The notes under the pieces: generated by a model
The model's input: only the letters and a program-made list of their open reading frames with translations
Told to the model about the DNA's origin: nothing
Database searches by the model: none
NCBI RefSeq assembly: GCF_019710575.1
Contig: NZ_JAHWFK010000036.1
Span: 1-64,000, forward strand
Direction: 5' to 3'
Source of the DNA: Paractinoplanes polyasparticus
GTDB lineage: Bacteria > Actinomycetota > Actinomycetes > Mycobacteriales > Micromonosporaceae
Length of the DNA stretch: 64,000 nt
Part shown: one piece after another, positions 1-64,000 of the stretch
Layout: each line of letters opens with the position of its first letter
Position numbering within the stretch: position 1 is the stretch's first letter
Translations under genes and position numbers: made by a program

Positions 1-90
1 CGACTTCACGCGGCGCGACTTCACGCGGCGCGACTTCACGCGGCGCGACTTCACGCGGCGCGACTTCACGCGGCGCGACTTCACGCGGCG
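1..90. repeat. 15-bp tandem repeat, six copies
   Basis: Six identical head-to-tail copies of a 15-bp unit (cgacttcacgcggcg) fill the left edge and probably continue outside the window. Each junction carries CGCG on both sides of ACTTCA, so neighbouring units can pair locally. The array stops five bases before the stop codon of the Lrp gene. A 15-bp period could encode a pentapeptide repeat in a neighbouring gene, but no start or stop is visible to test this. It could also be a simple intergenic repeat. Confidence 0.95.
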
Positions 91-94
91 CGGT

Positions 95-565
95 TCAGGG
101 GTTGCCGCGGCGGTGCTCGAAGATGAGGTAGGTCTCGGTGCCGGCGATCAGGCGGGTGCCGCTGAGCCGCTCGGTGATCACCTCGCGCAGATCTTCGACG
201 TCCGCCGTGGCCACGTGGAGCAGGAAGTCGTAGGAGCCGGAAATGAAATACACATCCCGTACGGCCGGGATGCCGGCCAGCGACTCGGCGAACTTGCCGA
301 TCGCGTCGCGCGACTCCGACCGGATCCGGACGGCGATCATGGCTTGGATGGGCCGCCCGATCCAGGCCGGATCGACGTCGGCGTGGAAGCCCCGGATCGC
401 GCCCAGCTCACGCAGCCGGCGGATCCGCGTCAGGCAGGTCGACGGGGCGATGCCGACCCGCTCGGCCAGGGCGTTGTTCGGCATGCGACCGTCGACCTCG
501 AGCAGGGCCAGCAGGTCGCGGTCGATGTGATCAAGACCTCGAAGATCCTTCGGTACGTCGGTCAT
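95..565 (-). CDS. Lrp/AsnC-family transcriptional regulator, probable regulator of alanine dehydrogenase
   Basis: About 156 residues, the usual Lrp/AsnC size. An N-terminal helix-turn-helix follows the family opening 'LDHIDRDLLALLEVDGR', with 'LAERVGIAPSTCLTRIRRL' as recognition region. The C-terminal half is the ligand-binding RAM domain ('VRDVYFISGSYDFLLHV'). It is transcribed divergently from ald, the arrangement of mycobacterial aldR-ald, where the Lrp protein senses amino acids and controls alanine dehydrogenase. I chose the ATG at 565 because it lies just before the conserved N-terminus and has a G-rich stretch upstream. In-frame ATG at 598 and TTG at 607 would add 11-14 residues. The role in ald control is inferred from position. 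Confidence 0.9.
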   Translation of the reverse strand: MTDVPKDLRGLDHIDRDLLALLEVDGRMPNNALAERVGIAPSTCLTRIRRLRELGAIRGFHADVDPAWIGRPIQAMIAVRIRSESRDAIGKFAESLAGIPAVRDVYFISGSYDFLLHVATADVEDLREVITERLSGTRLIAGTETYLIFEHRRGNP

Positions 566-688
566 TTCCACCCCGCCTGTCGCAGCTTCTTCGACCATAG
601 CCTCCAAGTCAGAATCTTATGCGACGGTGTTGCGATCAAACTGCATATCGTTTCACGCTGTGCCGGACGCGTGACGAGAGGACCTGAG
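566..688. promoter_or_regulatory. divergent lrp-ald promoter region
   Basis: The 123-bp gap between divergent starts is less GC-rich than its surroundings (around 615-655). It must hold both promoters and, if the regulator acts as AldR does, its binding sites. I cannot assign individual boxes with confidence. Confidence 0.4.
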
Positions 689-1804
689 ATGCACATCGGC
701 GTGCCGGCTGAGATCAAGAACCACGAGTACCGGGTGGCCATCACCCCCGCGGGCGTCGCCGAGTTCGTGCGCCGCGGCCACAGCGTGCTCGTCGAGGCCG
801 GCGCGGGCGCCGGTTCCGCCATCACCGACCAGGACTTCGTGGCCGCCGGCGCCGAGATCGCGCCCGACGCCGACACCGTGTGGCGGAGCGCCGACCTTCT
901 GCTCAAGGTCAAGGAGCCGATCGCTGCCGAGTACCACCGCCTGCGAGCAGGCCAGGTCCTCTTCACGTACCTGCATCTGGCGGCCGACGCCGAGGGCACC
1001 AAGGCGCTGCTGGCCAGCGGCACCACCGCCGTCGCGTACGAGACCGTGCAGCTGACCGACGGCTCGCTGCCTCTGCTGGCCCCGATGAGCGAGGTCGCCG
1101 GCCGGCTCGCCCCGCAGGTAGGCGCGTACAGCCTGATGCGCAACTCGGGCGGCCGCGGCGTCCTGCCCGGCGGTGTGCCCGGCGTCAGCCCCGCCAAGGT
1201 GACCGTCATCGGCGGCGGCGTCTCCGGCGTCAACGCGGCGACGATCGCGCTCGGCATGGGGGCCGACGTCACCGTGCTCGACCTCAACATTTCCCGCCTG
1301 CGCCAGATCGACGCCCAGTTCGGCGGCCGGGTCAAGACGCTGGTCTCCTCGGCCTACGCGCTGGAGCAGTCCTGCATCGAGGCCGACATGGTGATCGGCG
1401 CGGTGCTGGTGCCCGGAGCCAAGGCGCCCAAGCTGGTCGCGAACGACCTGGTGAAGCGGATGAAGCCGGGCTCGGTGCTGGTAGACATCGCCATCGACCA
1501 GGGCGGTTGCTTCGAGGACTCGCGGCCCACCACCCACGAGAACCCGGTCTACAAGGTGCACGAGTCGGTCTTCTACTGCGTGGCCAACATGCCGGGCGCG
1601 GTGCCCAACACCTCGACGTACGCCCTGACCAACGCCACCCTCCCGTACGCGCTGAAGCTCGCCGACCTGGGCTGGAAGGCCGCGCTGAAGGCCGACCCGG
1701 CGCTCGCGCTGGGCCTGAACGTGCACGACGGCAAGCTCACGAACGAGTCCGTCGGGACAGCGCTGGGCCTCCCCTCAGTCGAGATCGAGTCGGTCCTCGC
1801 CTGA
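689..1804 (+). CDS. ald: alanine dehydrogenase
   Basis: 371 residues, the standard Ald length. Catalyses reversible NAD-dependent oxidative deamination of L-alanine to pyruvate and ammonia in the cytoplasm. The N-terminus '[20 protein letters not shown]' is the family signature, with the pyruvate-binding Arg and catalytic Lys region ('LLLKVKEP') following. The Rossmann nucleotide motif is '[19 protein letters not shown]', and the second signature ends '[14 protein letters not shown]'. The ATG at 689 has a purine-rich ribosome site (GAGAGGA) nine bases upstream. The open frame extends 5' of this, but those codons are antisense to the Lrp gene. Divergent Lrp neighbour suggests alanine-responsive control. 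Confidence 0.97.
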
Positions 1805-1819
1805 CCCAGCACAACGAAT

Positions 1820-1856
1820 ACGGGCCGTCCCTCGCATGGGACGGCCCGTCTTCGTT
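1820..1856 (+). terminator. rho-independent-type terminator after ald
   Basis: Perfect 12-bp stem (ACGGGCCGTCCC / GGGACGGCCCGT) with a 6-nt loop, followed by a short T-containing tail (CTTCGTTT), starting 16 bases after the ald stop codon. Confidence 0.85.
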
Positions 1857-1879
1857 TGACCACATGCGCCACCCGCCGC

Positions 1880-2033
1880 GAGACGAACCGTCTCGTCTCG
1901 TCTCGCCCAGCCCGCCGCCCGAACACGAGACGAACCGTCTCGTCTCGCCCACCTCGCCGCCTATAAGCGAGCCGAACCGTCTCGTCTCGGCCAAGACGGC
2001 TCGGCTGCGGCGAGACGAGCCGTCTCGTCTCGC
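1880..2033. repeat. four palindromic repeats between convergent genes
   Basis: Four imperfect copies of a ~21-bp motif (gagacgaaccgtctcgtctc and variants) begin near 1880, 1927, 1968 and 2011, a spacing of 41-47 bp. Each copy is a dyad (GAGACG-AAC-CGTCTC) followed by a further GTCTC. The last copy ends at the aldo-keto reductase stop codon. Position between convergent genes suggests bidirectional termination, or a protein-binding array. The spacers are not uniform and no cas gene is near, so it is not CRISPR. Confidence 0.85.
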
Positions 2034-3083
2034 TTACAGGTAGTTCGAGATGTGGGACAGGTCGGCCGCGCTCAGGCGGTCGGTGCTGGTGTTGCGCTGG
2101 TGCCAGTACGGGTAGCGCAGGTTGTCGCCGCTGGCGTCGTCGAGGGCCTTGACCTCGTCGGCGGTCAGCTCGAGGTCGGCCGCGGCCAGGTTGTCGCGCA
2201 GCTGCTCAGTGGTGCGGGCCCCGACGATCAGCGAGGTGATGCCCGGCTTCTGGGCGATGTAGGCCAGCGACACCTGCGCCGCCGACACGTTGTGCGACTC
2301 GCCGATCTTCACGGCGACCTCGATCGAGTCGTACAGCTTGTCCTCGTCGTAGATCGGCGGCTCGCTCCACTCGGACAGGTGCCGGCTGCCCTCGGGCGCC
2401 GTCACCCCGCGCCGGTACTTGCCCGACACCAGGCCACCCGCGAGCGGGCTCCACACCAGGATGCCGACGCCCTGGTCGAGCGCGGCCGGCACGATCTCGG
2501 CCTCGATGTCACGGTTGGCCAGCGAGTAGAAGACCTGGGTGCTGGCGAACCGCTCGAGCTGCCGGGCGTCGGCGATGCCGAGCGCCTTGACCATGTGCCA
2601 GGCCGAGTAGTTGGAGCACCCGATGTAGCGGACCTTGCCGCTGCGCACCAGGTCGTCCAGCGCAGTCAGGGTCTCTTCGAGCGGGGTCTGCCCGTCCCAC
2701 TCGTGCACCTGGTAGAGGTCGATGTAGTCGGTGCCGAGCCGGCGCAGGCTCGCCTCGGCCCCGCGGATGATGTGATGCCGGGAGAGCCCGGCGTCGTTCG
2801 GCCCGTCCCCCATCGGCATCCGGACCTTGGTGGCGATCAGCACGTCGTCCCGGCTGTCCCCGAGTGCCTCGCCGAGAATCTCCTCACTGAGGCCGTTCGA
2901 GTAGACGTCGGCCGTGTCGATGAGGTTGACGCCGGCGTCCCGGGCGATCGCGATCTGCTCGCGGGCCCCCGCCACGTCGATCTTGCCGACCGGAGACGCC
3001 CAGCCGGTGCCGCCGAAGCCCATCGTGCCCAGGGTGAACGTGGAGACCCTCAGACCCGTGCGGCCTAGCTGCCGGTACTGCAT
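2034..3083 (-). CDS. aldo/keto reductase
   Basis: 349-residue NADPH-dependent oxidoreductase of the AKR superfamily (YghZ/Tas-like subgroup). It opens with '[21 protein letters not shown]'. Catalytic tetrad residues appear in family context: Asp and Tyr in '[11 protein letters not shown]', Lys in 'LIATKV', His in 'LYQVHEWDG'. A cofactor-binding tail is '[18 protein letters not shown]'. The ATG at 3083 is preceded by AGGGA, so I prefer it to an in-frame start 13 codons upstream. The physiological substrate cannot be deduced. It converges with ald across the palindromic repeat array. Confidence 0.93.
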
Positions 3084-3306
3084 TCTGATTCCCTCTTCCT
3101 TACCGTCGGTAGTGCTCCGCACAGCCTTACCCGCTCACGGGCCACTGTCCACCGGAACGGGCTCCGCCGATGTGTGATGTGGGGGATGCCGACACTCCGA
3201 GGCTGGGAACCGATCCCCCCGACCGAGCGAGCCACTATAGTCATGTGTCGGATATATACGATTCCGCCCTTGCGAACTACGCATCCCAGCGCTAGGAATT
3301 ACAGCC

Positions 3307-3690
3307 GTGTCATTTACGCCGCCGGCCGCTGGCGCCCTGCCCGCATCCCGCATCGACCGCCGCGTAGGGCCGCCGCCGAAGTGCTCCACCAATGTCACCT
3401 GTCCGGCGATCTTCCAGCTGGCGGACGGCAACTTCGCGCTCATCGGCACCCACCACACCGATACGCTCCAGCCCCAACTGCCGCCCGACGCCGGAGTGGC
3501 CGACTACGAGCGCATCATCGTCGTCCCGAAGGCCGTCATGCTGGGGGCGACGAAGGTTCTGGTGCTGGCCCTGGCGGGGACGCTGATGGGGTCCGTCGTG
3601 GCGGCATTGCTGCTGGCCCTGACCCACGCCGGCCAGGCCTCGCTGTCCAACTGGAGCCATTTGGGTCTTCCCTCGAAGGCCCGCGTCTAG
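3307..3690 (+). CDS. small conserved hypothetical protein, possible C-terminal membrane helix
   Basis: 127 residues from a GTG with AGGAA about ten bases upstream. The centre, 'CPAIFQLADGNFALIGTHHTD', resembles short actinomycete proteins of unknown function that start CPAI(F/H) and run into a 'VVVP' segment. Here 'YERIIVVPKAVM' follows. A hydrophobic stretch (residues ~78-100) may span the membrane. The AT-rich region upstream (3220-3290, with TATAGT and TATATA) is a plausible promoter. The last 155 bp overlap the 3' end of the convergent DUF6082-like gene, but third-position GC favours this frame in the overlap. Confidence 0.6.
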   Translation: MSFTPPAAGALPASRIDRRVGPPPKCSTNVTCPAIFQLADGNFALIGTHHTDTLQPQLPPDAGVADYERIIVVPKAVMLGATKVLVLALAGTLMGSVVAALLLALTHAGQASLSNWSHLGLPSKARV

Positions 3691-4384
3691 CGGCGGCATC
3701 CTCGGGCGGCCCGGCGGAACAGGCCAGGACAGCCTCGCACTGGCGCCAGATCTCGTCGGCCACGGCGATCAATTCCGACTGCTCCGTATTTTCCGCATAG
3801 ATGCTGCGGCGACTGTTCTCGGTATCACTCCAGAACGCCCGTACGGCCGGGCTGGCCATCAGATACCGAACGTTGTTGACCATTTGGTCCCGGGTCGTTT
3901 TGCCGCTGGAATACTCGAGCCAGACATGCTGCAGGATCAGATTTGCATACATATGCTGTGATTCCACGAGGGCGTCGACGCCGGCGATCCGGGGCCACAC
4001 TTCGGCCAGGTGTGGCCGCTCGAGCGCCATTCGCATCAGATCCACGTGCATCTTGCGGAGTTCGAGGTCGGCTCGACGCTCCTCCATCACGCGCTGCTCG
4101 GCCCCTTCCGCGCGCTGTTCCCGCAGAAGCTTGTACTGCGACGTCCAGGTCACGACGACCGCCGCCACGGCAAGCACGGAGATCAGCGAGTTGACCACGC
4201 CGAACGCCTCGCCGACGCTGCTCCACCGGCTCCACGTGACGTCGTCGCCGCGTCGCGCCAGAACTGCGACCAGGCCGATGCCGGCGAGAACCGCGCCCGC
4301 ACTCACCAACAGAACGAGACCCAATATCCAGAGCGTGACTTTCGTGTACGCCAGGGATCTGCCACTGAGAGAGTCATCGCTCAT
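3536..4384 (-). CDS. DUF6082-like membrane protein
   Basis: About 282 residues from ATG 4384. Two hydrophobic segments near the N-terminus ('VTLWILGLVLLVSAGAVLAG' and 'VVNSLISVLAVAAVVVTW') are followed by a basic, probably coiled-coil stretch ('LREQRAEGAEQRVMEERR'). A cytoplasmic domain typical of actinomycete DUF6082 proteins comes next ('LVRM/DLMRMALERP ... LAEVWP'). Function unknown. The last ~50 residues are Pro/Ser/Arg-rich, overlap the convergent neighbour and look non-conserved, so the natural protein may have lost its original stop codon. The family call is from memory of the motif pattern. Confidence 0.7.
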   Translation of the reverse strand: MSDDSLSGRSLAYTKVTLWILGLVLLVSAGAVLAGIGLVAVLARRGDDVTWSRWSSVGEAFGVVNSLISVLAVAAVVVTWTSQYKLLREQRAEGAEQRVMEERRADLELRKMHVDLMRMALERPHLAEVWPRIAGVDALVESQHMYANLILQHVWLEYSSGKTTRDQMVNNVRYLMASPAVRAFWSDTENSRRSIYAENTEQSELIAVADEIWRQCEAVLACSAGPPEDAAARRGPSREDPNGSSWTARPGRRGSGPAAMPPRRTPSASPPGPAPEPSSPPA

Positions 4385-4701
4385 CTCCGCCAACCCCCTC
4401 GGCCGATCCGGAAACACCGATACCGCCCGCCTTGCGATCAAGGACAGGGCGGTGTCGAATTTTATGACGCAAGACGATTGTGCCGCGACGAAGCAATGTC
4501 CCGTCAAGCTCCCGGGCATGAGTGAGCGAATGCCTCCACCTCGCGATACGTGGCACTCGGCTAGGTGGCAAAAAGCCGAATAGCACAACGCAACTTGCTT
4601 TCTCGAATATTACCGAGTATTCATCACAGTCATTCCGTCGCCCGAGGCACGACCCTGCGGGCGGCCGCACGATCCGGGACGCCGGCCGCTAGGTTGGCTG
4701 A
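4385..4701. other. intergenic region, divergent promoters expected
   Basis: 317 bp between divergent genes, noticeably AT-richer than the rest of the window near 4590-4640. It holds small inverted repeats (GAATA...TATTC near 4603-4620 and TCGGCT...AGCCGA near 4558-4580). I see no gene in it. Confidence 0.5.
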
Positions 4702-5472
4702 GTGTTTCTAGGGACTGAGGACGGTCGCCGGCTGGCCGCGAACCGCACGGGCGAGGGGCCGCCCGTGGTCCTGGTTCACGGCTCCGCGGGCGGCCTCGAC
4801 TCGTGGGACCCGATCGTGCCGCTACTGCGTGACCGGTACGAGCTCTGGACGTACGCCCGCCGTGGTTATGCCCCCAGCGACAGCGATGTCGGACTCAAGA
4901 CGTTCGGTGACGACGTGACCGACCTGCACGCCGTGCTGACCGCCGCCGGCGGCACGGCCCACGTGGTCGGCGCGTCCTACGGCGCCACGGTAGTTCTGCA
5001 CGCCGGCCTGTCGTTGCCCGGGATCCGGTCGCTGGTCGTGTTCGAGCCACCCGTCTTCTCGGCCGGCCCGGCCCTGGCCGGCGCGCTCGGCCGTTACCGC
5101 GCGCTGCTCGACGCCGGCGACCTGCTCGGTGCTGCCCGCCTGCTGGCGGTGGAGGTGGCCCGCGTACCGGCGCCGGTGCTTCCGGCCATCACCGCGCCGC
5201 CGCAGCCGGAAGCGATCGGCTGTCTGCACGACCTGGAGGCGATGACCGTAGACACCACCGACATCGCGCGCTGGTCCGGCATCACCGTGCCCACCCTGCT
5301 CCTGCAGGGAAGCGATACCTGGCCACCGATGCCCGACACGATGGAGGCACTCGCCGCGGCTCTGCCCTCGGCCGCCCGCACAGTCCTTCCCGGCCAGTCC
5401 CATTTTGCGACCCACACCGCGCCGGACCTCTTCGCCTCGGCGCTGGCCGAGTTCCTGCGCAAGCACGACTGA
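4702..5472 (+). CDS. alpha/beta-fold hydrolase
   Basis: 256 residues from a GTG. Classical alpha/beta hydrolase layout: oxyanion motif 'VLVHGSAGG' (residues ~23-31), nucleophile elbow 'GASYGA' (Ser ~94), acid region 'LQGSDTWPP' and catalytic His in 'GQSHFATH'. Small soluble esterase/lyase-like enzyme. Substrate unknown. It is monocistronic, divergent from the DUF6082-like gene and convergent with the lipoprotein gene downstream. Confidence 0.85.
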   Translation: MFLGTEDGRRLAANRTGEGPPVVLVHGSAGGLDSWDPIVPLLRDRYELWTYARRGYAPSDSDVGLKTFGDDVTDLHAVLTAAGGTAHVVGASYGATVVLHAGLSLPGIRSLVVFEPPVFSAGPALAGALGRYRALLDAGDLLGAARLLAVEVARVPAPVLPAITAPPQPEAIGCLHDLEAMTVDTTDIARWSGITVPTLLLQGSDTWPPMPDTMEALAAALPSAARTVLPGQSHFATHTAPDLFASALAEFLRKHD

Positions 5473-5606
5473 CCACTCGAGTCGACCGACCCAGGAGGCG
5501 GCAGCGCCAGAAGCGCCGATGCAAAAGTGCCAGGTCGGGACGACCGGTCAGCATTTGTCGACCACGGTCACCTCGGCCTGCCGCTCGCGACCGCCGAACC
5601 GCGCCG

Positions 5607-6137
5607 TCAGCACCTGACGCCTACGCTCACCTCGGCTCGTTGCTCGCGGCCGCCGGTCCGCACGGTCAGCGCGACGCAGGCCGGCTCGGTGACCGTGTAA
5701 CCGCCGGCGAAGGCCAGCCAGCCGTTGGCGCTCGGGCAGGCCGGCACCCGGATCGTGGTGCCCTCGGGGCCGGGGCTGCCCCAGCCGATGGTCACGCCGG
5801 GTGTGGTCACTGTCAGCTCGACGGCCGTGCCCGCCCGGACGAGCAGGCCCGATTTGGCGAAGAGGCGACCGGGCTCGCCCGAGTCGTGCGACTCCAACAC
5901 CCCTGTGGGCAGGGCCACCGCGTCGAGCACAATGCGGGAGGTGTCGTCGGGCAGGCGGCCGCCGATGTCATGGGCGCAATTCACGGAATTCGAGCCCGCG
6001 CCACCGGACGCTGCGGGGCTGGGCGCCGCGGCTGACGCCTGTGCGGTGGGTTGCGGAGGGGGTTGCTCGGCTGAGCAGGCGGCCAGGGCGCACGCGAGCA
6101 ATGCGGCGCACCAGCTGAGGCGGCGGCGGTGGGTCAC
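5607..6137 (-). CDS. putative secreted lipoprotein
   Basis: 176 residues with an N-terminal lipoprotein signal: 'MTHRRRLSWCAALLACALAACSAEQ', lipobox LAAC with the acylated Cys at ~21, then a Pro/Ala/Ser-rich linker. The mature part is a ~120-residue beta-rich domain with Cys residues near 'NCAHDIG', 'PACPSANG', 'EPACVAL' and the C-terminal 'VRC'. This suggests two disulfides. No family recognised. GTG start at 6137. It follows the SRPBCC remnant on the same strand. Confidence 0.75.
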   Translation of the reverse strand: MTHRRRLSWCAALLACALAACSAEQPPPQPTAQASAAAPSPAASGGAGSNSVNCAHDIGGRLPDDTSRIVLDAVALPTGVLESHDSGEPGRLFAKSGLLVRAGTAVELTVTTPGVTIGWGSPGPEGTTIRVPACPSANGWLAFAGGYTVTEPACVALTVRTGGREQRAEVSVGVRC

Positions 6138-6180
6138 ACCCGGAAGACGCCTGAGCCGGGGTCCAGGTTCCCCGGAGGCC

Positions 6181-6406
6181 TCACTTCTCGAGGATCTGTT
6201 TGAGGCGGGCCAGGTCGTCGGCGACCTTGCCGCTGTCGCGGGTGAAGTCGTCGTCCGACGTGCCGGGCGGGCGGCGTACGGAAAAAACGACCTCGGCGCA
6301 GACCGGGGGCCCAGGCCGTCAGGTTCGCGGGTTTCGACACGTACGCGTAGACGTCGTTGACCGGGCGGTCGATGCGCTCGGCGACGTGTGCCGTATCGGT
6401 GCTCAT
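6181..6406 (-). pseudogene. SRPBCC-family protein remnant (internal deletion plus frameshift)
   Basis: The 5' part encodes a typical START/SRPBCC opening ('AERIDRPVNDVYAYVSKPANLTAWAPGL'). From there the original frame turns to Arg/Pro-rich nonsense. A +1 shift restores the family's C-terminus ('VVFSVRRPPGTSDDDF ... LARLKQILEK' and stop at 6181). Intact relatives have ~60-70 residues between these two parts, so the cavity-forming middle is gone. Inactive in all likelihood. The 5' neighbour on the same strand is the membrane flavoprotein gene, which may have shared its transcript. Confidence 0.8.
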
Positions 6407-6430
6407 GCCCTGATCATCCGCCGGCGTCAC

Positions 6431-7774
6431 TCAACCGGCCAGCCGGAACACCTCCGCGTGGCGCTGCTGGGCGGGCACCCGCAACGCCCGCAGGCTGCGC
6501 AGCACCGCGTCGGTCATGGCGGCCGGGCCACACACGTACACGTCGCGCTCGGTGATGTCGGGGACGAGGCCGCGCAGGTTCTCGGGGCTGAACGGCTGGT
6601 TCCCCTCGACGGTGCGGCCGGTCAGCAGGTGCAGTCGCGCGCCGCGCAGCCGGGCCAGGTTGCGCAGTTCGCCCAGCAGGACAGCATCGGCGGGAGTGCG
6701 TACGCGGTAGAGAACCACGATGTCGCCGTCCAGCGTCTCGTCCTCGAGGAGCGCGCGGATCGGGGTCACGCCGATGCCTCCGGCGATCAGCAGGGTGTCC
6801 TGCCGGGTGCGGCCGGTCGCGGTGAAGGCGCCGTACGGGCCCTCGGCGAACACCCGCGTGCCGACCGGCAGGTCCCGGAGCCCGGCACTGGTCGTACCGA
6901 TGGCCTTGGCCGTCAGTCGCAGTGAGTGACCGTCGGGCGCGGCCGAGAGCGACCACGGATTCACCTGCCACCACCGATTGTGCCCGGGGAAGCGCCACAG
7001 GAAGAACTGCCCGGCGCGGGCGTGCAGCTTGTGCAGGTCGCGACCCGTCACATGGACGGAGACCACGTCGGGCGATTCGGCCACCACCGCCGCCACCCGC
7101 ATCCGGTGCCGCAGGTTGCGGATCAGCGGGAGCACAAGGCGGCCCGTCAGCAGCGCGCCGATCGCGAAGGCCCACAACCCCCACCAGTACGCCTGGGTGA
7201 AGTTGTTCGTCTTGAAGGCGCTGCCCTCGTAGACCTGATGGATCACGCCGAGCACGATCACCGCGTAGACCAGCAGGTGGATGGCATGCCAGGCCTCGTA
7301 CGGAATCCGCCTGCGCACCGCCCGCACCGAGGTCACCGCGATGACGCCGACGAGTCCGGCCGCGATCATCCCGAGGGCCACCGGCAGCTGCTTGGCGAGG
7401 TTGGGGATCTCGCTCAGGAACGGGATCCGGTCGAGCTGGGAGTAGCCCAGCATCACGAATGTCGGATGCAGCAGCACCAGCCAGAAGATGGCGAACCCGG
7501 TCCAGCGGTGCCAGCCGGTCAGCCGGTCCATGCCGATCCGCCGGTCGAGGAACGGCAGGCGGGCGATCAACAGCAGTTGCAGGGCCAGCGCGAACCCGAG
7601 GTGCAGGCCGAGAACGCGGCCGATCGTGGTCAGCGTGTTGTGGGCCGGGGTGTTCGGACGGGCCAGCATGAGCTCGACGATCAGGAGGTTGAACAGCAGA
7701 AAGGCCCAGAGCAGCAGGTACGCCGTCCGGGCCGGTGCGGTGCGCCGCAGCTGCGGCCGGGTTGCGGTGGTCAT
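6431..7774 (-). CDS. ferric-reductase-like transmembrane flavoprotein (FAD/NAD-binding)
   Basis: 447 residues. The N-terminal half has about six membrane helices with candidate haem-ligand histidines in 'LGLHLGFALALQ', 'GWHRWTGFAIFWLVLLHPTFV' and 'WHAIHLLVYAVIVLGVIHQV'. The C-terminal half is a ferredoxin-reductase-type module: FAD motif 'VNPWSLSAAP', NAD(P) motif 'LLIAGGIGVTPIRALL' and 'VYVCGPAAM'. It moves electrons from NAD(P)H across the membrane, perhaps to ferric iron or a quinone. The ATG at 7774 has GGGAGG eight bases upstream, so the longer in-frame extension is rejected. Confidence 0.9.
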   Translation of the reverse strand: MTTATRPQLRRTAPARTAYLLLWAFLLFNLLIVELMLARPNTPAHNTLTTIGRVLGLHLGFALALQLLLIARLPFLDRRIGMDRLTGWHRWTGFAIFWLVLLHPTFVMLGYSQLDRIPFLSEIPNLAKQLPVALGMIAAGLVGVIAVTSVRAVRRRIPYEAWHAIHLLVYAVIVLGVIHQVYEGSAFKTNNFTQAYWWGLWAFAIGALLTGRLVLPLIRNLRHRMRVAAVVAESPDVVSVHVTGRDLHKLHARAGQFFLWRFPGHNRWWQVNPWSLSAAPDGHSLRLTAKAIGTTSAGLRDLPVGTRVFAEGPYGAFTATGRTRQDTLLIAGGIGVTPIRALLEDETLDGDIVVLYRVRTPADAVLLGELRNLARLRGARLHLLTGRTVEGNQPFSPENLRGLVPDITERDVYVCGPAAMTDAVLRSLRALRVPAQQRHAEVFRLAG

Positions 7775-7945
7775 CCGAACCTCCCGGGGAGTGTGCATCG
7801 TCTCTAGCGGTGATCGCGCGGCGGCGCAATCACCCACACGACACCCGCTGCCGGAAGGGTTCAGTAGGTCGTGATTCGTCCCGAGTGGCGCGCCCCGGCG
7901 ATACTGGCCCCGGCGCCCGGGCGGACGGGCGGATAGGAGCAAGTA

Positions 7946-10834
7946 GTGACGCAGCCGGCCAAGCCGACGGACGAGACCCAGCCGATCCCTTCGACGGCGG
8001 ATGACCCCACCGAGGCCATCCCCGCACCGGACGCGGCCGCTTCGGCATCCGCCGACCCCGGGAAGCCGGCCCCCTTCGTCGCCGCTCCTCAGACAGCGGC
8101 CGACCCATCGGCAGACACCGCGACGGCAGATTCCCCCGCTTCTGCCGGCTCACCGGCAGACACCGCTCCGAAGCCCGACGCCGGCCAGCCCGCGATCACA
8201 GCTCCATCGGTGGCCACCGGCCCATCGAGTGCCGCGCCGGCGAATGCGGCCCCAGCGGCGGCCGCCGGCCCCTCCGCGGGCCGCCAGGAATCCGACGCTG
8301 ACTCGCCTACCGCCGTCGGCCCACCCGCAGAGGTCAGCCCGCCCGCACCCGCCGGCCCACCCACAGACCTCAGCCGGCCCGCAGAAGTCAGGCCGCTCGC
8401 AGAAGTCAGGCCACCCGCAGAAGTGAGCCGGTCGGCAGACGTCGGGCCACCCACAGACGTCAGCCCACCCACTGTGGGAGGGGGAGGTGGTGGCGAATTT
8501 TACGCCGATCAAAAGCCTCCGAGCGGGTTGTCCACAGGCGCCGCCGGTCACTCGGCGAACAATCCACAGCCGGTGCCCGATTCGCCGGTTTCTGGACCCG
8601 ACCTGGATCCGACGACGCGGCTCGGGGCGGTCCCGCCGGCGAAGCAGCCGGCAGCCACGACTCCGGATCCCGACCGCACGACGGCGATCCCCCGGTTCCC
8701 AGCCGCGAGTGACCCGGACCGCACCGCAGCGATCCCGCCTTTCGCGGCGGGGTCCTCCGGTCAGGCCACTGAAGTTCCGCGTACGCCGACGGGCAGCTCC
8801 ACCTCCGCCGGGTTGCCGAACAGCGCGAGCCCCGCAGACGCAGCCGGCACCAGCGGCCCAGCCGGCGGCGCGCGCGTCTCTCGGCCGGCCGGCTCCACAT
8901 CGGCCGGGGACGGGGACGCCACCACGCTCATGCCACGGACGCCGGACCCCTCCCGTCAGGGGCCGAATGCCGCCAGTTCCATATCGGTCCCCGTCGCGCC
9001 GCGCGATCGCCCAACCTCACTGCACGACTTCAACCGGACCGCGCCCACGCCTCCGATCGCAGCTCCCCCCACAAATCAGACTCAGGCACCGGAGCGGCCG
9101 TCCACCGCGAGCGCGGCGGCTGTCCCCGCGGCCCGACCCAAGCCGGAGACCGCCGCTCCCCTCCCCGCGACCCGTCCGGAGCAGAGAACCACCACCCCCG
9201 ACACCGCGACCCGCCCGGAGCAAAGAACCAGCGGCCTCGAACCCGCCACCCGCCCCGAGCAAAAAGCAGGCGTGCCCGTCCCCGCGCCGAGGCCCGCCCC
9301 AGCGACACCCCCCGCGCCGACCCCAACGCAAGCGGGATCGGCCAAGGTGCCCGCATCGCGACCAGCACCCGGCAACCTCTACGGCGGCTCACCCCAGCCC
9401 GGCACGACCACTCCCAGCACACCATCCACTCCAACCCAGTACGGCCGCCCGTCCACGGCTCCCGCCGAATACGGCCAGCCCGCCACCCGGCCTCCCGAGC
9501 GCGGCCGCGCCTCAGCGACTCCCGCTGAATACGGCCGCCCAGCCACCCAGTCGTCCACCGAATACGGCCGCGCCTCCACGCCGCCTACCGAATACGGCCG
9601 CCCGCCCGCCGAGTACGGACGCGCCCCGCGTAAACGGAGGCGGCTCCCAGCCGTACTCATAAGCGTGTTCCTGCTGGTGGCCCTGCTGGGAGCCGGCGCC
9701 ACCGCCCAGCTGACCCGCTCGCTGCCCAAGGCGACCCTGGCCACCGACGTCGCCGCCACCATGAAGATCCCGGGCACCACCAAGCTGCCCTGGCCCGACG
9801 AGGGCTCGGCCGAACTCATGATCGAGGGACTGGGACGGCTGGGTGGTTCCGGGCCCGACGAGGCGGCGCCCATCGGCAGTGTCGCGAAGGTCATGACCGC
9901 GTACGTCATCCTCCGGGATCACCCCCTGAGCGGGGACGAGGAGGGTCCGTCGCTCACCGTGACCGCGGCCGACGTGGCCGACTACCAGGCGCGGATCGCC
10001 AGTAACCAGTCGCTGGTGCCGGTGCGGGTCGGCGAGAAGCTGACGGAGCGGGACGCGATCGAGGCCCTGATGCTGCCGTCGGCCAACAACATCGCCCACC
10101 AGCTGGCGATCTGGGATGCCGGCTCGGAGAGCGCCTTCGTCGACAAGATGAACGCCGCCGCGGACGACCTGGGCATGGCCGAAACCCGGTACACCGATCC
10201 GAGCGGCTATCTGCCGACCACCGTCAGCACCGCGCCGGACCAGGTCAAGCTGGCCCGGGCCGCGCTCAAGTCGGAGGTCTTCGCCGAGATCGTCGCGCTG
10301 CCGAGCGCCACCATCCCGGTCGCCGGCAAGATCCGGAACTACAACGACCTGCTGGGCGTTCAGGGTGTCTTCGGCATCAAGACGGGGTCGACCGACGAGG
10401 CCGGCGGCTGTCTGCTGTTCGCCGCGCGCCTGACGGTCGGCGGCCGCAAGCTGACCATCGTCGGCGCCGTCTTCAACCAGCCGGGGCTGAACACGCCGGA
10501 GCAGCTGGCCAACGTCAACCGGGAGATCAAGAGGCTGCTGCGCGCGGTCCGCCAGACGGTCAAGCAGTACACCCTGCTCCCAGCCGATCCGGTGGGCGAG
10601 GTCCGTACGGCCTGGGGGGAAAGCACCCCGGTCCGCCCGGCCACCCCGCTCAAGGTGGTCGGCTGGCCCGGGCTGAGCGTCCCGCTCAAGGTCACCACGA
10701 CGGCTCCGGGCGCCTCGGTGGCCGCGGGTGAGCCGGTCGGCACGGTTCAGGCTTCCGGCGTACGCGTGGACCTGCGGGCCGACGGCGCCATCGCCGACCC
10801 CTCGGTGTGGTGGCGTCTGACGCGCACCAGCTAG
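7946..10834 (+). CDS. D-alanyl-D-alanine carboxypeptidase (peptidase S11) with long disordered cytoplasmic N-terminus
   Basis: 962 residues from GTG 7946 with AGGAG upstream. Residues 1 to ~560 are Pro/Ala/Ser/Thr-rich and disordered. They end in 'EYGRP'-type repeats (~500-560), followed by a basic patch and one membrane helix ('LPAVLISVFLLVALLGAGATA'). The extracytoplasmic part is a penicillin-binding S11 peptidase: SxxK as 'GSVAKVMTAY' (Ser ~645), SxN as 'PSANNIAHQ' (~712) and 'GIKTGSTDEAGGC' (KTG ~812). It trims peptidoglycan stem peptides. The family is usually 400-450 residues; the extra ~500 residues are unusual. The stop codon overlaps that of the convergent HIT remnant. Confidence 0.92.
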   Translation: MTQPAKPTDETQPIPSTADDPTEAIPAPDAAASASADPGKPAPFVAAPQTAADPSADTATADSPASAGSPADTAPKPDAGQPAITAPSVATGPSSAAPANAAPAAAAGPSAGRQESDADSPTAVGPPAEVSPPAPAGPPTDLSRPAEVRPLAEVRPPAEVSRSADVGPPTDVSPPTVGGGGGGEFYADQKPPSGLSTGAAGHSANNPQPVPDSPVSGPDLDPTTRLGAVPPAKQPAATTPDPDRTTAIPRFPAASDPDRTAAIPPFAAGSSGQATEVPRTPTGSSTSAGLPNSASPADAAGTSGPAGGARVSRPAGSTSAGDGDATTLMPRTPDPSRQGPNAASSISVPVAPRDRPTSLHDFNRTAPTPPIAAPPTNQTQAPERPSTASAAAVPAARPKPETAAPLPATRPEQRTTTPDTATRPEQRTSGLEPATRPEQKAGVPVPAPRPAPATPPAPTPTQAGSAKVPASRPAPGNLYGGSPQPGTTTPSTPSTPTQYGRPSTAPAEYGQPATRPPERGRASATPAEYGRPATQSSTEYGRASTPPTEYGRPPAEYGRAPRKRRRLPAVLISVFLLVALLGAGATAQLTRSLPKATLATDVAATMKIPGTTKLPWPDEGSAELMIEGLGRLGGSGPDEAAPIGSVAKVMTAYVILRDHPLSGDEEGPSLTVTAADVADYQARIASNQSLVPVRVGEKLTERDAIEALMLPSANNIAHQLAIWDAGSESAFVDKMNAAADDLGMAETRYTDPSGYLPTTVSTAPDQVKLARAALKSEVFAEIVALPSATIPVAGKIRNYNDLLGVQGVFGIKTGSTDEAGGCLLFAARLTVGGRKLTIVGAVFNQPGLNTPEQLANVNREIKRLLRAVRQTVKQYTLLPADPVGEVRTAWGESTPVRPATPLKVVGWPGLSVPLKVTTTAPGASVAAGEPVGTVQASGVRVDLRADGAIADPSVWWRLTRTS

Positions 10835-11239
10835 GGCAGCCGCTCCCGGATCTGGTCGGCGAGCAGGGCCAGCTCCGGGGCGTCGAGGATCTGTTGTTCC
10901 TTGCCGTAGAGCTCGCCGAAATGCGGGTCGGTGAAGGTGTGGCCGCGCCAGACGCGCCGCGAACGGTAGCGCGGCACCACGTGCAGGTGGACCTGGGCGT
11001 CGGCGTTCATGAGGAAGGGTGAACTGGTCGGGGGTGAACAAGCTGCCCACGGCCGCGGTGAGGCGGGTGATCTGGCGGTGCAGATCGGTCCACTCCTCGG
11101 AGCTGAGGGCGGTGATCGACTCGACGGGGCGGTTGGCCACCAGCATGGTCTTGCCGATGAGGTTCTGGTTCCGGTTGACGGACAGGGTCCACAGCGACTC
11201 GACCGCGATCACTGTGCCGGGGTCGAGCGTCAGGGCCAT
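10831..11239 (-). pseudogene. HIT-like (histidine triad) protein gene, frameshifted
   Basis: From ATG 11239 the first frame gives a HIT-type N-terminus ('RNQNLIGKTMLVANRPVESI ... LFTPDQFT') and then degenerates. The next frame carries the missing half: 'FLMNADAQVHLHVVPRYR', the HxH core of the nucleotide-hydrolase fold, through 'ELYGKEQQILDAPEL' to a TAG at 10831. Family members normally read DQFNYAFLMN; here the joint is DQFT/FLMN, so a few bases are missing. The TAG shares the CTAG palindrome with the carboxypeptidase stop on the other strand. Could be a true lesion or a sequence error. Confidence 0.8.
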
Positions 11240-11243
11240 GCCG

Positions 11244-11705
11244 TCAACGGTAGAGGGAGCGCAGCACCGCGTCGGTGACCACGCCGTACAGCAGGTGGGG
11301 GACGGCGTCGGCCAGCCAGTCGGTGGCGGACCAGGTGCGGGGGTCGCTGACGTCGAGGGCGGCCATCGACAGGTTGGTCGACGCCATCGCCGTCGCGCCG
11401 ATCAGCGCGGCGCCGAGCGGGGCCGGTGGCCGTACGCCCGCCCGGCGCAGCAGACCGAAGGTGACGCCGAGCCCGACGCCCGTGACGATGCCGCTCAGGG
11501 TGGCCAGACCGGTGAGCCGGTGCTCGCGCGTCTCACCCTCCCCCGGCACGGAAACCGGCAGGTGCTCCTCGAGGGCCTCCACGGTCTGCTCGGGTGTCCG
11601 GCTGCCGGCCCGGCCGCGCACGGCCATGTCGAGGTAGGTGACGGCGTTGAGGGCCGCGGTGCCGGCAGCACCCGCAGCCGCGCCGGCCAGGATTCCCGTT
11701 CGCAT
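11244..11705 (-). CDS. hypothetical membrane protein
   Basis: 153 residues with three to four hydrophobic segments ('GILAGAAAGAAGTAALNAVTYL', 'LSGIVTGVGLGVTFGLL', 'GAALIGATAMAST', 'LADAVPHLLYGVVTDAVL'), rich in small residues. Similar small integral membrane proteins of unknown function occur in actinomycetes. It starts with ATG and ends five bases before the start of the HIT remnant on the same strand, so the two were probably co-transcribed. Confidence 0.75.
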   Translation of the reverse strand: MRTGILAGAAAGAAGTAALNAVTYLDMAVRGRAGSRTPEQTVEALEEHLPVSVPGEGETREHRLTGLATLSGIVTGVGLGVTFGLLRRAGVRPPAPLGAALIGATAMASTNLSMAALDVSDPRTWSATDWLADAVPHLLYGVVTDAVLRSLYR

Positions 11706-11740
11706 GGGTCAGCCGTGCCCGCGCGGGCCGCGTCGAAAAC

Positions 11741-12931
11741 CTAATGCCGGTTGACCAGCACGCGGCCCAGGATCAGGGTGACCACGCCGGCCAGGACGAC
11801 GCTCAGCAGGCCCACACGCAGGCTGGTCTGGTCGGCGACGAGGCCCACCAGCGGCGGCGAGAGCAGGAAGCCGCCGCGCAGCAGCCAGCTCACGATCGTC
11901 AGGCCCGTGCCCGGCGACAGGCCCGGCAACTCGTCGGCCGTGTGCATGGCCGCCGGCACCAGCGTTGCCACACCCAGGCCGGCCAGCGCGAAACCGGCCA
12001 GCGCGGACGGCACCGACGGGAAGGCCAGGGCCGCGCCCATGCCGACCGCGGCCAGCGCCCCACCGGCCCGCACGACTGTGCGCTGGCCGAAGCGGTCCAC
12101 CACCCGATCGCCGGTCAGGCGGCCGACGGTCATCGCCACCTGCATGGCCACCACGGCCAGGCCGGCGGTGGCGGCCCCGGCGTTCAGGTCTTCGCTCAGG
12201 AACAACGCGCCCCAGGAGGCGCCCGCATCCTCGACCAGGGCGCCCGCGGCCGCGAGCAGACCGAGAGCAGCCAGCATCTTCACCGCGGCGCCGGTGAAAG
12301 CACGCCGTGGCGCGGCATCGGAAGCCGCAACCGGCGAGCGTTCGGCGTCCTCGGCGCCCGGCAGCAGGAAGCGGAAGGCGACCAGCGCGATGGTGCTGAA
12401 CAGCAGGGCCGAGATCGTCAGGTGCAGGCCGAGCGGCACCGAGAGGCCGGCGGCGGCCGAGCCCATCAGGCCGCCGAAAACGGCGCCGATGCTCCACACC
12501 CCGTGCAGCGAGTTGAGGATGGAACGCCCGTAGAGGCGCTGCACGCGCAGGCCGTGGGCGTTCTGCGCGACGTCGATGATGGAGTCGAGCGCGCCGACGA
12601 CGAACATCGCGCCCGCGAACACCGTCCAGTGCGGCGCGATCGGGAGGAGCAGCGTGGCCAGCGTCAGCAGGACGATGCCGAACGACGCCGTGCGGGCGGA
12701 GCCGAGCCGCCGGATCACCGCGCCCGCGAGCAGACCGGCCAGCAGCGCGCCGACCGGCATGGCGGCGATGGCCGTGCCGAAGAGGGCGTTCGAGACGCCC
12801 AGGTCGGCCTTGATCTGCGGATAGCGCGGCACCACGTTGAAGAACACCGCGCCGTTGGTGAGGAACAGCGCGGCGACCGCGGCGCGCGCGAGGCGGGCCT
12901 GCCGCGTGGGCGCGGCAGTCAGAGTCGTCAT
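11741..12931 (-). CDS. MFS transporter
   Basis: About 396 residues with twelve predicted membrane helices. The MFS loop signature is visible after helix 2 ('GLLAGAVIRRLGSARTASFG') and again in the second half ('TGDRVVDRFGQRTVVRAGG'). Probable proton-driven exporter; substrate unknown. I use the ATG near 12931; a GTG six codons upstream is also in frame. Nested palindromes directly upstream suggest control by a TetR- or MarR-type repressor encoded elsewhere. Confidence 0.88.
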   Translation of the reverse strand: MTTLTAAPTRQARLARAAVAALFLTNGAVFFNVVPRYPQIKADLGVSNALFGTAIAAMPVGALLAGLLAGAVIRRLGSARTASFGIVLLTLATLLLPIAPHWTVFAGAMFVVGALDSIIDVAQNAHGLRVQRLYGRSILNSLHGVWSIGAVFGGLMGSAAAGLSVPLGLHLTISALLFSTIALVAFRFLLPGAEDAERSPVAASDAAPRRAFTGAAVKMLAALGLLAAAGALVEDAGASWGALFLSEDLNAGAATAGLAVVAMQVAMTVGRLTGDRVVDRFGQRTVVRAGGALAAVGMGAALAFPSVPSALAGFALAGLGVATLVPAAMHTADELPGLSPGTGLTIVSWLLRGGFLLSPPLVGLVADQTSLRVGLLSVVLAGVVTLILGRVLVNRH

Positions 12932-12932
12932 G

Positions 12933-12968
12933 CGTACGAGCGTACACACGATGTGTACGAGCGTACAT
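12933..12968. promoter_or_regulatory. nested palindromes, probable operator of the MFS gene
   Basis: Two copies of the palindrome GTACGAGCGTAC lie about 22 bp apart. The stretch between them forms a third dyad (GTACACA-CGA-TGTGTAC). The cluster sits directly upstream of the MFS start codon, the expected place for a dimeric repressor. Coordinates may be off by one base. Confidence 0.65.
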
Positions 12969-12976
12969 AGCAGCCG

Positions 12977-13259
12977 TCAGCTGTGAGCGAAGCCTCTCAG
13001 CGCCCGCTCGACGTCGGCGTCGGTCAGCTGGTCGAAGTTCACGTACCACTGCCCGACGGCCTGGAACGAGGGCGGCTCGCTCCGGCAGATCACGCTATCC
13101 GCCCCCACCGACGCGCCGACCGGTGGTGCACAGACCGGCGCGGCGACATCATCGAGGATGCGTCGTGAACGACGTTCCCGCCTCCTCCGCGACCGTGTCG
13201 AGCGTGCCCGGCTCCTCGAACAGCGCCCGGCGCCACGCTCAACTCGACCGTAGTCGTCA
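12977..13259 (-). pseudogene. small unknown protein gene in three frames (degenerate)
   Basis: Three consecutive segments with high third-position GC lie on this strand but in different frames. The first starts at an ATG near 13259 with GGAG upstream and reads 'MTTTVELS'. The second reads 'WRRALFEEPGTLDTVAEEAG'. The third ends 'AVGQWYVNFDQLTDADVERALR' at 12977. Joined, they would give ~95 residues with no family I recognise. Two frameshifts in so short a gene argue for decay. Alternatively only the last 40-45 residues are translated, from a GTG. It lies between the methyltransferase and MFS genes. Confidence 0.4.
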
Positions 13260-13344
13260 TGACGCTCCGCGCCTGCTCGTTCAGCCGGAGAACCGCCTGG
13301 GCCACGGGCGTACCCCGAAGGGCACGCCCTATACGTCCGACATG

Positions 13345-14406
13345 TCAGCGGCGCGCGGCCAGCACCAGGTTGAAGCCGGTGTCGGCAGCCACGACGGGGT
13401 CCGCGAAGCCCGCCTCGGCCAGCAGGGCCAGGCGCTTGGCCGGCCCGCCCTGGGTGCCCAGGCCGTACGCCCCCGGCTGACTCAACGACCCCGGCGTGCA
13501 CAGCACCGTCGACGCGTTGTAGTTCGCCCGCACGAGCGGGTTGCCGATCACGGTGGTGAAGTCGTCGGCCGACCACGGCTCGACCGCCACCAGCAGGCCA
13601 CCCTCGGCCAGCGAGTCGTACGCGGCCCGCAGAGCCGCCCGCGGGTCGCCGAGGTCGTGCAGCGAGTCGAAGTACACGACCACGTCGTACTTTCCGGGCA
13701 GCGCGCCCGAGTCGCCGACCTGGAACGTGACGTTGGCCGGGCTGCCCGCCGAGACGGCGTTGGCCCGGGCGGCCGCGATCGACGGCACGTGGTTGTCGAA
13801 ACCGGTCACGGTCGACGCCGGCCAGGTCTGCCCGACGAGCAGCGTGGCTACCCCGTGACCACAGCCGACGTCGGCCACCCGGGCCCCCGCCGCCAGCTTG
13901 TCGACCAGTCCCGGCACCGCCGGGAACCAGCTCTGCGCGAGGTGGTTCACGTAGGCCGTACGGAAGAACCGCTCGATGCCCTCGTGCAGGCAGCCCGGCA
14001 TCTCGCCGTACGCCACCCCGCCGTCGCCGCGGAAGGCCCGCTCCAGCTTGTCGAGCGTCAGGAAGTACCCGGCGATGACCTCCGCGCCGCCGATCACGTA
14101 GGCCGGGGAATCGACGACGGACAGCGCGAGCGCGTGTTCGAGCGGAAGCTCGAAGGTCTCCCCGTCGCTGACGAGGTGACCGGAAACGGTCTGGGCGGTC
14201 AGCCATTCGGTCACCAGGCGCGGGTGCAGCCCGGTGGTGGCGGCGAGCTTGGCCGCCGTGGTCGGGCCGGCGCCGGTGAGCGCCCGGTAGAGCCCGAGCC
14301 GGTCGCCGAGCACGGTCAGGGCGGTCGTGCCGGCGCCGGCGAAGTCGGTGAGCAGTTGCCCGGCGAAGGCCTCGACGCGGGCCTCGTCGATCTGGGTGTC
14401 AGTCAT
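13345..14406 (-). CDS. SAM-dependent class I methyltransferase with N-terminal winged helix
   Basis: 353 residues. The N-terminal ~110 residues form a winged-helix, dimerisation-like domain ('TGLHPRLVTEWLTAQTVSG'), as in Rv2258c-type methyltransferases. The Rossmann domain has the SAM motif 'VADVGCGHGVATLLV' (~residue 177), an acidic ribose-binding residue in 'GFDNHVPS' and 'YFDSLHDLGDP' further on. The acceptor is unknown. The start codon overlaps the 3' end of the upstream SARP regulator gene by 8 bp, so the two are probably translationally coupled. The pathway neighbours are absent. Confidence 0.88.
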   Translation of the reverse strand: MTDTQIDEARVEAFAGQLLTDFAGAGTTALTVLGDRLGLYRALTGAGPTTAAKLAATTGLHPRLVTEWLTAQTVSGHLVSDGETFELPLEHALALSVVDSPAYVIGGAEVIAGYFLTLDKLERAFRGDGGVAYGEMPGCLHEGIERFFRTAYVNHLAQSWFPAVPGLVDKLAAGARVADVGCGHGVATLLVGQTWPASTVTGFDNHVPSIAAARANAVSAGSPANVTFQVGDSGALPGKYDVVVYFDSLHDLGDPRAALRAAYDSLAEGGLLVAVEPWSADDFTTVIGNPLVRANYNASTVLCTPGSLSQPGAYGLGTQGGPAKRLALLAEAGFADPVVAADTGFNLVLAARR

Positions 14407-17125
14407 GCCCCGAACGATGCGGGCCGTCGCTTGCCGCCTCCTTGCCCGCGCCTTGCCGCTCCAGCAAGGCGAGCGCGTACTGCGCGACGTCCTCCGGCGG
14501 TTCCCCGGTGACCTCCGCGCGCAGCCGGGCCAGGCGCTCGACGTCCGGCCCCATCACCACCGGCGCGTACGGGTCGTCGTCGGCCGCCGCCACCAGCACC
14601 GCCGCCGCTTCCGCCTCGCCCAGGTCGCCCAGCAGCTCGGCGGTCAGCCGCAGCATGGTCCAGAGCTGGGCCGTCATCCCGGCCGCGCGCACCTGCACGA
14701 TCGTCCGGCGGCAGGCCTCGACCGCCTCGTCGTGCCGCCCCATGCGGATCAGCACCGCCGTACGGGCCACGCGCGCGATGTTCGCCGTGTAGCCCAGCCC
14801 GGCCCGCTCGGTTCGCCGCAGCGACTCGTCGTAGCAGCTCACCGCCGCTTCGGGGTCCGTGCCGGCGAGCAGTTCGCCCCGGGTGAACGGCACGAATCCG
14901 TCCAGCCGGTCGGCGTTCAGTTCCTTCCCGTACGCCTCCAGCCACCGCAGACCCGCGGCCGCGTCCCCGGCGTAGGCGTCCATGAGGGCCGCGCAGCACA
15001 AACCGGTCGCCCGCGTCCAGGCCGGCGCCGACCGGTTCTCGCGCAGCCGCAGCGCGTCGGCCCGCACCAGATCGGCCCGCCCGACGAACATCGAGTTCGA
15101 GATGCGCAGCAGCAGCGCCGGCCCGGTCAGGGTGTGCTCGTCCGGCAGCCGGTCGATCGCGGCGCTGAGCAGCCGGTTCGCCTCGTCGAGGCGGCCGTTG
15201 AGCCATTCGCCGGTGCCCGCCGCGAGCGCCCGCAACGCGTCGGCCTCGGTCTCGACCCGCTCGGGCTTGAAGCGGACGAGCTGCGCGGTGAGCCCCGGGT
15301 CGGGCGCGTCGGACCCGGCGATCGCGGTCCACGCGGCCAGCCGCGCCCCCTCGTCCCGATCCTCCAGCCAGGACAGCGCCTCCTGGAGGTTGCCCCGCTC
15401 GCGGCGCAGGGCCGGGGTGGTGTCGGGGTTGCGGACGCGCTGGCGCCGCAGCAGGTCGGTGACGAAGTCGAGCATCCAGCGGGCGTGCGCGTCCCGGTCC
15501 TCGTTCCCGTGCGTCAGCGCGACGTGCCGCACCGTCTCCAGCAGCCGGTAGCGCGGCGGGTTCTGATCGACGTCGCAGACCACCAGGGAGGCGTCGACCA
15601 GTTCCGCCAGCACCGCGGCGTCCTGCGACAAATAGGGCAAGATGCTGATGTCGAAGCCGCCCCGGCACACCGCGAGCCGATCGAGCAGCGCTTGCGCCGA
15701 CGGGTCGAGCAGCCGGTACGACCACTCGACCGTCGCGGTCACCGCGGTGGCCCGGTCGCCGCCCCGGGCCGGGTCGAGCACCTGCAGACCCGCGCCCAGC
15801 CGGTCCCGCAGGTGCGTGAGCCCGAAGACAGCCTCGCGCCGGGCCGCCAGCTCGACCGCCAGCGGCAACCCGTCGACCAGCCCGCACACCTCGGCCGCCA
15901 GCTCCCGGCTGCGGTCGTCCTGCGGGAAGTCGGCGCGCAGCAGGGCCGCCCGGTCGCAGAAGAGCGCCACCCGGTCGCTCTCGGGCAGCGGTCCCACCCG
16001 CAGCACGCGCTCCCCGGCCACGCCGAGCCGCTGCCGCGACGTCGCCAGCACACGCACCCGCGGACAGCGCACCAGGATCTCGTCGACCAGCTCGCGGACC
16101 GCCTCCACCAGGTGCTCGCAGTTGTCCAGCACGAGCAGGGCCGGAGCCGCCCCGAGCAGGTCCGCGACGGCCACCGTGCCGCCGCGCGGCGCCGCCCGCA
16201 GGCCCAGCGCCCCGGCCACCGCGGCCGCCACGTCACCCGGCACGGACCGCTCGGCCAGCTCGACCACCAGCTCGCCGCCGGTCAGCGCCTCGGTCATCAG
16301 CCGCGTCTTGCCCACCCCGCCCGGCCCGACCAGCGTGGTCACCCGACCGGCGGCGAGCGCGGCGCGCAGGGCGGCCAGCTCGTCGGCGCGCCCGAAGAAC
16401 CGGTCGGCCCGCCGTCGCGGAGCCCGTGGCGTGCCCGGGCGCAGCGCGGGATCCTCGGCCAGGATGCGCCGCTGCAGGTCGTCCAGGGCGGGCGACGGGT
16501 CCACGCCGTGCCCGTCGACCACCCGTTCCCGGTACGCCCGCCCGACGGCCAGCGCCTCGGCCGTGCGCCCGCTCTGGTGCAGCGCCCGCATGTGCAGCAG
16601 GCAGGCCCGCTCCCGCATGGGCTCCGCGGTGGCGTACGCCTCTATCTCGGGCACCGCCTCGGCGGCCTTCCCCGCGCTCAGCCGCTGGTCGAACCACTCC
16701 TCACGCAGGTGCCGCTGCCACTCGCCCAGCCGCGCTACGTCGGGCGCGAAGGCCAGCCGGTCGGCCACGTCGGCCAGCGCCTCGCCCCGCCACAAACTCA
16801 GCGCCTCGGCCAGCCGGCCCGCCGCGGCCAGACGTTCCGCCCGGCCGATGTCGAGGTCCGCCTGATCGAGCCGGTACCCGCCCGGTTCGCGGAGGACCAC
16901 GGTGTGCCGCCGCAGTCGCGAGACATAGCTGTGCAGATTGCCGACGGCGTTGCCGGGCGGGTCGTCGCCCCACAGCGCCTCGATCAGGTCGCCGACCGGC
17001 ACCACGCGCCCCTCGGCCAGGGCGAGACGGGCCAGCACCACCCGTTGCGGCGCCCCGCTGAGCGCGACCGGCCGCCCGTCGAGTCGCAACTCGACCGGCC
17101 CCAGCAGCCCCACCTCGACGTGCAC
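14399..17125 (-). CDS. AfsR/SARP-type transcriptional activator (BTAD plus NB-ARC)
   Basis: 908 residues. Residues ~1-90 are an OmpR-type winged-helix DNA-binding domain ('LLGPVELRLDGRPVALSGAPQ ... LHSYVSRLRR'). Residues ~95-240 are the bacterial transcriptional activation domain. An NB-ARC/STAND ATPase follows, with P-loop 'LVGPGGVGKTRLM' (~262) and Walker B 'ALLVLDNCEHLV'. The C-terminal ~350 residues are helical, TPR-like. Such proteins switch on secondary-metabolite or morphological genes in actinomycetes. The gene overlaps the methyltransferase start, hinting at a shared role. No biosynthetic cluster is visible beside it. Confidence 0.92.
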   Translation of the reverse strand: MHVEVGLLGPVELRLDGRPVALSGAPQRVVLARLALAEGRVVPVGDLIEALWGDDPPGNAVGNLHSYVSRLRRHTVVLREPGGYRLDQADLDIGRAERLAAAGRLAEALSLWRGEALADVADRLAFAPDVARLGEWQRHLREEWFDQRLSAGKAAEAVPEIEAYATAEPMRERACLLHMRALHQSGRTAEALAVGRAYRERVVDGHGVDPSPALDDLQRRILAEDPALRPGTPRAPRRRADRFFGRADELAALRAALAAGRVTTLVGPGGVGKTRLMTEALTGGELVVELAERSVPGDVAAAVAGALGLRAAPRGGTVAVADLLGAAPALLVLDNCEHLVEAVRELVDEILVRCPRVRVLATSRQRLGVAGERVLRVGPLPESDRVALFCDRAALLRADFPQDDRSRELAAEVCGLVDGLPLAVELAARREAVFGLTHLRDRLGAGLQVLDPARGGDRATAVTATVEWSYRLLDPSAQALLDRLAVCRGGFDISILPYLSQDAAVLAELVDASLVVCDVDQNPPRYRLLETVRHVALTHGNEDRDAHARWMLDFVTDLLRRQRVRNPDTTPALRRERGNLQEALSWLEDRDEGARLAAWTAIAGSDAPDPGLTAQLVRFKPERVETEADALRALAAGTGEWLNGRLDEANRLLSAAIDRLPDEHTLTGPALLLRISNSMFVGRADLVRADALRLRENRSAPAWTRATGLCCAALMDAYAGDAAAGLRWLEAYGKELNADRLDGFVPFTRGELLAGTDPEAAVSCYDESLRRTERAGLGYTANIARVARTAVLIRMGRHDEAVEACRRTIVQVRAAGMTAQLWTMLRLTAELLGDLGEAEAAAVLVAAADDDPYAPVVMGPDVERLARLRAEVTGEPPEDVAQYALALLERQGAGKEAASDGPHRSGHD

Positions 17126-17175
17126 GCCCCATTCTCGACACCGCGCGTCGTCCGGGGCCAGCCCTTATCGGGCCG

Positions 17176-17991
17176 TCAGACGCCGTACTGAAGGAAGCCG
17201 TAAATTCCCAGGGCGACGATGCCCACCGCGGTGAGGGCAGCGACCGCGGTGACGATCGGCCGCCGCCGGCGGGTCACGGCTGTGTCGGTGCCGGGCTCCT
17301 CGGCGACCTCCCGCAGCATGCGGACGAGCTTTTCCGCCGTACGGACGCGGCAGCGCGCATTCATCCAGTAGCCCCGCGAGGAGTGCTCCATGATCGGCGA
17401 GTCGACGCGGATGTCGACGAAGTCCCGGTTGAGCAGCCGTAGCCGGATCTCGAGTTGGCTGTGCTCGAACGTCCCGATCAGGCGCCGGGGCACGCTCACC
17501 CGCCACAGCGCGGTGTCGATGTGCAGGTGCTGCGGCGTGACCACGTACCCGGCGACCGGCCCGACCAGCACCCCGAACCAGACGGGGGCCAGCCCGCACG
17601 CCGCCACGAAGTAATCGATCCCGTAGGCGTCTTCCGTGCCCGCGGCGACCAGCACGACCACCACGCCGAGCGCGACCGTCACCCACGGCACCCCGCTGCT
17701 GCGCCGCGCCGACCGCCGCCGCACCTTCGCGTGATGCGCCACCGCGACCGGCTGAGCGATCGGCAGGTCCCCGTACTTGAGTTCCAGAGCCGACCCGATC
17801 CACCCGCTCACCGCCACGAACAGGGCCACCCCGCCGAACACACCGGCCGGAGCCGCCCACGACACCAGAACCGCCGCCGCGATCAGCAGCGCGCCCGCCG
17901 CCCCGACGGTCAGGGCCAGCGGCCGGCTCCACACCAGCGCCTCGTTGTCGTGAAAGTCGATCTCCAGCCCCACGGCACCTCCACGCGCCAT
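17176..17991 (-). CDS. hypothetical membrane protein
   Basis: 271 residues with two N-terminal helices ('PLALTVGAAGALLIAAAVLVSW', 'GVFGGVALFVAVSGWIG'), two central ones ('WVTVALGVVVVLVAAG', 'APVWFGVLVGPVAGYVV') and a C-terminal anchor ('IVTAVAALTAVGIVALGIYGFL'). The soluble loop between the last two groups looks like a PH-like beta domain ('LRLLNRDFVDIRVDSP'). Function unknown. It is divergent from selA, with ~100 bp between starts. Confidence 0.75.
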   Translation of the reverse strand: MARGGAVGLEIDFHDNEALVWSRPLALTVGAAGALLIAAAVLVSWAAPAGVFGGVALFVAVSGWIGSALELKYGDLPIAQPVAVAHHAKVRRRSARRSSGVPWVTVALGVVVVLVAAGTEDAYGIDYFVAACGLAPVWFGVLVGPVAGYVVTPQHLHIDTALWRVSVPRRLIGTFEHSQLEIRLRLLNRDFVDIRVDSPIMEHSSRGYWMNARCRVRTAEKLVRMLREVAEEPGTDTAVTRRRRPIVTAVAALTAVGIVALGIYGFLQYGV

Positions 17992-18092
17992 CCCACTCCA
18001 TGATCGAAGTCGTGCGCAACGCCCGTCCGGCCGACGGGTAGCTTTCGAATGGCGTGCCCGGGGTAGACGACCGGCGGCGGAGGGAGACGGTG

Positions 18093-19670
18093 ATGGATTC
18101 TCGGCGGCGCGTCCCGCGCACGGACGTCGTCCTGGCCGATCCCCGGCTGGTCACGGCCACCGCGACGGAGGGCCGCGCGGCCGTGAAGGCGGCCGTCGTG
18201 GCCACGCTTCAGCGCGTACGGGAAGGAAAGCTCGAGCCGGAAGCCGTGGTCGACGCCGCCCTGGCCGCCCTGCCCGGCGGCCTGCGCCCGGTGCTGAACG
18301 CGACCGGCGTCGTCCTGCACACCAACCTGGGCCGCGCCGCCCTCTCCCCCGCGGCTCGCGAGGCCGTGGCCGCCGCGGCCGGCCACACCGACGTCGAGCT
18401 CGACCTGACCACCGGCCGCCGGGCCAAGCGCGGCCGCACCGCGCTGGCCGCCCTGCACCGGGCCGTCCCCGCCGCCCGCGACGTCCACGTGGTCAACAAC
18501 GGCGCCGCCGCCCTGGTGCTGGCCGCAACCGCCCTGGCCCCCGCCGGCGGCGAGATCATCGTCAGCCGCGGCGAGATGGTCGAGATCGGCGACGGCTTCC
18601 GCCTCCCCGACCTGCTCGAGTCGACCGGCGCCCGCCTGCGCGAGGTGGGCACGACCAACCGCACGACCCGGGCCGACTACGAGCGGGCCATCGGCCCCCG
18701 AACCGGCTTCATCCTCAAGGTCCACCCCTCCAACTTCGTCGTACGGGGTTTCACCAGCGCCGCGTCCGTGCCGGAGCTGGCCACCCTGCCCGTCCCCGTG
18801 GTCGCCGACATCGGCTCCGGCCTGCTCACCCCCGACCCGCTGCTTCCGGACGAGCCCGACGCCCACACCACCCTGTCCGAGGGCGCCGCCCTGGTCATCG
18901 CCAGCGGCGACAAGCTGCTCGGCGGCCCCCAGGCAGGCCTGCTGCTCGGCGCCGCACCCCTGATCGAACGCCTCCGCCGCCACCCACTGGCCCGCGCCCT
19001 TCGCGTGGACAAGCTCACCCTGGCCGCCCTGCAAGCCACGCTGACCGGCCCGGAAACCCCCACGTGGGAAGCGCTACGCGTCTCACCCGACGCTCTGCTC
19101 GCCCGCACCCGGCACGCCCGGACCCAGCTGGCCGAGGCGGGCGTCCAAGCCGACATCGTGCCTTCGGACGCCGTAGTGGGTGGGGGTGGCGCGCCCGAGC
19201 TGACCCTCCCGTCGTGGTCGCTCGCGCTGCCACCCGCATACGCGTCCCCCTTGCGAACCGCCCCGACGCCGGTAGTGGGCCGGGTCGAACGCGACCGTCT
19301 GCTGCTCGACCTGCGCTGCGTCCCGCCGTCCGCCGACCCCGCCCTGGTGGCAATGGTCGTCTCCGTCGCGTCATCCCGGGCCCAGCCGCCCGGCACACAA
19401 CCCACCCCGGCCGGGGCACAACCCGCCGACCCATCCACGCCAGCCGGGGCACAACCCGCCGACCCATCCACGCCAGCCGGGACACGGCCCGCCGAACGAC
19501 CCACGCCAGCCGGGGCACGTCTCGCCGAACGACCGGCGCGCGCCGGAACGGGCTTCGCCGAACCGCCGACGCCACCCGGAGCGGGCCTCGCTGAGCCATC
19601 GACGCCGCCCGGGTCAGAGCCCGACGAACAGCCGACGCCGGCCCGCGCGCCCGCGGCGAAGGGCCGTTGA
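18093..19670 (+). CDS. selA: L-seryl-tRNA(Sec) selenium transferase
   Basis: PLP enzyme that converts seryl-tRNA(Sec) to selenocysteyl-tRNA(Sec) using selenophosphate. About 525 residues. Family landmarks: 'RRRVPRTDVVLADPRL' N-terminus, 'VLNATGVVLHTNLGRAALS', 'VVNNGAAALVLA', and the PLP-lysine region 'IASGDKLLGGPQAG'. ATG 18093 follows GGAGGGAGA; the GTG at 18054 is less likely. The last ~100 residues are extra to the family: seven 11-residue repeats of the type AGAQPADPSTP, encoded by 33-bp repeats. selB begins at the stop codon (TTGAGCATG), so the two are coupled. Confidence 0.95.
   Translation: MDSRRRVPRTDVVLADPRLVTATATEGRAAVKAAVVATLQRVREGKLEPEAVVDAALAALPGGLRPVLNATGVVLHTNLGRAALSPAAREAVAAAAGHTDVELDLTTGRRAKRGRTALAALHRAVPAARDVHVVNNGAAALVLAATALAPAGGEIIVSRGEMVEIGDGFRLPDLLESTGARLREVGTTNRTTRADYERAIGPRTGFILKVHPSNFVVRGFTSAASVPELATLPVPVVADIGSGLLTPDPLLPDEPDAHTTLSEGAALVIASGDKLLGGPQAGLLLGAAPLIERLRRHPLARALRVDKLTLAALQATLTGPETPTWEALRVSPDALLARTRHARTQLAEAGVQADIVPSDAVVGGGGAPELTLPSWSLALPPAYASPLRTAPTPVVGRVERDRLLLDLRCVPPSADPALVAMVVSVASSRAQPPGTQPTPAGAQPADPSTPAGAQPADPSTPAGTRPAERPTPAGARLAERPARAGTGFAEPPTPPGAGLAEPSTPPGSEPDEQPTPARAPAAKGR
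19410..19640 (+). repeat. 33-bp coding repeat, seven copies, in the selA 3' end
   Basis: Seven in-frame 33-bp units encode AGAQPADPSTP and variants. Units 1 and 2 are identical at DNA level; the others diverge progressively toward the 3' end. The repeat lies beyond the conserved SelA fold. Confidence 0.9.
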
Positions 19671-19672
19671 GC

Positions 19673-21571
19673 ATGCACGTCCCGGCCACCGCCGGACACG
19701 TCGACCACGGCAAGTCGACGCTGGTGCAAGCCCTCACCGGCATGGAACCCGACCGCTGGGCCGAGGAACGCCGCCGCGGCATGACGATCGACCTCGGCTT
19801 CGCCTGGACCACCCTGCCCGCAGGCGACACGGTCGCGTTCGTCGACGTCCCCGGCCACGAACGCTTCGTCCCGAACATGCTGGCCGGCATCGGCCCCGTC
19901 CCCGCCGCCATGATCGTGGTGGCCGCCGACGAGGGCTGGAAACCCCAGTCGGCCGAGCACCTGGCGGCGCTGGCGGCCCTCGACGTACGCCATGGTCTGC
20001 TCGTCGTGACGCGTAGCGACCTCGCCGACCCGGCTCCCGCCACAGCCCAGGCCTTGGCCGAGATCGCCGCCACGCCGCTGGGCCACGTGCCCGCCGTAGC
20101 CGTGAGCGGCCTGACCGGCGCCGGCCTGGACGACCTGCGCGCCGCGATCGAGACGCTGGTGGCCGCCCTGCCCGCGCCGGACCTCGACGAGCCCGTACGG
20201 CTGTGGATCGACCGGGCGTTCACCGTCAAGGGCGCAGGCACAGTGGTCACCGGCACCCTGGGCGCAGGCACCCTGCGCGTAGGCGACGAACTGGCCCTGG
20301 GCGACACGCTGGTACGCGTACGCGGCCTGCAGTCCCTCGGCCGCCCCGCCGATGCTGCGCCCGCAGTGGCCCGCGTAGCGGTAAATCTGCGCGGCACCCC
20401 CCGAGACGACGTAAGCCGGGGCGACGCCCTCCTCACCCCCGGCCGATTCCGCCTCACCGATCTGATCGACGTGCGAGTACACGGCGACCCCACCACCGAC
20501 CTGCCCAGCACAATGACCCTGCACACCGGTTCGGCCGCAGTCCCCGTCCGCGTACGCCCGCTGGGCCCCGACACAGCCCGCCTGCGCCTGTCCCGCCCGC
20601 TCCCCCTACGCATCGGCGACCGCGCCCTGCTACGCAACCCCGGCCTGCACCACGTAGCCGGCGGCGTAACAGTCCTGGACGTCCTCCCACCCGGCCTCCA
20701 ACGCCGAGGCGCCGCAGCCGCCCGAGCCAAGGTCCTGGCCACATTGGATGGCCACCCCGACCTGCCCGGCGAGCTCGCCCGCCGCCACCTGATCCGAGCC
20801 ACCACCCTGGCCGAGATGGGCATCCCTCTGCCGCCGCCGTCGCTCCCCCATTCCCTTCCCGCGCGACCCGCCGCCGAGAAGACCCGTGACCCAGAGGTGC
20901 CCGCACGAGGAACACGCCGGTCCGCGCCGACGCCGAATCGGCCAGACCCCAACGCCGGCCCGGCGATCGCCGATCCACCGCCCGGTCCCGTCTCCATCAC
21001 CCCGGTGGCCGGCGAATGGTATGCCGACTCGTCCTATTGGAGTTCGCTTCGCGAACGGCTCCCCGCCGAGGTCACGGAGTACCAGAAGCAGCACCCCCTC
21101 GAGCCCGGCATGCCGCTCGAAGCACTCCGCCACCGCCTCGGCCTACCCGACCGCACGTTGGTCACCGCTCTGATCCGCGCGCCTCTGTCAATGCGGAACG
21201 GCCGGGTCGCCGCGGTGTCATCCGGCCCGCCCGACGAGCTGGTCGCCCTGGTCGGGAAAGCTTTCGACGGCCTGGGACCGTTCGCCGCCCCCGAGGCACA
21301 TACCCTGGCCGATCTCGGGCTGGGCCCCCGTCAGCTCGCAGCCGCCGCCCGCACCGGCCTGGTCGTCCAGCTGACGCCCCAGGTAGTCCTGGCAGCCGGC
21401 GCGGTCGACGACGCGGCCGCAATCCTGGCCGGCCTCCCGCAGCCCTTCACGCTGAGCGAGGCCCGCCGAGCCCTGGACACCACCCGCCGCGTGGCCGTTC
21501 CCCTCCTCGAACTCCTCGACCGCCGAGCGATCACCCAGCGCCTCCCGGACGACCGCCGCCAAGTCCGCTGA
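19673..21571 (+). CDS. selB: selenocysteine-specific translation elongation factor SelB
   Basis: 632 residues. GTPase that carries Sec-tRNA(Sec) to the ribosome at UGA codons marked by a SECIS element. G1 motif 'AGHVDHGKSTLVQALTG' (residues 7-23), G2 region 'RGMTIDLGFAW', G3 'VDVPGHERFV'. The G4 position reads 'TRSD' rather than the common NKxD/TKxD. EF-Tu-like domains 2-3 follow. Winged-helix repeats that bind SECIS RNA form the C-terminus ('YQKQHPLEPGMPLEALRHRLGL' ... 'EARRALDTTRRVAVPLLELLD'). A Pro-rich linker (~residues 383-443) separates the halves. ATG 19673 or TTG 19667 (overlapping the selA stop) are possible starts. Confidence 0.95.
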   Translation: MHVPATAGHVDHGKSTLVQALTGMEPDRWAEERRRGMTIDLGFAWTTLPAGDTVAFVDVPGHERFVPNMLAGIGPVPAAMIVVAADEGWKPQSAEHLAALAALDVRHGLLVVTRSDLADPAPATAQALAEIAATPLGHVPAVAVSGLTGAGLDDLRAAIETLVAALPAPDLDEPVRLWIDRAFTVKGAGTVVTGTLGAGTLRVGDELALGDTLVRVRGLQSLGRPADAAPAVARVAVNLRGTPRDDVSRGDALLTPGRFRLTDLIDVRVHGDPTTDLPSTMTLHTGSAAVPVRVRPLGPDTARLRLSRPLPLRIGDRALLRNPGLHHVAGGVTVLDVLPPGLQRRGAAAARAKVLATLDGHPDLPGELARRHLIRATTLAEMGIPLPPPSLPHSLPARPAAEKTRDPEVPARGTRRSAPTPNRPDPNAGPAIADPPPGPVSITPVAGEWYADSSYWSSLRERLPAEVTEYQKQHPLEPGMPLEALRHRLGLPDRTLVTALIRAPLSMRNGRVAAVSSGPPDELVALVGKAFDGLGPFAAPEAHTLADLGLGPRQLAAAARTGLVVQLTPQVVLAAGAVDDAAAILAGLPQPFTLSEARRALDTTRRVAVPLLELLDRRAITQRLPDDRRQVR

Positions 21572-21599
21572 CCAGCCCACCACCACCCTGGACCGGGCC

Positions 21600-21690
21600 A
21601 CGCGCCCCCGAAGCGCGAGCCACCACCCCTGAGCTCGGCCACCACCCCTTAGCTGGGCGACCACCCTGAGCTGGGTCTGCCCCCGTGGCG
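21600..21690. repeat. degenerate short repeats downstream of selB
   Basis: Three to four imperfect units of ~20 bp built from CCACCACCCC and GAGCTGGG fill the gap between the convergent selB and RidA genes. They resemble a decayed tandem array. A termination role is possible but no clean hairpin is seen. Confidence 0.5.
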
Positions 21691-21714
21691 ACCCAGCCGA
21701 CGGGTGGCCGGTCG

Positions 21715-22131
21715 TCAGCCGGCGACCGCCGTGACCTCGACCTCGAGCACCGCCCCCGGCAGGAAGAGGCCGCTCACCTCGACAGTCGTGCTGGCCGGCG
21801 GGTTCCGGCCCGGGGCCGAAAAGAGCCGGCGGCGGACGGCGCCATAGGCGGGCAGGTCACCGAGATCGGTCATGAACGTGCGGATGAACAGCACGTCGGC
21901 CAGGCTCGCGCCGTGGGCCTTCAGCAGGGCGCCGACGATCTCGAAGATCCGGGCGGCCTGGGCGCCCGCGTCGCCCGGCGCCACCACCTCGCCGGCGTCG
22001 TCGACGGCCACCTGTCCGGCCAGTTGCAGCAGAGCGCCGCCGCCCGGCAAGTCGATGCGCGCCACGTGTGCGAAGCGGTCCCCGAACGGCGCGGCCACCG
22101 ACCCGGGATTGTCGAGCGTCATCTTCACCAT
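21715..22131 (-). CDS. RidA/YjgF-family protein
   Basis: About 138 residues. RidA proteins hydrolyse reactive enamine/imine intermediates released by PLP enzymes. Visible family features: 'GGALLQLAGQVAVDDAGEVV', 'DAGAQAARIFEIVGALLKAHGASLADVLFIRTFMTD' and the C-terminal 'ASTTVEVSGLFLPGAVLEVEVTAVA'. The usual catalytic-pocket Arg is seen in 'VLFIRTF'. Start at ATG 22131 (or 22122). Divergent from a LysR-type gene 70 bp away, which may have regulated it. Confidence 0.88.
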   Translation of the reverse strand: MVKMTLDNPGSVAAPFGDRFAHVARIDLPGGGALLQLAGQVAVDDAGEVVAPGDAGAQAARIFEIVGALLKAHGASLADVLFIRTFMTDLGDLPAYGAVRRRLFSAPGRNPPASTTVEVSGLFLPGAVLEVEVTAVAG

Positions 22132-22202
22132 GGCGACGACGCTAGACAGCGCCCTCCCATGCCACCAGCGAATGTCACGCATGCCTGCCATGCTTACCAG
22201 TC

Positions 22203-23106
22203 ATGGACACGGCCCTGCTGGAGGTCTTCCGCACCGTCGCGCACCTGGGCTCGATCACGGCCGCAGCGCAACGGCTGCAGTTCACCCAGTCCGCGGTCTC
22301 CCGCCAGATAGCCGCCCTCGAGTCCGACCTGGGCGCCCCGGTCTTCGACCGCCTGCCCCGCGGAGTCGCCCTGACCGAAGAGGGCAGGGCCCTGCTACCC
22401 CACGCCGAGGCCATCCTCGACCGCTTGAAAACAGCCCGCCGAGCCGTGGACGACCTGCACACGCTCGACACCGGCCGCCTACGGGTGGGCGCCTTCCCGA
22501 CAGCCGTAGCCGCCCTGGTCCCGCGCGCCTTGGCCGCCTTCCGCACGGCGTACCCCGAAGTGACCGTAAGCCTCGTCGAAGGCCTGACCCCGCGCCTGCT
22601 CAACCGCCTGACCACAGACGACGCCGACGTGGCGGTAGTGAGCGAGTCCCCCCGCCGGCCCGATCGACCCGGCTCGCTTCACCCTCCACCGCATCCTCGA
22701 CGAACGCCTGCTGGTGGCCGTCCCCCGAACACACCCCCTGGCCCGCCGCCGCACGGTCCACCTGGCCGAACTCGAGGCCGACTCGTTCATAGCCGGCTCC
22801 GCCGACGCCGAGGAAACCCTGCTACGAGCCAGCCTCCCCGCCGGCTTCCGCCCCCGAATCGACATAGTCGCCGCCGAGTGGACCGCCAAACTAGGCTGCG
22901 TGGCCGCCGGCCTGGGCGTAGCCCTGATCCCCGCGCTGGCCATGCGCACCAAGCCCGCCGACATCTCCCTGCTACGTCTGCACCGCGACGACGAACCCAC
23001 CCGCCGCATCTACGCGGCCACCCCGGTCACCCGCACGCCGTCCCCCGCCGTCCGGTCCTTCCTGCTCTTGCTGACCAGCGCCGTCGACCCCCTGTGGACC
23101 CGCTGA
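22203..23106 (+). pseudogene. LysR-family transcriptional regulator, frameshifted in a C6 run
   Basis: The first ~150 codons give a complete LysR N-terminus: helix-turn-helix 'GSITAAAQRLQFTQSAVSRQIAALE' and the start of the effector domain. After 'VVSES' the frame becomes Pro/Arg-rich nonsense. Reading the run of six C at 22648-22653 as five restores 'PAGPIDPARFTLHRILDERLLVAVPRTHPL' and the rest of the domain to a TGA at 23106, ~300 residues in all. Either a homopolymer slip (mutation or sequence error) or reversible slippage. Divergent from the RidA gene, its probable target. Confidence 0.82.
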
Positions 23107-23152
23107 CCCGTTGCACCCGCCGCGGCTGCGGCTTCGTCCCCCGGCTCGCGTG

Positions 23153-23956
23153 TCATCCGGGTGCGCTGTGACGCAGCCGGCTCACCAGCGCAGCGAGTTC
23201 ACCGGGGGCTTCCAGGTGCGCCAGGTGCGCCTGCCCGGCTAGCTGATGCACGGCAGCGCGCGGGGTGCGGCGAGCCACGTCGTCGAACGTTGTGCCGTAC
23301 GGTGCTCGACCGCGGTTGCGCTCACCCACGATCAGATCGATCCGGGCGGCTTGTCGCGCGAACTCCTGCGGGAGCGGAGCGTCATTGACGGACCGGGTCT
23401 CGTGGTAGATCGGCGAACTGACCTTACGCAGGCCGTCCCAGAGCGCGGCGTCGGAGCGCAGCGACTCGATGATCGGGCCGGGCATGCCGGTGACTTGCCC
23501 GAGCGCGACCTCGACGCTGCGATCCAGGTCGCCGTCGTGGTGGGCATCCGCGAGATCCGGCAGGGCTGCCGCACCGAAGGGAGCCATGATCGGCTCGTAG
23601 GCGATCAGGTGCGCCACCGTGACCGCGTTCGCGAGATGCAACGCGATGAGACCGCCGTAGCTCCAGCCGAAGAGTGTCCGCACGTCGGAGAACTCACGCA
23701 GCACGGACTCGGTGTCGCGCATCTCGGCCTGGATGCCGTACGCATCGGTCAGCGGGCCGGCGGGGTGCCGCCCGCGCCGGTTGACGACGGCGACGGTTCG
23801 CCAGCCCTTCAGCTGCCGCGCGACCGCAGCCCAGGTCGCAGAGTCTGCCATCGCACCCGGGATCACGACGATCGCGGGCCCGTCCGGGTCACCGTAGACG
23901 TCGACGCTCACCCAGCTGCCCTCGACGTCCACCAGTTTCTGAATCGTTTGCTCCAT
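23153..23956 (-). CDS. alpha/beta-fold hydrolase
   Basis: About 267 residues. Alpha/beta hydrolase with 'VVIPGAMADSATW' at the oxyanion strand, nucleophile elbow 'LFGWSYGGLIALH' and a late His in 'LAGQAHLAHLEAP'. The HG of the oxyanion motif is replaced by PG, as in many actinobacterial members. ATG 23956 is preferred because the alternative at 23995 overlaps the divergent TetR start. The TetR gene, 37 bp away across a palindrome, is its likely regulator. Confidence 0.85.
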   Translation of the reverse strand: MEQTIQKLVDVEGSWVSVDVYGDPDGPAIVVIPGAMADSATWAAVARQLKGWRTVAVVNRRGRHPAGPLTDAYGIQAEMRDTESVLREFSDVRTLFGWSYGGLIALHLANAVTVAHLIAYEPIMAPFGAAALPDLADAHHDGDLDRSVEVALGQVTGMPGPIIESLRSDAALWDGLRKVSSPIYHETRSVNDAPLPQEFARQAARIDLIVGERNRGRAPYGTTFDDVARRTPRAAVHQLAGQAHLAHLEAPGELAALVSRLRHSAPG

Positions 23957-23961
23957 AACTG

Positions 23962-23987
23962 GATTCTGGGTCAACTGCTCTAGAATC
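23962..23987. promoter_or_regulatory. probable TetR operator between divergent genes
   Basis: Inverted repeat GATTCT...AGAATC (6-bp arms, 14-bp spacer) fills the 37-bp gap between the divergent hydrolase and TetR genes, the typical site of an autoregulating TetR repressor. The TTGAC on the minus strand inside it is a possible -35 of the hydrolase promoter. Confidence 0.5.
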
Positions 23988-23993
23988 GTCAAC

Positions 23994-24641
23994 ATGGCAC
24001 CACGACCCGCCGGCCGTCCGCGCGCGTTCGACCGGGACGACGCGCTGCGTCACGCCGCCCATCTGTTCTGGCAGCACGGCTTCTCCGGCACCTCGACCCG
24101 GATGCTGACCGCGGCCCTGGGGATCTCGAGCTCGAGCCTCTACGCCGCGTTCGGCACCAAGGCCGACCTGTTCGCCGAGGCAATCCGCAGCTATGCGCTG
24201 CGCTACAGCGCGATCTATGACCGTGCTCTGGCTGAGCCCACGGTCACCAAGGTCATTGAGCGACTCCTGCTCGAGTCCGTCACAGAGTTCACGCGGACGG
24301 ACGAGGGGCATCCCGGTTGCCTGACGAGCAGTGCGGTCATGGCCGACACCTCAACCACCCTCGACGTCCGCACGTACGTCGCCGATCTTCAGTGCTCCGA
24401 CGAGGCACGCCTGCGAAATCGCCTCGAACAGGCAGCACGTACCGGCGAGTTGCCGGCCACGGTACAAGTCGCTGTGCTCGCCGAGCTCGTGCAGACCTTG
24501 TGGCAGGGCCTCTCAACCCGAGCCGAACTGGGCGCGACGCGGCGTGAACTCCTTGGTGTCGCCCACTTCGCGATGACGCTCATTCCTCCGATGCCCGCCG
24601 GCAGATCGCCGAGCGTTCCAGCCCCCGCTTCGGGCGCTTGA
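23994..24641 (+). CDS. TetR/AcrR-family transcriptional regulator
   Basis: 215 residues. N-terminal helix-turn-helix is typical: 'RDDALRHAAHLFWQHGFSGTSTRMLTAALGISSSSLYAAFGTKADLF'. The C-terminal ligand domain belongs to the subgroup with 'GHPGCLTSSAVMAD' and 'LVQTLWQGLSTRAE', often governing oxidoreductases or hydrolases. Divergent from the alpha/beta hydrolase gene and probably controlling it and itself. Low GC3 in places compared with neighbours, but the frame is intact. Confidence 0.9.
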   Translation: MAPRPAGRPRAFDRDDALRHAAHLFWQHGFSGTSTRMLTAALGISSSSLYAAFGTKADLFAEAIRSYALRYSAIYDRALAEPTVTKVIERLLLESVTEFTRTDEGHPGCLTSSAVMADTSTTLDVRTYVADLQCSDEARLRNRLEQAARTGELPATVQVAVLAELVQTLWQGLSTRAELGATRRELLGVAHFAMTLIPPMPAGRSPSVPAPASGA

Positions 24642-24752
24642 CATCCGCCAACAGCGACAAGCCGTCAACCGCGCTTGGTGGGGCCTGCACTACCGTCAAG
24701 TGGCCTGCTGACCGCATGGTTCCCGACCAGTCGCCTCCCTACCGTTGTCGGC

Positions 24753-25565
24753 GTGCGGAGATCAGCAAAAACACCAGAACAACGTCCCCTGCCGGTCGCC
24801 CACCAGCCTTCCTCCGGCCCTGGCGCAGCTGCCGTCCGGGTCGAGCAGCTGACTCGCGTCTACGCCGGACCCGGGCAGAGTGTCACTGCCCTCGCCGGGA
24901 TCGACGCGATGTTCGTGCGGGGCACCTTCACCGCCGTGATGGGTCCCTCGGGTTCCGGCAAGAGCACGCTGCTGCAGACCATGGCCGGACTCGACCGGCC
25001 GACCTCCGGACGGGTCTGGATCGGTGCCACCGAGCTGTCGTCGCTCTCCGAGACCGGGCTGACGAAGCTGAGGCGTAGTGAGATCGGTTTCGTCTTCCAG
25101 GCTTTCAACCTGATCGGCGCCCTCACCGTCGAGGAGAACATCATGCTGCCGCTGCGGCTCGCCAAGGCGCGGCCCGACCGGCGGTGGATCGCTGAGGTCA
25201 TCGAGCGGGTAGGCCTCGGACAGCGGCTGAAGCATCGGCCGGCGGCGCTCTCCGGTGGCCAGCAGCAGCGGGTGGCCATCGCTCGGGCGCTGGCCACGCG
25301 ACCGGAGGTGATCTTCTCTGACGAGCCGACCGGCGCGCTGGACACGCAGAGCGCCGCCGAGGTGCTGTCGTTGCTGCGCGCGATGGTCACCGAGCAGGGG
25401 CAGACGATCATCATGGTCACCCATGACCCGGTGGCTGCCTCGTACGCCGACCGGGTCGTGGTGCTGGCCGATGGCCGGATCGTGCGTGACATGCCGCAGC
25501 CGGGTGCCGGGGCCATCGCTGAAGAGCTTGCTTCGCTGGGTCGGCCTGCACGGGCGGTGGTGTGA
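24753..25565 (+). CDS. ABC transporter ATP-binding protein (MacB/LolD type)
   Basis: About 270 residues from GTG 24753; the exact start is uncertain because no strong ribosome site is visible. Walker A 'MGPSGSGKSTLLQ', Q-loop 'FVFQAFNLIG', signature 'LSGGQQQRVAIARAL', Walker B 'VIFSDEPTGALD' and H-loop 'MVTHD' are all intact. It pairs with the FtsX-like permease gene that begins inside its stop codon (TGATG). Such pairs export peptides, antibiotics or lipids, or remodel the envelope. Substrate unknown. Confidence 0.93.
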   Translation: MRRSAKTPEQRPLPVAHQPSSGPGAAAVRVEQLTRVYAGPGQSVTALAGIDAMFVRGTFTAVMGPSGSGKSTLLQTMAGLDRPTSGRVWIGATELSSLSETGLTKLRRSEIGFVFQAFNLIGALTVEENIMLPLRLAKARPDRRWIAEVIERVGLGQRLKHRPAALSGGQQQRVAIARALATRPEVIFSDEPTGALDTQSAAEVLSLLRAMVTEQGQTIIMVTHDPVAASYADRVVVLADGRIVRDMPQPGAGAIAEELASLGRPARAVV

Positions 25566-28060
25566 TGCTCCGGCTTGCCGCTCAGATGCTGCGCCGCCGG
25601 ATCGGCAGCGCACTGGCAACATTGCTGGCTCTCACCGTCGGCGTCATGATCCTTGCCACCACGGGCGCGTTGGTGGAATCCGGTCTGCGTTACCAGCCGA
25701 CACCCGATCAGTATGCCGCCGCCGACGTGGTCGTGGCCCACCCCGAGCAGACCTTCGTCACCACCCTCGAATCCGGCGACGAGGAAAGGCAGACGCTCGA
25801 ACTGCCGGACGGCGGCACGGTGCCGGCGAGTCTGGCTGACAAGATCCGCGCGGTGCCGGGTGTGGTCACGGTGGCTGTCGACCACCGGGTCGCTGTGGTC
25901 GCGTCGGCTCCCGCTACCGGGCACGGCTGGAGCGTCGCCGCGCTCACCCCGTACCGGATCATCAAGGGTGACCGACCGAGCGGGCCGGGCGACGTAGTCC
26001 TGGATGCCCGCGTCGCGGGCGGCGCCGAGCCGGGTGCACGCACTCAGCTGCTGGTCGCCGGCATCAGGCGGGAGTATCGGGTGACCGGTGTCGCTGAAGG
26101 GTCGGGGCCACCGAGCGTCTTCTTCACCGACAACCAGGCGGCCCTGTTGTCCGCGAAGCCGGACCGGGCGGCGGCGATCGGCGTGGTCGCCGCGCCACAG
26201 GCCGACGTCGAGGACGTCGAAGCTGCGGTCGGTGGGCTCGCAGATGCCGTCGGCGTGCAGTCGTACGCGGGAAGTGATCGTGGCCGGGCGGAGCAGGAGC
26301 CTGGATCGGCTCAAGACCTGCTGATCGGGGTGGGCAACTCGTTCGGCGGCTACGTTGTACTGCTTGTCGGGTTCGTGGTGGCCGGCACCATCGGGTTGTC
26401 GGTCCGGCACCGTCGCCGCGAGCTGGCCCTGCTGCGGGCGATCGCGGCGACCCCGGGCCAGGTGCGACGGATGATCGTGGCGGAGGCCGCGCTGCTCAGC
26501 CTGGCCGGCGCGGCGATCGGCATTCCGGCCAGCCTGCTCACCACCGGCTGGGTGCACGGCCAATTCGTCGAGCGGGGCCTCGTTCCGGCGTCGTTCCCGA
26601 TGGTCACCCTCGGCCCGTCGGCTCTGCTCACCGCGGCGATCGTCGCCCTGGTGGCCATGCTGGCTGCTTTGTCCGCCGGCCGGCGGACTGTCAGGATCCA
26701 CCCGGCCGAAGCACTCGGTGAGGCGGCTGTCGAGCCGGCGCGCACCGGTAAGCTGCGCCTGACATTTGGCCTGATGACGCTGGGCGGGGCCGGTGCCGTC
26801 ATCTCCCTCACCGCCGGCGCCGGCGCAGAGGCCGCCATGGCCGGGGCGGTCGGCATGCTGTTTCTGTTCATCATCGCCGTGTCGCTGCTCGCGCCCTGGA
26901 TAAATCGGGCGAGTGCCTGGCTGCTGAGCCCCGTACTCCGCGCGCTGTGGGGTCCCAGCGGCTACCTGGCCGCCAAGAACCTCAAGGCAAACGCGCAAGC
27001 CATGAGTACCGTGCTGACCGCGCTGGTGTTGTCGGTCGGCTTCGGCGGTTCGGTGTGGTTCCTGCAGGACAACCTGCAGCGAGCAACAGTCAGCCAGACT
27101 CGCGACGGCACGCTGGCTCAGCGCGTGCTGCTGTCCCCGGCCGGGCTGCCCGACGGTGCGGCGGCCGAGATTCGCCGGATCCCTGGTGTGCGTGCGGCGA
27201 CCGGCGTGCGTCGCACGTCCGTCATCGTGAAGAACCCGGACATCTTCGAGCCGATCGCGGCACAGGCCATCGACCCGGACAACGCCGCTGCCACCCTGAA
27301 CCTACGGGTGACGTCGGGTCGCCTCGCCGACCTGGGCGTCGATACCGTCGCGGTCTCCCGCACGCAGGCCGCCGGCTCCGGCTGGAAGCTCGGGAGAAAG
27401 GCCGAACTCTTTCTGGGCGACGGCACCCCCGTGACATTGCGAGTCGTGGCCGTCTACGAGCGAGGTCTCGGTTTCGGCGACGTCATCCTGCCCCGACAGG
27501 TCGTCACCGGGCACACCGCGACCAACCTCGACGACCAGATACTGATTCGCACCGAGCCTGGCGCGGACGCCGAGAAGTCGCTGACCTCCCTGGCCGCCCG
27601 ATACCCGGGAAGCACGGTCATCGACTCCGCTGACCTGCACCGGCAGCTCGCCACCGATCTGGCGCTGAACTCATGGCTGAACAAGCTGTTCGTCGCAGTG
27701 CTGGTGGGATACGCCGTACTCGCCGCGGCCAACACCATGGTGATGGCGGCGCTGTCCCGCCGTCGGGAACTGTCGTTGCTACGCCTGGTCGGGGTCACCG
27801 GAAGGCAGATCAAACGGATGATCCTGGCGGAACAGGCCGGCCTGCTGGGTGTCGCCCTGATCATCGGCGGGGGCGTCGCCGCCACCACGCTCATCACATT
27901 CGTACGCGCTCTGACCGGCAACCCGGTGCCCTACGTCCCCGTGTGGGGCTGGCTGGCCGTGCTCGGTGGGACGACGCTACTGACGCTCACCACAACGATA
28001 TTGCCGATCGGCCGCTTGCTACGGGTCCCACCCGTTCACAGCATCGGCGTGAAGGAATGA
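25565..28060 (+). CDS. ABC transporter permease, FtsX/MacB-like
   Basis: 832 residues with the doubled layout of actinobacterial FtsX permeases: one N-terminal helix (residues ~14-34), a large extracytoplasmic domain, three helices (~260-375), a central pair, a second extracytoplasmic domain and three terminal helices. FtsX signatures follow each domain ('RRELALLRAIAATPGQVRRMI' and 'RRELSLLRLVGVTGRQIKRMI'). The start ATG shares bases with the ATPase stop codon, so the proteins are made together and form one transporter. Confidence 0.93.
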   Translation: MLRLAAQMLRRRIGSALATLLALTVGVMILATTGALVESGLRYQPTPDQYAAADVVVAHPEQTFVTTLESGDEERQTLELPDGGTVPASLADKIRAVPGVVTVAVDHRVAVVASAPATGHGWSVAALTPYRIIKGDRPSGPGDVVLDARVAGGAEPGARTQLLVAGIRREYRVTGVAEGSGPPSVFFTDNQAALLSAKPDRAAAIGVVAAPQADVEDVEAAVGGLADAVGVQSYAGSDRGRAEQEPGSAQDLLIGVGNSFGGYVVLLVGFVVAGTIGLSVRHRRRELALLRAIAATPGQVRRMIVAEAALLSLAGAAIGIPASLLTTGWVHGQFVERGLVPASFPMVTLGPSALLTAAIVALVAMLAALSAGRRTVRIHPAEALGEAAVEPARTGKLRLTFGLMTLGGAGAVISLTAGAGAEAAMAGAVGMLFLFIIAVSLLAPWINRASAWLLSPVLRALWGPSGYLAAKNLKANAQAMSTVLTALVLSVGFGGSVWFLQDNLQRATVSQTRDGTLAQRVLLSPAGLPDGAAAEIRRIPGVRAATGVRRTSVIVKNPDIFEPIAAQAIDPDNAAATLNLRVTSGRLADLGVDTVAVSRTQAAGSGWKLGRKAELFLGDGTPVTLRVVAVYERGLGFGDVILPRQVVTGHTATNLDDQILIRTEPGADAEKSLTSLAARYPGSTVIDSADLHRQLATDLALNSWLNKLFVAVLVGYAVLAAANTMVMAALSRRRELSLLRLVGVTGRQIKRMILAEQAGLLGVALIIGGGVAATTLITFVRALTGNPVPYVPVWGWLAVLGGTTLLTLTTTILPIGRLLRVPPVHSIGVKE

Positions 28061-28160
28061 GATGGTCGAATGCTGCCGCTCGGCTTGACTGTGGTGTGGG
28101 AACACCGTTTCTGATGCCAGAAGACTTCACGGTGTTGAGTCTTTTCGACAGGAGATCCCG

Positions 28161-29279
28161 ATGTCCCGTGTTCTTCCCCGGGTCCTGGCGGCCCTGGTGA
28201 CCGTCGGCGCCGGCCTTGTCGCCGCGCCCGCGGCCCACGCCGGCACCTCCCCCGTCCAGCGCACTGTGGACGCGCTGGTCGCCCAGGACCGGTTCGTCGG
28301 TGTGCTGGCGTCGGTGCGGCAACCCGACGGCCGTACCCGCAACTACACCGCGGGCGTCGCGGACCTGCGCACCGGAGCGAAGATGCCGGTCGACGGGCGG
28401 GTCCGGATCGCCAGCAACACCAAGATGTTCACCGCCACGGTGGTGCTCCAGTTGGTCGGCGAGGGCAAGGTCGGCCTGGACACACCGGTCGAGACGTACC
28501 TCCCGGGCGTGGTCCGTGGTCCCGGCATCGACGGGCGCGCCATCACGGTCCGGCACCTGCTGCAGCAGACGAGCGGCCTGCCCGACTACGACGAGGCGAT
28601 CTTCGCGGACTTCCCCGACGGACTGAACACCTACTACGAGCCGTACGAGCTGCTGCGGGTCGCCTTCGCCACGAAGCCGGAATCCGCGCCGGGGGCCAAG
28701 TTCGTCTACAGCAACACGAATTACATCCTGGCCGGCCTGGTGGCGCAGAAGGCGAGCGGCCGCCCGATCGGTGAGCTGATCACCGAGCGCATCATCGAGC
28801 CGCTGGGCCTGCGCGGCATGTACTGGCCGGCCGAGGGTGAGACCACGATTCGCGGCACCCACCCGCGCGGGTACTTCCCCGCCGATCCACCCGTCGACAT
28901 CACCGAGTCCGACCCGTCGCCCGCCTGGTCCGCCGGCGCCCTGGTCGGCCGTCCCTCCGACGTCAACCGGTTCCTCGCCGGACTGCTGGGCGGCCGCCTC
29001 CTGGCACCGGCGCAACTGGCGGAGATGAAGAAGACGGTGGCCGCGCCGGGGTTCGACAGCGTCGGCGGTTCCCGGTACGGCCTCGGCCTCGCCACGTTCG
29101 CGCTGAGCTGCGGCGGTTTCGCCTGGACGCACGGTGGCGTCGCGCCCGGATACGTCACCGTGGTCGGCATCACCGCCTCGGGCAAGGCGGCGACCGTCGC
29201 GGTGAACTCGATGGTCCCGAACGACGACGCCAACCGGCGACTCGAGCGGTCCCTCGACATCGCACTGTGCCGGGGCTGA
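28161..29279 (+). CDS. secreted serine hydrolase (beta-lactamase/class C PBP family)
   Basis: 372 residues with a Sec signal peptide ending AHA ('VLAALVTVGAGLVAAPAAHA'). Serine beta-lactamase-like fold: SxxK in 'RIASNTKMFTATVV' (Ser nucleophile ~residue 89), YxN in 'FVYSNTNYILAGL', and HGG in 'WTHGGVAPGY'. Most relatives are D-aminopeptidases, esterases or carboxypeptidases rather than resistance enzymes. AGGAGAT lies seven bases before the ATG. Convergent with tRNA-Sec. Confidence 0.92.
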   Translation: MSRVLPRVLAALVTVGAGLVAAPAAHAGTSPVQRTVDALVAQDRFVGVLASVRQPDGRTRNYTAGVADLRTGAKMPVDGRVRIASNTKMFTATVVLQLVGEGKVGLDTPVETYLPGVVRGPGIDGRAITVRHLLQQTSGLPDYDEAIFADFPDGLNTYYEPYELLRVAFATKPESAPGAKFVYSNTNYILAGLVAQKASGRPIGELITERIIEPLGLRGMYWPAEGETTIRGTHPRGYFPADPPVDITESDPSPAWSAGALVGRPSDVNRFLAGLLGGRLLAPAQLAEMKKTVAAPGFDSVGGSRYGLGLATFALSCGGFAWTHGGVAPGYVTVVGITASGKAATVAVNSMVPNDDANRRLERSLDIALCRG

Positions 29280-29341
29280 CTCCCCGCGTGCTCACGACGT
29301 GCATTGGTGTGCCGAATGGGCCTGCGGCGCCACGGTGAAAG

Positions 29342-29434
29342 CGGAGGCGGACGGGAATCGAACCCGCCTGGCCCGGATGCCGGGCCACACCGGTTTTGAA
29401 GACCGGGAGGGGCACCAGCCACCTGAACGCCTCC
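29342..29434 (-). tRNA. selC: tRNA-Sec (anticodon UCA)
   Basis: 93-nt gene without an encoded CCA. The acceptor stem is GGAGGCG/CGCCTCC, the anticodon arm is CCGGT-CTTCAAA-ACCGG with UCA reading UGA, the variable arm is long (GGCCCGG-CAT-CCGGGCC), and the T arm reads GCGGG-TTCGATT-CCCGT. G73 is the discriminator. The 8th acceptor pair typical of bacterial tRNA-Sec is a mismatch (T-C). It lies between the serine hydrolase gene and selD, its 5' end facing selD across 60 bp that must hold both promoters. Confidence 0.97.
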
Positions 29435-29494
29435 GGGCGTAACTCTAGACGCCTGGACGGGCGGTGTGATCAGTGCCGTGCCAGAGTGGGGGTT

Positions 29495-30505
29495 GTGACT
29501 GCTGTTGATGCGCCGCGACTCACCCAGTACGCCCATGGCGGAGGCTGCGCCTGCAAGATCCCGCCCGGGGAGCTGGAAGCCGTGGTGGCGGGGCTCGTCG
29601 GTACCGGTCTGCCCAAGGGGCCCGGCGAGCTGCTTGTCGGGCTTGACGACGGGGACGACGCGGCCGTGGTGAGCCTCGCCAACGGCACCGCGGTGGTGGC
29701 TACGGCCGACTTCTTCACGCCCGTGGTTGATGACGCCTACGACTGGGGGCGCATCGCGGCGGCCAACGCGCTTTCCGATGTGTACGCCATGGGTGGGACG
29801 CCCGTGGTTGCCGTGAACCTGCTGGCCTGGCCGCGGGATCTGCTGCCGATGGAACTGGCGGCCGAGGTGCTGGCGGGAGGGCTGGCCGTCGCCCGGGACG
29901 CGGGATGCCACCTTGCCGGTGGGCACAGCGTGGACGACCCGGAACCCAAGTACGGCATGGCTGTCACCGGCATCGCCGATCCGCACCGGCTCATGCGTAA
30001 CGACGCCGGGGTGGCCGGGGTGCCGCTGACGCTGACCAAGCCGCTCGGCGTCGGCGTGCTCAACAGCCGGCACAAGGCCACCGGTGAGGTCTTCGCGCAC
30101 GCCGTCGACGCCATGACCACGCTCAACCGGACGGCCTCGGTCGAGGCGCTGAAGGCCGGCGCCGTGTGCGCCACCGACGTGACCGGCTTCGGGCTGCTCG
30201 GGCACCTGCACAAACTGGCCCGGGCCAGCGGTGTCACCGCCCGCGTCGACGCGCGGGCCGTCCCGTACCTCGAAGGCGCTCGCGAGGCCCTGCGGGACGG
30301 GTACGTCAGTGGTGGCACCCGCCTCAACCTCGACTGGGTGCGGCCGCACCTCGACAGCGGCGTCAGCGAGGACGAGCTGCTGCTGCTGGCCGACGCGCAG
30401 ACGTCGGGCGGGCTGCTGGTGGCGGGCGAGGTGCCCGGCTTCCCGATCGTCGGCGAGCTGCTCCCGGCCCGGGCGGACGGCCGGACGCTGGAGGTTCGCG
30501 CTTGA
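29495..30505 (+). CDS. selD: selenide, water dikinase (selenophosphate synthetase)
   Basis: 336 residues. Makes selenophosphate, the selenium donor for SelA, from selenide and ATP. The active-site segment is 'YAHGGGCACKIPPGEL' with Cys (not Sec) at the catalytic position and the essential Lys. The AIRS-type ATP-binding fold follows: 'NALSDVYAMGGTPVVAVNL', 'LAGGHSVDDPEPKYGMAVTG', 'MTTLNRTASVEAL', 'TDVTGFGLLGHLHKLA' and 'DAQTSGGLLVA'. GTG 29495 with GGGGG upstream fits the family N-terminus; an upstream extension in frame crosses the tRNA gene and is rejected. A MerR-type gene follows. Confidence 0.95.
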   Translation: MTAVDAPRLTQYAHGGGCACKIPPGELEAVVAGLVGTGLPKGPGELLVGLDDGDDAAVVSLANGTAVVATADFFTPVVDDAYDWGRIAAANALSDVYAMGGTPVVAVNLLAWPRDLLPMELAAEVLAGGLAVARDAGCHLAGGHSVDDPEPKYGMAVTGIADPHRLMRNDAGVAGVPLTLTKPLGVGVLNSRHKATGEVFAHAVDAMTTLNRTASVEALKAGAVCATDVTGFGLLGHLHKLARASGVTARVDARAVPYLEGAREALRDGYVSGGTRLNLDWVRPHLDSGVSEDELLLLADAQTSGGLLVAGEVPGFPIVGELLPARADGRTLEVRA

Positions 30506-30532
30506 CTTCGAGTGCACTCGAACTGCGAGGCT
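30504..30532 (+). promoter_or_regulatory. MerR-type promoter/operator overlapping the selD stop codon
   Basis: A perfect 16-bp palindrome (TTCGAGTGCACTCGAA, 30507-30522) starts two bases after the selD stop and follows a TTGACT -35 box. Palindromes placed in an over-long spacer are typical of MerR-family autoregulated promoters. The merR ATG is 17 bases downstream. Confidence 0.75.
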
Positions 30533-30538
30533 GAACCC

Positions 30539-31012
30539 ATGGCGAACGGACTCACCGTCGGCGAGGCGGCGGAAACGGTCGGGCTCACCGTGCACACCCT
30601 GCGCTGGTACGAGCAGGAGGGGCTGGTCGAGCCGGTCGAGCGCGACACCGCGGGCCGTCGCCGCTACTGCGACCGCGACCTGGACTGGCTCCGGCTGCTG
30701 ATCCGCCTGCGCGGCACCGGCATGCCCGTGCGCGACATGCGCCGCTACGCCGAGATGGTGCGCGCCGGCGACCACACCGTCGGCGACCGCCTGCGGCTGT
30801 TCGTCGAGCACCGCGAGCGGGTTCTCGCCCGCATCGAGGAGCTGCAGCAGGACGTCGCGATGCTGGACATCAAGATCGCCCTGTACGGCGAGATGGACCG
30901 TGCCCAGCAGGAGGAGCAGGCCCAGCAGGACAGCGACTTCCAGCGCGCCCGGCACGAGCTGGGCCTCGACCGCCTCGACACCGAAGCGACAGCGACGGCG
31001 CCCGGCCGCTGA
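30539..31012 (+). CDS. MerR-family transcriptional regulator
   Basis: 157 residues. Winged helix-turn-helix 'LTVGEAAETVGLTVHTLRWYEQEGLVEPVERD', then 'RRRYCDRDLDWLRLLIRLRGTGMPVRDMRRYAEM' and a long dimerisation helix ('RVLARIEELQQDVAMLDIKIALY'). No metal-binding Cys cluster is present; the type resembles AdhR-like, stress-responsive members. Its own palindrome lies directly upstream. Position between selD and the formate dehydrogenase operon invites a role there, but this is only inference. Convergent with fdhC. Confidence 0.9.
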   Translation: MANGLTVGEAAETVGLTVHTLRWYEQEGLVEPVERDTAGRRRYCDRDLDWLRLLIRLRGTGMPVRDMRRYAEMVRAGDHTVGDRLRLFVEHRERVLARIEELQQDVAMLDIKIALYGEMDRAQQEEQAQQDSDFQRARHELGLDRLDTEATATAPGR

Positions 31013-31110
31013 CCCCGCCGCCAAGACACGGCGCGGTCGCTGACCCAGCCGTCACAAACGGCGCGGCCGCTGACCCCGCCGCCAAGACGCGGCGCGGTCG
31101 CTGATCCAGC
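31007..31110. repeat. 30/31-bp tandem repeats between convergent merR and fdhC
   Basis: Three full copies (31007-31037, 31038-31067, 31068-31098) and one partial copy of a unit starting cgctgacc(c/a). Each contains a GCCG...CGGC stem. The array spans exactly the gap between the stop codons of the convergent genes, so multiple short hairpins could end transcription both ways. Confidence 0.85.
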
Positions 31111-32364
31111 TCAAGCTGACGCCGGCCCGCCCGGAACTGACGGCGGGGCCGCTGCACCACCGCTGACCTTGACGCCGCCCGCCTTGTTCAGGCCCTCGCG
31201 CTGCGGGATGACCGTGTAGCGCGGATCCTTTGCCGACTCTACGCCGCCCTCGAACACCCCGAAGCGGGTCAGCGCCGAGCCGGCCAGCAGCGAGGCGCCG
31301 GCCAGCGCCGACACGACCCGGCTGCGGTGTCCCACGACCGCGCCGACCGCTCCCACCGCAGTCAGCAGACGGGCGGCACGCAGCAGTTTGCCCGGTCGGC
31401 CCTTCCGGTACGGTTCGCTCAGCAGCCCGTGCCCGTGCTCGACCCGGTGCCCGGCCGCGAGCTCGACCGCCGCCCCGGCCACCGCCATGCGCCGCATCGA
31501 CCGGCCCGGCGCCGCGACCAGCCCGACACCGGCGCCACTGGCCAGCGCGCTTCCGGCGAACATGAAGGGCAGGTCCGGGTACGCGGCGTTCCAACTCGGC
31601 ACAGCGGTGTCCGAGAAAAGCACTGCGGTGTACGTGGCCAGCCCCGGAGCGAGCAGGGCGGCCCCATACCCGGCGGCCGCACCGACCGGCGGCAGCACCT
31701 TGCGGGCCAACCCGAGCACACCCCTGTCCGGCAGGAACGGCGCGACCTCGGCCGCTGCCGCCACGCCCGCCGCGCCACCGAAGAAGCTCAGCAGCCAGGT
31801 GCCCATCGACATCGGCGAGGTCGGCTTGGCCACCCGCAGCATGTGGTGGAAGCGGTCCGGCCGCCCCAGGTCCTTGATCAGGAAGAACGCGCTGGCCCCC
31901 AGCGCCCCCATGGCCGTGGCCCGCCCCGCGACGCGCAGCACCGGGTCGTTGGTGGCCTGCCCGCCCGCCGCGACCATCGCCGACCCGGCGGCCAGCCCAC
32001 CGGTGAACAGGTAGATCGCAATGTCATGTGTCCACACCGGCGGCCGCACGATGGGCCGCCCGTAATAGGACTGAAAGTCGGCCTCGGGCACCATCGACCG
32101 GTCCCCGCCCCGGCCACGTCTGCCGCCGCGCCTGCCGCCGGACCGCTCGCCCGAGGACCGGCCGCCCGACGAACGACCACCCCGGGACCGAACGCCCAAC
32201 GAGCCGCCATCCAAGGAGCCGCTGCCCGAGGCGCCGCTGTCCGACGAGGCGCTGCCCGAGGCGCGGCTGCCCGAGGCGCCGCTGCCCGAGGCGCCGCGAT
32301 CGGATGAGCGCTGGTCCGAGGAACGTTCGTCCGGGGTGGGCACGCCGGAGGAAGTCGGGCTCAC
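31111..32364 (-). CDS. fdhC: formate dehydrogenase membrane subunit (NrfD/PsrC-like)
   Basis: 417 residues. After a ~90-residue Ser/Gly/Arg-rich N-terminus (repeats such as 'GASGSRASGSASS'), the conserved part begins at 'MVPEADFQSYYGRPIVRPPVW'. It contains about eight hydrophobic segments of the NrfD family ('DIAIYLFTGGLAAGSAMVAA', 'SMGTWLLSFFGGAAGVAAA', 'ALLAPGLATYTAVLFSDTAVP'). It should anchor FdhA-FdhB and pass electrons to quinone. GTG 32364 overlaps the fdhB stop (GTGA), so translation is coupled. The disordered N-terminus is not typical for the family. Confidence 0.9.
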   Translation of the reverse strand: MSPTSSGVPTPDERSSDQRSSDRGASGSGASGSRASGSASSDSGASGSGSLDGGSLGVRSRGGRSSGGRSSGERSGGRRGGRRGRGGDRSMVPEADFQSYYGRPIVRPPVWTHDIAIYLFTGGLAAGSAMVAAGGQATNDPVLRVAGRATAMGALGASAFFLIKDLGRPDRFHHMLRVAKPTSPMSMGTWLLSFFGGAAGVAAAAEVAPFLPDRGVLGLARKVLPPVGAAAGYGAALLAPGLATYTAVLFSDTAVPSWNAAYPDLPFMFAGSALASGAGVGLVAAPGRSMRRMAVAGAAVELAAGHRVEHGHGLLSEPYRKGRPGKLLRAARLLTAVGAVGAVVGHRSRVVSALAGASLLAGSALTRFGVFEGGVESAKDPRYTVIPQREGLNKAGGVKVSGGAAAPPSVPGGPASA

Positions 32365-33662
32365 TTGCGCCTCCCGGCGAATGCGACAACCGCCGTGGCG
32401 GCCATGGTCAACGCGGCCAGACCGGCCCGCTTCCACATCGCCACGACGTCGCGGGTCGGCACGTGCGGGTCAGGCGGCAGCCCGTACACCTCGGGCTCGT
32501 CGAGCAGCAGGAAGAACGCGCCGTCCCCGCCCACCCCGTCCGACGGGTCGTTGCCGTACAGCCGCGCCTCGGCCACCCCTTGCGACTGCAGCGTCTCGAG
32601 CCGGCGCGCGGCCCGCTCGCGCAGCTCGTCGAGCTCACCGAACTGGATCGACTCGGTCGGGCAGGCCTTCGCACAGGCCGGCTCGAGCCCGTCACCGATC
32701 CGGTCGTAGCAGAGCGTGCATTTCCAGGCCCGCCCGTCGTCCTCGCGCCGGTCGATCACACCGTACGGGCACCCGGAAATGCAGTAGCCGCAACCGTTGC
32801 AGATGTCGTCCTGCACCACGACCGTGCCGAACTCGGTGCGGAACAGCGCCCCCGTCGGGCACACGTCGAGGCAGCCCGCGTGCGTGCAGTGCTTGCAGAC
32901 GTTCGACATCATCAGCCAGCGGAAATCACTCCGCGGCGCCTCGTTCACCCGCCCGGGAAGATCAGTCATCGGCATGCCCAGGAACTCGCCGCTCCCCGAA
33001 GCGCCAACCCCGATGGCGCCCGCCCCGGAAGCGCCAACACCAGAAGCACCGCCGTGAGACGAGCCGCCCGCACAAGCGCAGCCCTCAGAGGCCCCGGCCC
33101 CCGAACCGCAGCCCCCGGAGGAGCCGGCCGCAGAAGCGCCACCGCGAGACGAGCCACCCCCACAAGCACAGCCCCCGGAAGTGTCACCGGAGCCGCACCC
33201 CCCGGTGGCGCCCGGCGAAGGAGCAGCACCGATGAATTCCGTACCGGCGGTGGCCGCCGCGGCCAGAGCGTCAACGGCCGGCGGAATCCCCGGCGACGTC
33301 CCAGTGTCCGGGGCGGACCGCGCAGCCACCACATTGGTCGCCGGCACGGAACTCGGCCCTACCGGCAGCCCCGCGAAGGCCCCCGGCGTGTCGGTGGCCG
33401 CCCCGGAGGACGACCGGGGCTGCTCGATGAACGCCACATGCCGCCACGAATTGGCTGTCAGCCCGCCCGTGTTGTCGTACGACTGACCGAGCAGGTCGAA
33501 CCCGTCGTCCGGCACCGCGTTCCAGGTCTTGCAAGCCACCTCGCACGCCTTGCATCCGATGCACACCGAGGTGTCGGTGAAGAACCCCATCCGCGGCGGC
33601 GCGTCGGTGTACCCGGCGTCCAGCGCCGGATCGAGCGGCCCGTACAGGCTATTGCTGCCCAT
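32361..33662 (-). CDS. fdhB: formate dehydrogenase iron-sulfur subunit with Gly/Ser/Cys-rich insertion
   Basis: 433 residues; family members are about 280-330. Four 4Fe-4S clusters are expected: 'CIGCKACEVACKTWN' near the start, then 'CKHCTHAGCLDVCPTGAL', 'CNGCGYCISGCPYGVI' and 'CTLCYDRIGDGLEPACAKACP'. Between the first and second groups lies an insertion of ~150 residues. Its second half is almost only Gly, Ala and Ser with paired-Cys units (GGCGSG, GGCACGG, EGCACAGG). A C-terminal hydrophobic helix ('LAALTMAATAVVAFAG') may dock on FdhC. ATG 33662 lies inside the fdhA 3' end (14-bp overlap). Confidence 0.93.
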   Translation of the reverse strand: MGSNSLYGPLDPALDAGYTDAPPRMGFFTDTSVCIGCKACEVACKTWNAVPDDGFDLLGQSYDNTGGLTANSWRHVAFIEQPRSSSGAATDTPGAFAGLPVGPSSVPATNVVAARSAPDTGTSPGIPPAVDALAAAATAGTEFIGAAPSPGATGGCGSGDTSGGCACGGGSSRGGASAAGSSGGCGSGAGASEGCACAGGSSHGGASGVGASGAGAIGVGASGSGEFLGMPMTDLPGRVNEAPRSDFRWLMMSNVCKHCTHAGCLDVCPTGALFRTEFGTVVVQDDICNGCGYCISGCPYGVIDRREDDGRAWKCTLCYDRIGDGLEPACAKACPTESIQFGELDELRERAARRLETLQSQGVAEARLYGNDPSDGVGGDGAFFLLLDEPEVYGLPPDPHVPTRDVVAMWKRAGLAALTMAATAVVAFAGRRK

Positions 33663-36600
33663 CTTCGTCCCTCGGGGTCTCGATCGGCGTGTGATGCCCG
33701 GGCGTGAGGCCCGCGCGGTCACGGTAGCCCTGCACGTACGTCAGAAGCTCGGGCCCCGACGGCCGGCGCCCCGGCTGGATGTCGCAGGTGCCGACCTTGC
33801 TTTCCTGGATGAGCACGTTGGGGTCGAGCGTGATGCCGATCAGGTCGTTGGCCGAGTCGCCGGTGACCAGGCCCTCGCTGCCCCAGTGGTACGGCAGCCA
33901 CAGCTGGTGCACCACCCGTCCGTCGATCCGCAGCGGCGCCAGCCGGTCGGTGACCATGACCTTGGCTTCGATCGCCGCGCGCGCCGTGACGATGTGCGCC
34001 CAGCCCAGGTGTTCCAGCCCGCGCTCGGCGGCCAGTTCGGGCGACACCTCGACGAACATCTCGGGCTGCAGCTCGGACAGGTAGGCCAGCTGCCGGCTCA
34101 TGCCGCCGGCGGTGTGGTGCTCGGTCAGGCGGCTGGTGCTGAAGACGAACGGGTAGACCTCCGAGTGCAGTTCGGGCGGGCTCGGGTTGGTCAGGTTGTC
34201 CGAGCGTTCGTACACCTTGCGGGTCGGGTTGGCCTGCTGGCCGTACAGCGGGTTGCGCACCATCGACTCGGCCGGCTCGTAGTGGGTCGGCATCGGGCCG
34301 TCGATGAGGCCGCTGGGCGCGTACAGCCAGCCCTTGCCGTCGCCCTGCATGATGAACGGGTCGTCGCCGGAGATGGCCTCGACGCCGCTCGCGCCCTCGG
34401 GCGGCCGGTACGACGGCGGCTTCGTCTTCTCGAAGTCGGGCACGTCCTCGCCGACCCACTCGCCCTTCGCCTCGTCCCACCAGACGTACTTCTTACGCTC
34501 GGACCACGGCTTGCCGTCGGGGTCGGCCGAGGCCCGGTTGTAGAGCGTGCGACGGTCGGCCGGCCAGGCCCAGCCCCACTCGCGGGCGACGTAGTTCTGC
34601 TCGCGGCCGGGCTTGCGCCGGGCGGCCTGGTTTACCCCGTCCTTGTAGACGCCGGTGTAGATCCAGCAGCCACCCGACGTGGAGCCGTCCGGCTTCATCT
34701 CGGTGAAGCTGCTCAGCAGCTTGCCGGTGGTCAGGTCGTACCCGTTGATCTCTTTGAGGACATCCTCGCCGCTGGGCTCCTGCAACTCGCCGTGCAGCTC
34801 GTAGTCCCAGGTGAGCTTGCGGATGCCCTCGTCGCGGGGGCGGGCCGAACCGGCCAGCCGCTCGCGGATGATGCGGCCCAGGTGATAGAAGAACCACAGC
34901 TCGCTGCGGGCGTCGCCCGGCGGCTCGACGGCCTGCTCGCGCCACTGCAGCATGCGCTGGGTCTGGGTGAAGGTGCCCGACTTCTCGGCGTGCGAGGCGG
35001 CCGGCATGAAGAAGACCTCGGTCTTGCACTCCTCGGGCACGATTTCGCCGGTGCCGATCTCGGGCCCGTTCTTCCAGAACGTGGCGCTCTCGATCATGAA
35101 GAGGTCGCGGACCACCAGCCAGTCCAGGTTGGCCATGCCCAGGCGCTGCGCCTTGCCGTGAGCCGAGCCGACCGCCGGGTTCTGCCCGAGCAGGAAGTAC
35201 CCCTTGATCTTGCCGTCGATCATGTCGAGGACCTGCTGGTACGTGCCGTGATCGCCGGTCAGGCGGGGCATCCAGCCGTACCCGTAATCGTTCTGCTCGG
35301 TCGCCGCGTCGCCCCAGTAGGACTTGAGCAGACTGACCGCGTACGACTTGGCGTTCGCCCAGAAGCCGGACTGCTCCGGGTGCCGGATCGCGTCGATCCA
35401 CTGGTCGAACGACTCGTGCTGCTTGAAGTGCGGCATCGGCAGGTAGCCCGGCAGCAGGTTGAACAGCGTCGGGATGTCGGTCGAGCCCTGGATGCTGGCG
35501 TGCCCGCGCAGCGCCATGACGCCGCCGCCCGGCCGGCCCACGTTGCCCAGCAGCAGCTGGATGATCGCGCCGGCCCGGATGTACTGCACACCGACGCTGT
35601 GCTGGGTCCAGCCCACCGAGTAGACCAGCGCGGTCGTCCTCTCCCGGCCCGAGTTCGCCGTCCAGGCCTCGCAGACCTCGAGGAATTTGTCCTGCGGGAC
35701 GCCGCACAGGCGCTCCACGACCTCGGGGGTGTAGCGGGCGTAGTGCCGCTTGAGCACCTGGTAGACGCAGCGTGGGTGCTGCAGGGTCGGATCCCGCGGC
35801 ACGTCGGCCGGGATCGGCGGACCGTGCGATTCCTGCTCCAGGCCCGAGGCGGTTTCCCGGTCGGCGTGCGACTCGTCCTCCTCCTGGCCCTCCGCCTGCT
35901 GCCCCGCGTACTGCCAGCTGCCCTGGTCGTACGTGTTCAGCTCGGAGTCGTAGCCGGAGAACAGCCCGTCGAGATCCTCGGTGTCCTGGAAGTCCTCGCT
36001 GACGATCATGGACGCGTTGGTGTACGCGACGACGTACTCGCGGAAGTCCTTCTCGTTGCTCAGGATGTAATTGATCACGCCACCCAGGAACGCGATGTCG
36101 GCCCCGGCCCGCACCGGCAGGTAGGTGTGCGCGAGCGCGCTGGTGCGGGTGAAGCGCGGGTCGACGTGAATGACCTTCGCCCCGCGGTTCTTCGCCTCGA
36201 CCACCCACTGGAAGCCCACCGGGTGCGCTTCGGCCATGTTGGAGCCCTGGATGATGATGCAGTCGGCGTTAGCCAAATCCTGGAGGAAGTTGGTGGCCCC
36301 GCCACGGCCGAAGGAGGTCCCCAGACCGGGGACGGTGGCGGAGTGTCAAATACGGGCCTGGTTCTCGATCTGGATGGCGCCGATCGCGGTGAAGAGCTTC
36401 TTGATCAGATAGTTCTCTTCGTTGTCGAGCGTCGCCCCACCGAGGCTCGAGATTCCCAGCGTACGGTTCAGGGGGCGCCCGTCGTCGTCCGAGTCCTGCC
36501 AGGTCGCGTCGCGCGCGGCCAGCACCCGGTCGGCGATCATCTCCATCGCCGTGTCGAGGTCGAGCTCTTCCCAGTCCTTGCCGTACGGACGGCGGTAGAG

Positions 36601-36915
36601 CACCTTCTGCTGCCGGCGGTCGCTGGTGACCAGGCTCAGGCTGGCCGAACCCTTGGGACACAGGCGGCCGCGCGAGATCGGGCTGTCGGGGTCGCCCTCG
36701 ATCTGGACGACCTTCTCGTCCTTGACGAAGATGCGCTGCCCGCAGCCGACCGCGCAGTAGGGACAGACCGACTTGGCGACCCGGTCGGCGGTCTCGGTGC
36801 GGGCGGTCAGCGCCTTCGACTTGGGAGATTGCGCGGCGGCGCCCCGGCCCAGGGGATCGGCGCCGGTGAGCTGCCGGTAGACCGGCCATCCCTCGATCCA
36901 GGTCTTGACTCCCAC
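33649..36915 (-). CDS. fdhA: selenocysteine-containing formate dehydrogenase catalytic subunit (Sec190 at in-frame TGA)
   Basis: 1088 residues if the TGA at 36346-36348 is read as Sec. Molybdopterin enzyme oxidising formate to CO2. N-terminal 4Fe-4S motif CPYC-AVGC with Cys51, 54, 58 and 86 ('GRLCPKG'). Sec190 sits in 'IENQARI-U-HSATVPGL', matching FdnG's 'ARVUHGPTV'. Then come 'GRGGATNFLQDLANADCIIIQGSNMAEAHPVGF' and the molybdopterin domains. The frame is the same on both sides of the TGA and a SECIS hairpin follows. GTG 36915 starts 'MGVKTWIEGWPV'; no twin-arginine signal is seen. An acidic insertion occurs at ~338-370 ('GQEEDESHADRE'). fdhB overlaps the 3' end. Confidence 0.95.
36299..36348 (-). 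promoter_or_regulatory. bacterial SECIS element and Sec UGA codon of fdhA
   Basis: On the minus strand, UGA (36348-36346) is followed after 4 nt by a 7-bp lower stem (CCGCCAC/GTGGCGG). A 6-bp upper stem follows (GTCCCC/GGGGAC) capped by the pentaloop GGTCT. The loop lies 18 nt after the UGA. A GU-containing GGUCU-type apical loop at this distance is what SelB recognises in Escherichia coli fdhF and fdnG mRNAs. Confidence 0.93.
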
Positions 36916-37041
36916 GATCAAGACCCTACGCCAGCCCCCGGATGGCTGCACCCGGAGCGGAAGCGGCCGATCTGGGATGCACAGCACGGTTTACGACGCC
37001 GGATGGCGCCCGAACAGCACTCCGGCGTGATACTGGGGTGG

Positions 37042-37290
37042 ATGGCTACTTCCCGGCGTCCCGTGCCCATGCGGCGGTGCCCCCGTTGCGGGCACCAGAC
37101 GCGCGCCGACCGCATGGTGAAGGGCTTCGGCCGCGACTGCGCCGCCCAGCTGGGCCTGATCGGGCGCTCGGTCGACACCGGCCACGACGGGCCCGACCTG
37201 CTCGACGAGCTGCGCGCCGTCACCGCCTCGTCCGAGGAGGACTCCTGCGACGGCTGGGACCGGCCGGGCGACGGCCCGTACGGATGGTGA
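37042..37290 (+). CDS. small zinc-ribbon-like protein
   Basis: 82 residues from ATG 37042, divergent from fdhA. The N-terminus has a CxxC pair ('RRCPRCGHQTRADRMVKGFGRDCAAQLG') with a third Cys 19 residues on, resembling DUF6011-type short zinc-binding segments of actinobacteria. The remainder is acidic. Function unknown. An in-frame GTG at 37027 would add five residues. The gene shares a 126-bp promoter region with the formate dehydrogenase operon. Confidence 0.6.
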   Translation: MATSRRPVPMRRCPRCGHQTRADRMVKGFGRDCAAQLGLIGRSVDTGHDGPDLLDELRAVTASSEEDSCDGWDRPGDGPYGW

Positions 37291-37356
37291 ACGGCAACGT
37301 CCGGAATGCATTCTGATCAGGCTGTATCCTGATCCTGCTGCTCTTTCCCCATCAGC

Positions 37357-38424
37357 GTGCCCGGCGGCGGCTCGACCCGCTACGACCTCGACCTGATCTT
37401 CGACATCACGGCGGCCCGTGACCTCTTCACCTTCGAGCTCACCTATTACCCGTGCGAAACCACGACCACCACCTTGACGTGCCCGGTGAACACCGGCGGA
37501 ATGTCGAGTTACCTCATGACGACCGCCAAGCCCGGCGCCCCGGTCGGCACGACAGCGACCATTCCGGTCCGGGCCGTCCTCGACGGCAACACGGTCGCGC
37601 GGGCGACCGGCACCGTCACGGTCGCCGAAGAGGTCTCGCTGGCCGCGGTCGAGGCGCAGGACGACATGTCGATCGGCAGCGGCCGCACGTTCGGGCTCGC
37701 CGCAGGCGTCCGCAACACCGGCGACAGCCCCATCTCCGGCGTGGTCCTGCAGCTCCGGACGGTCGCCGGCATCCGCACGGCCGACTACGCCAACTGCACC
37801 AACGTCGTGACCGACCCGAACATCCCGCCCGACTCCGGCGCCATCTGCCTGTTCGACGCCGAGCTGGCCCCCGGACAGGAATACCGCCTGGCCACACCCT
37901 GGCAGGTCACGGCGACCGACCTGGTGTGGGCGCCCAGTCAGTGGCTCGCGTCGTTCCAGTGGTCCACCGCGCAGGACTTCACCGACCAGGGCGGCAAGCT
38001 GCCGACCGGCGGCGACGGCCCCGAGCTGGAACTCGCCGCCGCGGTCACGGCCCGGGCCGTCCCCCAGACCGAGCCGGAGCTGGTCTACAACAACGTCGAC
38101 GAGTGGCAGCTGCACGTCACCGGCCGCAACACCTCCACGCTCACGGTGCGGGGCGACACGGCGAGCGGCCAGGTCGGCAGGAACGTCACCGTCCGCACCA
38201 GCGTGCGCAACAACGGCCCGGCCCTCGGCCCGATCCCGTACCGCGCCCCCATCGTCATCACCGCGACCGGTTCACCCGCCACCGGCAACGGCAGTGGCAA
38301 CGGCGGCGAGGGCGGCGGTGGCGGCCTGCCGATCACCGGCAGCAACACCACCGTTGTCGCTCTGATCGGCCTCGCGCTCCTTGTCGCCGGCGCCGCTGCC
38401 CGCCTGACCACCCGCCGACGGTAG
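37357..38424 (+). pseudogene. LPITG surface protein, truncated copy without signal peptide
   Basis: 355 codons from a GTG. Throughout its length it is a paralogue of the next gene (shared 'PGQEYRLATPWQVTATDLVWAPSQWL', 'NNVDEWQLHVTGRN', 'VTVRTSVRNNGPA'), ending in an anchor signal 'GGGGLPITGSNT', a membrane helix and Arg tail. Compared with that gene it lacks ~60 N-terminal residues including the signal peptide, and ~120 residues before the Gly-rich spacer. An in-frame TGA lies ten codons upstream. Without export it cannot reach the wall, so I treat it as eroded. A GATCAGG/CCTGATC dyad sits just upstream. Confidence 0.7.
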
Positions 38425-38434
38425 AGGCCATCTG

Positions 38435-39967
38435 ATGCGCAAGCTCGCGAATGTCGCCCTGATCGCCCTCCTGGCCGCGCTGATCGCCCCGGCGCCGGCC
38501 CAGGCCGCAGCCACCCCGCGGAAGCTGACGCTGAACCGCACCAGCGTCGCGCCCGGCGACTCGGCCGCCCTCAGGCTGAGCGTCGACACGCCCACCGTGG
38601 GCACGAGCCGCAACAAATACGATCTGGTCTTCGACATCTCGAGGGCTCAAGGTCTGATCACGTTCCGGCCCAACTTCTCGACCGCGTGCACCACCACGGC
38701 CACGACGTTGACCTGCGCACTCAACGACCGGGGCTTCAGCGGAGCCGTGGAGCTGACCGCCGCATCGGACGCCCCGGCCGGCACGATCGTGACGCTGCCG
38801 GGCCGCATCGTTGCCGGCGGCCGGACCGTGGCCACCGCGACCGGCGCCATCACGGTGGCCGAGGCGGTCTCGATCACTCCCTTGCAGCTTCAGGACGACG
38901 TCTCGGTCGCGACCGGCGCGACGGCGAACCTCGCCGCCGGCATCCGCAACACCGGCGACCGTCCCCTCACGGGCGTCGTGCTGCGACTGCAGACGGCTGT
39001 CGGCATGCGCACCCCGGACTTCGGCAACTGCACCCCGATCCAGGGCCGGGGCGCGGTCAGGCCGACCGCCGGCGCCGCCTGTCTGTTCGTGGGCGAGCTG
39101 GCGCCCGGTCAGGAATACCGCTTGGCCACCCCGTGGCCGGTCACCGCGACCGACGCCGTGTGGGCGCCGAGCCAGTGGCTGTCGTCATCGACCTGGTACA
39201 CCGCGCAGGACTGGCTCGACCAGGGCTTCGCACTCCCGGGCAGCGGCGACGGCGACGAGCTGCGGCTCAGCCCGGCGCCGGGCGCCGTGGGAGAAACGCT
39301 TCCCCAGACCGAGGTTGATCCGAACGCCAACCCGGACAACAACGTCGACGAGTGGCAGCTGCAGGTCACCGGCCGCAACCACTCCACCTTCACCGTCAAG
39401 GGCGACACGGTGAGCGGCCGGGTGGGCCGGACGGTCACCGTACGCACCAGCGTGCGCAACAACGGCCCGGCGCGGCTGGAAGGCTGGGGCAACGACCTGG
39501 CCGCTTTCCTGACGGTCACGGTGACGCCGCCCGCCGGCACCACCGTCGTCGGGCACTCGAAGCTGTGCCGGCCGTTCAATGTCGACTACCCGACCCCCGG
39601 CGTGCCGTGGCCGGACGGCGCCGACTTCGACGACGGCAACTACTACTGCTGGACGGGCATGTTCGAGGGTCTCCCCTACTTCCCGGGCGAGACGGTCACC
39701 TTCGACTTCAAGCTGCGTGTCGACAAGCCCGGCGCCCTCCGCGGCAAGATCCGCACGAGACTCGTCCCGGGCGAAGCGCCTCCGGTCGATCAGGAGGAGG
39801 CCATCGTCGTGAACGCGGCCGGGGCCCCGACCACCGGTGGCGACGGCGGCGGAGGTGGCGGCGGGGGCCTGCCGATCACCGGCAGCAACACCGTGGCCGC
39901 CGCCCTGATCGGCCTCCTGCTGCTCGTCGCGGGCGCCGCGACCCGCTTCGCCACCCGCCGCCGCTGA
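38435..39967 (+). CDS. LPITG cell-wall-anchored surface protein
   Basis: 510 residues. Signal peptide 'MRKLANVALIALLAALIAPAPAQA', then two or three immunoglobulin-like beta domains (DUF11-like, 'AAGIRNTGDRPLTGVVLRL', 'VRTSVRNNGPARLEG'), a Gly-rich spacer, the sortase motif LPITG, a hydrophobic helix and 'RFATRRR'. It should be attached to the cell wall by a sortase, which is not in this window. It lies 10 bp after its truncated paralogue and was probably created with it by tandem duplication. The ligand is unknown. Confidence 0.85.
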   Translation: MRKLANVALIALLAALIAPAPAQAAATPRKLTLNRTSVAPGDSAALRLSVDTPTVGTSRNKYDLVFDISRAQGLITFRPNFSTACTTTATTLTCALNDRGFSGAVELTAASDAPAGTIVTLPGRIVAGGRTVATATGAITVAEAVSITPLQLQDDVSVATGATANLAAGIRNTGDRPLTGVVLRLQTAVGMRTPDFGNCTPIQGRGAVRPTAGAACLFVGELAPGQEYRLATPWPVTATDAVWAPSQWLSSSTWYTAQDWLDQGFALPGSGDGDELRLSPAPGAVGETLPQTEVDPNANPDNNVDEWQLQVTGRNHSTFTVKGDTVSGRVGRTVTVRTSVRNNGPARLEGWGNDLAAFLTVTVTPPAGTTVVGHSKLCRPFNVDYPTPGVPWPDGADFDDGNYYCWTGMFEGLPYFPGETVTFDFKLRVDKPGALRGKIRTRLVPGEAPPVDQEEAIVVNAAGAPTTGGDGGGGGGGGLPITGSNTVAAALIGLLLLVAGAATRFATRRR

Positions 39968-40114
39968 CCCTGGGCCGGCCGCCACCCTTCGTAACCGGCT
40001 CGGGCCCGCGTCACGCGGTGCACCGAACCTCGTGCGTCGGGGCGTGACCAATGGAGATCAGAAAGTAGTTGCAGTGGTAGTGACAAATGTCGCTGTGGCG
40101 TCCATCATGGCTCG

Positions 40115-41767
40115 ATGCCTGGCCGTCACCGTCCGCTTCAGCGCACCGGACTGATCGTCACCGCCGCCGCCGTAGCCGTTGCTGTGGTCGCGGGCGGCGC
40201 GTATGCCGGTTATCAAGAGTGGTCCAGCGAGGGCTGCGCCACCACCGTGCAGCTTCAGGTGGCTGCCGCGCCCGAGATCGCGCCCGCCGTACGCGCCGCG
40301 GCCGACGCGTGGAGCCGGCGCGAGGGCACCTGCGCGCAGGTTGCCGTGGCCGCCGCCCAGCCGGCTTCGGTCGCCGCCTCGGTGGGTGGCAAGCACGGCG
40401 TGAACCTGGCCGGCGTCGGCACGGGCGCCCAGTCCGAGGCGGAAGGCATCGACGCCTGGATTCCCGACTCGGGCACCTGGCTGGTGCGGATCTCGTCGGA
40501 GGCGCCCGGCTTCCGGCCGACGGTGCTCGGCTCGGTCGCCACGAGCCCGACCGTACTGGCCGTGCCGGAGGCCTCAGCCGCGGCTCTCGCCCGTACGCCG
40601 AAAATGGCCGACCTCGTCAAGCGGCTCTACGCCGACAAGGCGCTGCGACCCGGCCTGGTCGAACCGTCGCGCGACGCCACCGGGCTGGCCGGGCTGCTCA
40701 CCGTGGCCGGCGCCACGGACTCGGCCGCGCTGCGCGTCGGGGTCATGCGGGCCCTCGCCGCCAACAGCTCCACCACCCGCAAGGACCTGCTGCTCAAGGT
40801 CGGCGACACGGTCGGGCTCGCGCTGCTGTCCGAGGCTGACGTCGTCGCCCACAACGCCAGGACTCCGGGCAACCGGCTGGCCGCGGTCTATCCGAACCCG
40901 GCCACGGCGGTGCTCGATTACCCGTACGCGATCATGCCGGGCGTCGACCCGGAGAAGGCCGCCGCGGCGACGAGGCTGCGCGAGGCGCTCGGCGGCCTCT
41001 CCGCGGATCTCGCCCGGGCCGGGCTGCGCGGCGCCGACGGCTCGGCCGGCACCGGCTTCCCGGCCCCGCAGGGCGCTCCGGCCAAGGTCGTACCGCCGCC
41101 CGCGCCCGGCGCCGCCGCTCTCACCCCACTGCTCGGCAGCTGGACGGCGATCACCCAGCCCGGCCGGATGCTGGCCGTGTTCGACGTCTCCGGCTCGATG
41201 AAGGCCAAGGTGCCGACGGCCGGCGGCCTGACCCGGGCCGAGGTCACCCAGCGCACCGCGCAGCAGGGCCTCGCGCTGCTCGACGGGCGCTGGTCGGTCG
41301 GCAACTGGACGTTCTCGACGAACATGGTGGGCACCCGCCCGTGGAAGGAGAACGTGCCGATCTCGTCGGTCGCGACCCACCTGCCCGAGCTCCGGGCCGC
41401 GATCGGCCGGATCACGCCGAAGGACGGCGGTGACACCGGCCTCTTCGACACGGCACTGGCCGCGTACGCCGCGGTGAAGAAGGACTGGAAGCCCGGGGTC
41501 TCCAATTCGGTCGTCATCTACACCGACGGCAAGAACGACAACCCGAGCGGCCTGAAGATCGAGGAGCTGGTCGCGAGGATGACGAAACTCCGCGACCCCG
41601 GCAAGCCCGTCCGCATGATCATCATCGGCATGGGCACCGCGATCGACCGAGCCGAACTGGAGGCGATCGTCAAGGCCTCCGGCTCCGGCGGCGTCTTCGT
41701 CGCCACCGACCCCGCCAAGATCGGCGAAATTTTCCTGGAGGCGATCGCCAGCCGCCGCGGCGCCTGA
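40115..41767 (+). CDS. secreted/anchored protein with substrate-binding-like and VWA domains
   Basis: 550 residues. An N-terminal hydrophobic helix ('GLIVTAAAVAVAVVAGGAYAG') serves as signal or anchor. Residues ~40-330 resemble a periplasmic-binding (type 2) fold ('TVQLQVAAAPEIAPAVRAAADAW', 'DAWIPDSGTWLVRI'). Residues ~350-545 form a von Willebrand A domain with an intact MIDAS ('AVFDVSGSMKAK', ~356) and 'VVIYTDGKNDNP'. The combination recurs in actinobacteria; function unknown, perhaps adhesion or envelope assembly. Stands alone. Confidence 0.85.
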   Translation: MPGRHRPLQRTGLIVTAAAVAVAVVAGGAYAGYQEWSSEGCATTVQLQVAAAPEIAPAVRAAADAWSRREGTCAQVAVAAAQPASVAASVGGKHGVNLAGVGTGAQSEAEGIDAWIPDSGTWLVRISSEAPGFRPTVLGSVATSPTVLAVPEASAAALARTPKMADLVKRLYADKALRPGLVEPSRDATGLAGLLTVAGATDSAALRVGVMRALAANSSTTRKDLLLKVGDTVGLALLSEADVVAHNARTPGNRLAAVYPNPATAVLDYPYAIMPGVDPEKAAAATRLREALGGLSADLARAGLRGADGSAGTGFPAPQGAPAKVVPPPAPGAAALTPLLGSWTAITQPGRMLAVFDVSGSMKAKVPTAGGLTRAEVTQRTAQQGLALLDGRWSVGNWTFSTNMVGTRPWKENVPISSVATHLPELRAAIGRITPKDGGDTGLFDTALAAYAAVKKDWKPGVSNSVVIYTDGKNDNPSGLKIEELVARMTKLRDPGKPVRMIIIGMGTAIDRAELEAIVKASGSGGVFVATDPAKIGEIFLEAIASRRGA

Positions 41768-41798
41768 GACCGCGCCGCCCGACAGCGGGGAACAGCGG

Positions 41799-42240
41799 CT
41801 ACGAACCGGACGGAGACGCTCGGGTCGTACGGAAACGCTGCCGGTAGGCCCTCGGCGAGACTCCGACGTGGGTCAGGAACAGGCGGCGCAGGGTCTCGGG
41901 GCTGCCCAGGCCGACCCGGCCGGCGGTGGCGGTGACCGAGTGGCCGTCGTGCAGCAGGCGCATCGCCGCGTCGACTAGGACGCTCTCGACGTATCGGGCC
42001 GGGGTGCTGCCCAACTCGCGCCGGAACAGGCGGGACAGGTGGCGGGGACTGATGTGCGCCTTGGCAGCCAGCGCGGTCGTCGAGTGGTCGCCGCCGGGGT
42101 CGGCCGCCACGGCGTCAGTCACCTCGCGCAGGGCCGGGGGTCCGCCTCATCGGCGGCGCCGGACACCGCGACCGGCATCCCGGTCGAGGCGGCGACGTCG
42201 TTGCCGTCCGGGGACCGCACTTCGAGCCGGTAGCCGGCGC
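41799..42240 (-). pseudogene. GlxA-like AraC-family regulator remnant
   Basis: The 3' part is an intact AraC-type DNA-binding domain ('STTALAAKAHISPRHLSRLFRRELGSTPARYV ... VGLGSPETLRRLFLTHVGVSPRAYRQRF'), preceded in frame by 'ALREVTDAVAADPGGDH'. Upstream in another frame comes 'YRLEVRSPDGNDVAASTGMPVAVSGAADEAD', which looks like residues ~25-60 of the DJ-1/PfpI domain of GlxA regulators. About 140 residues between the two parts and the first ~25 are missing. The 5' end runs into the truncated HD gene. Short translation from GTG 42122 could still give a free DNA-binding domain. Confidence 0.75.
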
Positions 42241-42767
42241 CGGTCCTTCATGCCGTCGGCGAACCGTCGCAGGATCTGTTCCTTGAAGTCCGGCCGCGGG
42301 TGTGCGGCTACGACCGCCGCCCGGTCGCGCTCGCTGATCTCGTCCAGGGCCAACCCGAGCACGTCGGTCTCCACCCCCGGCGTCACCAGCGCAACCTCCG
42401 GCTCGAGGTGCTCCACGATCCCGGGCGTGGTGTGCAGGGCGATCGCCAGCCACACGGCTCGCGCCTCTCCCGCCGTCCGGCCGTGGTCGAGCAGGAAGTC
42501 CCGGGCCGGATCAGCCCCGTCGACCTCGAAGCGCTGATCGGTTCGGCGGCGGCGGGGCGTCAGGCCCAGATCCTGGAACATCGCCCCCACGTAGACCAGT
42601 TCCGGGTCGGCTCGGAGCCCCCGCTGCCGGCCCTTGAGGCTGCCGAACAGGAAGACCCGGCGCGAGTGGTCGAACAGCACCTGGTCGGCGCAGTCACGGA
42701 CGAGGTCGGTGGTCTCGCGGCCCAGCCTGGTGTCCGGTATCTCGATCCCCGCGATGTTCTCCGTCAT
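42147..42767 (-). pseudogene. HD-domain protein, C-terminus replaced by out-of-frame GlxA sequence
   Basis: Residues 1 to ~175 are a clear HD-type phosphohydrolase-like protein: 'DHSRRVFLFGSLKG', 'YVGAMFQDLGL' (HD-family metal region), 'RFEVDGADPARDFLLDHG', 'WLAIALHTTPGIVEHLEPEVALV', 'AHPRPDFKEQILRRFADGMK'. After 'GMKD' (near 42245) the reading frame continues over GlxA-derived DNA and yields only Arg-rich residues to 42147. Relatives have ~30-40 more conserved residues. The protein may still fold. ATG 42767. Function unknown; nucleotide or small-molecule hydrolysis is typical of the superfamily. Confidence 0.7.
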
Positions 42768-42866
42768 GCACCCAGCCTGGTCGGTGGAAAGGGCTCACGC
42801 CCCGCTCGTGCGGACGAGGACCCCACAGAACCGGACAGTCTGTGACAGGGGTCTCGTGATCTTGCG

Positions 42867-42897
42867 TTGACTTGAAGTGGGGTTGAAGTTTTAGGTT
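42867..42897 (+). promoter_or_regulatory. candidate fprA promoter with direct repeats
   Basis: TTGACT (42867-42872) with a TAGGTT-like -10 about 19 bp later, and two TTGAAGT direct repeats 11 bp apart between them. It lies ~40 bp upstream of the fprA start. The over-long spacer may indicate an activator site. Confidence 0.4.
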
Positions 42898-42934
42898 TGG
42901 AGGCCAGTCACGAGAGGCCTGAGGAAACACATAC

Positions 42935-44284
42935 ATGGATCGCGCCCTGAGGGTCGCCGTCGTCGGTGCGGGCCCGGCCGGCATCTACGCGGCTGACATT
43001 CTGACCAAGGCGGCCCCGGCCGCCAGCGTTGACATCTTCGACCGGCTTCCCACGCCGTACGGTCTCATCCGGTACGGCGTCGCGCCGGACCACCCCCGCA
43101 TCAAAGAGATCATCACGGCGCTGCACAACGTGCTGGAGGATCCACGTATCCGGTTCATCGGCAACGTCGACTACGGCGTCGACGTCAAGCCCGAGGAACT
43201 CGCCCCGTTCTACGATGCCGTCGTGCTCGCCACCGGCGCCGACAAGGACCGGGATCTCGACATTCCCGGGATCGACCTGCCGGGCAGCTACGGCGCGGCC
43301 GACTTCGTGTCGTGGTACGACGGTCACCCCGACGTACCCCGGGAATGGCCTCTGACCGCGACGAAGGTGGCCGTGCTGGGGGCCGGGAACGTCGCCGTCG
43401 ACGTGGCCCGCATCCTCGCCAAGACGGCCGACGAGCTGCTCGAGACCGAGATCCCGCACAACGTGCACCAGGGGCTGCTGGCCAGCCCGGTGACCGACGT
43501 GCACCTGTTCTCGCGCCGCGGCCCGGGCCAGGTCAAATTCACGCCGATGGAGCTGCGCGAGCTCGACGAGTCGCCCAACGTCGAGGTGATCGTGCACCCC
43601 GAGGGCATGGAGTTCGACGAGGGCAGCCTGGCCGCCATCCGGGCCAGGCGCTCGCTCAAGATGTGCGTCGACGTCCTGCAGAACTGGTGTGCCCGCGACC
43701 CCCGGGACCGCCCGCGCCGGCTGCACCTGCACTTCCTGCAGGCCCCGGCCGAGATCCTGGGCGGCGCCGGCGGCGTGACCGGGCTGCGCACCGAGACGCA
43801 GGAGCTCACCGGCGACGGCACGGTACGTGGCACCGGCGAGTTCACCGACTGGGACGTGCAGGCCGTCTACCGGGCCATCGGCTACCTGAGCCGCCCGATC
43901 GCCGACCTGCCGTTCGACCACGCCACCGGCACGGTCCCGCACGACGCCGGCCGCGTGCTCGACCTCGACGGCGAGCACGTTCCCGGCCTGTACGCGACCG
44001 GCTGGATCAAGCGGGGCCCGGTCGGTCTGATCGGCCACACGAAGAAGGACGCCAACGAGACGATCACCAGCCTGCTGGCCGACGTCGACGCGCTGCCGGC
44101 GGCGGTCCACCGCGACCCGGCGGACGTGCTCGGCCACCTCGACCGGCGCGGTCTCGCGTACACCACGTGGTCCGGCTGGAAGCGCCTCGACGAGCACGAG
44201 GTGGGCCTGGGCAGCCCGCACGGCCGCAAGCGGATCAAGGTCGTCCCGCGCCAGGAGATGATCGACATCAGCAGCGGCCGCTGA
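42935..44284 (+). CDS. fprA: ferredoxin/flavodoxin-NADP+ reductase (FprA type, adrenodoxin-reductase fold)
   Basis: 449 residues. FAD motif 'VAVVGAGPAGIYAADIL' at the N-terminus, 'PTPYGLIRYGVAPDHPRIKEI' and NADP motif 'VAVLGAGNVAVDVARILAK' (~residue 148). The FAD-closing region is 'GLYATGWIKRGPVGLIGHTKKDA'. Transfers electrons between NADPH and ferredoxins, for example toward cytochromes P450 or iron-sulfur cluster enzymes. Monocistronic. Confidence 0.95.
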   Translation: MDRALRVAVVGAGPAGIYAADILTKAAPAASVDIFDRLPTPYGLIRYGVAPDHPRIKEIITALHNVLEDPRIRFIGNVDYGVDVKPEELAPFYDAVVLATGADKDRDLDIPGIDLPGSYGAADFVSWYDGHPDVPREWPLTATKVAVLGAGNVAVDVARILAKTADELLETEIPHNVHQGLLASPVTDVHLFSRRGPGQVKFTPMELRELDESPNVEVIVHPEGMEFDEGSLAAIRARRSLKMCVDVLQNWCARDPRDRPRRLHLHFLQAPAEILGGAGGVTGLRTETQELTGDGTVRGTGEFTDWDVQAVYRAIGYLSRPIADLPFDHATGTVPHDAGRVLDLDGEHVPGLYATGWIKRGPVGLIGHTKKDANETITSLLADVDALPAAVHRDPADVLGHLDRRGLAYTTWSGWKRLDEHEVGLGSPHGRKRIKVVPRQEMIDISSGR

Positions 44285-44434
44285 GAACGGCTCCGGCCTC
44301 GCCGGCCCATCCGGATTGACGGAGGCCTGCGAGGCCGGCTGCAACAATCCTGCAAGCAGCCTTTATTGTCCTACATCGATAATGGTGGGACATTGCTGAC
44401 GGCGGGCGCCGGCGTGGGCTCCCGCCGGCACCCG

Positions 44435-44899
44435 CTAGACGACCGGCCGGGGCTCGAGCACGACGACCACCGCTTCGGTCGACCGCAGGGACGCGTACGC
44501 GTCGAGGTCCTTGTCGAACGTGCGCCAGCGATCCCAGAGCCGCGCCCGTTCCTGCCCCTCGGCCGCCCGCGCGCGCACCGCCCGGCCGCTTCCGCCCAGC
44601 TCGACGGTCGCCTCGGGCGCCTCCCGCAGGTTGAGCCACCAGGCCGGATGCCCCTCGTGCCACCCGTTCATGGACAACAGGACCAGGTCGGACCCGTCCT
44701 CGAAGTACGCGAGAATCACCTGGCGCTCCTGCCCGCTGAGCCGCCCCACGGTCGTCAGCCGCAGCGACCCCCACTTGCCGGGCCGCGGCCGCCTCAGCCC
44801 CAGCCGGCCACCGCTGACCCGCAGGATCGCCCGATGCACGGCCCACGCTGCTCGCTCCACCCATCGGGGCGGAACCCGAACTTTCTTCTCACCCGGCAT
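44435..44899 (-). CDS. F420/deazaflavin-dependent nitroreductase-family protein (DDN-like)
   Basis: 154 residues. Split beta-barrel flavin/F420-binding protein: 'LRLTTVGRLSGQERQVILAYFEDGSDLVLLSMNGWHEGHPAWWLNL', followed by 'EATVELGG' and an acidic-basic C-terminus. This matches the deazaflavin-dependent nitroreductase family of actinobacteria (relatives of mycobacterial Ddn). It probably reduces quinones or other acceptors with F420H2. ATG 44899. Confidence 0.88.
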   Translation of the reverse strand: MPGEKKVRVPPRWVERAAWAVHRAILRVSGGRLGLRRPRPGKWGSLRLTTVGRLSGQERQVILAYFEDGSDLVLLSMNGWHEGHPAWWLNLREAPEATVELGGSGRAVRARAAEGQERARLWDRWRTFDKDLDAYASLRSTEAVVVVLEPRPVV

Positions 44900-45041
44900 A
44901 CCCGACCACGGTAACCGCGGGTCGCAATGTGGCTACCGTGCGCATCGTGACCCGCGTCACCTGAGCGCGCCGATGACTTTTCTTGTCGGTGCCGGTCTGA
45001 GGACATGCCAGGCACGAACACCGAAGCGGAAGGCGACCACG

Positions 45042-45329
45042 ATGAGCTTCCAGGCATACCTCGACAACATCGAGGCGAAGACCGGACTGACCCCTCGCCA
45101 GTTCATGGCACTGGCCCACGAGCGTGGCCTCGACGAGCCGTCGACCAAGGCCGGCCAGATCGTCGAGTGGCTGAAGGAGGACTACAGCCTCGGCCGGGGC
45201 CACGCCATGGCACTCGTCCACGTGATCAAGAACGGCCCCAAGATCGGCGACAAGCACGTCGGCACGTCCGGGTCCCATCGCGACGAGTCGGACACCCTGT
45301 GGCTCGACGGCGTCGACAACCGCCCCTGA
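45042..45329 (+). CDS. DUF4287 domain protein
   Basis: 95 residues from ATG 45042. The family core is 'YLDNIEAKTGLTPRQFMALAHERGL' and 'KAGQIVEWLKEDYSLGRGHAMALVHVIKNG', a small helical domain of unknown function often found alone or fused to DUF5655. Convergent with the glycosidase-like fragment, five bases between stop codons. Confidence 0.88.
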   Translation: MSFQAYLDNIEAKTGLTPRQFMALAHERGLDEPSTKAGQIVEWLKEDYSLGRGHAMALVHVIKNGPKIGDKHVGTSGSHRDESDTLWLDGVDNRP

Positions 45330-45334
45330 GCCGC

Positions 45335-46150
45335 CTAGGAATCGGTCCTCTCGTGGAAGCTGCAACGGGTCACCAGCTGGACTGCGGCCAGGTCGAGCAG
45401 TTGGCCGTCGACGGACAGCAGGCGCTCGCGGGCCTCCGCGGGGAGCGACACCGTCGAGCCGGCGGCCAGGGGCAGCAGGTGCAGCGTCACCTCCGCGCCA
45501 GGGCGCCAGCCGGCGTCGCGCAGGTTGACCGTCCAGGTTGAGCCGTCCCAGAAGCGGTCGGTGGCGGTGCGGCCGTCGATGCGGAGCTCGCCCACGTCGC
45601 CTGCCCAGTCGATGTGCAGGAAGGCGTCGAGGGCGGTGGGTGGGATCGCGATGCGGTAGACGGCCGCCAGCTCGTCGAAGGTCTCGGGGGCGGGGGCCGA
45701 CTGGCGACCGTCGAATTTGCCGTACGAGACCGGGACCGTCGCGCCGGGCGGGCGCACCTGGTCGAAGGTGACGGGCGTCGAGAAGCCCGTGCCGCCGGGG
45801 AGCAACGGCAGTGGCACGAACCTGCCCGCCTCGTACACCCGCACCGAGGGCGTGCCGACGGCCACCGCTTCGACCCGGCCGTCGGCGCTCCAGCGCAACT
45901 CGTCGCCGGAGAGCAGGAGCCGTCGCCGGGAATCGACCCAGACCGAGTCGGCGGCCGACGCCGGCAGCACCAGCAGGTCGAGTCCGGGCAGCCGGACGGG
46001 CTCGAAACCGGGTGTGGCGGCGGCCGTCACACCGTCGACCGAGTACGTGACGTCGATGCCGGCCGAGGCGACGAGCACGAGCGTGGGCGTCTCCCCCGGG
46101 AGCACTGTGAGAGCCGAGGCAGTGGCCCAGTCGAGCCGGACGTGCCCTCA
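45335..46150 (-). pseudogene. C-terminal fragment of a large glycosidase-like (beta-galactosidase-type) protein
   Basis: About 270 codons that look like the beta-sandwich end of a large carbohydrate-active enzyme: 'LPGETPTLVLVASAGIDVTYSVDG', 'LPGLDLLVLPASAADSVWV', 'AFLHIDWAGDVGELRIDGRTATDRFWDGSTWTVNL', 'RERLLSVDGQLLDLAAVQLVTR'. The jelly-roll pattern with 'LHIDWAGD' recalls GH35/GH2 accessory domains. The frame continues upstream of the first possible start ('RLDWATASALTV') straight into DUF899 sequence, so the catalytic domain has been lost. Translation could begin at GTG 46105, giving a 256-residue orphan domain. Family assignment moderate. Confidence 0.65.
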
Positions 46151-46410
46151 CACTGATCGGCGGCGGACCGGCCGGTGTGCCACATGTGGTACGACGCGAA
46201 CAGCTGCGTGCGGCCCTCGAAGACGTCGATCAGTGGAACCGGCCCGTCCACTCCCGTCAACGGCGTGGACGGGTCGACCTCGACCATCGGCAGCCGCCGC
46301 CGCGCCGCGGCGATGGCGTCGCCGTCACGGGTGTGCGCCTTCTCCCGCACCCGGAGCTCGTCGAGCTGCTTCTGCCAGGTTTCGCGATCGGTGATCGGTG
46401 GCGTGGACAA
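46145..46410 (-). pseudogene. DUF899 family protein, N-terminal fragment
   Basis: The first ~88 residues are an unmistakable DUF899 N-terminus: 'ITDRETWQKQLDELRVREKAHTRDGDAIAAARRRLPMVEVD', 'PLIDVFEGRTQLFASYHMWHTGRSAADQCEG'. Immediately after QCEG, where relatives continue CTFYT..., the DNA switches to the glycosidase-like fragment in another frame. DUF899 proteins are thioredoxin-like and normally ~220-250 residues; the Cys region and fold are missing. ATG 46410. Confidence 0.85.
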
Positions 46411-46613
46411 GACTGCCTCCTCGTGTCGGATTCACACCGAGGTCGAAGGAGGCGGCCGGTTTTCGACATACCGGCGCTCGCGCGACCCGGCCGTCTGAGG
46501 CGGACATTGCGTACGGTTGGTGAAAGCGGGTCCGGCGCGCGTGTTTTGCTTGTGGCGGCCGGCCGGGCACCACCGGCTGACCTCCAGCCTCATCCGAGCA
46601 CAGGAGTCGCCGT

Positions 46614-47087
46614 ATGGCCCAATTCACCGTCACCCAGCAGGTGCGTGCGCCGGCCGACTCGGTGTGGGCCGCGATGGTGGACTGGCCTCGGCACGGCGAC
46701 TGGGCGCCGCTGACGGTTGTGCGGGTGACGACATCCCGGCCCGACGGTGTCGGCGCGGAGTTCGTCGCCCGGACGGGGATCGGTCCGCTGGCGTTCGACG
46801 ACCCGATGACGGTGGAGTTGTGGCAGCCGCCGGGTGGGAACGCGCCGGGTGATCGGCCGGGGCGCTGCGACGTGGTCAAGCGGGGCCGGGTGGTGGCCGG
46901 CCGGGCCGGGTTCTCGGTGGTGCCGTTGCCCGGGGGCCGGTGCCGGGTCGAGTGGGACGAGGACGTGACCGTGACTCCTCACCGGGTCACCCGATTCGCC
47001 GGGCCGTTGCTGTCTTTCGCCGGCCGGATCGGCTTCGGCGCGACCCTGCGAGCGATGGCACGGGACGTGGAGCGTCAATTCCGCTGA
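46614..47087 (+). CDS. SRPBCC-family (START/polyketide-cyclase-like) protein
   Basis: 157 residues. 'TVTQQVRAPADSVWAAMVDWPRHGDWAPL' is a typical SRPBCC start, followed by the cavity-forming strands ('AEFVARTGIGPLAF', 'PMTVELWQPP', 'CRVEWDEDVTV') and a C-terminal helix ('LRAMARDVERQF'). Binds a hydrophobic ligand; substrate unknown. Unlike the broken paralogue at 6.2-6.4 kb it is complete. GGAGTC before the ATG is a weak ribosome site. Confidence 0.88.
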   Translation: MAQFTVTQQVRAPADSVWAAMVDWPRHGDWAPLTVVRVTTSRPDGVGAEFVARTGIGPLAFDDPMTVELWQPPGGNAPGDRPGRCDVVKRGRVVAGRAGFSVVPLPGGRCRVEWDEDVTVTPHRVTRFAGPLLSFAGRIGFGATLRAMARDVERQFR

Positions 47088-47105
47088 CGAAGCCGGAACA
47101 AGCGG

Positions 47106-47176
47106 ATGGCCGACGGCGGCAACGGGCCCGTTCGCAGGTCGAGCAGACGGGTAGCTGTAGGACCGCCGTCGGCCAT
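47106..47176. repeat. 14-bp perfect inverted repeat between convergent genes
   Basis: ATGGCCGACGGCGG (47106-47119) and its exact complement (47163-47176) enclose 43 nt. The loop itself contains a CGGGCCCG palindrome. The structure lies between the convergent SRPBCC and SDR genes. It may act as a bidirectional terminator, or be a small structured RNA or a miniature repeat. Confidence 0.75.
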
Positions 47177-47186
47177 AGACGCGTTA

Positions 47187-47897
47187 TCAGCTGAACAGGG
47201 CGGCGGGGATGTCAGCGTAGAAGAGGGCGGGATCGCGGGAGAGAGACGCCTTGACGTTGGCGGTGGGAGCGTCGGCGATCACTTCGAGCTTGCCCGCCTC
47301 CAAACCGTCCAGAGCCTGGGCGATCACTTCGCTGGGCGGAAGCTTGGGAATGTCGTAGGCGGCCATCATGTCGGTGTCGGCAATCGCCAGCGCCAGGGCG
47401 GTGACCTGAGTCTTCTGGTCCGCCAACTCGAGCCTGATGCCGTTGGTGAGGGACCATTCCGCGGCCTTGGAGGCGGCGTAGCCGTTGCTGCTGGGGGCGA
47501 AGGCGTACCAGCTCAACGCCGAGATGACGTTGAGGACGGCGCCACCGGCCAGCCGGGGGGCGAAGGCGCGGATGACGTTGAGCGTGCCCCAGAAGTTGGT
47601 GTCGAACTCGCGGCGGATGTTGTCCGTCGACGGGCCCAGGAGCGGGGCGTCCGTGGAGATGCCGGCGTTGTTGATCAGGATGTCGAGCTCGCCCACCTCG
47701 GCTGCCGCAGCCTCGATGGACGCCGCGTCGGTGATGTCCAGCCGCAGGGGCACAACGCCCGGGATGTCGATGCGCTCGGGGTTGCGAGCTGTGGCGTAGA
47801 CGGTGGTGGCGCCGCGGGCGACGAGGGCCTCGGCGAAGGCCTTGCCGAGGCCGCGGTTGGCGCCGGTCACGAGAGCTTTTGAGCCGTTGATCTGCAT
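47187..47897 (-). CDS. short-chain dehydrogenase/reductase
   Basis: 236 residues, classical SDR. Cofactor motif 'ALVTGANRGLGKAFAEAL', 'DILINNAGIS' and the active-site 'YAASKAAEWSLTNG' (Tyr-x3-Lys). The catalytic Ser lies in 'ISALSWYAF'. NAD(P)-dependent oxidation/reduction of an unknown alcohol or carbonyl. The gene is divergent from a MerR regulator across a near-palindromic site, the common MerR-SDR pairing in actinobacteria. Confidence 0.92.
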   Translation of the reverse strand: MQINGSKALVTGANRGLGKAFAEALVARGATTVYATARNPERIDIPGVVPLRLDITDAASIEAAAAEVGELDILINNAGISTDAPLLGPSTDNIRREFDTNFWGTLNVIRAFAPRLAGGAVLNVISALSWYAFAPSSNGYAASKAAEWSLTNGIRLELADQKTQVTALALAIADTDMMAAYDIPKLPPSEVIAQALDGLEAGKLEVIADAPTANVKASLSRDPALFYADIPAALFS

Positions 47898-47913
47898 GCC
47901 GCTACGCTAAAAC

Positions 47914-47929
47914 CTAACGTTGACGTCAG
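47914..47929. promoter_or_regulatory. probable MerR operator between SDR and merR
   Basis: CTAACGTTGACGTCAG is an imperfect 16-bp palindrome (12 of 16 positions symmetric) in the short gap between divergent genes, containing a TTGACG -35-like box. This layout is usual for redox- or drug-responsive MerR pairs. Confidence 0.55.
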
Positions 47930-47955
47930 AAGCAAGTATTGCGAGGTTGGTCACT

Positions 47956-48318
47956 GTGCGGATCGGGGACCTGGCGACCAGAACACGGGTGAGTGTGCGG
48001 GCGCTGCGGTACTACGAGGAGCAGGGTCTGCTGGCTCCGACACGAAGTGGAAGCGGGCAGCGACACTATGCGGACGCGGCGGTCAACCGGGTGCGGCTCA
48101 TTCAGCAGTTGTACGGCGCGGGGCTGTCCAGCAAGACAATTGCGGAGCTCATGCCGTGCGTGGACGCCAAGGTGAGCACGCCGGAGTCGCGGGCACGGCT
48201 GGCCGCGGAGCGGGACCGGATCAACGCCCAGATCGCCGAGCTGACCCTGGCCCGGGACAGGCTCAACGACATCATCGACGTGACGTCGGGACCGAACCCG
48301 CAGTGCGACTACGTATGA
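47956..48318 (+). CDS. MerR-family transcriptional regulator
   Basis: 120 residues from GTG 47956. 'VRIGDLATRTRVSVRALRYYEEQGLLAPTRSGSGQRHY' is the MerR winged helix, followed by 'NRVRLIQQLYGAGLSSKTIAELMPCVD' and a dimerisation helix ending 'GPNPQCDYV'. It belongs to the short redox-type MerR group. Likely activates the divergent SDR gene. An in-frame upstream start would overlap the operator, so I reject it. Confidence 0.9.
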   Translation: MRIGDLATRTRVSVRALRYYEEQGLLAPTRSGSGQRHYADAAVNRVRLIQQLYGAGLSSKTIAELMPCVDAKVSTPESRARLAAERDRINAQIAELTLARDRLNDIIDVTSGPNPQCDYV

Positions 48319-48418
48319 GCGTGAGCCCGCGCTGCCCTGCGCGGCGATCTGCCCCACCGAACACACACCAACCGCTGCCCGGTGCGGCATGATGGGGTTT
48401 TCCCCTGGTCCGGGTGGG

Positions 48419-48491
48419 CAAGTATGCCGCCGGAGGCACTGCGCGGCTTGCCCGCCGTGCCTCCACAGTGTCGATACTCACGGCATACTTG
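48419..48491. promoter_or_regulatory. nested inverted repeats upstream of ndh
   Basis: Outer arms CAAGTATGCCG (48419-48429) and CGGCATACTTG (48481-48491) are perfectly complementary. Inside them lies a second perfect 8-bp pair GGAGGCAC/GTGCCTCC (48432-48439, 48457-48464) and a short GC-rich tip. The structure ends 52 bp before the ndh start. It could be a structured 5' leader, an operator or a terminator for the upstream merR gene (lacking a U tract). I recognise no known riboswitch. Confidence 0.7.
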
Positions 48492-48543
48492 GCCTGGTCA
48501 GGGTGCTCTACTTAATGAGACACCGAGCACCGAGGGAGTGGTA

Positions 48544-49980
48544 ATGCAGCGGCATCGGGTGGCAGTGATCGGCGCCGGCTTCGGGGGTCTGTTCGCGATC
48601 AGGGCGCTGCGCAACGCACCGGTCGACATCACACTCATCAACGGCACGGCGTACCACCTGTTCCAGCCTCTGCTCTATCAGGTGGCCACCGGCGTTCTGT
48701 CCGAGGGCGAGATCGCCCCGCCCATTCGTGAGGTGCTCAAGCGGCAGGACAACGTCGACGTCAAGCTCGGCTGGGCTCAGCACGTCGACACGGAGAAGAA
48801 GGTCGTCTCCGTGCACGGGCCGAGCATCGACTACACGGTCGAGTACGACACCCTGATCGTCGCCGCGGGCGCCTCGCAGTCGTACTTCGGCAACGACAAG
48901 TTCAGCGAGTACGCGCCCGGCATGAAGAGCATCGACGACGCTCTCGAGCTGCGGGCCCGCATCTTCGGCGCGTTCGAGATCGCCGACCTGCAGACCGATC
49001 CCGCGGCGCAGGAGCGCTGGCTCACCTTCGTGGTGGTCGGCGCCGGCCCGACCGGGGTCGAGATGGCCGGCCAGATCGCCGAGCTCGCCCACCGCAATCT
49101 GCCGGGGCAGTACAAGCACATCGACCCCCGCAAGGCGCGCATCATCCTGGTCGACGCGGTCGGGGCGGTGCTCAACACCTTCGGCGACCACCTCTCCACC
49201 CGGGCCCTGCGCCAGCTGCACCTGATGGGCGTCGAGGTCGAGCTCAACACCAAGGTGGTCGACGTCGACCTGACCGGCATCGAGGTCGAGAGCGAGCGCG
49301 GTCACCAGCGCATCCCCTCGATGACGAAGGTGTGGGCGGCCGGCGTCCAGGCTCCGGCGCTGGCCCGGCACGTGGCCGAGGCCGCCGGCGCCGAGACCGA
49401 CCGGGCGGGCCGCATCATGGTCAACCCCGACCTCACGGTCCCCGGTCACCCCGAGATCTTCGCGCTGGGCGACATGATGAACCTGGCCGGCCCCGACGGG
49501 CGTCCGCTGCCGGGTGTGGCCCAGGTCGCGATCCAGGGCGGCAAGTACGCGGCCGACGTCATCGAGCGCCGGCTGCGCCGCAAGCCCGAGCCGAAGCCGT
49601 TCAAGTACTTCGACAAGGGCAGCATGGCCACGATCTCGCGGTTCTCCGCGGTGGCCAGCGTCGGCAGGTTCCGGCTGTCCGGCTTCTTCGCCTGGGTGAT
49701 GTGGCTGGTCGTGCACGTCTTCTACCTGGTCGGCTTCAAGAACAGGTTCACGACGGTGGTGCACTGGGCGGTCAGTTTCCTGGGCCGCGGCCGTTCCGAG
49801 CGGGTCGCGACCGAGCAGCAGGCCTTCGCCCGGCGGGCCATGAAGGAGTACGGCGACCCCTACCAGCTCGTACGTGCGGCTGAGGAGGCCGAGGCGCTCA
49901 AGGCGGCCGGCCCGGTGCCCACCGGCAAGCACCCGTCCGAACCGACGACGTACGCCGAGAAGGCAACCGCCGGGAAATAA
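48544..49980 (+). CDS. ndh: type II NADH dehydrogenase (NDH-2)
   Basis: 478 residues. Non-proton-pumping NADH:quinone oxidoreductase on the cytoplasmic membrane face. FAD motif 'VAVIGAGFGGLFAIRAL', NADH motif 'FVVVGAGPTGVEMAGQIAELA', 'LYQVATGVLSEGEIAPPIRE', 'GDMMNLAGPDGRPLPGVAQVAIQGGKYAADVI' and a C-terminal membrane-binding segment ('FFAWVMWLVVHVFYLVGFKNRF'). ATG 48544 has GAGGGAG upstream. Convergent, by 4 bp, with the STAS/HATPase gene. Confidence 0.95.
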   Translation: MQRHRVAVIGAGFGGLFAIRALRNAPVDITLINGTAYHLFQPLLYQVATGVLSEGEIAPPIREVLKRQDNVDVKLGWAQHVDTEKKVVSVHGPSIDYTVEYDTLIVAAGASQSYFGNDKFSEYAPGMKSIDDALELRARIFGAFEIADLQTDPAAQERWLTFVVVGAGPTGVEMAGQIAELAHRNLPGQYKHIDPRKARIILVDAVGAVLNTFGDHLSTRALRQLHLMGVEVELNTKVVDVDLTGIEVESERGHQRIPSMTKVWAAGVQAPALARHVAEAAGAETDRAGRIMVNPDLTVPGHPEIFALGDMMNLAGPDGRPLPGVAQVAIQGGKYAADVIERRLRRKPEPKPFKYFDKGSMATISRFSAVASVGRFRLSGFFAWVMWLVVHVFYLVGFKNRFTTVVHWAVSFLGRGRSERVATEQQAFARRAMKEYGDPYQLVRAAEEAEALKAAGPVPTGKHPSEPTTYAEKATAGK

Positions 49981-49984
49981 CGAC

Positions 49985-50806
49985 TCAGCGGGGGTGAACG
50001 GTCGCCCAGACCATCTTGCCCTCGCGGGTCGGCAACGCGCCCCACGCCGTCGCGACCGCCTGAACGATGCGCAGCCCCTGGCCACGCATCTCCCACAGGT
50101 GGCCCGGCGGCTGCCGCGTCTGGTCGATCAACTGGGGCAGGCGCGGGTCGCCGTCGCAGACCGTCAGGTGGACGCCGACGCCCCGGCGTATCACGAACAC
50201 ACCGATCGGTGTGCGCGCGTGCTCCACCGCGTTGCCGGCCAGTTCGCTCATGACCTGGCGGGCGGGATACAGCACCTCGGGCAGGTTCCACACCCCGCAC
50301 GCGTCGGTGACCAGGTTGCGGGCCAGCGCCGGGGCGTCCGGGTGCGGCGGCAACGAGAGGCGCAGCCGGTCGGCGACGGGCCCGCCGGCCGCGACCGCCG
50401 CTGTCGCCCCGGCCAGATCGCTGAAGAGCGGCAGGAAGTACGACGCCCCCATCCGCACGAGCCGCGCGTTGAGCGCTGCCCGCGGCGGGAGGCAGGCCGC
50501 CACCCGGACCGGCGGCTCCATCGCGGCCGCCACCCGCGACACGGTCAGCCAGGTCGACGCGCCCGCCGCGTGCCGGTCGTCGAGCTCGCACAGGTCGAGG
50601 ATGAGCGCCGCCGGGTGTTGGCCCAGCGCCTTGCGGACGGCCACGAAGGTGTCCCGGCGTAAGCCGATCCCCCAGACCCCGCACACGGTGACGACCGTGA
50701 CGGCGGTGTCCGTGTCCGCGGTGACGAGCACGCTGCCGAAGTCGCGGGAAGCATGGCGGCCGGACACGTGGCGCGATCCCATGCCCGGCCAACGAGAAGT
50801 CTCCAT
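49985..50806 (-). CDS. STAS-HATPase fusion, probable anti-sigma-type regulator
   Basis: 273 residues with two modules. Residues ~20-135 have STAS/anti-anti-sigma character ('TVVTVCGVWGIGLRRDTFVAVRKAL ... LILDLCELDDRHAAGAS'), without the usual phosphorylatable DSSG. Residues ~160-273 are an RsbW-type histidine-kinase-like ATPase: N box 'QVMSELAGNAVEHARTPIGV', G1-like 'LTVCDGDPRLPQ', G2 'EMRGQGLRIVQAVATAWG'. A switch protein for an alternative sigma factor is likely; the partner is not in view. Lies 66 bp after the helicase gene on the same strand. Confidence 0.8.
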   Translation of the reverse strand: METSRWPGMGSRHVSGRHASRDFGSVLVTADTDTAVTVVTVCGVWGIGLRRDTFVAVRKALGQHPAALILDLCELDDRHAAGASTWLTVSRVAAAMEPPVRVAACLPPRAALNARLVRMGASYFLPLFSDLAGATAAVAAGGPVADRLRLSLPPHPDAPALARNLVTDACGVWNLPEVLYPARQVMSELAGNAVEHARTPIGVFVIRRGVGVHLTVCDGDPRLPQLIDQTRQPPGHLWEMRGQGLRIVQAVATAWGALPTREGKMVWATVHPR

Positions 50807-50872
50807 GAGCGGCCACGGCTACCCACCGAAGAGATCACCATGCGCGAATATCGGCGATTCACCCTTAAGTGC

Positions 50873-53800
50873 TTACTCGTTCGGAGTCGCGAGACGGGTC
50901 CCCGGCGGCAGCAGCTCCCCCGAGATCGCCCGGTAGGGCGGCCACTCCGGCACGGCCAGCTGGTCGACGCCGACCGGGTCGGCCAGCGCCCGGTCGATCG
51001 CGGCGCGGAGACGGTTCTGTTCCTCGGCCGGGTTCTGATACCAGGCCACCGACCAGATCCGGTGCATGTGCCAGCCCAGGGCGCGCAGTTCCTCGTCGCG
51101 CAGGCGGTCGCGGTCGCGGGTGGACGGGATCGCCTGGTAGTCCGGGCCGTCGAACTCGATGCCGATGGCGAACACGTCGTCGTCCTGGTCGGGGTGCAGC
51201 ACCGCGAGGTCGATCCAGTGCCCGGCGGCGCCGACCCGCCGGCGTACGGAATAACCCCACGACGTCACGGCGGAGAGCACGGCGTCCTCGAACGGCGTCA
51301 CGTCGTCACGGTCGTCGCTCTCCCGGCCCAGGGTGGCCGCGGCCCTCTCGGCGTACTCCAGATAGGCCTTGAGATGCCGGACGCTCTCGTTGCCCATGTC
51401 GGGCACATCGCCGGAACGGATCGACGAGATCACTTCGACGCGTTGCCGGGCCCGGGTGATGGCGACGTTGAGCCGGCGCCAGCCCTGCGGCCGGTTGAGC
51501 GCCCCGAAGTTCGTACTGATCTTGTCGTTCTCGTCGTAGCCGTACCCGATCGACAGCAGGATGACGTCGCGCACGTCGCCCTGCACGGCCTCCAGGCTCT
51601 TGCAGAAGAAGCCGGTGAGCCGGTTCCCGTCCTCCAGGTGGTGCTCGAGGTCGGGGCGCTCGGCCATCGCCCGGCGCACCGCCTCGTCGACCGCGTCCGC
51701 CTGCGCCACCGAGAGCGTGACCACGCCCAGCGTCTTTCCGGGCCGGGTGGCGTAGTGGTGCAGCACGCGCTCGGCCACCGCGTCCGCCTCGATCGGGTTG
51801 TCCGACGTGGTCTGCCGCCGGTAGACGCCGTCCACCAGGAACATCTCGACGCCGTGGTCGGGCTCCTGCGGATAGCTGCGGGTCAGCGTGACCAGGCGGC
51901 CGTGGTAGTAGGCGAGGTCGGCGAACGCGAACAGCGCCTCGTGCCGGCTGCGGTGGTGCCAGCCCAGGTGCAGGATCGGGAACGTCTCGCGGGCCAGGTC
52001 GAGGATCGACGGGAGGTCGACGACGTCGTCCTCGACGCGGTCGTAGAAGGAGGTCGGCGGCAGCTGCCGGTCGTCACCCACGACCACCAGCGCCTCGCCG
52101 CGGTAGATGCAGTTGATCGCGTCGGCCGTGGTGACCTGGGACGCCTCGTCGAAGATGACGGTGTCGAACTCCATCTCGGGCGGCAGGTAGCGGCTGACCG
52201 CCAGCGGTGACATCAGCAGGCACGGCTTGAGCCCCTGAACCGCGTGCCGGGCCTGGGCCAGCAGTTCCTGCACGGGCAGGTGGCCGGACTGCTTGTTGCC
52301 CTCGCGCCGGATCACGCCGGGCTCGCCGCCGGCCGAGGCCGACGGCCGCCGCGCCTCGACCGCGTAGACGATGTCGGCCAGCGCCGCCCCGCCCAGCTCG
52401 CGGTCCAGCAGCCGGTAGACCTCGACCAGGTGCGTACGGTCCTCGGCCGAGACCGGCTGCAGGCCGGGGTCGTCCCGGATGACAGCGTCGGCCCAGCCCC
52501 GCAACAGCGCCCGTTCGAGCACCGGCCACACCTGCTCGACCGGGATCTCCTCTTCCGCGCAGAACTCCAGCGCGTCGTCCAGGCCGTGCTCGACCAGCAC
52601 CCGCCGGGCGTCCTCGTGGCGGAACCACTCGTGCTGCCCCTCGGGGTCGTGCAGCAGCTCGACCAGCAGGTCCCGGGCGTTGTCGTAGTCGCCCAGCCGC
52701 TCGATCAGCTCGTCGTGCCGGGCCGGGCCGAACGCGTCCAGCACCTGGGCCCGCGCTGTCTCCCAGCCGGCCACGGCCGCGCCCAGCCCCTCGGTCGGCT
52801 GGGCCGTCATCAGCGCGTGGGCCTGCTCGGGCGTCATCGCCGCGTCCTCGCCGGTCATCAGCCGGCGGGCGTGCACCGTCCACGCGACGACCTCGTTCAT
52901 CGCCTCGTCGTCGGTCTTGGCGCCCCGGTAGACCGCGCCCAGCACGGCCGCGTGCGCCGCGGCCTCGGCCCAGATCGCCTCCTCGGCCTCGGTGGCCGCC
53001 CGCCGCTGCTCGGCGATCTCCTTGGTCTCGGCCAGCGTCAGGTCGCGGCCGGTGGGCGCGCTGTACGACCGGATCATCTCGGCCGCGGCGTGCAGCGGGG
53101 CGATGTGCGCGCGCAGCCAGGTGACCGCGTCGGCGATGGCGCCCTCGCCCAGTTCGGGCCGGGGCGCACGGGCCGGTGCCGGGCGCAGCGTGGTGCGGAA
53201 GCGGGTGAACTCGTCGCGGGCCTCGCTGACGATCCGCAGCAGGGCGCTGTTGGGCCGGGGCGCGCAGACATGCACGGTCACCGCGGGCAGCGCGTCGGCC
53301 GGCACCTCGCGGATCACCTCGTCGGCGGTGTGCATCGCCTCCTGGATGGCGTGGAAGTCGGTGTCCATGCCCTTCCAGTGCCGGCCCAGCTGCTCGGCGT
53401 GCTCGGCCTCGACCTCCCTGAGCTCGTCGACCGCCAGCTTCCAGGCGGCCGCGTCCTCGACGTTGGCCACCGCCTCGGCCGGCTTCACATCGGGCAGCGC
53501 CGCCTCGACGGCCTTCTGCTTGTCCCGCCGGTAGGGGCGCAGCAGCTTACGGGGGCCGCGGTTGCGGGTGAGGCGGTCGGCCACCTCGGTGATCGGCTCC
53601 TCGAGCACCCCCTCGTCGAAGTGCCGGCGCGCCTGGGCCTCGGTTTCGCGTACGCGCTCGATGGCGAGACGCAGCGCGCGGACCGCCGCGTGCGCCGCCG
53701 GCATGCCCCCGGTCTCGAACCAGGCCGGCTCGGGCTTGTGCTCCCGGTTGATCAGGTCGGCGATGGTGATGACCCGCGCCGAGTCGGCGAACGTGACCAC

Positions 53801-55657
53801 GTTGGGCAGCCCGAGCCGGGCGGTGACCCGGTCCAGGCTCTCCTGCCGGCCCTCGAGCCGGTCGGCCTCCTCGGCGAACTTGTTGGCCAGGTGATCCGCC
53901 TGCGCGGCGTTCAGCGGCGCCAGGTCGATCGCCTCGGGCACCAGGTGCGAGAGGTCGGGCACGGCCGCGAGATCGTCGGCCGACGGCAGCTCGGCCCACG
54001 GGATGCCGCCGTAGCGCAGGGCGGCCAGGTGATGGGTGAGGTCGGTGGCCGCCTTCTGCACGGGCTGGATGCTGTCGACGGTCATCCAGTCCTCCTCGAC
54101 CTTCGGAGGACGCTTGCCCGCGTGCGCCGACAGCGCGGCCAGCCGGGCGGCGCCGGACGGCTCGTGCAGGTCGAAGGCGTCGGCCAGGGTCGAGTTGGCG
54201 ATCACCGTCTCGGCCAGCTTGCCGAGCGCGGTCATGGCCTGGCGCAGGCGGGCGTCGAGCGGCTCGCGGTCGGTCGCGTGCTTCCACACGTACGTCTCAC
54301 TGCGCACCCGTCCGAGCCGGGCCACCGCGTCCCGCAGCCGGTACAGCGCGTCGCCGGTGAGCTCCTGCGGCGCGATGGTGGCGACCGGAGCGGCCGGCAC
54401 GTCGAGCAGCCGGGCGCTGAGGCCGAGCACCTCGAACAGGCTGCGGCCGAGCGGCTGCCGCACGCGGTTCAGAGCTTCGGCGTACGCGGTGAGGGTCTCC
54501 CGCCTCTCGCGGACCGCCCGGCGGTCGATCGGATCCATGGTCGCCAGCGGCACGGGGTCGGTGTCCAGCGCCGTGGCCAGCGCGTTCGCCACCTCCCGGC
54601 GCCCGACCAGGTTGCTGTGCAGGCCGAGCAGGTAGTTGCCGAGACCGGCATCGGTGAGCCGGCGCTGCACGGTGTCGAGCGCGGCGGCCTTCTCCGAGAC
54701 GACCAGCACCCGCTTGCCGGCGTGCAGGAGCCCGCCCACCATGTTGGCGATGGTCTGCGACTTGCCCGTGCCGGGTGGCCCGTCGAGCACGAAGCTGCGC
54801 CCGGCCACCGCGGCCGCGACCGCCACCCGCTGCGAGGCGTCGGCGTCCAGGATCAGCGGCACGTCCTCGGGCGGCGCGACGACGTCGATGCGCTCGACCG
54901 GCGTGGGCTCGAAGACGAACGCGCGATCGGCGTCCCGCGTGGCCAGCGCCCGGACGACCGGGTGCTCGACGATGTGCGGCTCGTTCTCGTAGAGGTCGTA
55001 GTACATGTCCTCGCGGTGCACGCTGAGGCAGGACAGGGTGACCGTCTCGTCGGCGTACCACCCGCGCCGCTCGCCGATGGCCACGTCGACCTTCGCCCAC
55101 AGCACGGTCACGTCGAGCTCGGCCAGCGAGTTGATCTCGGGGATGTCGATGTCGAGCTCGCCCATCCGCACGACCAGCGCCGGGTTGACGATCGGGTCCT
55201 CGGGCCGCGCGACCAGCCGCGGGCCCGCCGCCTCGATCTGCACCGGCACGAGCAGGATCGGGCTTTCGTACGGGGTCCCGTCGTCGTCCGACCAGTGCAG
55301 CATCCCCACGCCCAGATAGAGCGGCGACACCCCCCGGTCGAGGAACTCGAGGCGGCTGCGGCGCCAGAAGTGGTGCAGCAGGGCGCCCAGCTGCTCCTCG
55401 GGCAACTCGGTGCGTAGCACGTGGCCCAGCGAGTCGCCCTCGTCGTGGAAGGCGTAGCCGCCGCCCTCCTGCAGCACCTTCACGATCGCCTTGGGCGACG
55501 GGCCGGTGATCTCGATCGAGCCCGAGGAGGCGCGGGCGAAGTTCAGGAGCGGGTTGGTGCCGGTCAGATCGACCAGGCCGGAACGCCAGCTCTCCAGGGC
55601 CGACCGGACGTCGGCACCGGGGAGCTCGCTTGAATCCGCTTCATGATCCGGCCACAT
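50873..55657 (-). CDS. DUF4011 - superfamily I helicase - Vsr-like nuclease protein (Hhe-like)
   Basis: 1594 residues. The N-terminus has the DUF4011 signature 'LESWRSGLVDLTGTNPLLNFARASSGSIEI'. Walker A 'LDGPPGTGKSQTIANMVGGLL' is at ~295; Walker B/motif II 'VIFDEASQVTTADAINC' at ~1170; helicase motifs V-VI follow ('VQGDVRDVILLSIGYG', 'LNVAITRARQRVEV'). The C-terminal ~150 residues look like a Vsr/REase-type nuclease ('GIEFDGPDYQAIPSTRDRDRLRDEELRALGW'). This order matches the single-gene DUF4011-helicase-Vsr (Hhe) anti-phage proteins. Cytoplasmic. The defence role is inference; non-defence relatives exist. Confidence 0.87.
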   Translation of the reverse strand: MWPDHEADSSELPGADVRSALESWRSGLVDLTGTNPLLNFARASSGSIEITGPSPKAIVKVLQEGGGYAFHDEGDSLGHVLRTELPEEQLGALLHHFWRRSRLEFLDRGVSPLYLGVGMLHWSDDDGTPYESPILLVPVQIEAAGPRLVARPEDPIVNPALVVRMGELDIDIPEINSLAELDVTVLWAKVDVAIGERRGWYADETVTLSCLSVHREDMYYDLYENEPHIVEHPVVRALATRDADRAFVFEPTPVERIDVVAPPEDVPLILDADASQRVAVAAAVAGRSFVLDGPPGTGKSQTIANMVGGLLHAGKRVLVVSEKAAALDTVQRRLTDAGLGNYLLGLHSNLVGRREVANALATALDTDPVPLATMDPIDRRAVRERRETLTAYAEALNRVRQPLGRSLFEVLGLSARLLDVPAAPVATIAPQELTGDALYRLRDAVARLGRVRSETYVWKHATDREPLDARLRQAMTALGKLAETVIANSTLADAFDLHEPSGAARLAALSAHAGKRPPKVEEDWMTVDSIQPVQKAATDLTHHLAALRYGGIPWAELPSADDLAAVPDLSHLVPEAIDLAPLNAAQADHLANKFAEEADRLEGRQESLDRVTARLGLPNVVTFADSARVITIADLINREHKPEPAWFETGGMPAAHAAVRALRLAIERVRETEAQARRHFDEGVLEEPITEVADRLTRNRGPRKLLRPYRRDKQKAVEAALPDVKPAEAVANVEDAAAWKLAVDELREVEAEHAEQLGRHWKGMDTDFHAIQEAMHTADEVIREVPADALPAVTVHVCAPRPNSALLRIVSEARDEFTRFRTTLRPAPARAPRPELGEGAIADAVTWLRAHIAPLHAAAEMIRSYSAPTGRDLTLAETKEIAEQRRAATEAEEAIWAEAAAHAAVLGAVYRGAKTDDEAMNEVVAWTVHARRLMTGEDAAMTPEQAHALMTAQPTEGLGAAVAGWETARAQVLDAFGPARHDELIERLGDYDNARDLLVELLHDPEGQHEWFRHEDARRVLVEHGLDDALEFCAEEEIPVEQVWPVLERALLRGWADAVIRDDPGLQPVSAEDRTHLVEVYRLLDRELGGAALADIVYAVEARRPSASAGGEPGVIRREGNKQSGHLPVQELLAQARHAVQGLKPCLLMSPLAVSRYLPPEMEFDTVIFDEASQVTTADAINCIYRGEALVVVGDDRQLPPTSFYDRVEDDVVDLPSILDLARETFPILHLGWHHRSRHEALFAFADLAYYHGRLVTLTRSYPQEPDHGVEMFLVDGVYRRQTTSDNPIEADAVAERVLHHYATRPGKTLGVVTLSVAQADAVDEAVRRAMAERPDLEHHLEDGNRLTGFFCKSLEAVQGDVRDVILLSIGYGYDENDKISTNFGALNRPQGWRRLNVAITRARQRVEVISSIRSGDVPDMGNESVRHLKAYLEYAERAAATLGRESDDRDDVTPFEDAVLSAVTSWGYSVRRRVGAAGHWIDLAVLHPDQDDDVFAIGIEFDGPDYQAIPSTRDRDRLRDEELRALGWHMHRIWSVAWYQNPAEEQNRLRAAIDRALADPVGVDQLAVPEWPPYRAISGELLPPGTRLATPNE

Positions 55658-55850
55658 GCCTCAATTTCAGCAAGACGGACGCCGGTCACGCTGGGGATTG
55701 GGCTACCTGCTTCAGGATATTTGCGGCATAACGGTCTTGCCGGCGGTTTGAAACACGTCGCAGGGGCCTTCCCGCCCCACGAGAACGTCAGCGGGGCATC
55801 CCCCGGGTCGGTTTCCTGACCCCTGGCGTTCGGCAGCTCCCATGGCGGAC

Positions 55851-56924
55851 CTAGGCGCGGCCGACCAGGACGAAGCGCTGGGTGAGGACCGGGGTGTCGT
55901 CGGCGAGGTCGGGGGTGTGGCCGAGGAAGCCGGTGACGATGTCACTGCGAAAGAACTCTTCGTGCGCGGTTCGCCAGGCGGCGGTGTCGGCGTAGCCGCG
56001 GCCTTCGGCGTGGGCGTAGGCGTCGGTGATGGAGCCGAACGGTTCGGTAACGACGCGGGTCATCTCGATGACGGCGGCGGGCTCGCCGTTCGAATCGACC
56101 ACACAGAAGCGGTCGCCGGCCGCGGGCAGGGAATCGTGGAGGGCGGGCAGGCCGGTCATCGCCGTCTTGGTGCCGTCGAGGACGGCGGCGACGCCGGAGT
56201 CGCGCAGCGGGCCGGGGGCGGCGAGCTCCAGCACCGGAAGGCCGCCGGCCGGGACGGTGGGGGCGAACAGCTTCCAGTGGCCCTCGGTGATGACGTCGAC
56301 TGCGCCGTCGACGACCCGGATCGCGGTGTCGTCGTCGATGGCGTAGGCCGGGTTGGGCAGGGCGGCCGCCCAGCGTCCGGCCGCGGCCATGGTGTTCTCC
56401 GACAGGTCGGGATGGCCGACGTGCGGGAAGATCGAAAAGCCGACGACCCCCAGGGCTTCGTCGGCGCCGGACGGCGGCCTCCAGCCGATGAAGTCGTCGC
56501 CGATGCGCGGAGTCATCGCCATGCTGCCGCCGCTGAAGCTGAGCCACACCTTGTCGCTCAGCGAGGGCAGCAGGGCGGCCAGGCCGGACTCGCGCATCCA
56601 GTGGGCCGTGTAGAGGGCGTCGCCGCCGGCGACCAGCAGCACGTCGGCCTGTTCGACCCAGGACATCCAGCGGTCGCGGTCGATGCTGGGCAGCGCGGAC
56701 AGCTCGAGCACGCCCATCGACTTCCAGCCCAGCTCGGTCATCGGCTGCCCGGACCGGCCGGCGATGAACTCCCACGCGCCCGACGGCTTGACCCACGGGT
56801 GCCCGTACATGCCGGTGGGGATGCAGAGGGCGGTGGCCTCGGCGATCGGCCTGCCCAGCAGGCCGAGCAGCGCCTCGCGGATGCTCGCGTTGCTGACGCC
56901 GGCCGACGTGAGAAGCAGCTTCAT
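55851..56924 (-). CDS. peptidase S51 (PepE-like) fused to an ASCH domain
   Basis: 357 residues from ATG 56924 (GGGGGGAC upstream). Residues 1-220 are a peptidase S51/dipeptidase E-like domain: 'VLLVAGGDALYTAHWMRESG' and nucleophile Ser134 in 'LSFSGGSMAMTP', with His in 'FPHVGHPD'. Residues ~230-330 are an ASCH (PUA-like) domain: 'LELAAPGPLRDSGVAAVLDGTKTAMTGL', 'AGDRFCVVDSNGEPAAVIEMTRV', 'GYADTAAWRTAHEEFF'. The two are usually separate proteins. Linker 'APTVPAGG' is short, as if a stop and start had been lost between adjacent genes. Function of the fusion unknown. Confidence 0.85.
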   Translation of the reverse strand: MKLLLTSAGVSNASIREALLGLLGRPIAEATALCIPTGMYGHPWVKPSGAWEFIAGRSGQPMTELGWKSMGVLELSALPSIDRDRWMSWVEQADVLLVAGGDALYTAHWMRESGLAALLPSLSDKVWLSFSGGSMAMTPRIGDDFIGWRPPSGADEALGVVGFSIFPHVGHPDLSENTMAAAGRWAAALPNPAYAIDDDTAIRVVDGAVDVITEGHWKLFAPTVPAGGLPVLELAAPGPLRDSGVAAVLDGTKTAMTGLPALHDSLPAAGDRFCVVDSNGEPAAVIEMTRVVTEPFGSITDAYAHAEGRGYADTAAWRTAHEEFFRSDIVTGFLGHTPDLADDTPVLTQRFVLVGRA

Positions 56925-57038
56925 CGTCCCCCCAGAACCGATTGCGAAACGCAAGTGGTTTCGGAAGGCTACCACTGACCGCCGCCCAAATCTGCTCCCG
57001 ATGAGGCCGGGTGCAGACCTGGGCGGCGCTTCGGTGGC

Positions 57039-59213
57039 TCAGGCGGCGTGCGCGGGCTCCTCGACGTCGCGGGGCTGCTCAGGGGCGTGCCGTTCCAGGG
57101 CTGCACCCTCGACATCCACGACCGGGAGCCACGACAACCAGCGCGGCAGCCACCACGCCGACTTGCCGAGCAGCGCGATCGCCGCCGGCACGATCACCAT
57201 GCGGACCACGATGGCGTCGAACAGGATGCCGATGGCCAGGGCGAAAGCGATCGGCTTGATCGTGTCGTTGCCCTCGGGTACGAAGCCGGCGAAGACCGAG
57301 AACATGATCGTCGCCGCCGCCACGACCACCGGGGCCGCCTGCTTGAAGCCGGTGACCACCGCGTCCATCGGCCGGGCGCCGTGGGCGTGGGCCTCATGCA
57401 TCCGCGACACCAGGAAGACCTGGTAGTCCATGGCCAGGCCGAACAGGATGCCGACGATGATGATCGGCGCCAGGCTCAGCAGCGGGCCGGTGGTCTGCGC
57501 GTTGACCAGGTCGCTGAGCCAGCCCCACTGGAAGACGGCGGTGGTGGCGCCCAGCGCGGCGCCGATCGTGAGCAGGAAGCCGACAACGCCCACCACCGGC
57601 ACCAGCAGCGACCGGAAGACCAGCACCAGCAGCACGAAGGCCAGGCCGACGACGAGAATCAGGTAGATCGGCAGCGCCTGGTCGAGCTTCTCGGACACGT
57701 CGATGCTGACCGCGGTCTGCCCGGTGACGTAGACCTGCGCGTCCGGGCCGTCCGCCACGTCGTCCCGGATGGCGTGCACGAGGTCGAGCGTGGCCTGGTC
57801 CTCCGGCCCGGAGCCGGGGATGATCGTGATCAGGGCCGCGTTCTGCGCCGGGTTCACCTGGGGCTCGGCGACGAACGCCACGTCCTGGAGTCCGGCAATC
57901 CTCTCCCGCACCGTGGCCGCATACGCCGGGGAACCGGAACCATCGACCAGGACCAGCAGCGGTCCGGCGAAGCCGGGACCGAAGCGCTCGCTGATGATCG
58001 CGTCGGCCTTCTCCTGCGTGCTGCCCTCGGCCGCCCGCTGGATGAGCGTCGTCTGCATCGAGAAGAACGGGATCGCGATGACGGCCAGCGCGGCGACCGC
58101 GACGATCAGGCTCAGCACCCGCTGGTGGGTCACCATGTGCGCCCAGCCGCGGTAGAAGCCACGGTCCTTCTGCTTTTGAACGCCGCCGCGCTCCTTCTTG
58201 GGGAGCGCCCGCATGCCGATCGCGCCCAGGAAGGCGGGCACGAGCGTGATCGCGACCAGGACGGCGAAGACGATGGTGGCCGCGGCGGCCAGGCCCATCT
58301 CGGTGAGGAAGGGAATGCCGGCGACGCTCAGGCCGGCCAGCGCGATCACCACGGTCAGGCCGGCGGTGACCACAGCTGAGCCGGCGGTGCCGACGGCGAG
58401 CGCGACCGCCTCGGGCACCGGCAGGCCGCGGCGCAGCTCCTGGCGGAACCGGGTGACGATGAACAGCGCGTAGTCGATGCCGACGGCCAGGCCCAGCATC
58501 ACCGCCAGGATCGGGGTGGTCGACTGGAGCTCGGTGAAGCCGCTCAGCGTGGTGATGGCGAGCGCGCCGATGGCCACGCCGGCCAGGGCGGTCAGCAGGT
58601 TCATGCCGGCCAGCACCAGCGAGCCGTACGTGATGGCCAGCACCACCAGGGCCACGACCACACCGAGGATCTCGCCGGCGCCGCCGATGTCGGCGCCCGA
58701 TTCCTGCGTCGCCTCACCGCGGGCCTCGACGACCAGGTTCGCGGAGCGGGACTCGTCGACCACGGCGGTCAGCGCCTCGCGCTCCTCGACCGTGATCTCG
58801 GACGCCTGCACGCCGTAGGTCACCGTGCTGTACGCGGCCCGCTGGTCCTGCGAGACGGTGGGCGCCTTCGGGTCGAGCGGGTTGCTGGCCGCGACCACGC
58901 CGGGCAGCTTCTGCAGCTTGGCGACGACGGCGGCGACCTGGGCCGCGCCGGCCTGGTCGGTGATCTTGCCGGTGCCCGGCGCCTCCATCACCACCTGGGC
59001 CGTGGCGCCGGCCGAGGCGGCGCCGAACCGCTCCTCCATCAGGTCGAGCGCCTTGGTCGATTCCTGGCCCGGGATGGAGAAGGAGTTGACCATCGTGCCC
59101 GAGAGGGTGGCCGCGCCGGCGCCGAGCGCGATGACGGCCACCAGCCAGGCCACCATGACCAGGGCCTTGTGGCGCACGGCGCCCAGGCCGAGGCGATGCA
59201 GCAACGTTGCCAT
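57039..59213 (-). CDS. MMPL-family RND transporter
   Basis: About 724 residues, two halves each with one leading helix, an extracytoplasmic domain and five to six helices. Family motifs 'VGIDYALFIVTRFRQELRRG' and 'LAMDYQVFLVSRMHEAHAHG' carry the Asp-Tyr pairs used for proton transfer. It exports lipids or hydrophobic drugs in actinobacteria. ATG 59213 overlaps the TetR stop codon region, so TetR and pump form one operon and the repressor probably controls both. Confidence 0.93.
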   Translation of the reverse strand: MATLLHRLGLGAVRHKALVMVAWLVAVIALGAGAATLSGTMVNSFSIPGQESTKALDLMEERFGAASAGATAQVVMEAPGTGKITDQAGAAQVAAVVAKLQKLPGVVAASNPLDPKAPTVSQDQRAAYSTVTYGVQASEITVEEREALTAVVDESRSANLVVEARGEATQESGADIGGAGEILGVVVALVVLAITYGSLVLAGMNLLTALAGVAIGALAITTLSGFTELQSTTPILAVMLGLAVGIDYALFIVTRFRQELRRGLPVPEAVALAVGTAGSAVVTAGLTVVIALAGLSVAGIPFLTEMGLAAAATIVFAVLVAITLVPAFLGAIGMRALPKKERGGVQKQKDRGFYRGWAHMVTHQRVLSLIVAVAALAVIAIPFFSMQTTLIQRAAEGSTQEKADAIISERFGPGFAGPLLVLVDGSGSPAYAATVRERIAGLQDVAFVAEPQVNPAQNAALITIIPGSGPEDQATLDLVHAIRDDVADGPDAQVYVTGQTAVSIDVSEKLDQALPIYLILVVGLAFVLLVLVFRSLLVPVVGVVGFLLTIGAALGATTAVFQWGWLSDLVNAQTTGPLLSLAPIIIVGILFGLAMDYQVFLVSRMHEAHAHGARPMDAVVTGFKQAAPVVVAAATIMFSVFAGFVPEGNDTIKPIAFALAIGILFDAIVVRMVIVPAAIALLGKSAWWLPRWLSWLPVVDVEGAALERHAPEQPRDVEEPAHAA

Positions 59214-59214
59214 G

Positions 59215-59802
59215 TCAGTCGTTCCCTCGCTCGGTGTCGTACCCGGCCGCACTGCGGTGGCCGAGAGCGTCGTAGCTGACGTCGATCAGGTCGTCCTGGG
59301 TCACGGCCAGCGGCTTCTCGCGCAGCGCGACCCCGGCGACGGCCAGGGCGCCCAGCGCCCCGACGACCCGGATGGCCCGCAGCGGGTCGGTCTCGGGGTC
59401 GACGGCGAAGGCCTCGAAGACCGGCTCGCCGATGCGTTCCATGGCCGCGCCGAACTCGCTCTCCTCCGAGCCCGCGAGGCCGGTGAGCAGCAGCGCGACC
59501 GTGCCGGGACCGTCCATGGCCAGCTGGGCGACAGCCGTGATGACCGCGCGGTCGCGGGCGGGCCCGGGCGGCTGGTCAGCCACCTGACCGGCGATCTCGC
59601 GGATGTCGCTCAGCACGCGGTCGAGCACCGCCTGCTGCAACGCCTCCTTGGTCGGATAGCGGTGCAACAGGCCCGTCTTCGAATAGCCCACCGCGTCCGC
59701 GATGCGCTGGATGGACGTCTCTTTGAAGCCGTGCCGCGCGAAGAGCGTGGCGGCGGCCTCGAGGATCTCGTCGTCTATCTGCTGCTTGGTCGGCCGCGGC
59801 AT
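59215..59802 (-). CDS. TetR-family transcriptional repressor of the MMPL pump
   Basis: 195 residues. 'QQIDDEILEAAATLFARHGFKETSIQRIADAVGYSKTGLLHRYPTKEALQ' is the TetR DNA-binding domain; the C-terminal ligand domain is not specific. Start at ATG 59802, or GTG 59811. Palindromes of the GACCA/TGGTC and GGTCGG/CCGACC type lie directly upstream. First gene of an operon with the MMPL transporter. Confidence 0.92.
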   Translation of the reverse strand: MPRPTKQQIDDEILEAAATLFARHGFKETSIQRIADAVGYSKTGLLHRYPTKEALQQAVLDRVLSDIREIAGQVADQPPGPARDRAVITAVAQLAMDGPGTVALLLTGLAGSEESEFGAAMERIGEPVFEAFAVDPETDPLRAIRVVGALGALAVAGVALREKPLAVTQDDLIDVSYDALGHRSAAGYDTERGND

Positions 59803-59825
59803 GCGGACCACACTAGTCGGTCACG

Positions 59826-59849
59826 GACCAACCTGGTCGGTAGCCGACC
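59826..59849. promoter_or_regulatory. probable TetR operator
   Basis: Overlapping dyads GACCA-ACC-TGGTC (59826-59838) and GGTCGG-TAG-CCGACC (59835-59849) lie 24 bp upstream of the tetR start. Further GGTC half-sites follow toward the gene. Confidence 0.55.
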
Positions 59850-59901
59850 GTGGCGGTCCTCACAATTGTGGATCTCATGTCTCTGGCCTACCGCAAACGA
59901 A

Positions 59902-59935
59902 ACGGCCGGCCACGGGTTTCCCCGCAACCGGCCGT
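59902..59935 (-). terminator. terminator after the trypsin-like protease gene
   Basis: Stem ACGGCCGG/CCGGCCGT with an 18-nt loop, followed on the minus strand by TTTCGTTT. A second small hairpin (GAACCC-TTC-GGGTTC, 59937-59951) overlaps the end of the protease gene. Confidence 0.7.
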
Positions 59936-59950
59936 CGAACCCTTCGGGTT

Positions 59951-60718
59951 CTAGCTCACCGTGCTCTTGATCCAACTGGCGATGTTGTCGACCCGGGCCG
60001 CACTCTCGATCTGGGTGTGCGGGCAGGACGGCCCGTTGCTGACCACGGCGACCAGCGCCGGGCCCCTCTTGCCGCGCTCGAGGAAGAACGGGCCACCCGA
60101 GTCGTACGGGCACGGGGTCGTGTCCGCCTGGGGGGAGTTGCCCCTCAGCTGGGTCACCGTGTCGGTGAGCCCGGCCACCTCCATCTTTCCGGTGCGCAGC
60201 CAGGTGACCGGGGCCGGATTGGTGCTCGTGGTCGAGCCGTAGCCGGTGACCCGGACGAGGTCGCCCACCTCGGGCGCCGTACGGCTCACCTTGATCGGGC
60301 GCACGTCCCGGATCGGTTCGGCCAGTTTGGCCAGCGACACGTCAGCCGTCGCCGACTGCCGGACCGCGACGATCTCGACCTCGTGACCACGCTCGGTGTT
60401 CGTGAGGTCGGTGCGGCCGACGGTGGCGATCGTCGAGTCGGCCACCGGGCGCTCGACCCGGACGCCGTTCGCGTCCCGGAAGCAGTGCCCGGCCGTGATC
60501 ACCCACTGTGGTGCGACGAGTGCGCCGGAGCAGGCGCTGTTGCGCCGGCCACCGTCGGCCGTCGGGATGCCGGTCATGGTCAGCTTGACCGAGAAGGCAT
60601 ACCGTCCCGGCTTGACCTGCTCCCCGTTGGCGATCGCGTTCGCCGGGGCGGCGAACCCGAGGAGCCCGACGGCGACGGCGCCGGCCGCGGCGAGAATCGA
60701 TCTCTTTCTCTGTCCCAT
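59951..60718 (-). CDS. secreted trypsin-like serine protease (S1)
   Basis: 255 residues with a Sec signal peptide ending ANA ('ILAAAGAVAVGLLGFAAPANA'). Chymotrypsin fold: His in 'WVITAGHCF', Asp in 'ATADVSLAKLA', nucleophile Ser in 'YDSGGPFFLERG'. Cys pairs for disulfides are present. The mature N-terminus 'IANGEQVKPGRYAF' differs from the classical IVGG, so zymogen activation may differ. Specificity uncertain. Monocistronic. Confidence 0.92.
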   Translation of the reverse strand: MGQRKRSILAAAGAVAVGLLGFAAPANAIANGEQVKPGRYAFSVKLTMTGIPTADGGRRNSACSGALVAPQWVITAGHCFRDANGVRVERPVADSTIATVGRTDLTNTERGHEVEIVAVRQSATADVSLAKLAEPIRDVRPIKVSRTAPEVGDLVRVTGYGSTTSTNPAPVTWLRTGKMEVAGLTDTVTQLRGNSPQADTTPCPYDSGGPFFLERGKRGPALVAVVSNGPSCPHTQIESAARVDNIASWIKSTVS

Positions 60719-60993
60719 TCGGACAACCTAGACCCGTCGATCAACCCCGGCGAATCCGGGAAGACCCCGGGTGATCCCTGAGTGTCGTGGTGGCATTTGG
60801 TGGCCTGTGGGGCTTTACCGACGCCCCGCGGGCCTGGGGGTGCGGTTTTCCCCATCGGGGTCCGACCGGGGTTCGGCCCGGATGTTCCCAGCTCCCTACC
60901 TGCCTAGTTTCAGGTTCGACACAGGAGAGGCGGCCTTCAGTCCGTTCAGGGTTGGCGGGCGGGGCGGTCGGACGGTTGGGGCTGGGGGAACTG

Positions 60994-63201
60994 ATGGGCA
61001 AGCGACCGGTGACGGTACGCATGGCGCGCTGGAGCGCCGAACATCCGTGGCGCGCCATCGCGCTGTGGGTGGTCTTCGTGGCGGTGTGCTTCGTGGGCGG
61101 CAACGCTGCCGGGCTCAAGGAAGCCACGGCTACCGACGACGCGATCGGTGAGGCCGGACGCGCGTACGTGATGATCGAGGAGGGCGGGTTCGCCGATGAG
61201 CCCGCCGAGGACAACGTCCTGATCACTGCCCGCTCGGGCAAGCTCGACAACGCGGCCGCCCAGCGCGCCGCCGCCGACGCCACCACCAAGCTACGCACGG
61301 TCACCGGCGTCGCCTCGGTCGGCAAGCCTGTCCCGGCCAACGACGGTTCGGCCCTGCTCTTGTCCATCACCATGGCCGGCGACCCCGAGACTGCCTCCGA
61401 CCGCGTCGAGCCGCTCCGCGCGGCGACCGCCGAGGTGCAGCGGGCCCACCCGGATCTGCGGGTGGAACAGGTCGGCGGCCCCTCCATCGGCAAGGCCCTC
61501 GACGACACCCTGGGCGAGGACTTCAAGCGGGCCGAGATCCTCAGCCTGCCCGTCACGCTGGCCATCCTGATCCTGGTGTTCGGCGCGCTCATCGCCGCCG
61601 GCGTGCCGGTGCTGCTGGCGCTCTCGTCGGTGGCGGCCGCGATGGGCCTCTCGACGCTGGCCTCACACCTGATCCCGTCGACCGACGCCACCTCCAGCGT
61701 CATCCTGCTGATCGGCATGGCGGTCGGCATCGACTACTCCCTCTTCTACGTACGCCGGGAACGCGAGGAACGGGCGAAGGGCCGCGGTCACGTCGACGCG
61801 GTCGAGATCGCCGCCGAGACCTCCGGGCACGCCGTGGTGGTCAGCGGCACGGCCGTCGTCATCGCGATGGCCGGGCTGTTCCTGGCCGGGGACTCCACGT
61901 TCTCGTCGCTCGCGGTCGGCTCGATCCTCGTCGTCACGGTGGCCGTGCTCGGCTCGCTGACCGTGCTGCCCGCCCTCCTGGCCAAGCTGGGCCGCTGGGT
62001 CGACCGGCCGCGCGTCCCGTTCGTGTGGCGCCTGACTGCCCGCAACTCCGGCAACGGCTCCCGCTTCTGGCGCGCGGTCCTGCACCCGGCGCTGCGCTGG
62101 CCCGCCGCCACGCTGCTGGTGAGCGTGCTCGCACTGCTGGCCCTGGCCGCCCCGGCGCTGAACATGAACCTCAAGTTCCCCGGTACGGAAGACCTGCCCC
62201 GCACGACGCCGGCCATGCAGGCGTACGACCGGCTGACCGCGGCCTACCCGAGCAACGGCACCACCCACATCGTCGCCGTGCGGGCTCCCGCCGCGTCGGC
62301 CGGCGAGGTCAAGGCGGCGCTGACCGAGCTCACCGAGAGCACCCAGGGCAACCGCCTGTTCGCGCCGCCGGAGCAGACCGGCCCGGACATCGAGGTCTCC
62401 CCGGACAAGACGGTGACGGTGCTCGACCTGTCGACGCCGTACACCTCCCGCAGCGACGAGGCCGCCGATTCCCTGCACGAGCTGCGGACGACCCTGGCTC
62501 CGGCCGCGCTGGGCGGTCTGGACTACGCGGTCGGCGGCGACGTCGCCAACAACGAGGACTACGCGAAGCACATCTGGCGGACCCTGCCGATCGTGGCCGG
62601 GGTCGTGCTGCTGCTGACGTTCCTGATGATGGCCTGGACGTTCCGCTCGGTCGTGGTGGCAGCGACCTCGATCGTGCTCAACCTGCTCTCGGTCGGTGCC
62701 GCGTACGGCCTGCTGGTCCTGGTCTTCCAGGGCAGCTGGGCGCCCGACCTGCTCAACTTCACCTCGATGGACGCGATCGTCAGCTGGCTGCCGCTGTTCC
62801 TGTTCGTGGTGCTGTTCGGCCTGTCGATGGACTACCACGTGTTCGTCGTCTCCCGGATCCGCGAGGCCGTGCTGCGCGGCGTACCGACCCGCGAGGCCGT
62901 GGCCGAAGGCATCACCGGCTCCGCCGGCACGGTCAGCAGCGCCGCCCTGGTGATGGTCGCGGTGTTCTCGATCTTCGCCACCCTGTCCACCATCGACATG
63001 AAGCAGCTCGGCATCGGCCTGGCCGCCGCCATCCTCCTGGACGCGACGATCATCCGAGCCGTGGTGCTCCCCTCGGCCATGACCCTGCTGGGCAACGCCA
63101 ACTGGTGGGCGCCCCGCTTCATGCGTCCCCGGGGCCGCCACGCCGCTTCGGCCGCCGTGACCCCGCCCGCTCCCGAACCGGAACTGGTCGGCCGCCACTG
63201 A
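60994..63201 (+). CDS. MMPL-family RND transporter
   Basis: 735 residues, start ATG 60994 behind GGGGGAA. Same two-half architecture as the pump at 57-59 kb, with 'VGIDYSLFYVRREREERAKG' and 'LSMDYHVFVVSRIREAVLRG' containing the proton-relay Asp-Tyr. It has no adjacent regulator. It is not a close copy of the other pump, so an independent role is likely. Substrate unknown. The 275-bp upstream region has GC-rich hairpin potential but no clear promoter. Confidence 0.93.
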   Translation: MGKRPVTVRMARWSAEHPWRAIALWVVFVAVCFVGGNAAGLKEATATDDAIGEAGRAYVMIEEGGFADEPAEDNVLITARSGKLDNAAAQRAAADATTKLRTVTGVASVGKPVPANDGSALLLSITMAGDPETASDRVEPLRAATAEVQRAHPDLRVEQVGGPSIGKALDDTLGEDFKRAEILSLPVTLAILILVFGALIAAGVPVLLALSSVAAAMGLSTLASHLIPSTDATSSVILLIGMAVGIDYSLFYVRREREERAKGRGHVDAVEIAAETSGHAVVVSGTAVVIAMAGLFLAGDSTFSSLAVGSILVVTVAVLGSLTVLPALLAKLGRWVDRPRVPFVWRLTARNSGNGSRFWRAVLHPALRWPAATLLVSVLALLALAAPALNMNLKFPGTEDLPRTTPAMQAYDRLTAAYPSNGTTHIVAVRAPAASAGEVKAALTELTESTQGNRLFAPPEQTGPDIEVSPDKTVTVLDLSTPYTSRSDEAADSLHELRTTLAPAALGGLDYAVGGDVANNEDYAKHIWRTLPIVAGVVLLLTFLMMAWTFRSVVVAATSIVLNLLSVGAAYGLLVLVFQGSWAPDLLNFTSMDAIVSWLPLFLFVVLFGLSMDYHVFVVSRIREAVLRGVPTREAVAEGITGSAGTVSSAALVMVAVFSIFATLSTIDMKQLGIGLAAAILLDATIIRAVVLPSAMTLLGNANWWAPRFMRPRGRHAASAAVTPPAPEPELVGRH

Positions 63202-63307
63202 CCCCGGACGGCACATCGGGAGGGGATGCCCACACGGCGTCCCCTCCTCGCCGTCGCGTCCCGGCGATCCTTCGCGCGGTGGCCGCCAACCGCCGCGCCG
63301 GCCCGCT

Positions 63308-64000
63308 TCAGCTGGTCCAGAAGTCCCAGGGACGACGACCGGGCCGGAAGCCGTGCGCCTCAGCCGCGTGGGCAGCCTCCCGAAAGCCGCCGGCGAGCCC
63401 CGCGGGATGGTGGGCGTCGCTGCCGAACGAGAGAGCCGTGCCACCCTCCTCACGCCACCAGCGAAGAACCTCGGGGCACAGCGGCACGCGGGAGTTGAGC
63501 TCCAGCACCCGGCCACCGTCGGCCACGGCCCGCAGCGCGAGACGGAACTCCTCCTCGTACGCGAAAGGGTTGAACGGCACAGCGCCGACCGGCCAGAACC
63601 GCAACGGGTAGTCGATGTGCGCGAAGACAGCGAACGCATCGCTCCCGGCGACGACCGCCGGAACCCGTTGCAGGTACAGCCGGAGCGCCCGCTCCCGTCC
63701 GAAGTGCTCGAACAACATCGGCGGCTCGTAGAACTCCGGCCCGACCGGCAGCCCGTGCAACGACCCGAGCACCCGATCGAACCGCCCCGCACGCAGCACG
63801 TCCGCGACTGCTTCGACATGCAGATGCGGCTCCCCGATCTCGAGCCCACTCAGAATGCGCAACCCAGGAAACCGATCCCGGCAGCGCTCCACGGCCGCGA
63901 GATACCCGGCAGCGTCGAATGCCGGCGCAGTCACCCTCCCCCGCTCGTCGGCGAAAGAGGCCAGATGCGGACTCTCCTCCAGGGTGCCCCGATCAGCCGT
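63308..64000 (-). CDS. PHP-domain phosphoesterase (histidinol-phosphatase-like), 5' end outside the window
   Basis: Partial. The frame is open to the right edge ('TADRGTLEESPHLASFADERGRV'), so the true start lies beyond 64000. Visible PHP features: 'RILSGLEIGEPHLH', 'RVLGSLHGLPVG', 'FAVFAHIDYPLRFW' and the C-terminal metal site 'SFGSDAHHPAGL'. The N-terminal HxH metal motif would be off the window. Closest type is HisK-like histidinol phosphatase, but actinobacteria also have PHP enzymes of other substrates. Confidence 0.88.
   Translation of the reverse strand, partial: TADRGTLEESPHLASFADERGRVTAPAFDAAGYLAAVERCRDRFPGLRILSGLEIGEPHLHVEAVADVLRAGRFDRVLGSLHGLPVGPEFYEPPMLFEHFGRERALRLYLQRVPAVVAGSDAFAVFAHIDYPLRFWPVGAVPFNPFAYEEEFRLALRAVADGGRVLELNSRVPLCPEVLRWWREEGGTALSFGSDAHHPAGLAGGFREAAHAAEAHGFRPGRRPWDFWTS

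Follow-up and report, generated by a model that had tools for sequence, protein, structure and literature searches.

The window analyzed here is a 64,000-nucleotide stretch of contig NZ_JAHWFK010000036.1 from Paractinoplanes polyasparticus. On its minus strand, at 33649..36915, lies the gene for a formate dehydrogenase alpha (catalytic) subunit, which starts with GTG and encodes 1088 amino acids with selenocysteine (Sec) at residue 190. Read from 36915 to 33649, the frame opens with GTG and consists of 189 codons, a TGA at 36346-36348, 898 further codons and a stop. The TGA, codon 190 and predicted to be read as Sec, is the sole interruption in the 1088 codons. Re-reading the frame returned the coordinates of gene and TGA that a sequence-only reading had given, and the flanks it quoted, IENQARI and HSATVPGL, are exact. 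Under translation table 11 the gene is listed as two pieces, one of 213 aa from an upstream GTG (36346-36987) and one of 875 aa from a TTG (33649-36276). The 875-residue piece had been anticipated, whereas the expected 200-residue fragment measures 189 aa when counted from the conserved start and 213 aa when counted from the first GTG. The N-terminal WPxxRQ region is common to the relatives.

Because the DNA is so GC-rich, open frames alone constitute little proof; an antisense open frame of 1253 aa spans the whole alpha gene. What goes beyond chance is the homology across the TGA, the restriction of the codon to TGA, TAG or TGC in 107 loci, and the first rank of this TGA in a scan of the window. 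Its filters were an open frame on the flanks, GC at third codon positions and a hairpin downstream. Six TGA codons passed, with codon 190 at the top (score 12.5) and the other five weaker, at 6.5-9.0.

The read-through protein matches NF041513 (formate_DH_Act), the NCBI model for actinobacterial formate dehydrogenase, at 1968.5 bits, where the cut-off is 1400. The match covers positions 2-1066 of 1067, and no difference from the family was found. The protein also aligns with 1kqf_A on both sides of residue 190. An alignment across the TGA had been proposed as a check, and in it residue 190 falls in the column of Sec196 of E. coli FdnG, with 411 of 976 aligned columns identical (42%). The full-length family match and this alignment bear out the claim of a complete catalytic subunit of about 1088 residues with Sec190.

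The codon at this site was compared in 107 loci. Of these, 27 (one of them the window's) came from a genome search; the other 80, the best of 419 relatives, were fetched with query peptides that did not span the Sec site. The codon is TGA in 104, in several families, TAG in one and TGC, the Cys version, in two (L008 and L034). Relatives with neither Sec nor Cys here had been named as evidence against the Sec reading; there are none among the 107 loci, the best 80 of 419 included. The genome with TAG (G038) has a tRNA with a CTA anticodon at its tRNA-Sec locus. UAG-recoding formate dehydrogenases are described for Geodermatophilaceae in the relevant part of PMC5330540, and G038 is alike in codon and tRNA, whereas the window uses the ordinary UGA.

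The sequence-only reading had also placed selA, selB, selD and tRNA-Sec nearby, and all four were located in the window, within 16 kb. The genes for selenocysteine synthase (selA, 18054..19670, plus strand) and for the Sec-specific elongation factor with SelB winged-helix domains (selB, 19667..21571, plus strand) are separated from the alpha gene by about 12-16 kb. The ORF holding selD (29396..30505, plus strand) matches its model from 29516 and has no internal stop. The tRNA-Sec with anticodon UCA (29341..29434, minus strand) matches its model over the whole length at 80 bits. The host genome encodes SelA, SelB, SelD and tRNA-Sec, and FdhD too. Among 40 genomes, 25 have a stop-bearing alpha gene, and selA and selB are over the cut-off in all 25. 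The Rfam gathering score for tRNA-Sec was exceeded in 34 of the 40 genomes and in 5 of 14 controls; since it fails to separate true tRNA-Sec, matches of at least 60 bits were counted. Such matches occur in 24 of the 25 stop-bearing genomes, the exception being a genome that is 82% complete. In 11 genomes selA does not reach the cut-off, and a stop-bearing alpha gene occurs in none of them; G030, the one of these with the enzyme, has TGC at the site. The pairing of machinery and enzyme does have exceptions, as three genomes have selA and tRNA-Sec without the enzyme and one has the machinery with the Cys form.

A bacterial SECIS-like hairpin lies at 36317..36333 (minus strand), with a 6-bp stem, GUCCCC/GGGGAC, and a GGUCU loop whose first base is 18 nt after the UGA, the same offset as in E. 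coli fdhF. All 6 stem pairs are kept in 29 of 30 distinct stop-bearing sequences and 5 in the other; the two Cys sequences have 3 and 4 pairs left. The 44-nt hairpin region is no more stable than its shuffles (z = 0.02). Thermodynamic stability being uninformative, covariation at synonymous sites was used as the SECIS evidence. In 96 genes the wobble-site columns 17/29 hold CG 72 times, UA 17, UG 6, GU once and C-A never, counts that overstate the number of events, the genes being related and so not independent. At the loop codon 94 of the 96 genes have GGT and 2 have AGT, while GGT makes up 13% of the other Gly codons in the same genes. Taken together, the alignment, the conservation of the codon, the linkage to the machinery and the hairpin support reading the alpha TGA as Sec.

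Three other explanations were weighed. The UGA might act as a switch, mostly terminating at residue 189 and read through when selenium is plentiful, with the short product having a role of its own. In the cultures described in PMC7176365, Actinomycetospora chiangmaiensis builds up formate without added selenite and hardly any with it, as such a switch would predict; the observation, however, only shows selenium limitation, and the 189-residue piece lacks most of the enzyme and shows no evidence of function. We consider the switch improbable. Even less probable is that a suppressor tRNA or non-specific read-through places another amino acid, Cys or Trp, at the UGA. Residue 190 is known from the sequence alone, which leaves room for such decoding, but the UCA anticodon and whole-length match of the tRNA-Sec, the covarying hairpin degraded in both Cys homologues and the co-occurrence with selA and selB all argue for Sec. 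A pseudogene, in which a recent nonsense mutation or a sequencing error struck an ordinary Cys enzyme, would need only a single base change from TGC to TGA, and Cys versions exist, but 104 of 107 loci (best 80 of 419 relatives included) share the TGA at this codon, the frames are otherwise open and selA and selB occur in every stop-bearing genome; conservation of the stop rules it out, with only the slightest probability left.

The alpha gene is followed by two further subunits on the minus strand. The iron-sulphur beta subunit (32361..33662; FdnH/FDH-beta related) is related to 1kqf_B and has an unusually long loop rich in Gly, Ser and Cys between Fe-S motifs. It scores 191 bits against TIGR01582, related and below the cut-off of 334.7. 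The membrane (gamma) subunit (31111..32436) is NrfD-like (PF03916). Its start is uncertain, and the portion aligned with relatives begins around residue 115. A crude hydrophobicity scan gave six stretches. Against E. coli FdnI it scores 32, within the range of shuffled FdnI (mean 29.9, maximum 38), and phmmer found no match among solved structures at E up to 1. Of the 107 loci, 71 had enough sequence, and tblastn, used in place of a strict regular expression that found 43 of 71, placed a relative of gamma downstream of alpha in 70 of them.

E. coli FdnG begins MDVSRRQFFK, a twin-arginine (Tat) signal, and no such motif occurs in the window's alpha. With a pattern that recovers the motif of FdnG, the positive control, no twin-arginine signal was present in the first 60 residues at any of the 107 loci (27 plus the best 80 of 419 relatives), the window's included. 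A looser pattern gave RRW in 3 loci, without a hydrophobic stretch like that of FdnG. The label FdnG-type from the sequence-only reading therefore suits the alpha and beta subunits, which resemble those of E. coli formate dehydrogenase N (FdnGHI), and not the whole complex, in which no Tat signal was found and gamma is NrfD-like rather than FdnI.

The frame, the Sec alignment, the machinery, the hairpin and the neighbouring subunits can be read directly from the DNA. On these grounds the gene almost certainly encodes a complete Mo/W-bisMGD formate dehydrogenase alpha subunit with Sec as the metal-ligand residue 190, the UGA being decoded through the Sec machinery and the hairpin. For actual Sec insertion, the roles of cofactor and clusters, the quinone acceptor and the orientation, we infer or draw on established knowledge of the families. 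SelA and SelD would make Sec on the tRNA-Sec(UCA). SelB would bring it to the ribosome, positioned by the hairpin with its loop 18 nt past the UGA, so that the codon would be decoded instead of terminating. Formate would be oxidized at Sec190/His191, and electrons would pass by way of the alpha [4Fe-4S] cluster (Cys51, 54, 58, 86) and the beta Fe-S clusters to the NrfD-like membrane subunit, and probably on to menaquinone. Since the search for a twin-arginine signal came up empty, a cytoplasmic active site is probable.

The search of the host genome for other selenoproteins covered four families. The UGSC family had no match (matches occurred in 2 of 40 genomes), and no stop lies inside selD or the listed AhpC/TSA and other Fdh-alpha-like matches. 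In G018, G032 and G034 selA is present and no enzyme of the alpha family is over the cut-off; in one 20-kb stretch taken from each, no gene with an in-frame TGA was convincing. An FdhA-like gene of another kind, containing a single TGA, is present in G034. G018, a species of the same genus, keeps tRNA-Sec, selD, selA and selB, and an alpha-family formate dehydrogenase was not found in it. Possibly, though we rather doubt it, the genus encodes a further selenoprotein that the few family searches missed, unless the gene is absent from the G018 assembly or the machinery there is in decay. If so, formate dehydrogenase would not be the sole reason for keeping the Sec machinery.

The analysis confirms that a soil actinomycete gene seemingly broken by a stop encodes one intact selenium-containing formate-oxidizing enzyme. 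What looks like a gene in two parts is one enzyme, and formate oxidation in this actinomycete would be tied to its selenium supply. Across the 40 genomes the pairing is nearly clean, UGA with a UCA tRNA, UAG with a CUA tRNA and UGC in a genome without selA; it is of use for annotation and sets out no new principle.

We found no paper in the open-licence literature that joins formate dehydrogenase, selenocysteine and Actinoplanes. The enzyme had been called hidden from standard gene calling, which is true in part, as a curated NCBI family model exists and a RefSeq alpha subunit of 1080 aa from Rhodococcus equi is listed in PMC13332983. That paper leaves selenocysteine unmentioned, and its subunit layout agrees with the window. 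In the passage on FqoABC in PMC8076601 (Calisto and Pereira 2021), a tentative formate:quinone oxidoreductase has two FdnGH-like subunits and an NrfD-like subunit, the layout of the window, with FqoC1 in 59 actinobacterial species. That passage does not mention selenocysteine, and it gives eight helices, compared with six stretches in the crude scan of the window's gamma. Another close system is that of A. chiangmaiensis DSM 45062 (PMC7176365, 2020), whose clusters FDH1 and FDH2 hold two alpha subunits, 1078 and 1089 aa long, in which Sec is predicted; the parts concerned give no accessions, and the comparison is by description. There FDH1 is listed with beta, gamma, SelA and SelB and also a permease gene, and selD carries no cluster label. 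The same parts report selenium-dependent formate removal by Sec-containing formate dehydrogenases in this aerobic actinomycete, for which the authors state that no selenium-independent formate oxidation is encoded. The window's enzyme is of a kind already described in relatives, an ordinary find of low surprise.

The minus-strand frame at 36915-33649 is open for 1088 codons with a sole interruption, a TGA (36346-36348) at codon 190. Table 11 ORF calling breaks it into ORFs of 213 and 875 aa; the sequence-only reading had the second piece right and put the first at 200 residues. A 1253-aa antisense ORF (33529-37290, plus strand) spans the whole alpha gene and is most likely a by-product of high-GC codon usage. 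In DNA this rich in GC, open frames of such length arise by chance, and the case for one gene therefore rests on homology and comparison. The joined protein fits NF041513, the NCBI model for actinobacterial formate dehydrogenases, from end to end with 1968.5 bits (cut-off 1400). With E. coli FdnG it shares 42% identity, and in the alignment across the TGA residue 190 falls on FdnG Sec196, which bears out the proposal of one complete enzyme of about 1088 residues with Sec190. Cys51, Cys54, Cys58 and Cys86 are all present and presumably form the alpha [4Fe-4S] site known from the family. Of the named relatives among the matches listed, Paractinoplanes pyxinae (95% identity, best segment) and P. 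aksuensis (94%) come closest, and on this basis we presume that the host belongs to the Actinoplanes group. Since FdhA is so widespread and NF041513 is already modeled by NCBI, the alpha gene is a further member of a well-known kind of selenoprotein; in the available text of PMC1794560, FdhA and SelD are the most widespread bacterial selenoproteins, with FdhA in 67 of 75 Sec users.

The codon at the Sec site was compared in 107 loci, some of them the same gene, comprising 27 from the genome-set search (the window's own included) and the best 80 of 419 contig matches. It was TGA in 104, TAG in one and TGC in two; a homologue with neither Sec nor Cys, the case held beforehand to speak against the reading, did not occur among them. 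Among the best 80 of 419, nine Micromonospora assemblies carry two enzyme loci each, all TGA (L072/L077, L070/L088, L071/L100, L075/L091, L076/L107, L081/L105, L084/L104, L086/L113 and L092/L096).

The RNA 3' of the UGA can form a 6-bp hairpin whose loop, GGUCU, starts 18 nt after the UGA. At the same offset E. coli fdhF has GGUCU and fdnG has AGUCU. Of 30 distinct sequences with a stop at the site, 29 keep all six pairs and one keeps five; the two Cys sequences keep three and four. Covariation was assessed in 96 distinct genes, obtained from 105 stop-bearing loci by removing duplicates. The facing wobble positions are CG in 72, UA in 17, UG in 6 and GU in 1; C-A, expected about 13 times if the columns were independent (72 x 17 / 96), was never observed. 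Of the 96 genes, 94 use GGT as the loop codon and 2 use AGT, although elsewhere in them 13% of Gly codons are GGT. The stability of the hairpin was not above that of shuffles.

As the sequence-only reading had claimed, selA, selB, selD and tRNA-Sec (anticodon TCA) all lie within the window. The host genome has one tRNA-Sec match at 80 bits (next-best 47.1), a single selA match and fdhD. Two adjacent similar plus-strand ORFs of 355 and 510 aa (37357-39967) both end in LPITGSNT, a hydrophobic segment and a tail rich in Arg, C-termini which we take to resemble those of sortase-anchored surface proteins.

Across 40 genomes, the window's own counted, 25 carry a stop-bearing NF041513-family gene over the cut-off (24 TGA, 1 TAG). 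In every one of these 25, both selA and selB score over cut-off. A tRNA-Sec reaching 60 bits or more is present in 24, and the one without is G036, a genome 82% complete; judged by coordinates, 21 of the 25 have the tRNA no more than 10 kb from the alpha gene. Among the 15 other genomes, the 11 without selA over cut-off have no stop-bearing family gene over cut-off. The stop-free TGC form occurs in two genomes, G030, which is one of these 11, and G028, where the gene is present in fragments. The rule is not perfect, as G028 combines the TGC form with selA and tRNA-Sec, and G018, G032 and G034 have selA and tRNA-Sec with no family member over cut-off. In G018, of the same genus as the host, tRNA-Sec, selD, selA and selB form one cluster (L150, G018:C12:38000-57999); no enzyme of the NF041513 family reached the cut-off, its listed Fdh-alpha-like matches contain no stop, and its selD has no internal stop. 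G018 thus has Sec machinery without a recognized selenoprotein, in contrast to the set of PMC1794560, where, in the text available, every Sec user had FdhA or Sec-SelD.

ARAGORN gave the anticodon TCA for 27 of 28 tRNA-Sec loci and CTA for the one in G038, the TAG genome, labeling that tRNA as tRNA-Pyl. In G038 (loci L033, L142, L148 and L149) the dehydrogenase gene contains TAG, as do two UGSC-like genes, of which one scores above and the other under the UGSC family cut-off. It is a relative using TAG for Sec, in agreement with the UAG-decoding Geodermatophilaceae described in the accessible part of PMC5330540, a family to which we infer that it belongs.

The alpha gene is adjoined by an FdnH-related Fe-S beta subunit (32361-33662, minus strand) and an NrfD-family membrane protein. 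Between its first and next Fe-S motifs, beta carries a long Gly/Ser/Cys-rich, repeat-like loop that measures 231 aa motif to motif, more than in any other sequence read, and contains 13 Cys where 7 are usual. This stretch, motifs included, ranges from 80 to 231 aa where the pattern was found (101 of 108 sequences, the window counted twice, as itself and as L013). Shorter versions that also bear Cys occur in several further loci of the Actinoplanes group. The gamma ORF begins with about 114 Ser/Gly/Arg-rich, low-complexity residues (32095-32436, minus strand) ahead of the part common to relatives, and its true start is uncertain.

Formate would probably be oxidized at the Sec-ligated Mo/W site, and the electrons would probably reach NrfD and quinone by way of Fe-S clusters. 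PMC7176365 supports function in an aerobe: in its available text Sec-dependent formate oxidation was the only kind the authors found encoded in A. chiangmaiensis, formate builds up without selenite and hardly with it, and the proteins are of low abundance. None of the 107 loci showed a Tat motif in its N-terminal region under a pattern that does detect the motif of FdnG (RRW occurs in three, lacking a hydrophobic stretch comparable to that of FdnG), and we therefore infer that the alpha active site would be cytoplasmic. A site on that side contrasts with the periplasmic Fdn loop. It agrees, as far as the text of each source extends, with both FqoABC (PMC8076601) and the FDH-NrfD cluster of R. 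equi (PMC13332983), for whose alpha subunit PSORTb predicts a cytoplasmic location and SignalP no signal, but DeepTMHMM a signal peptide.
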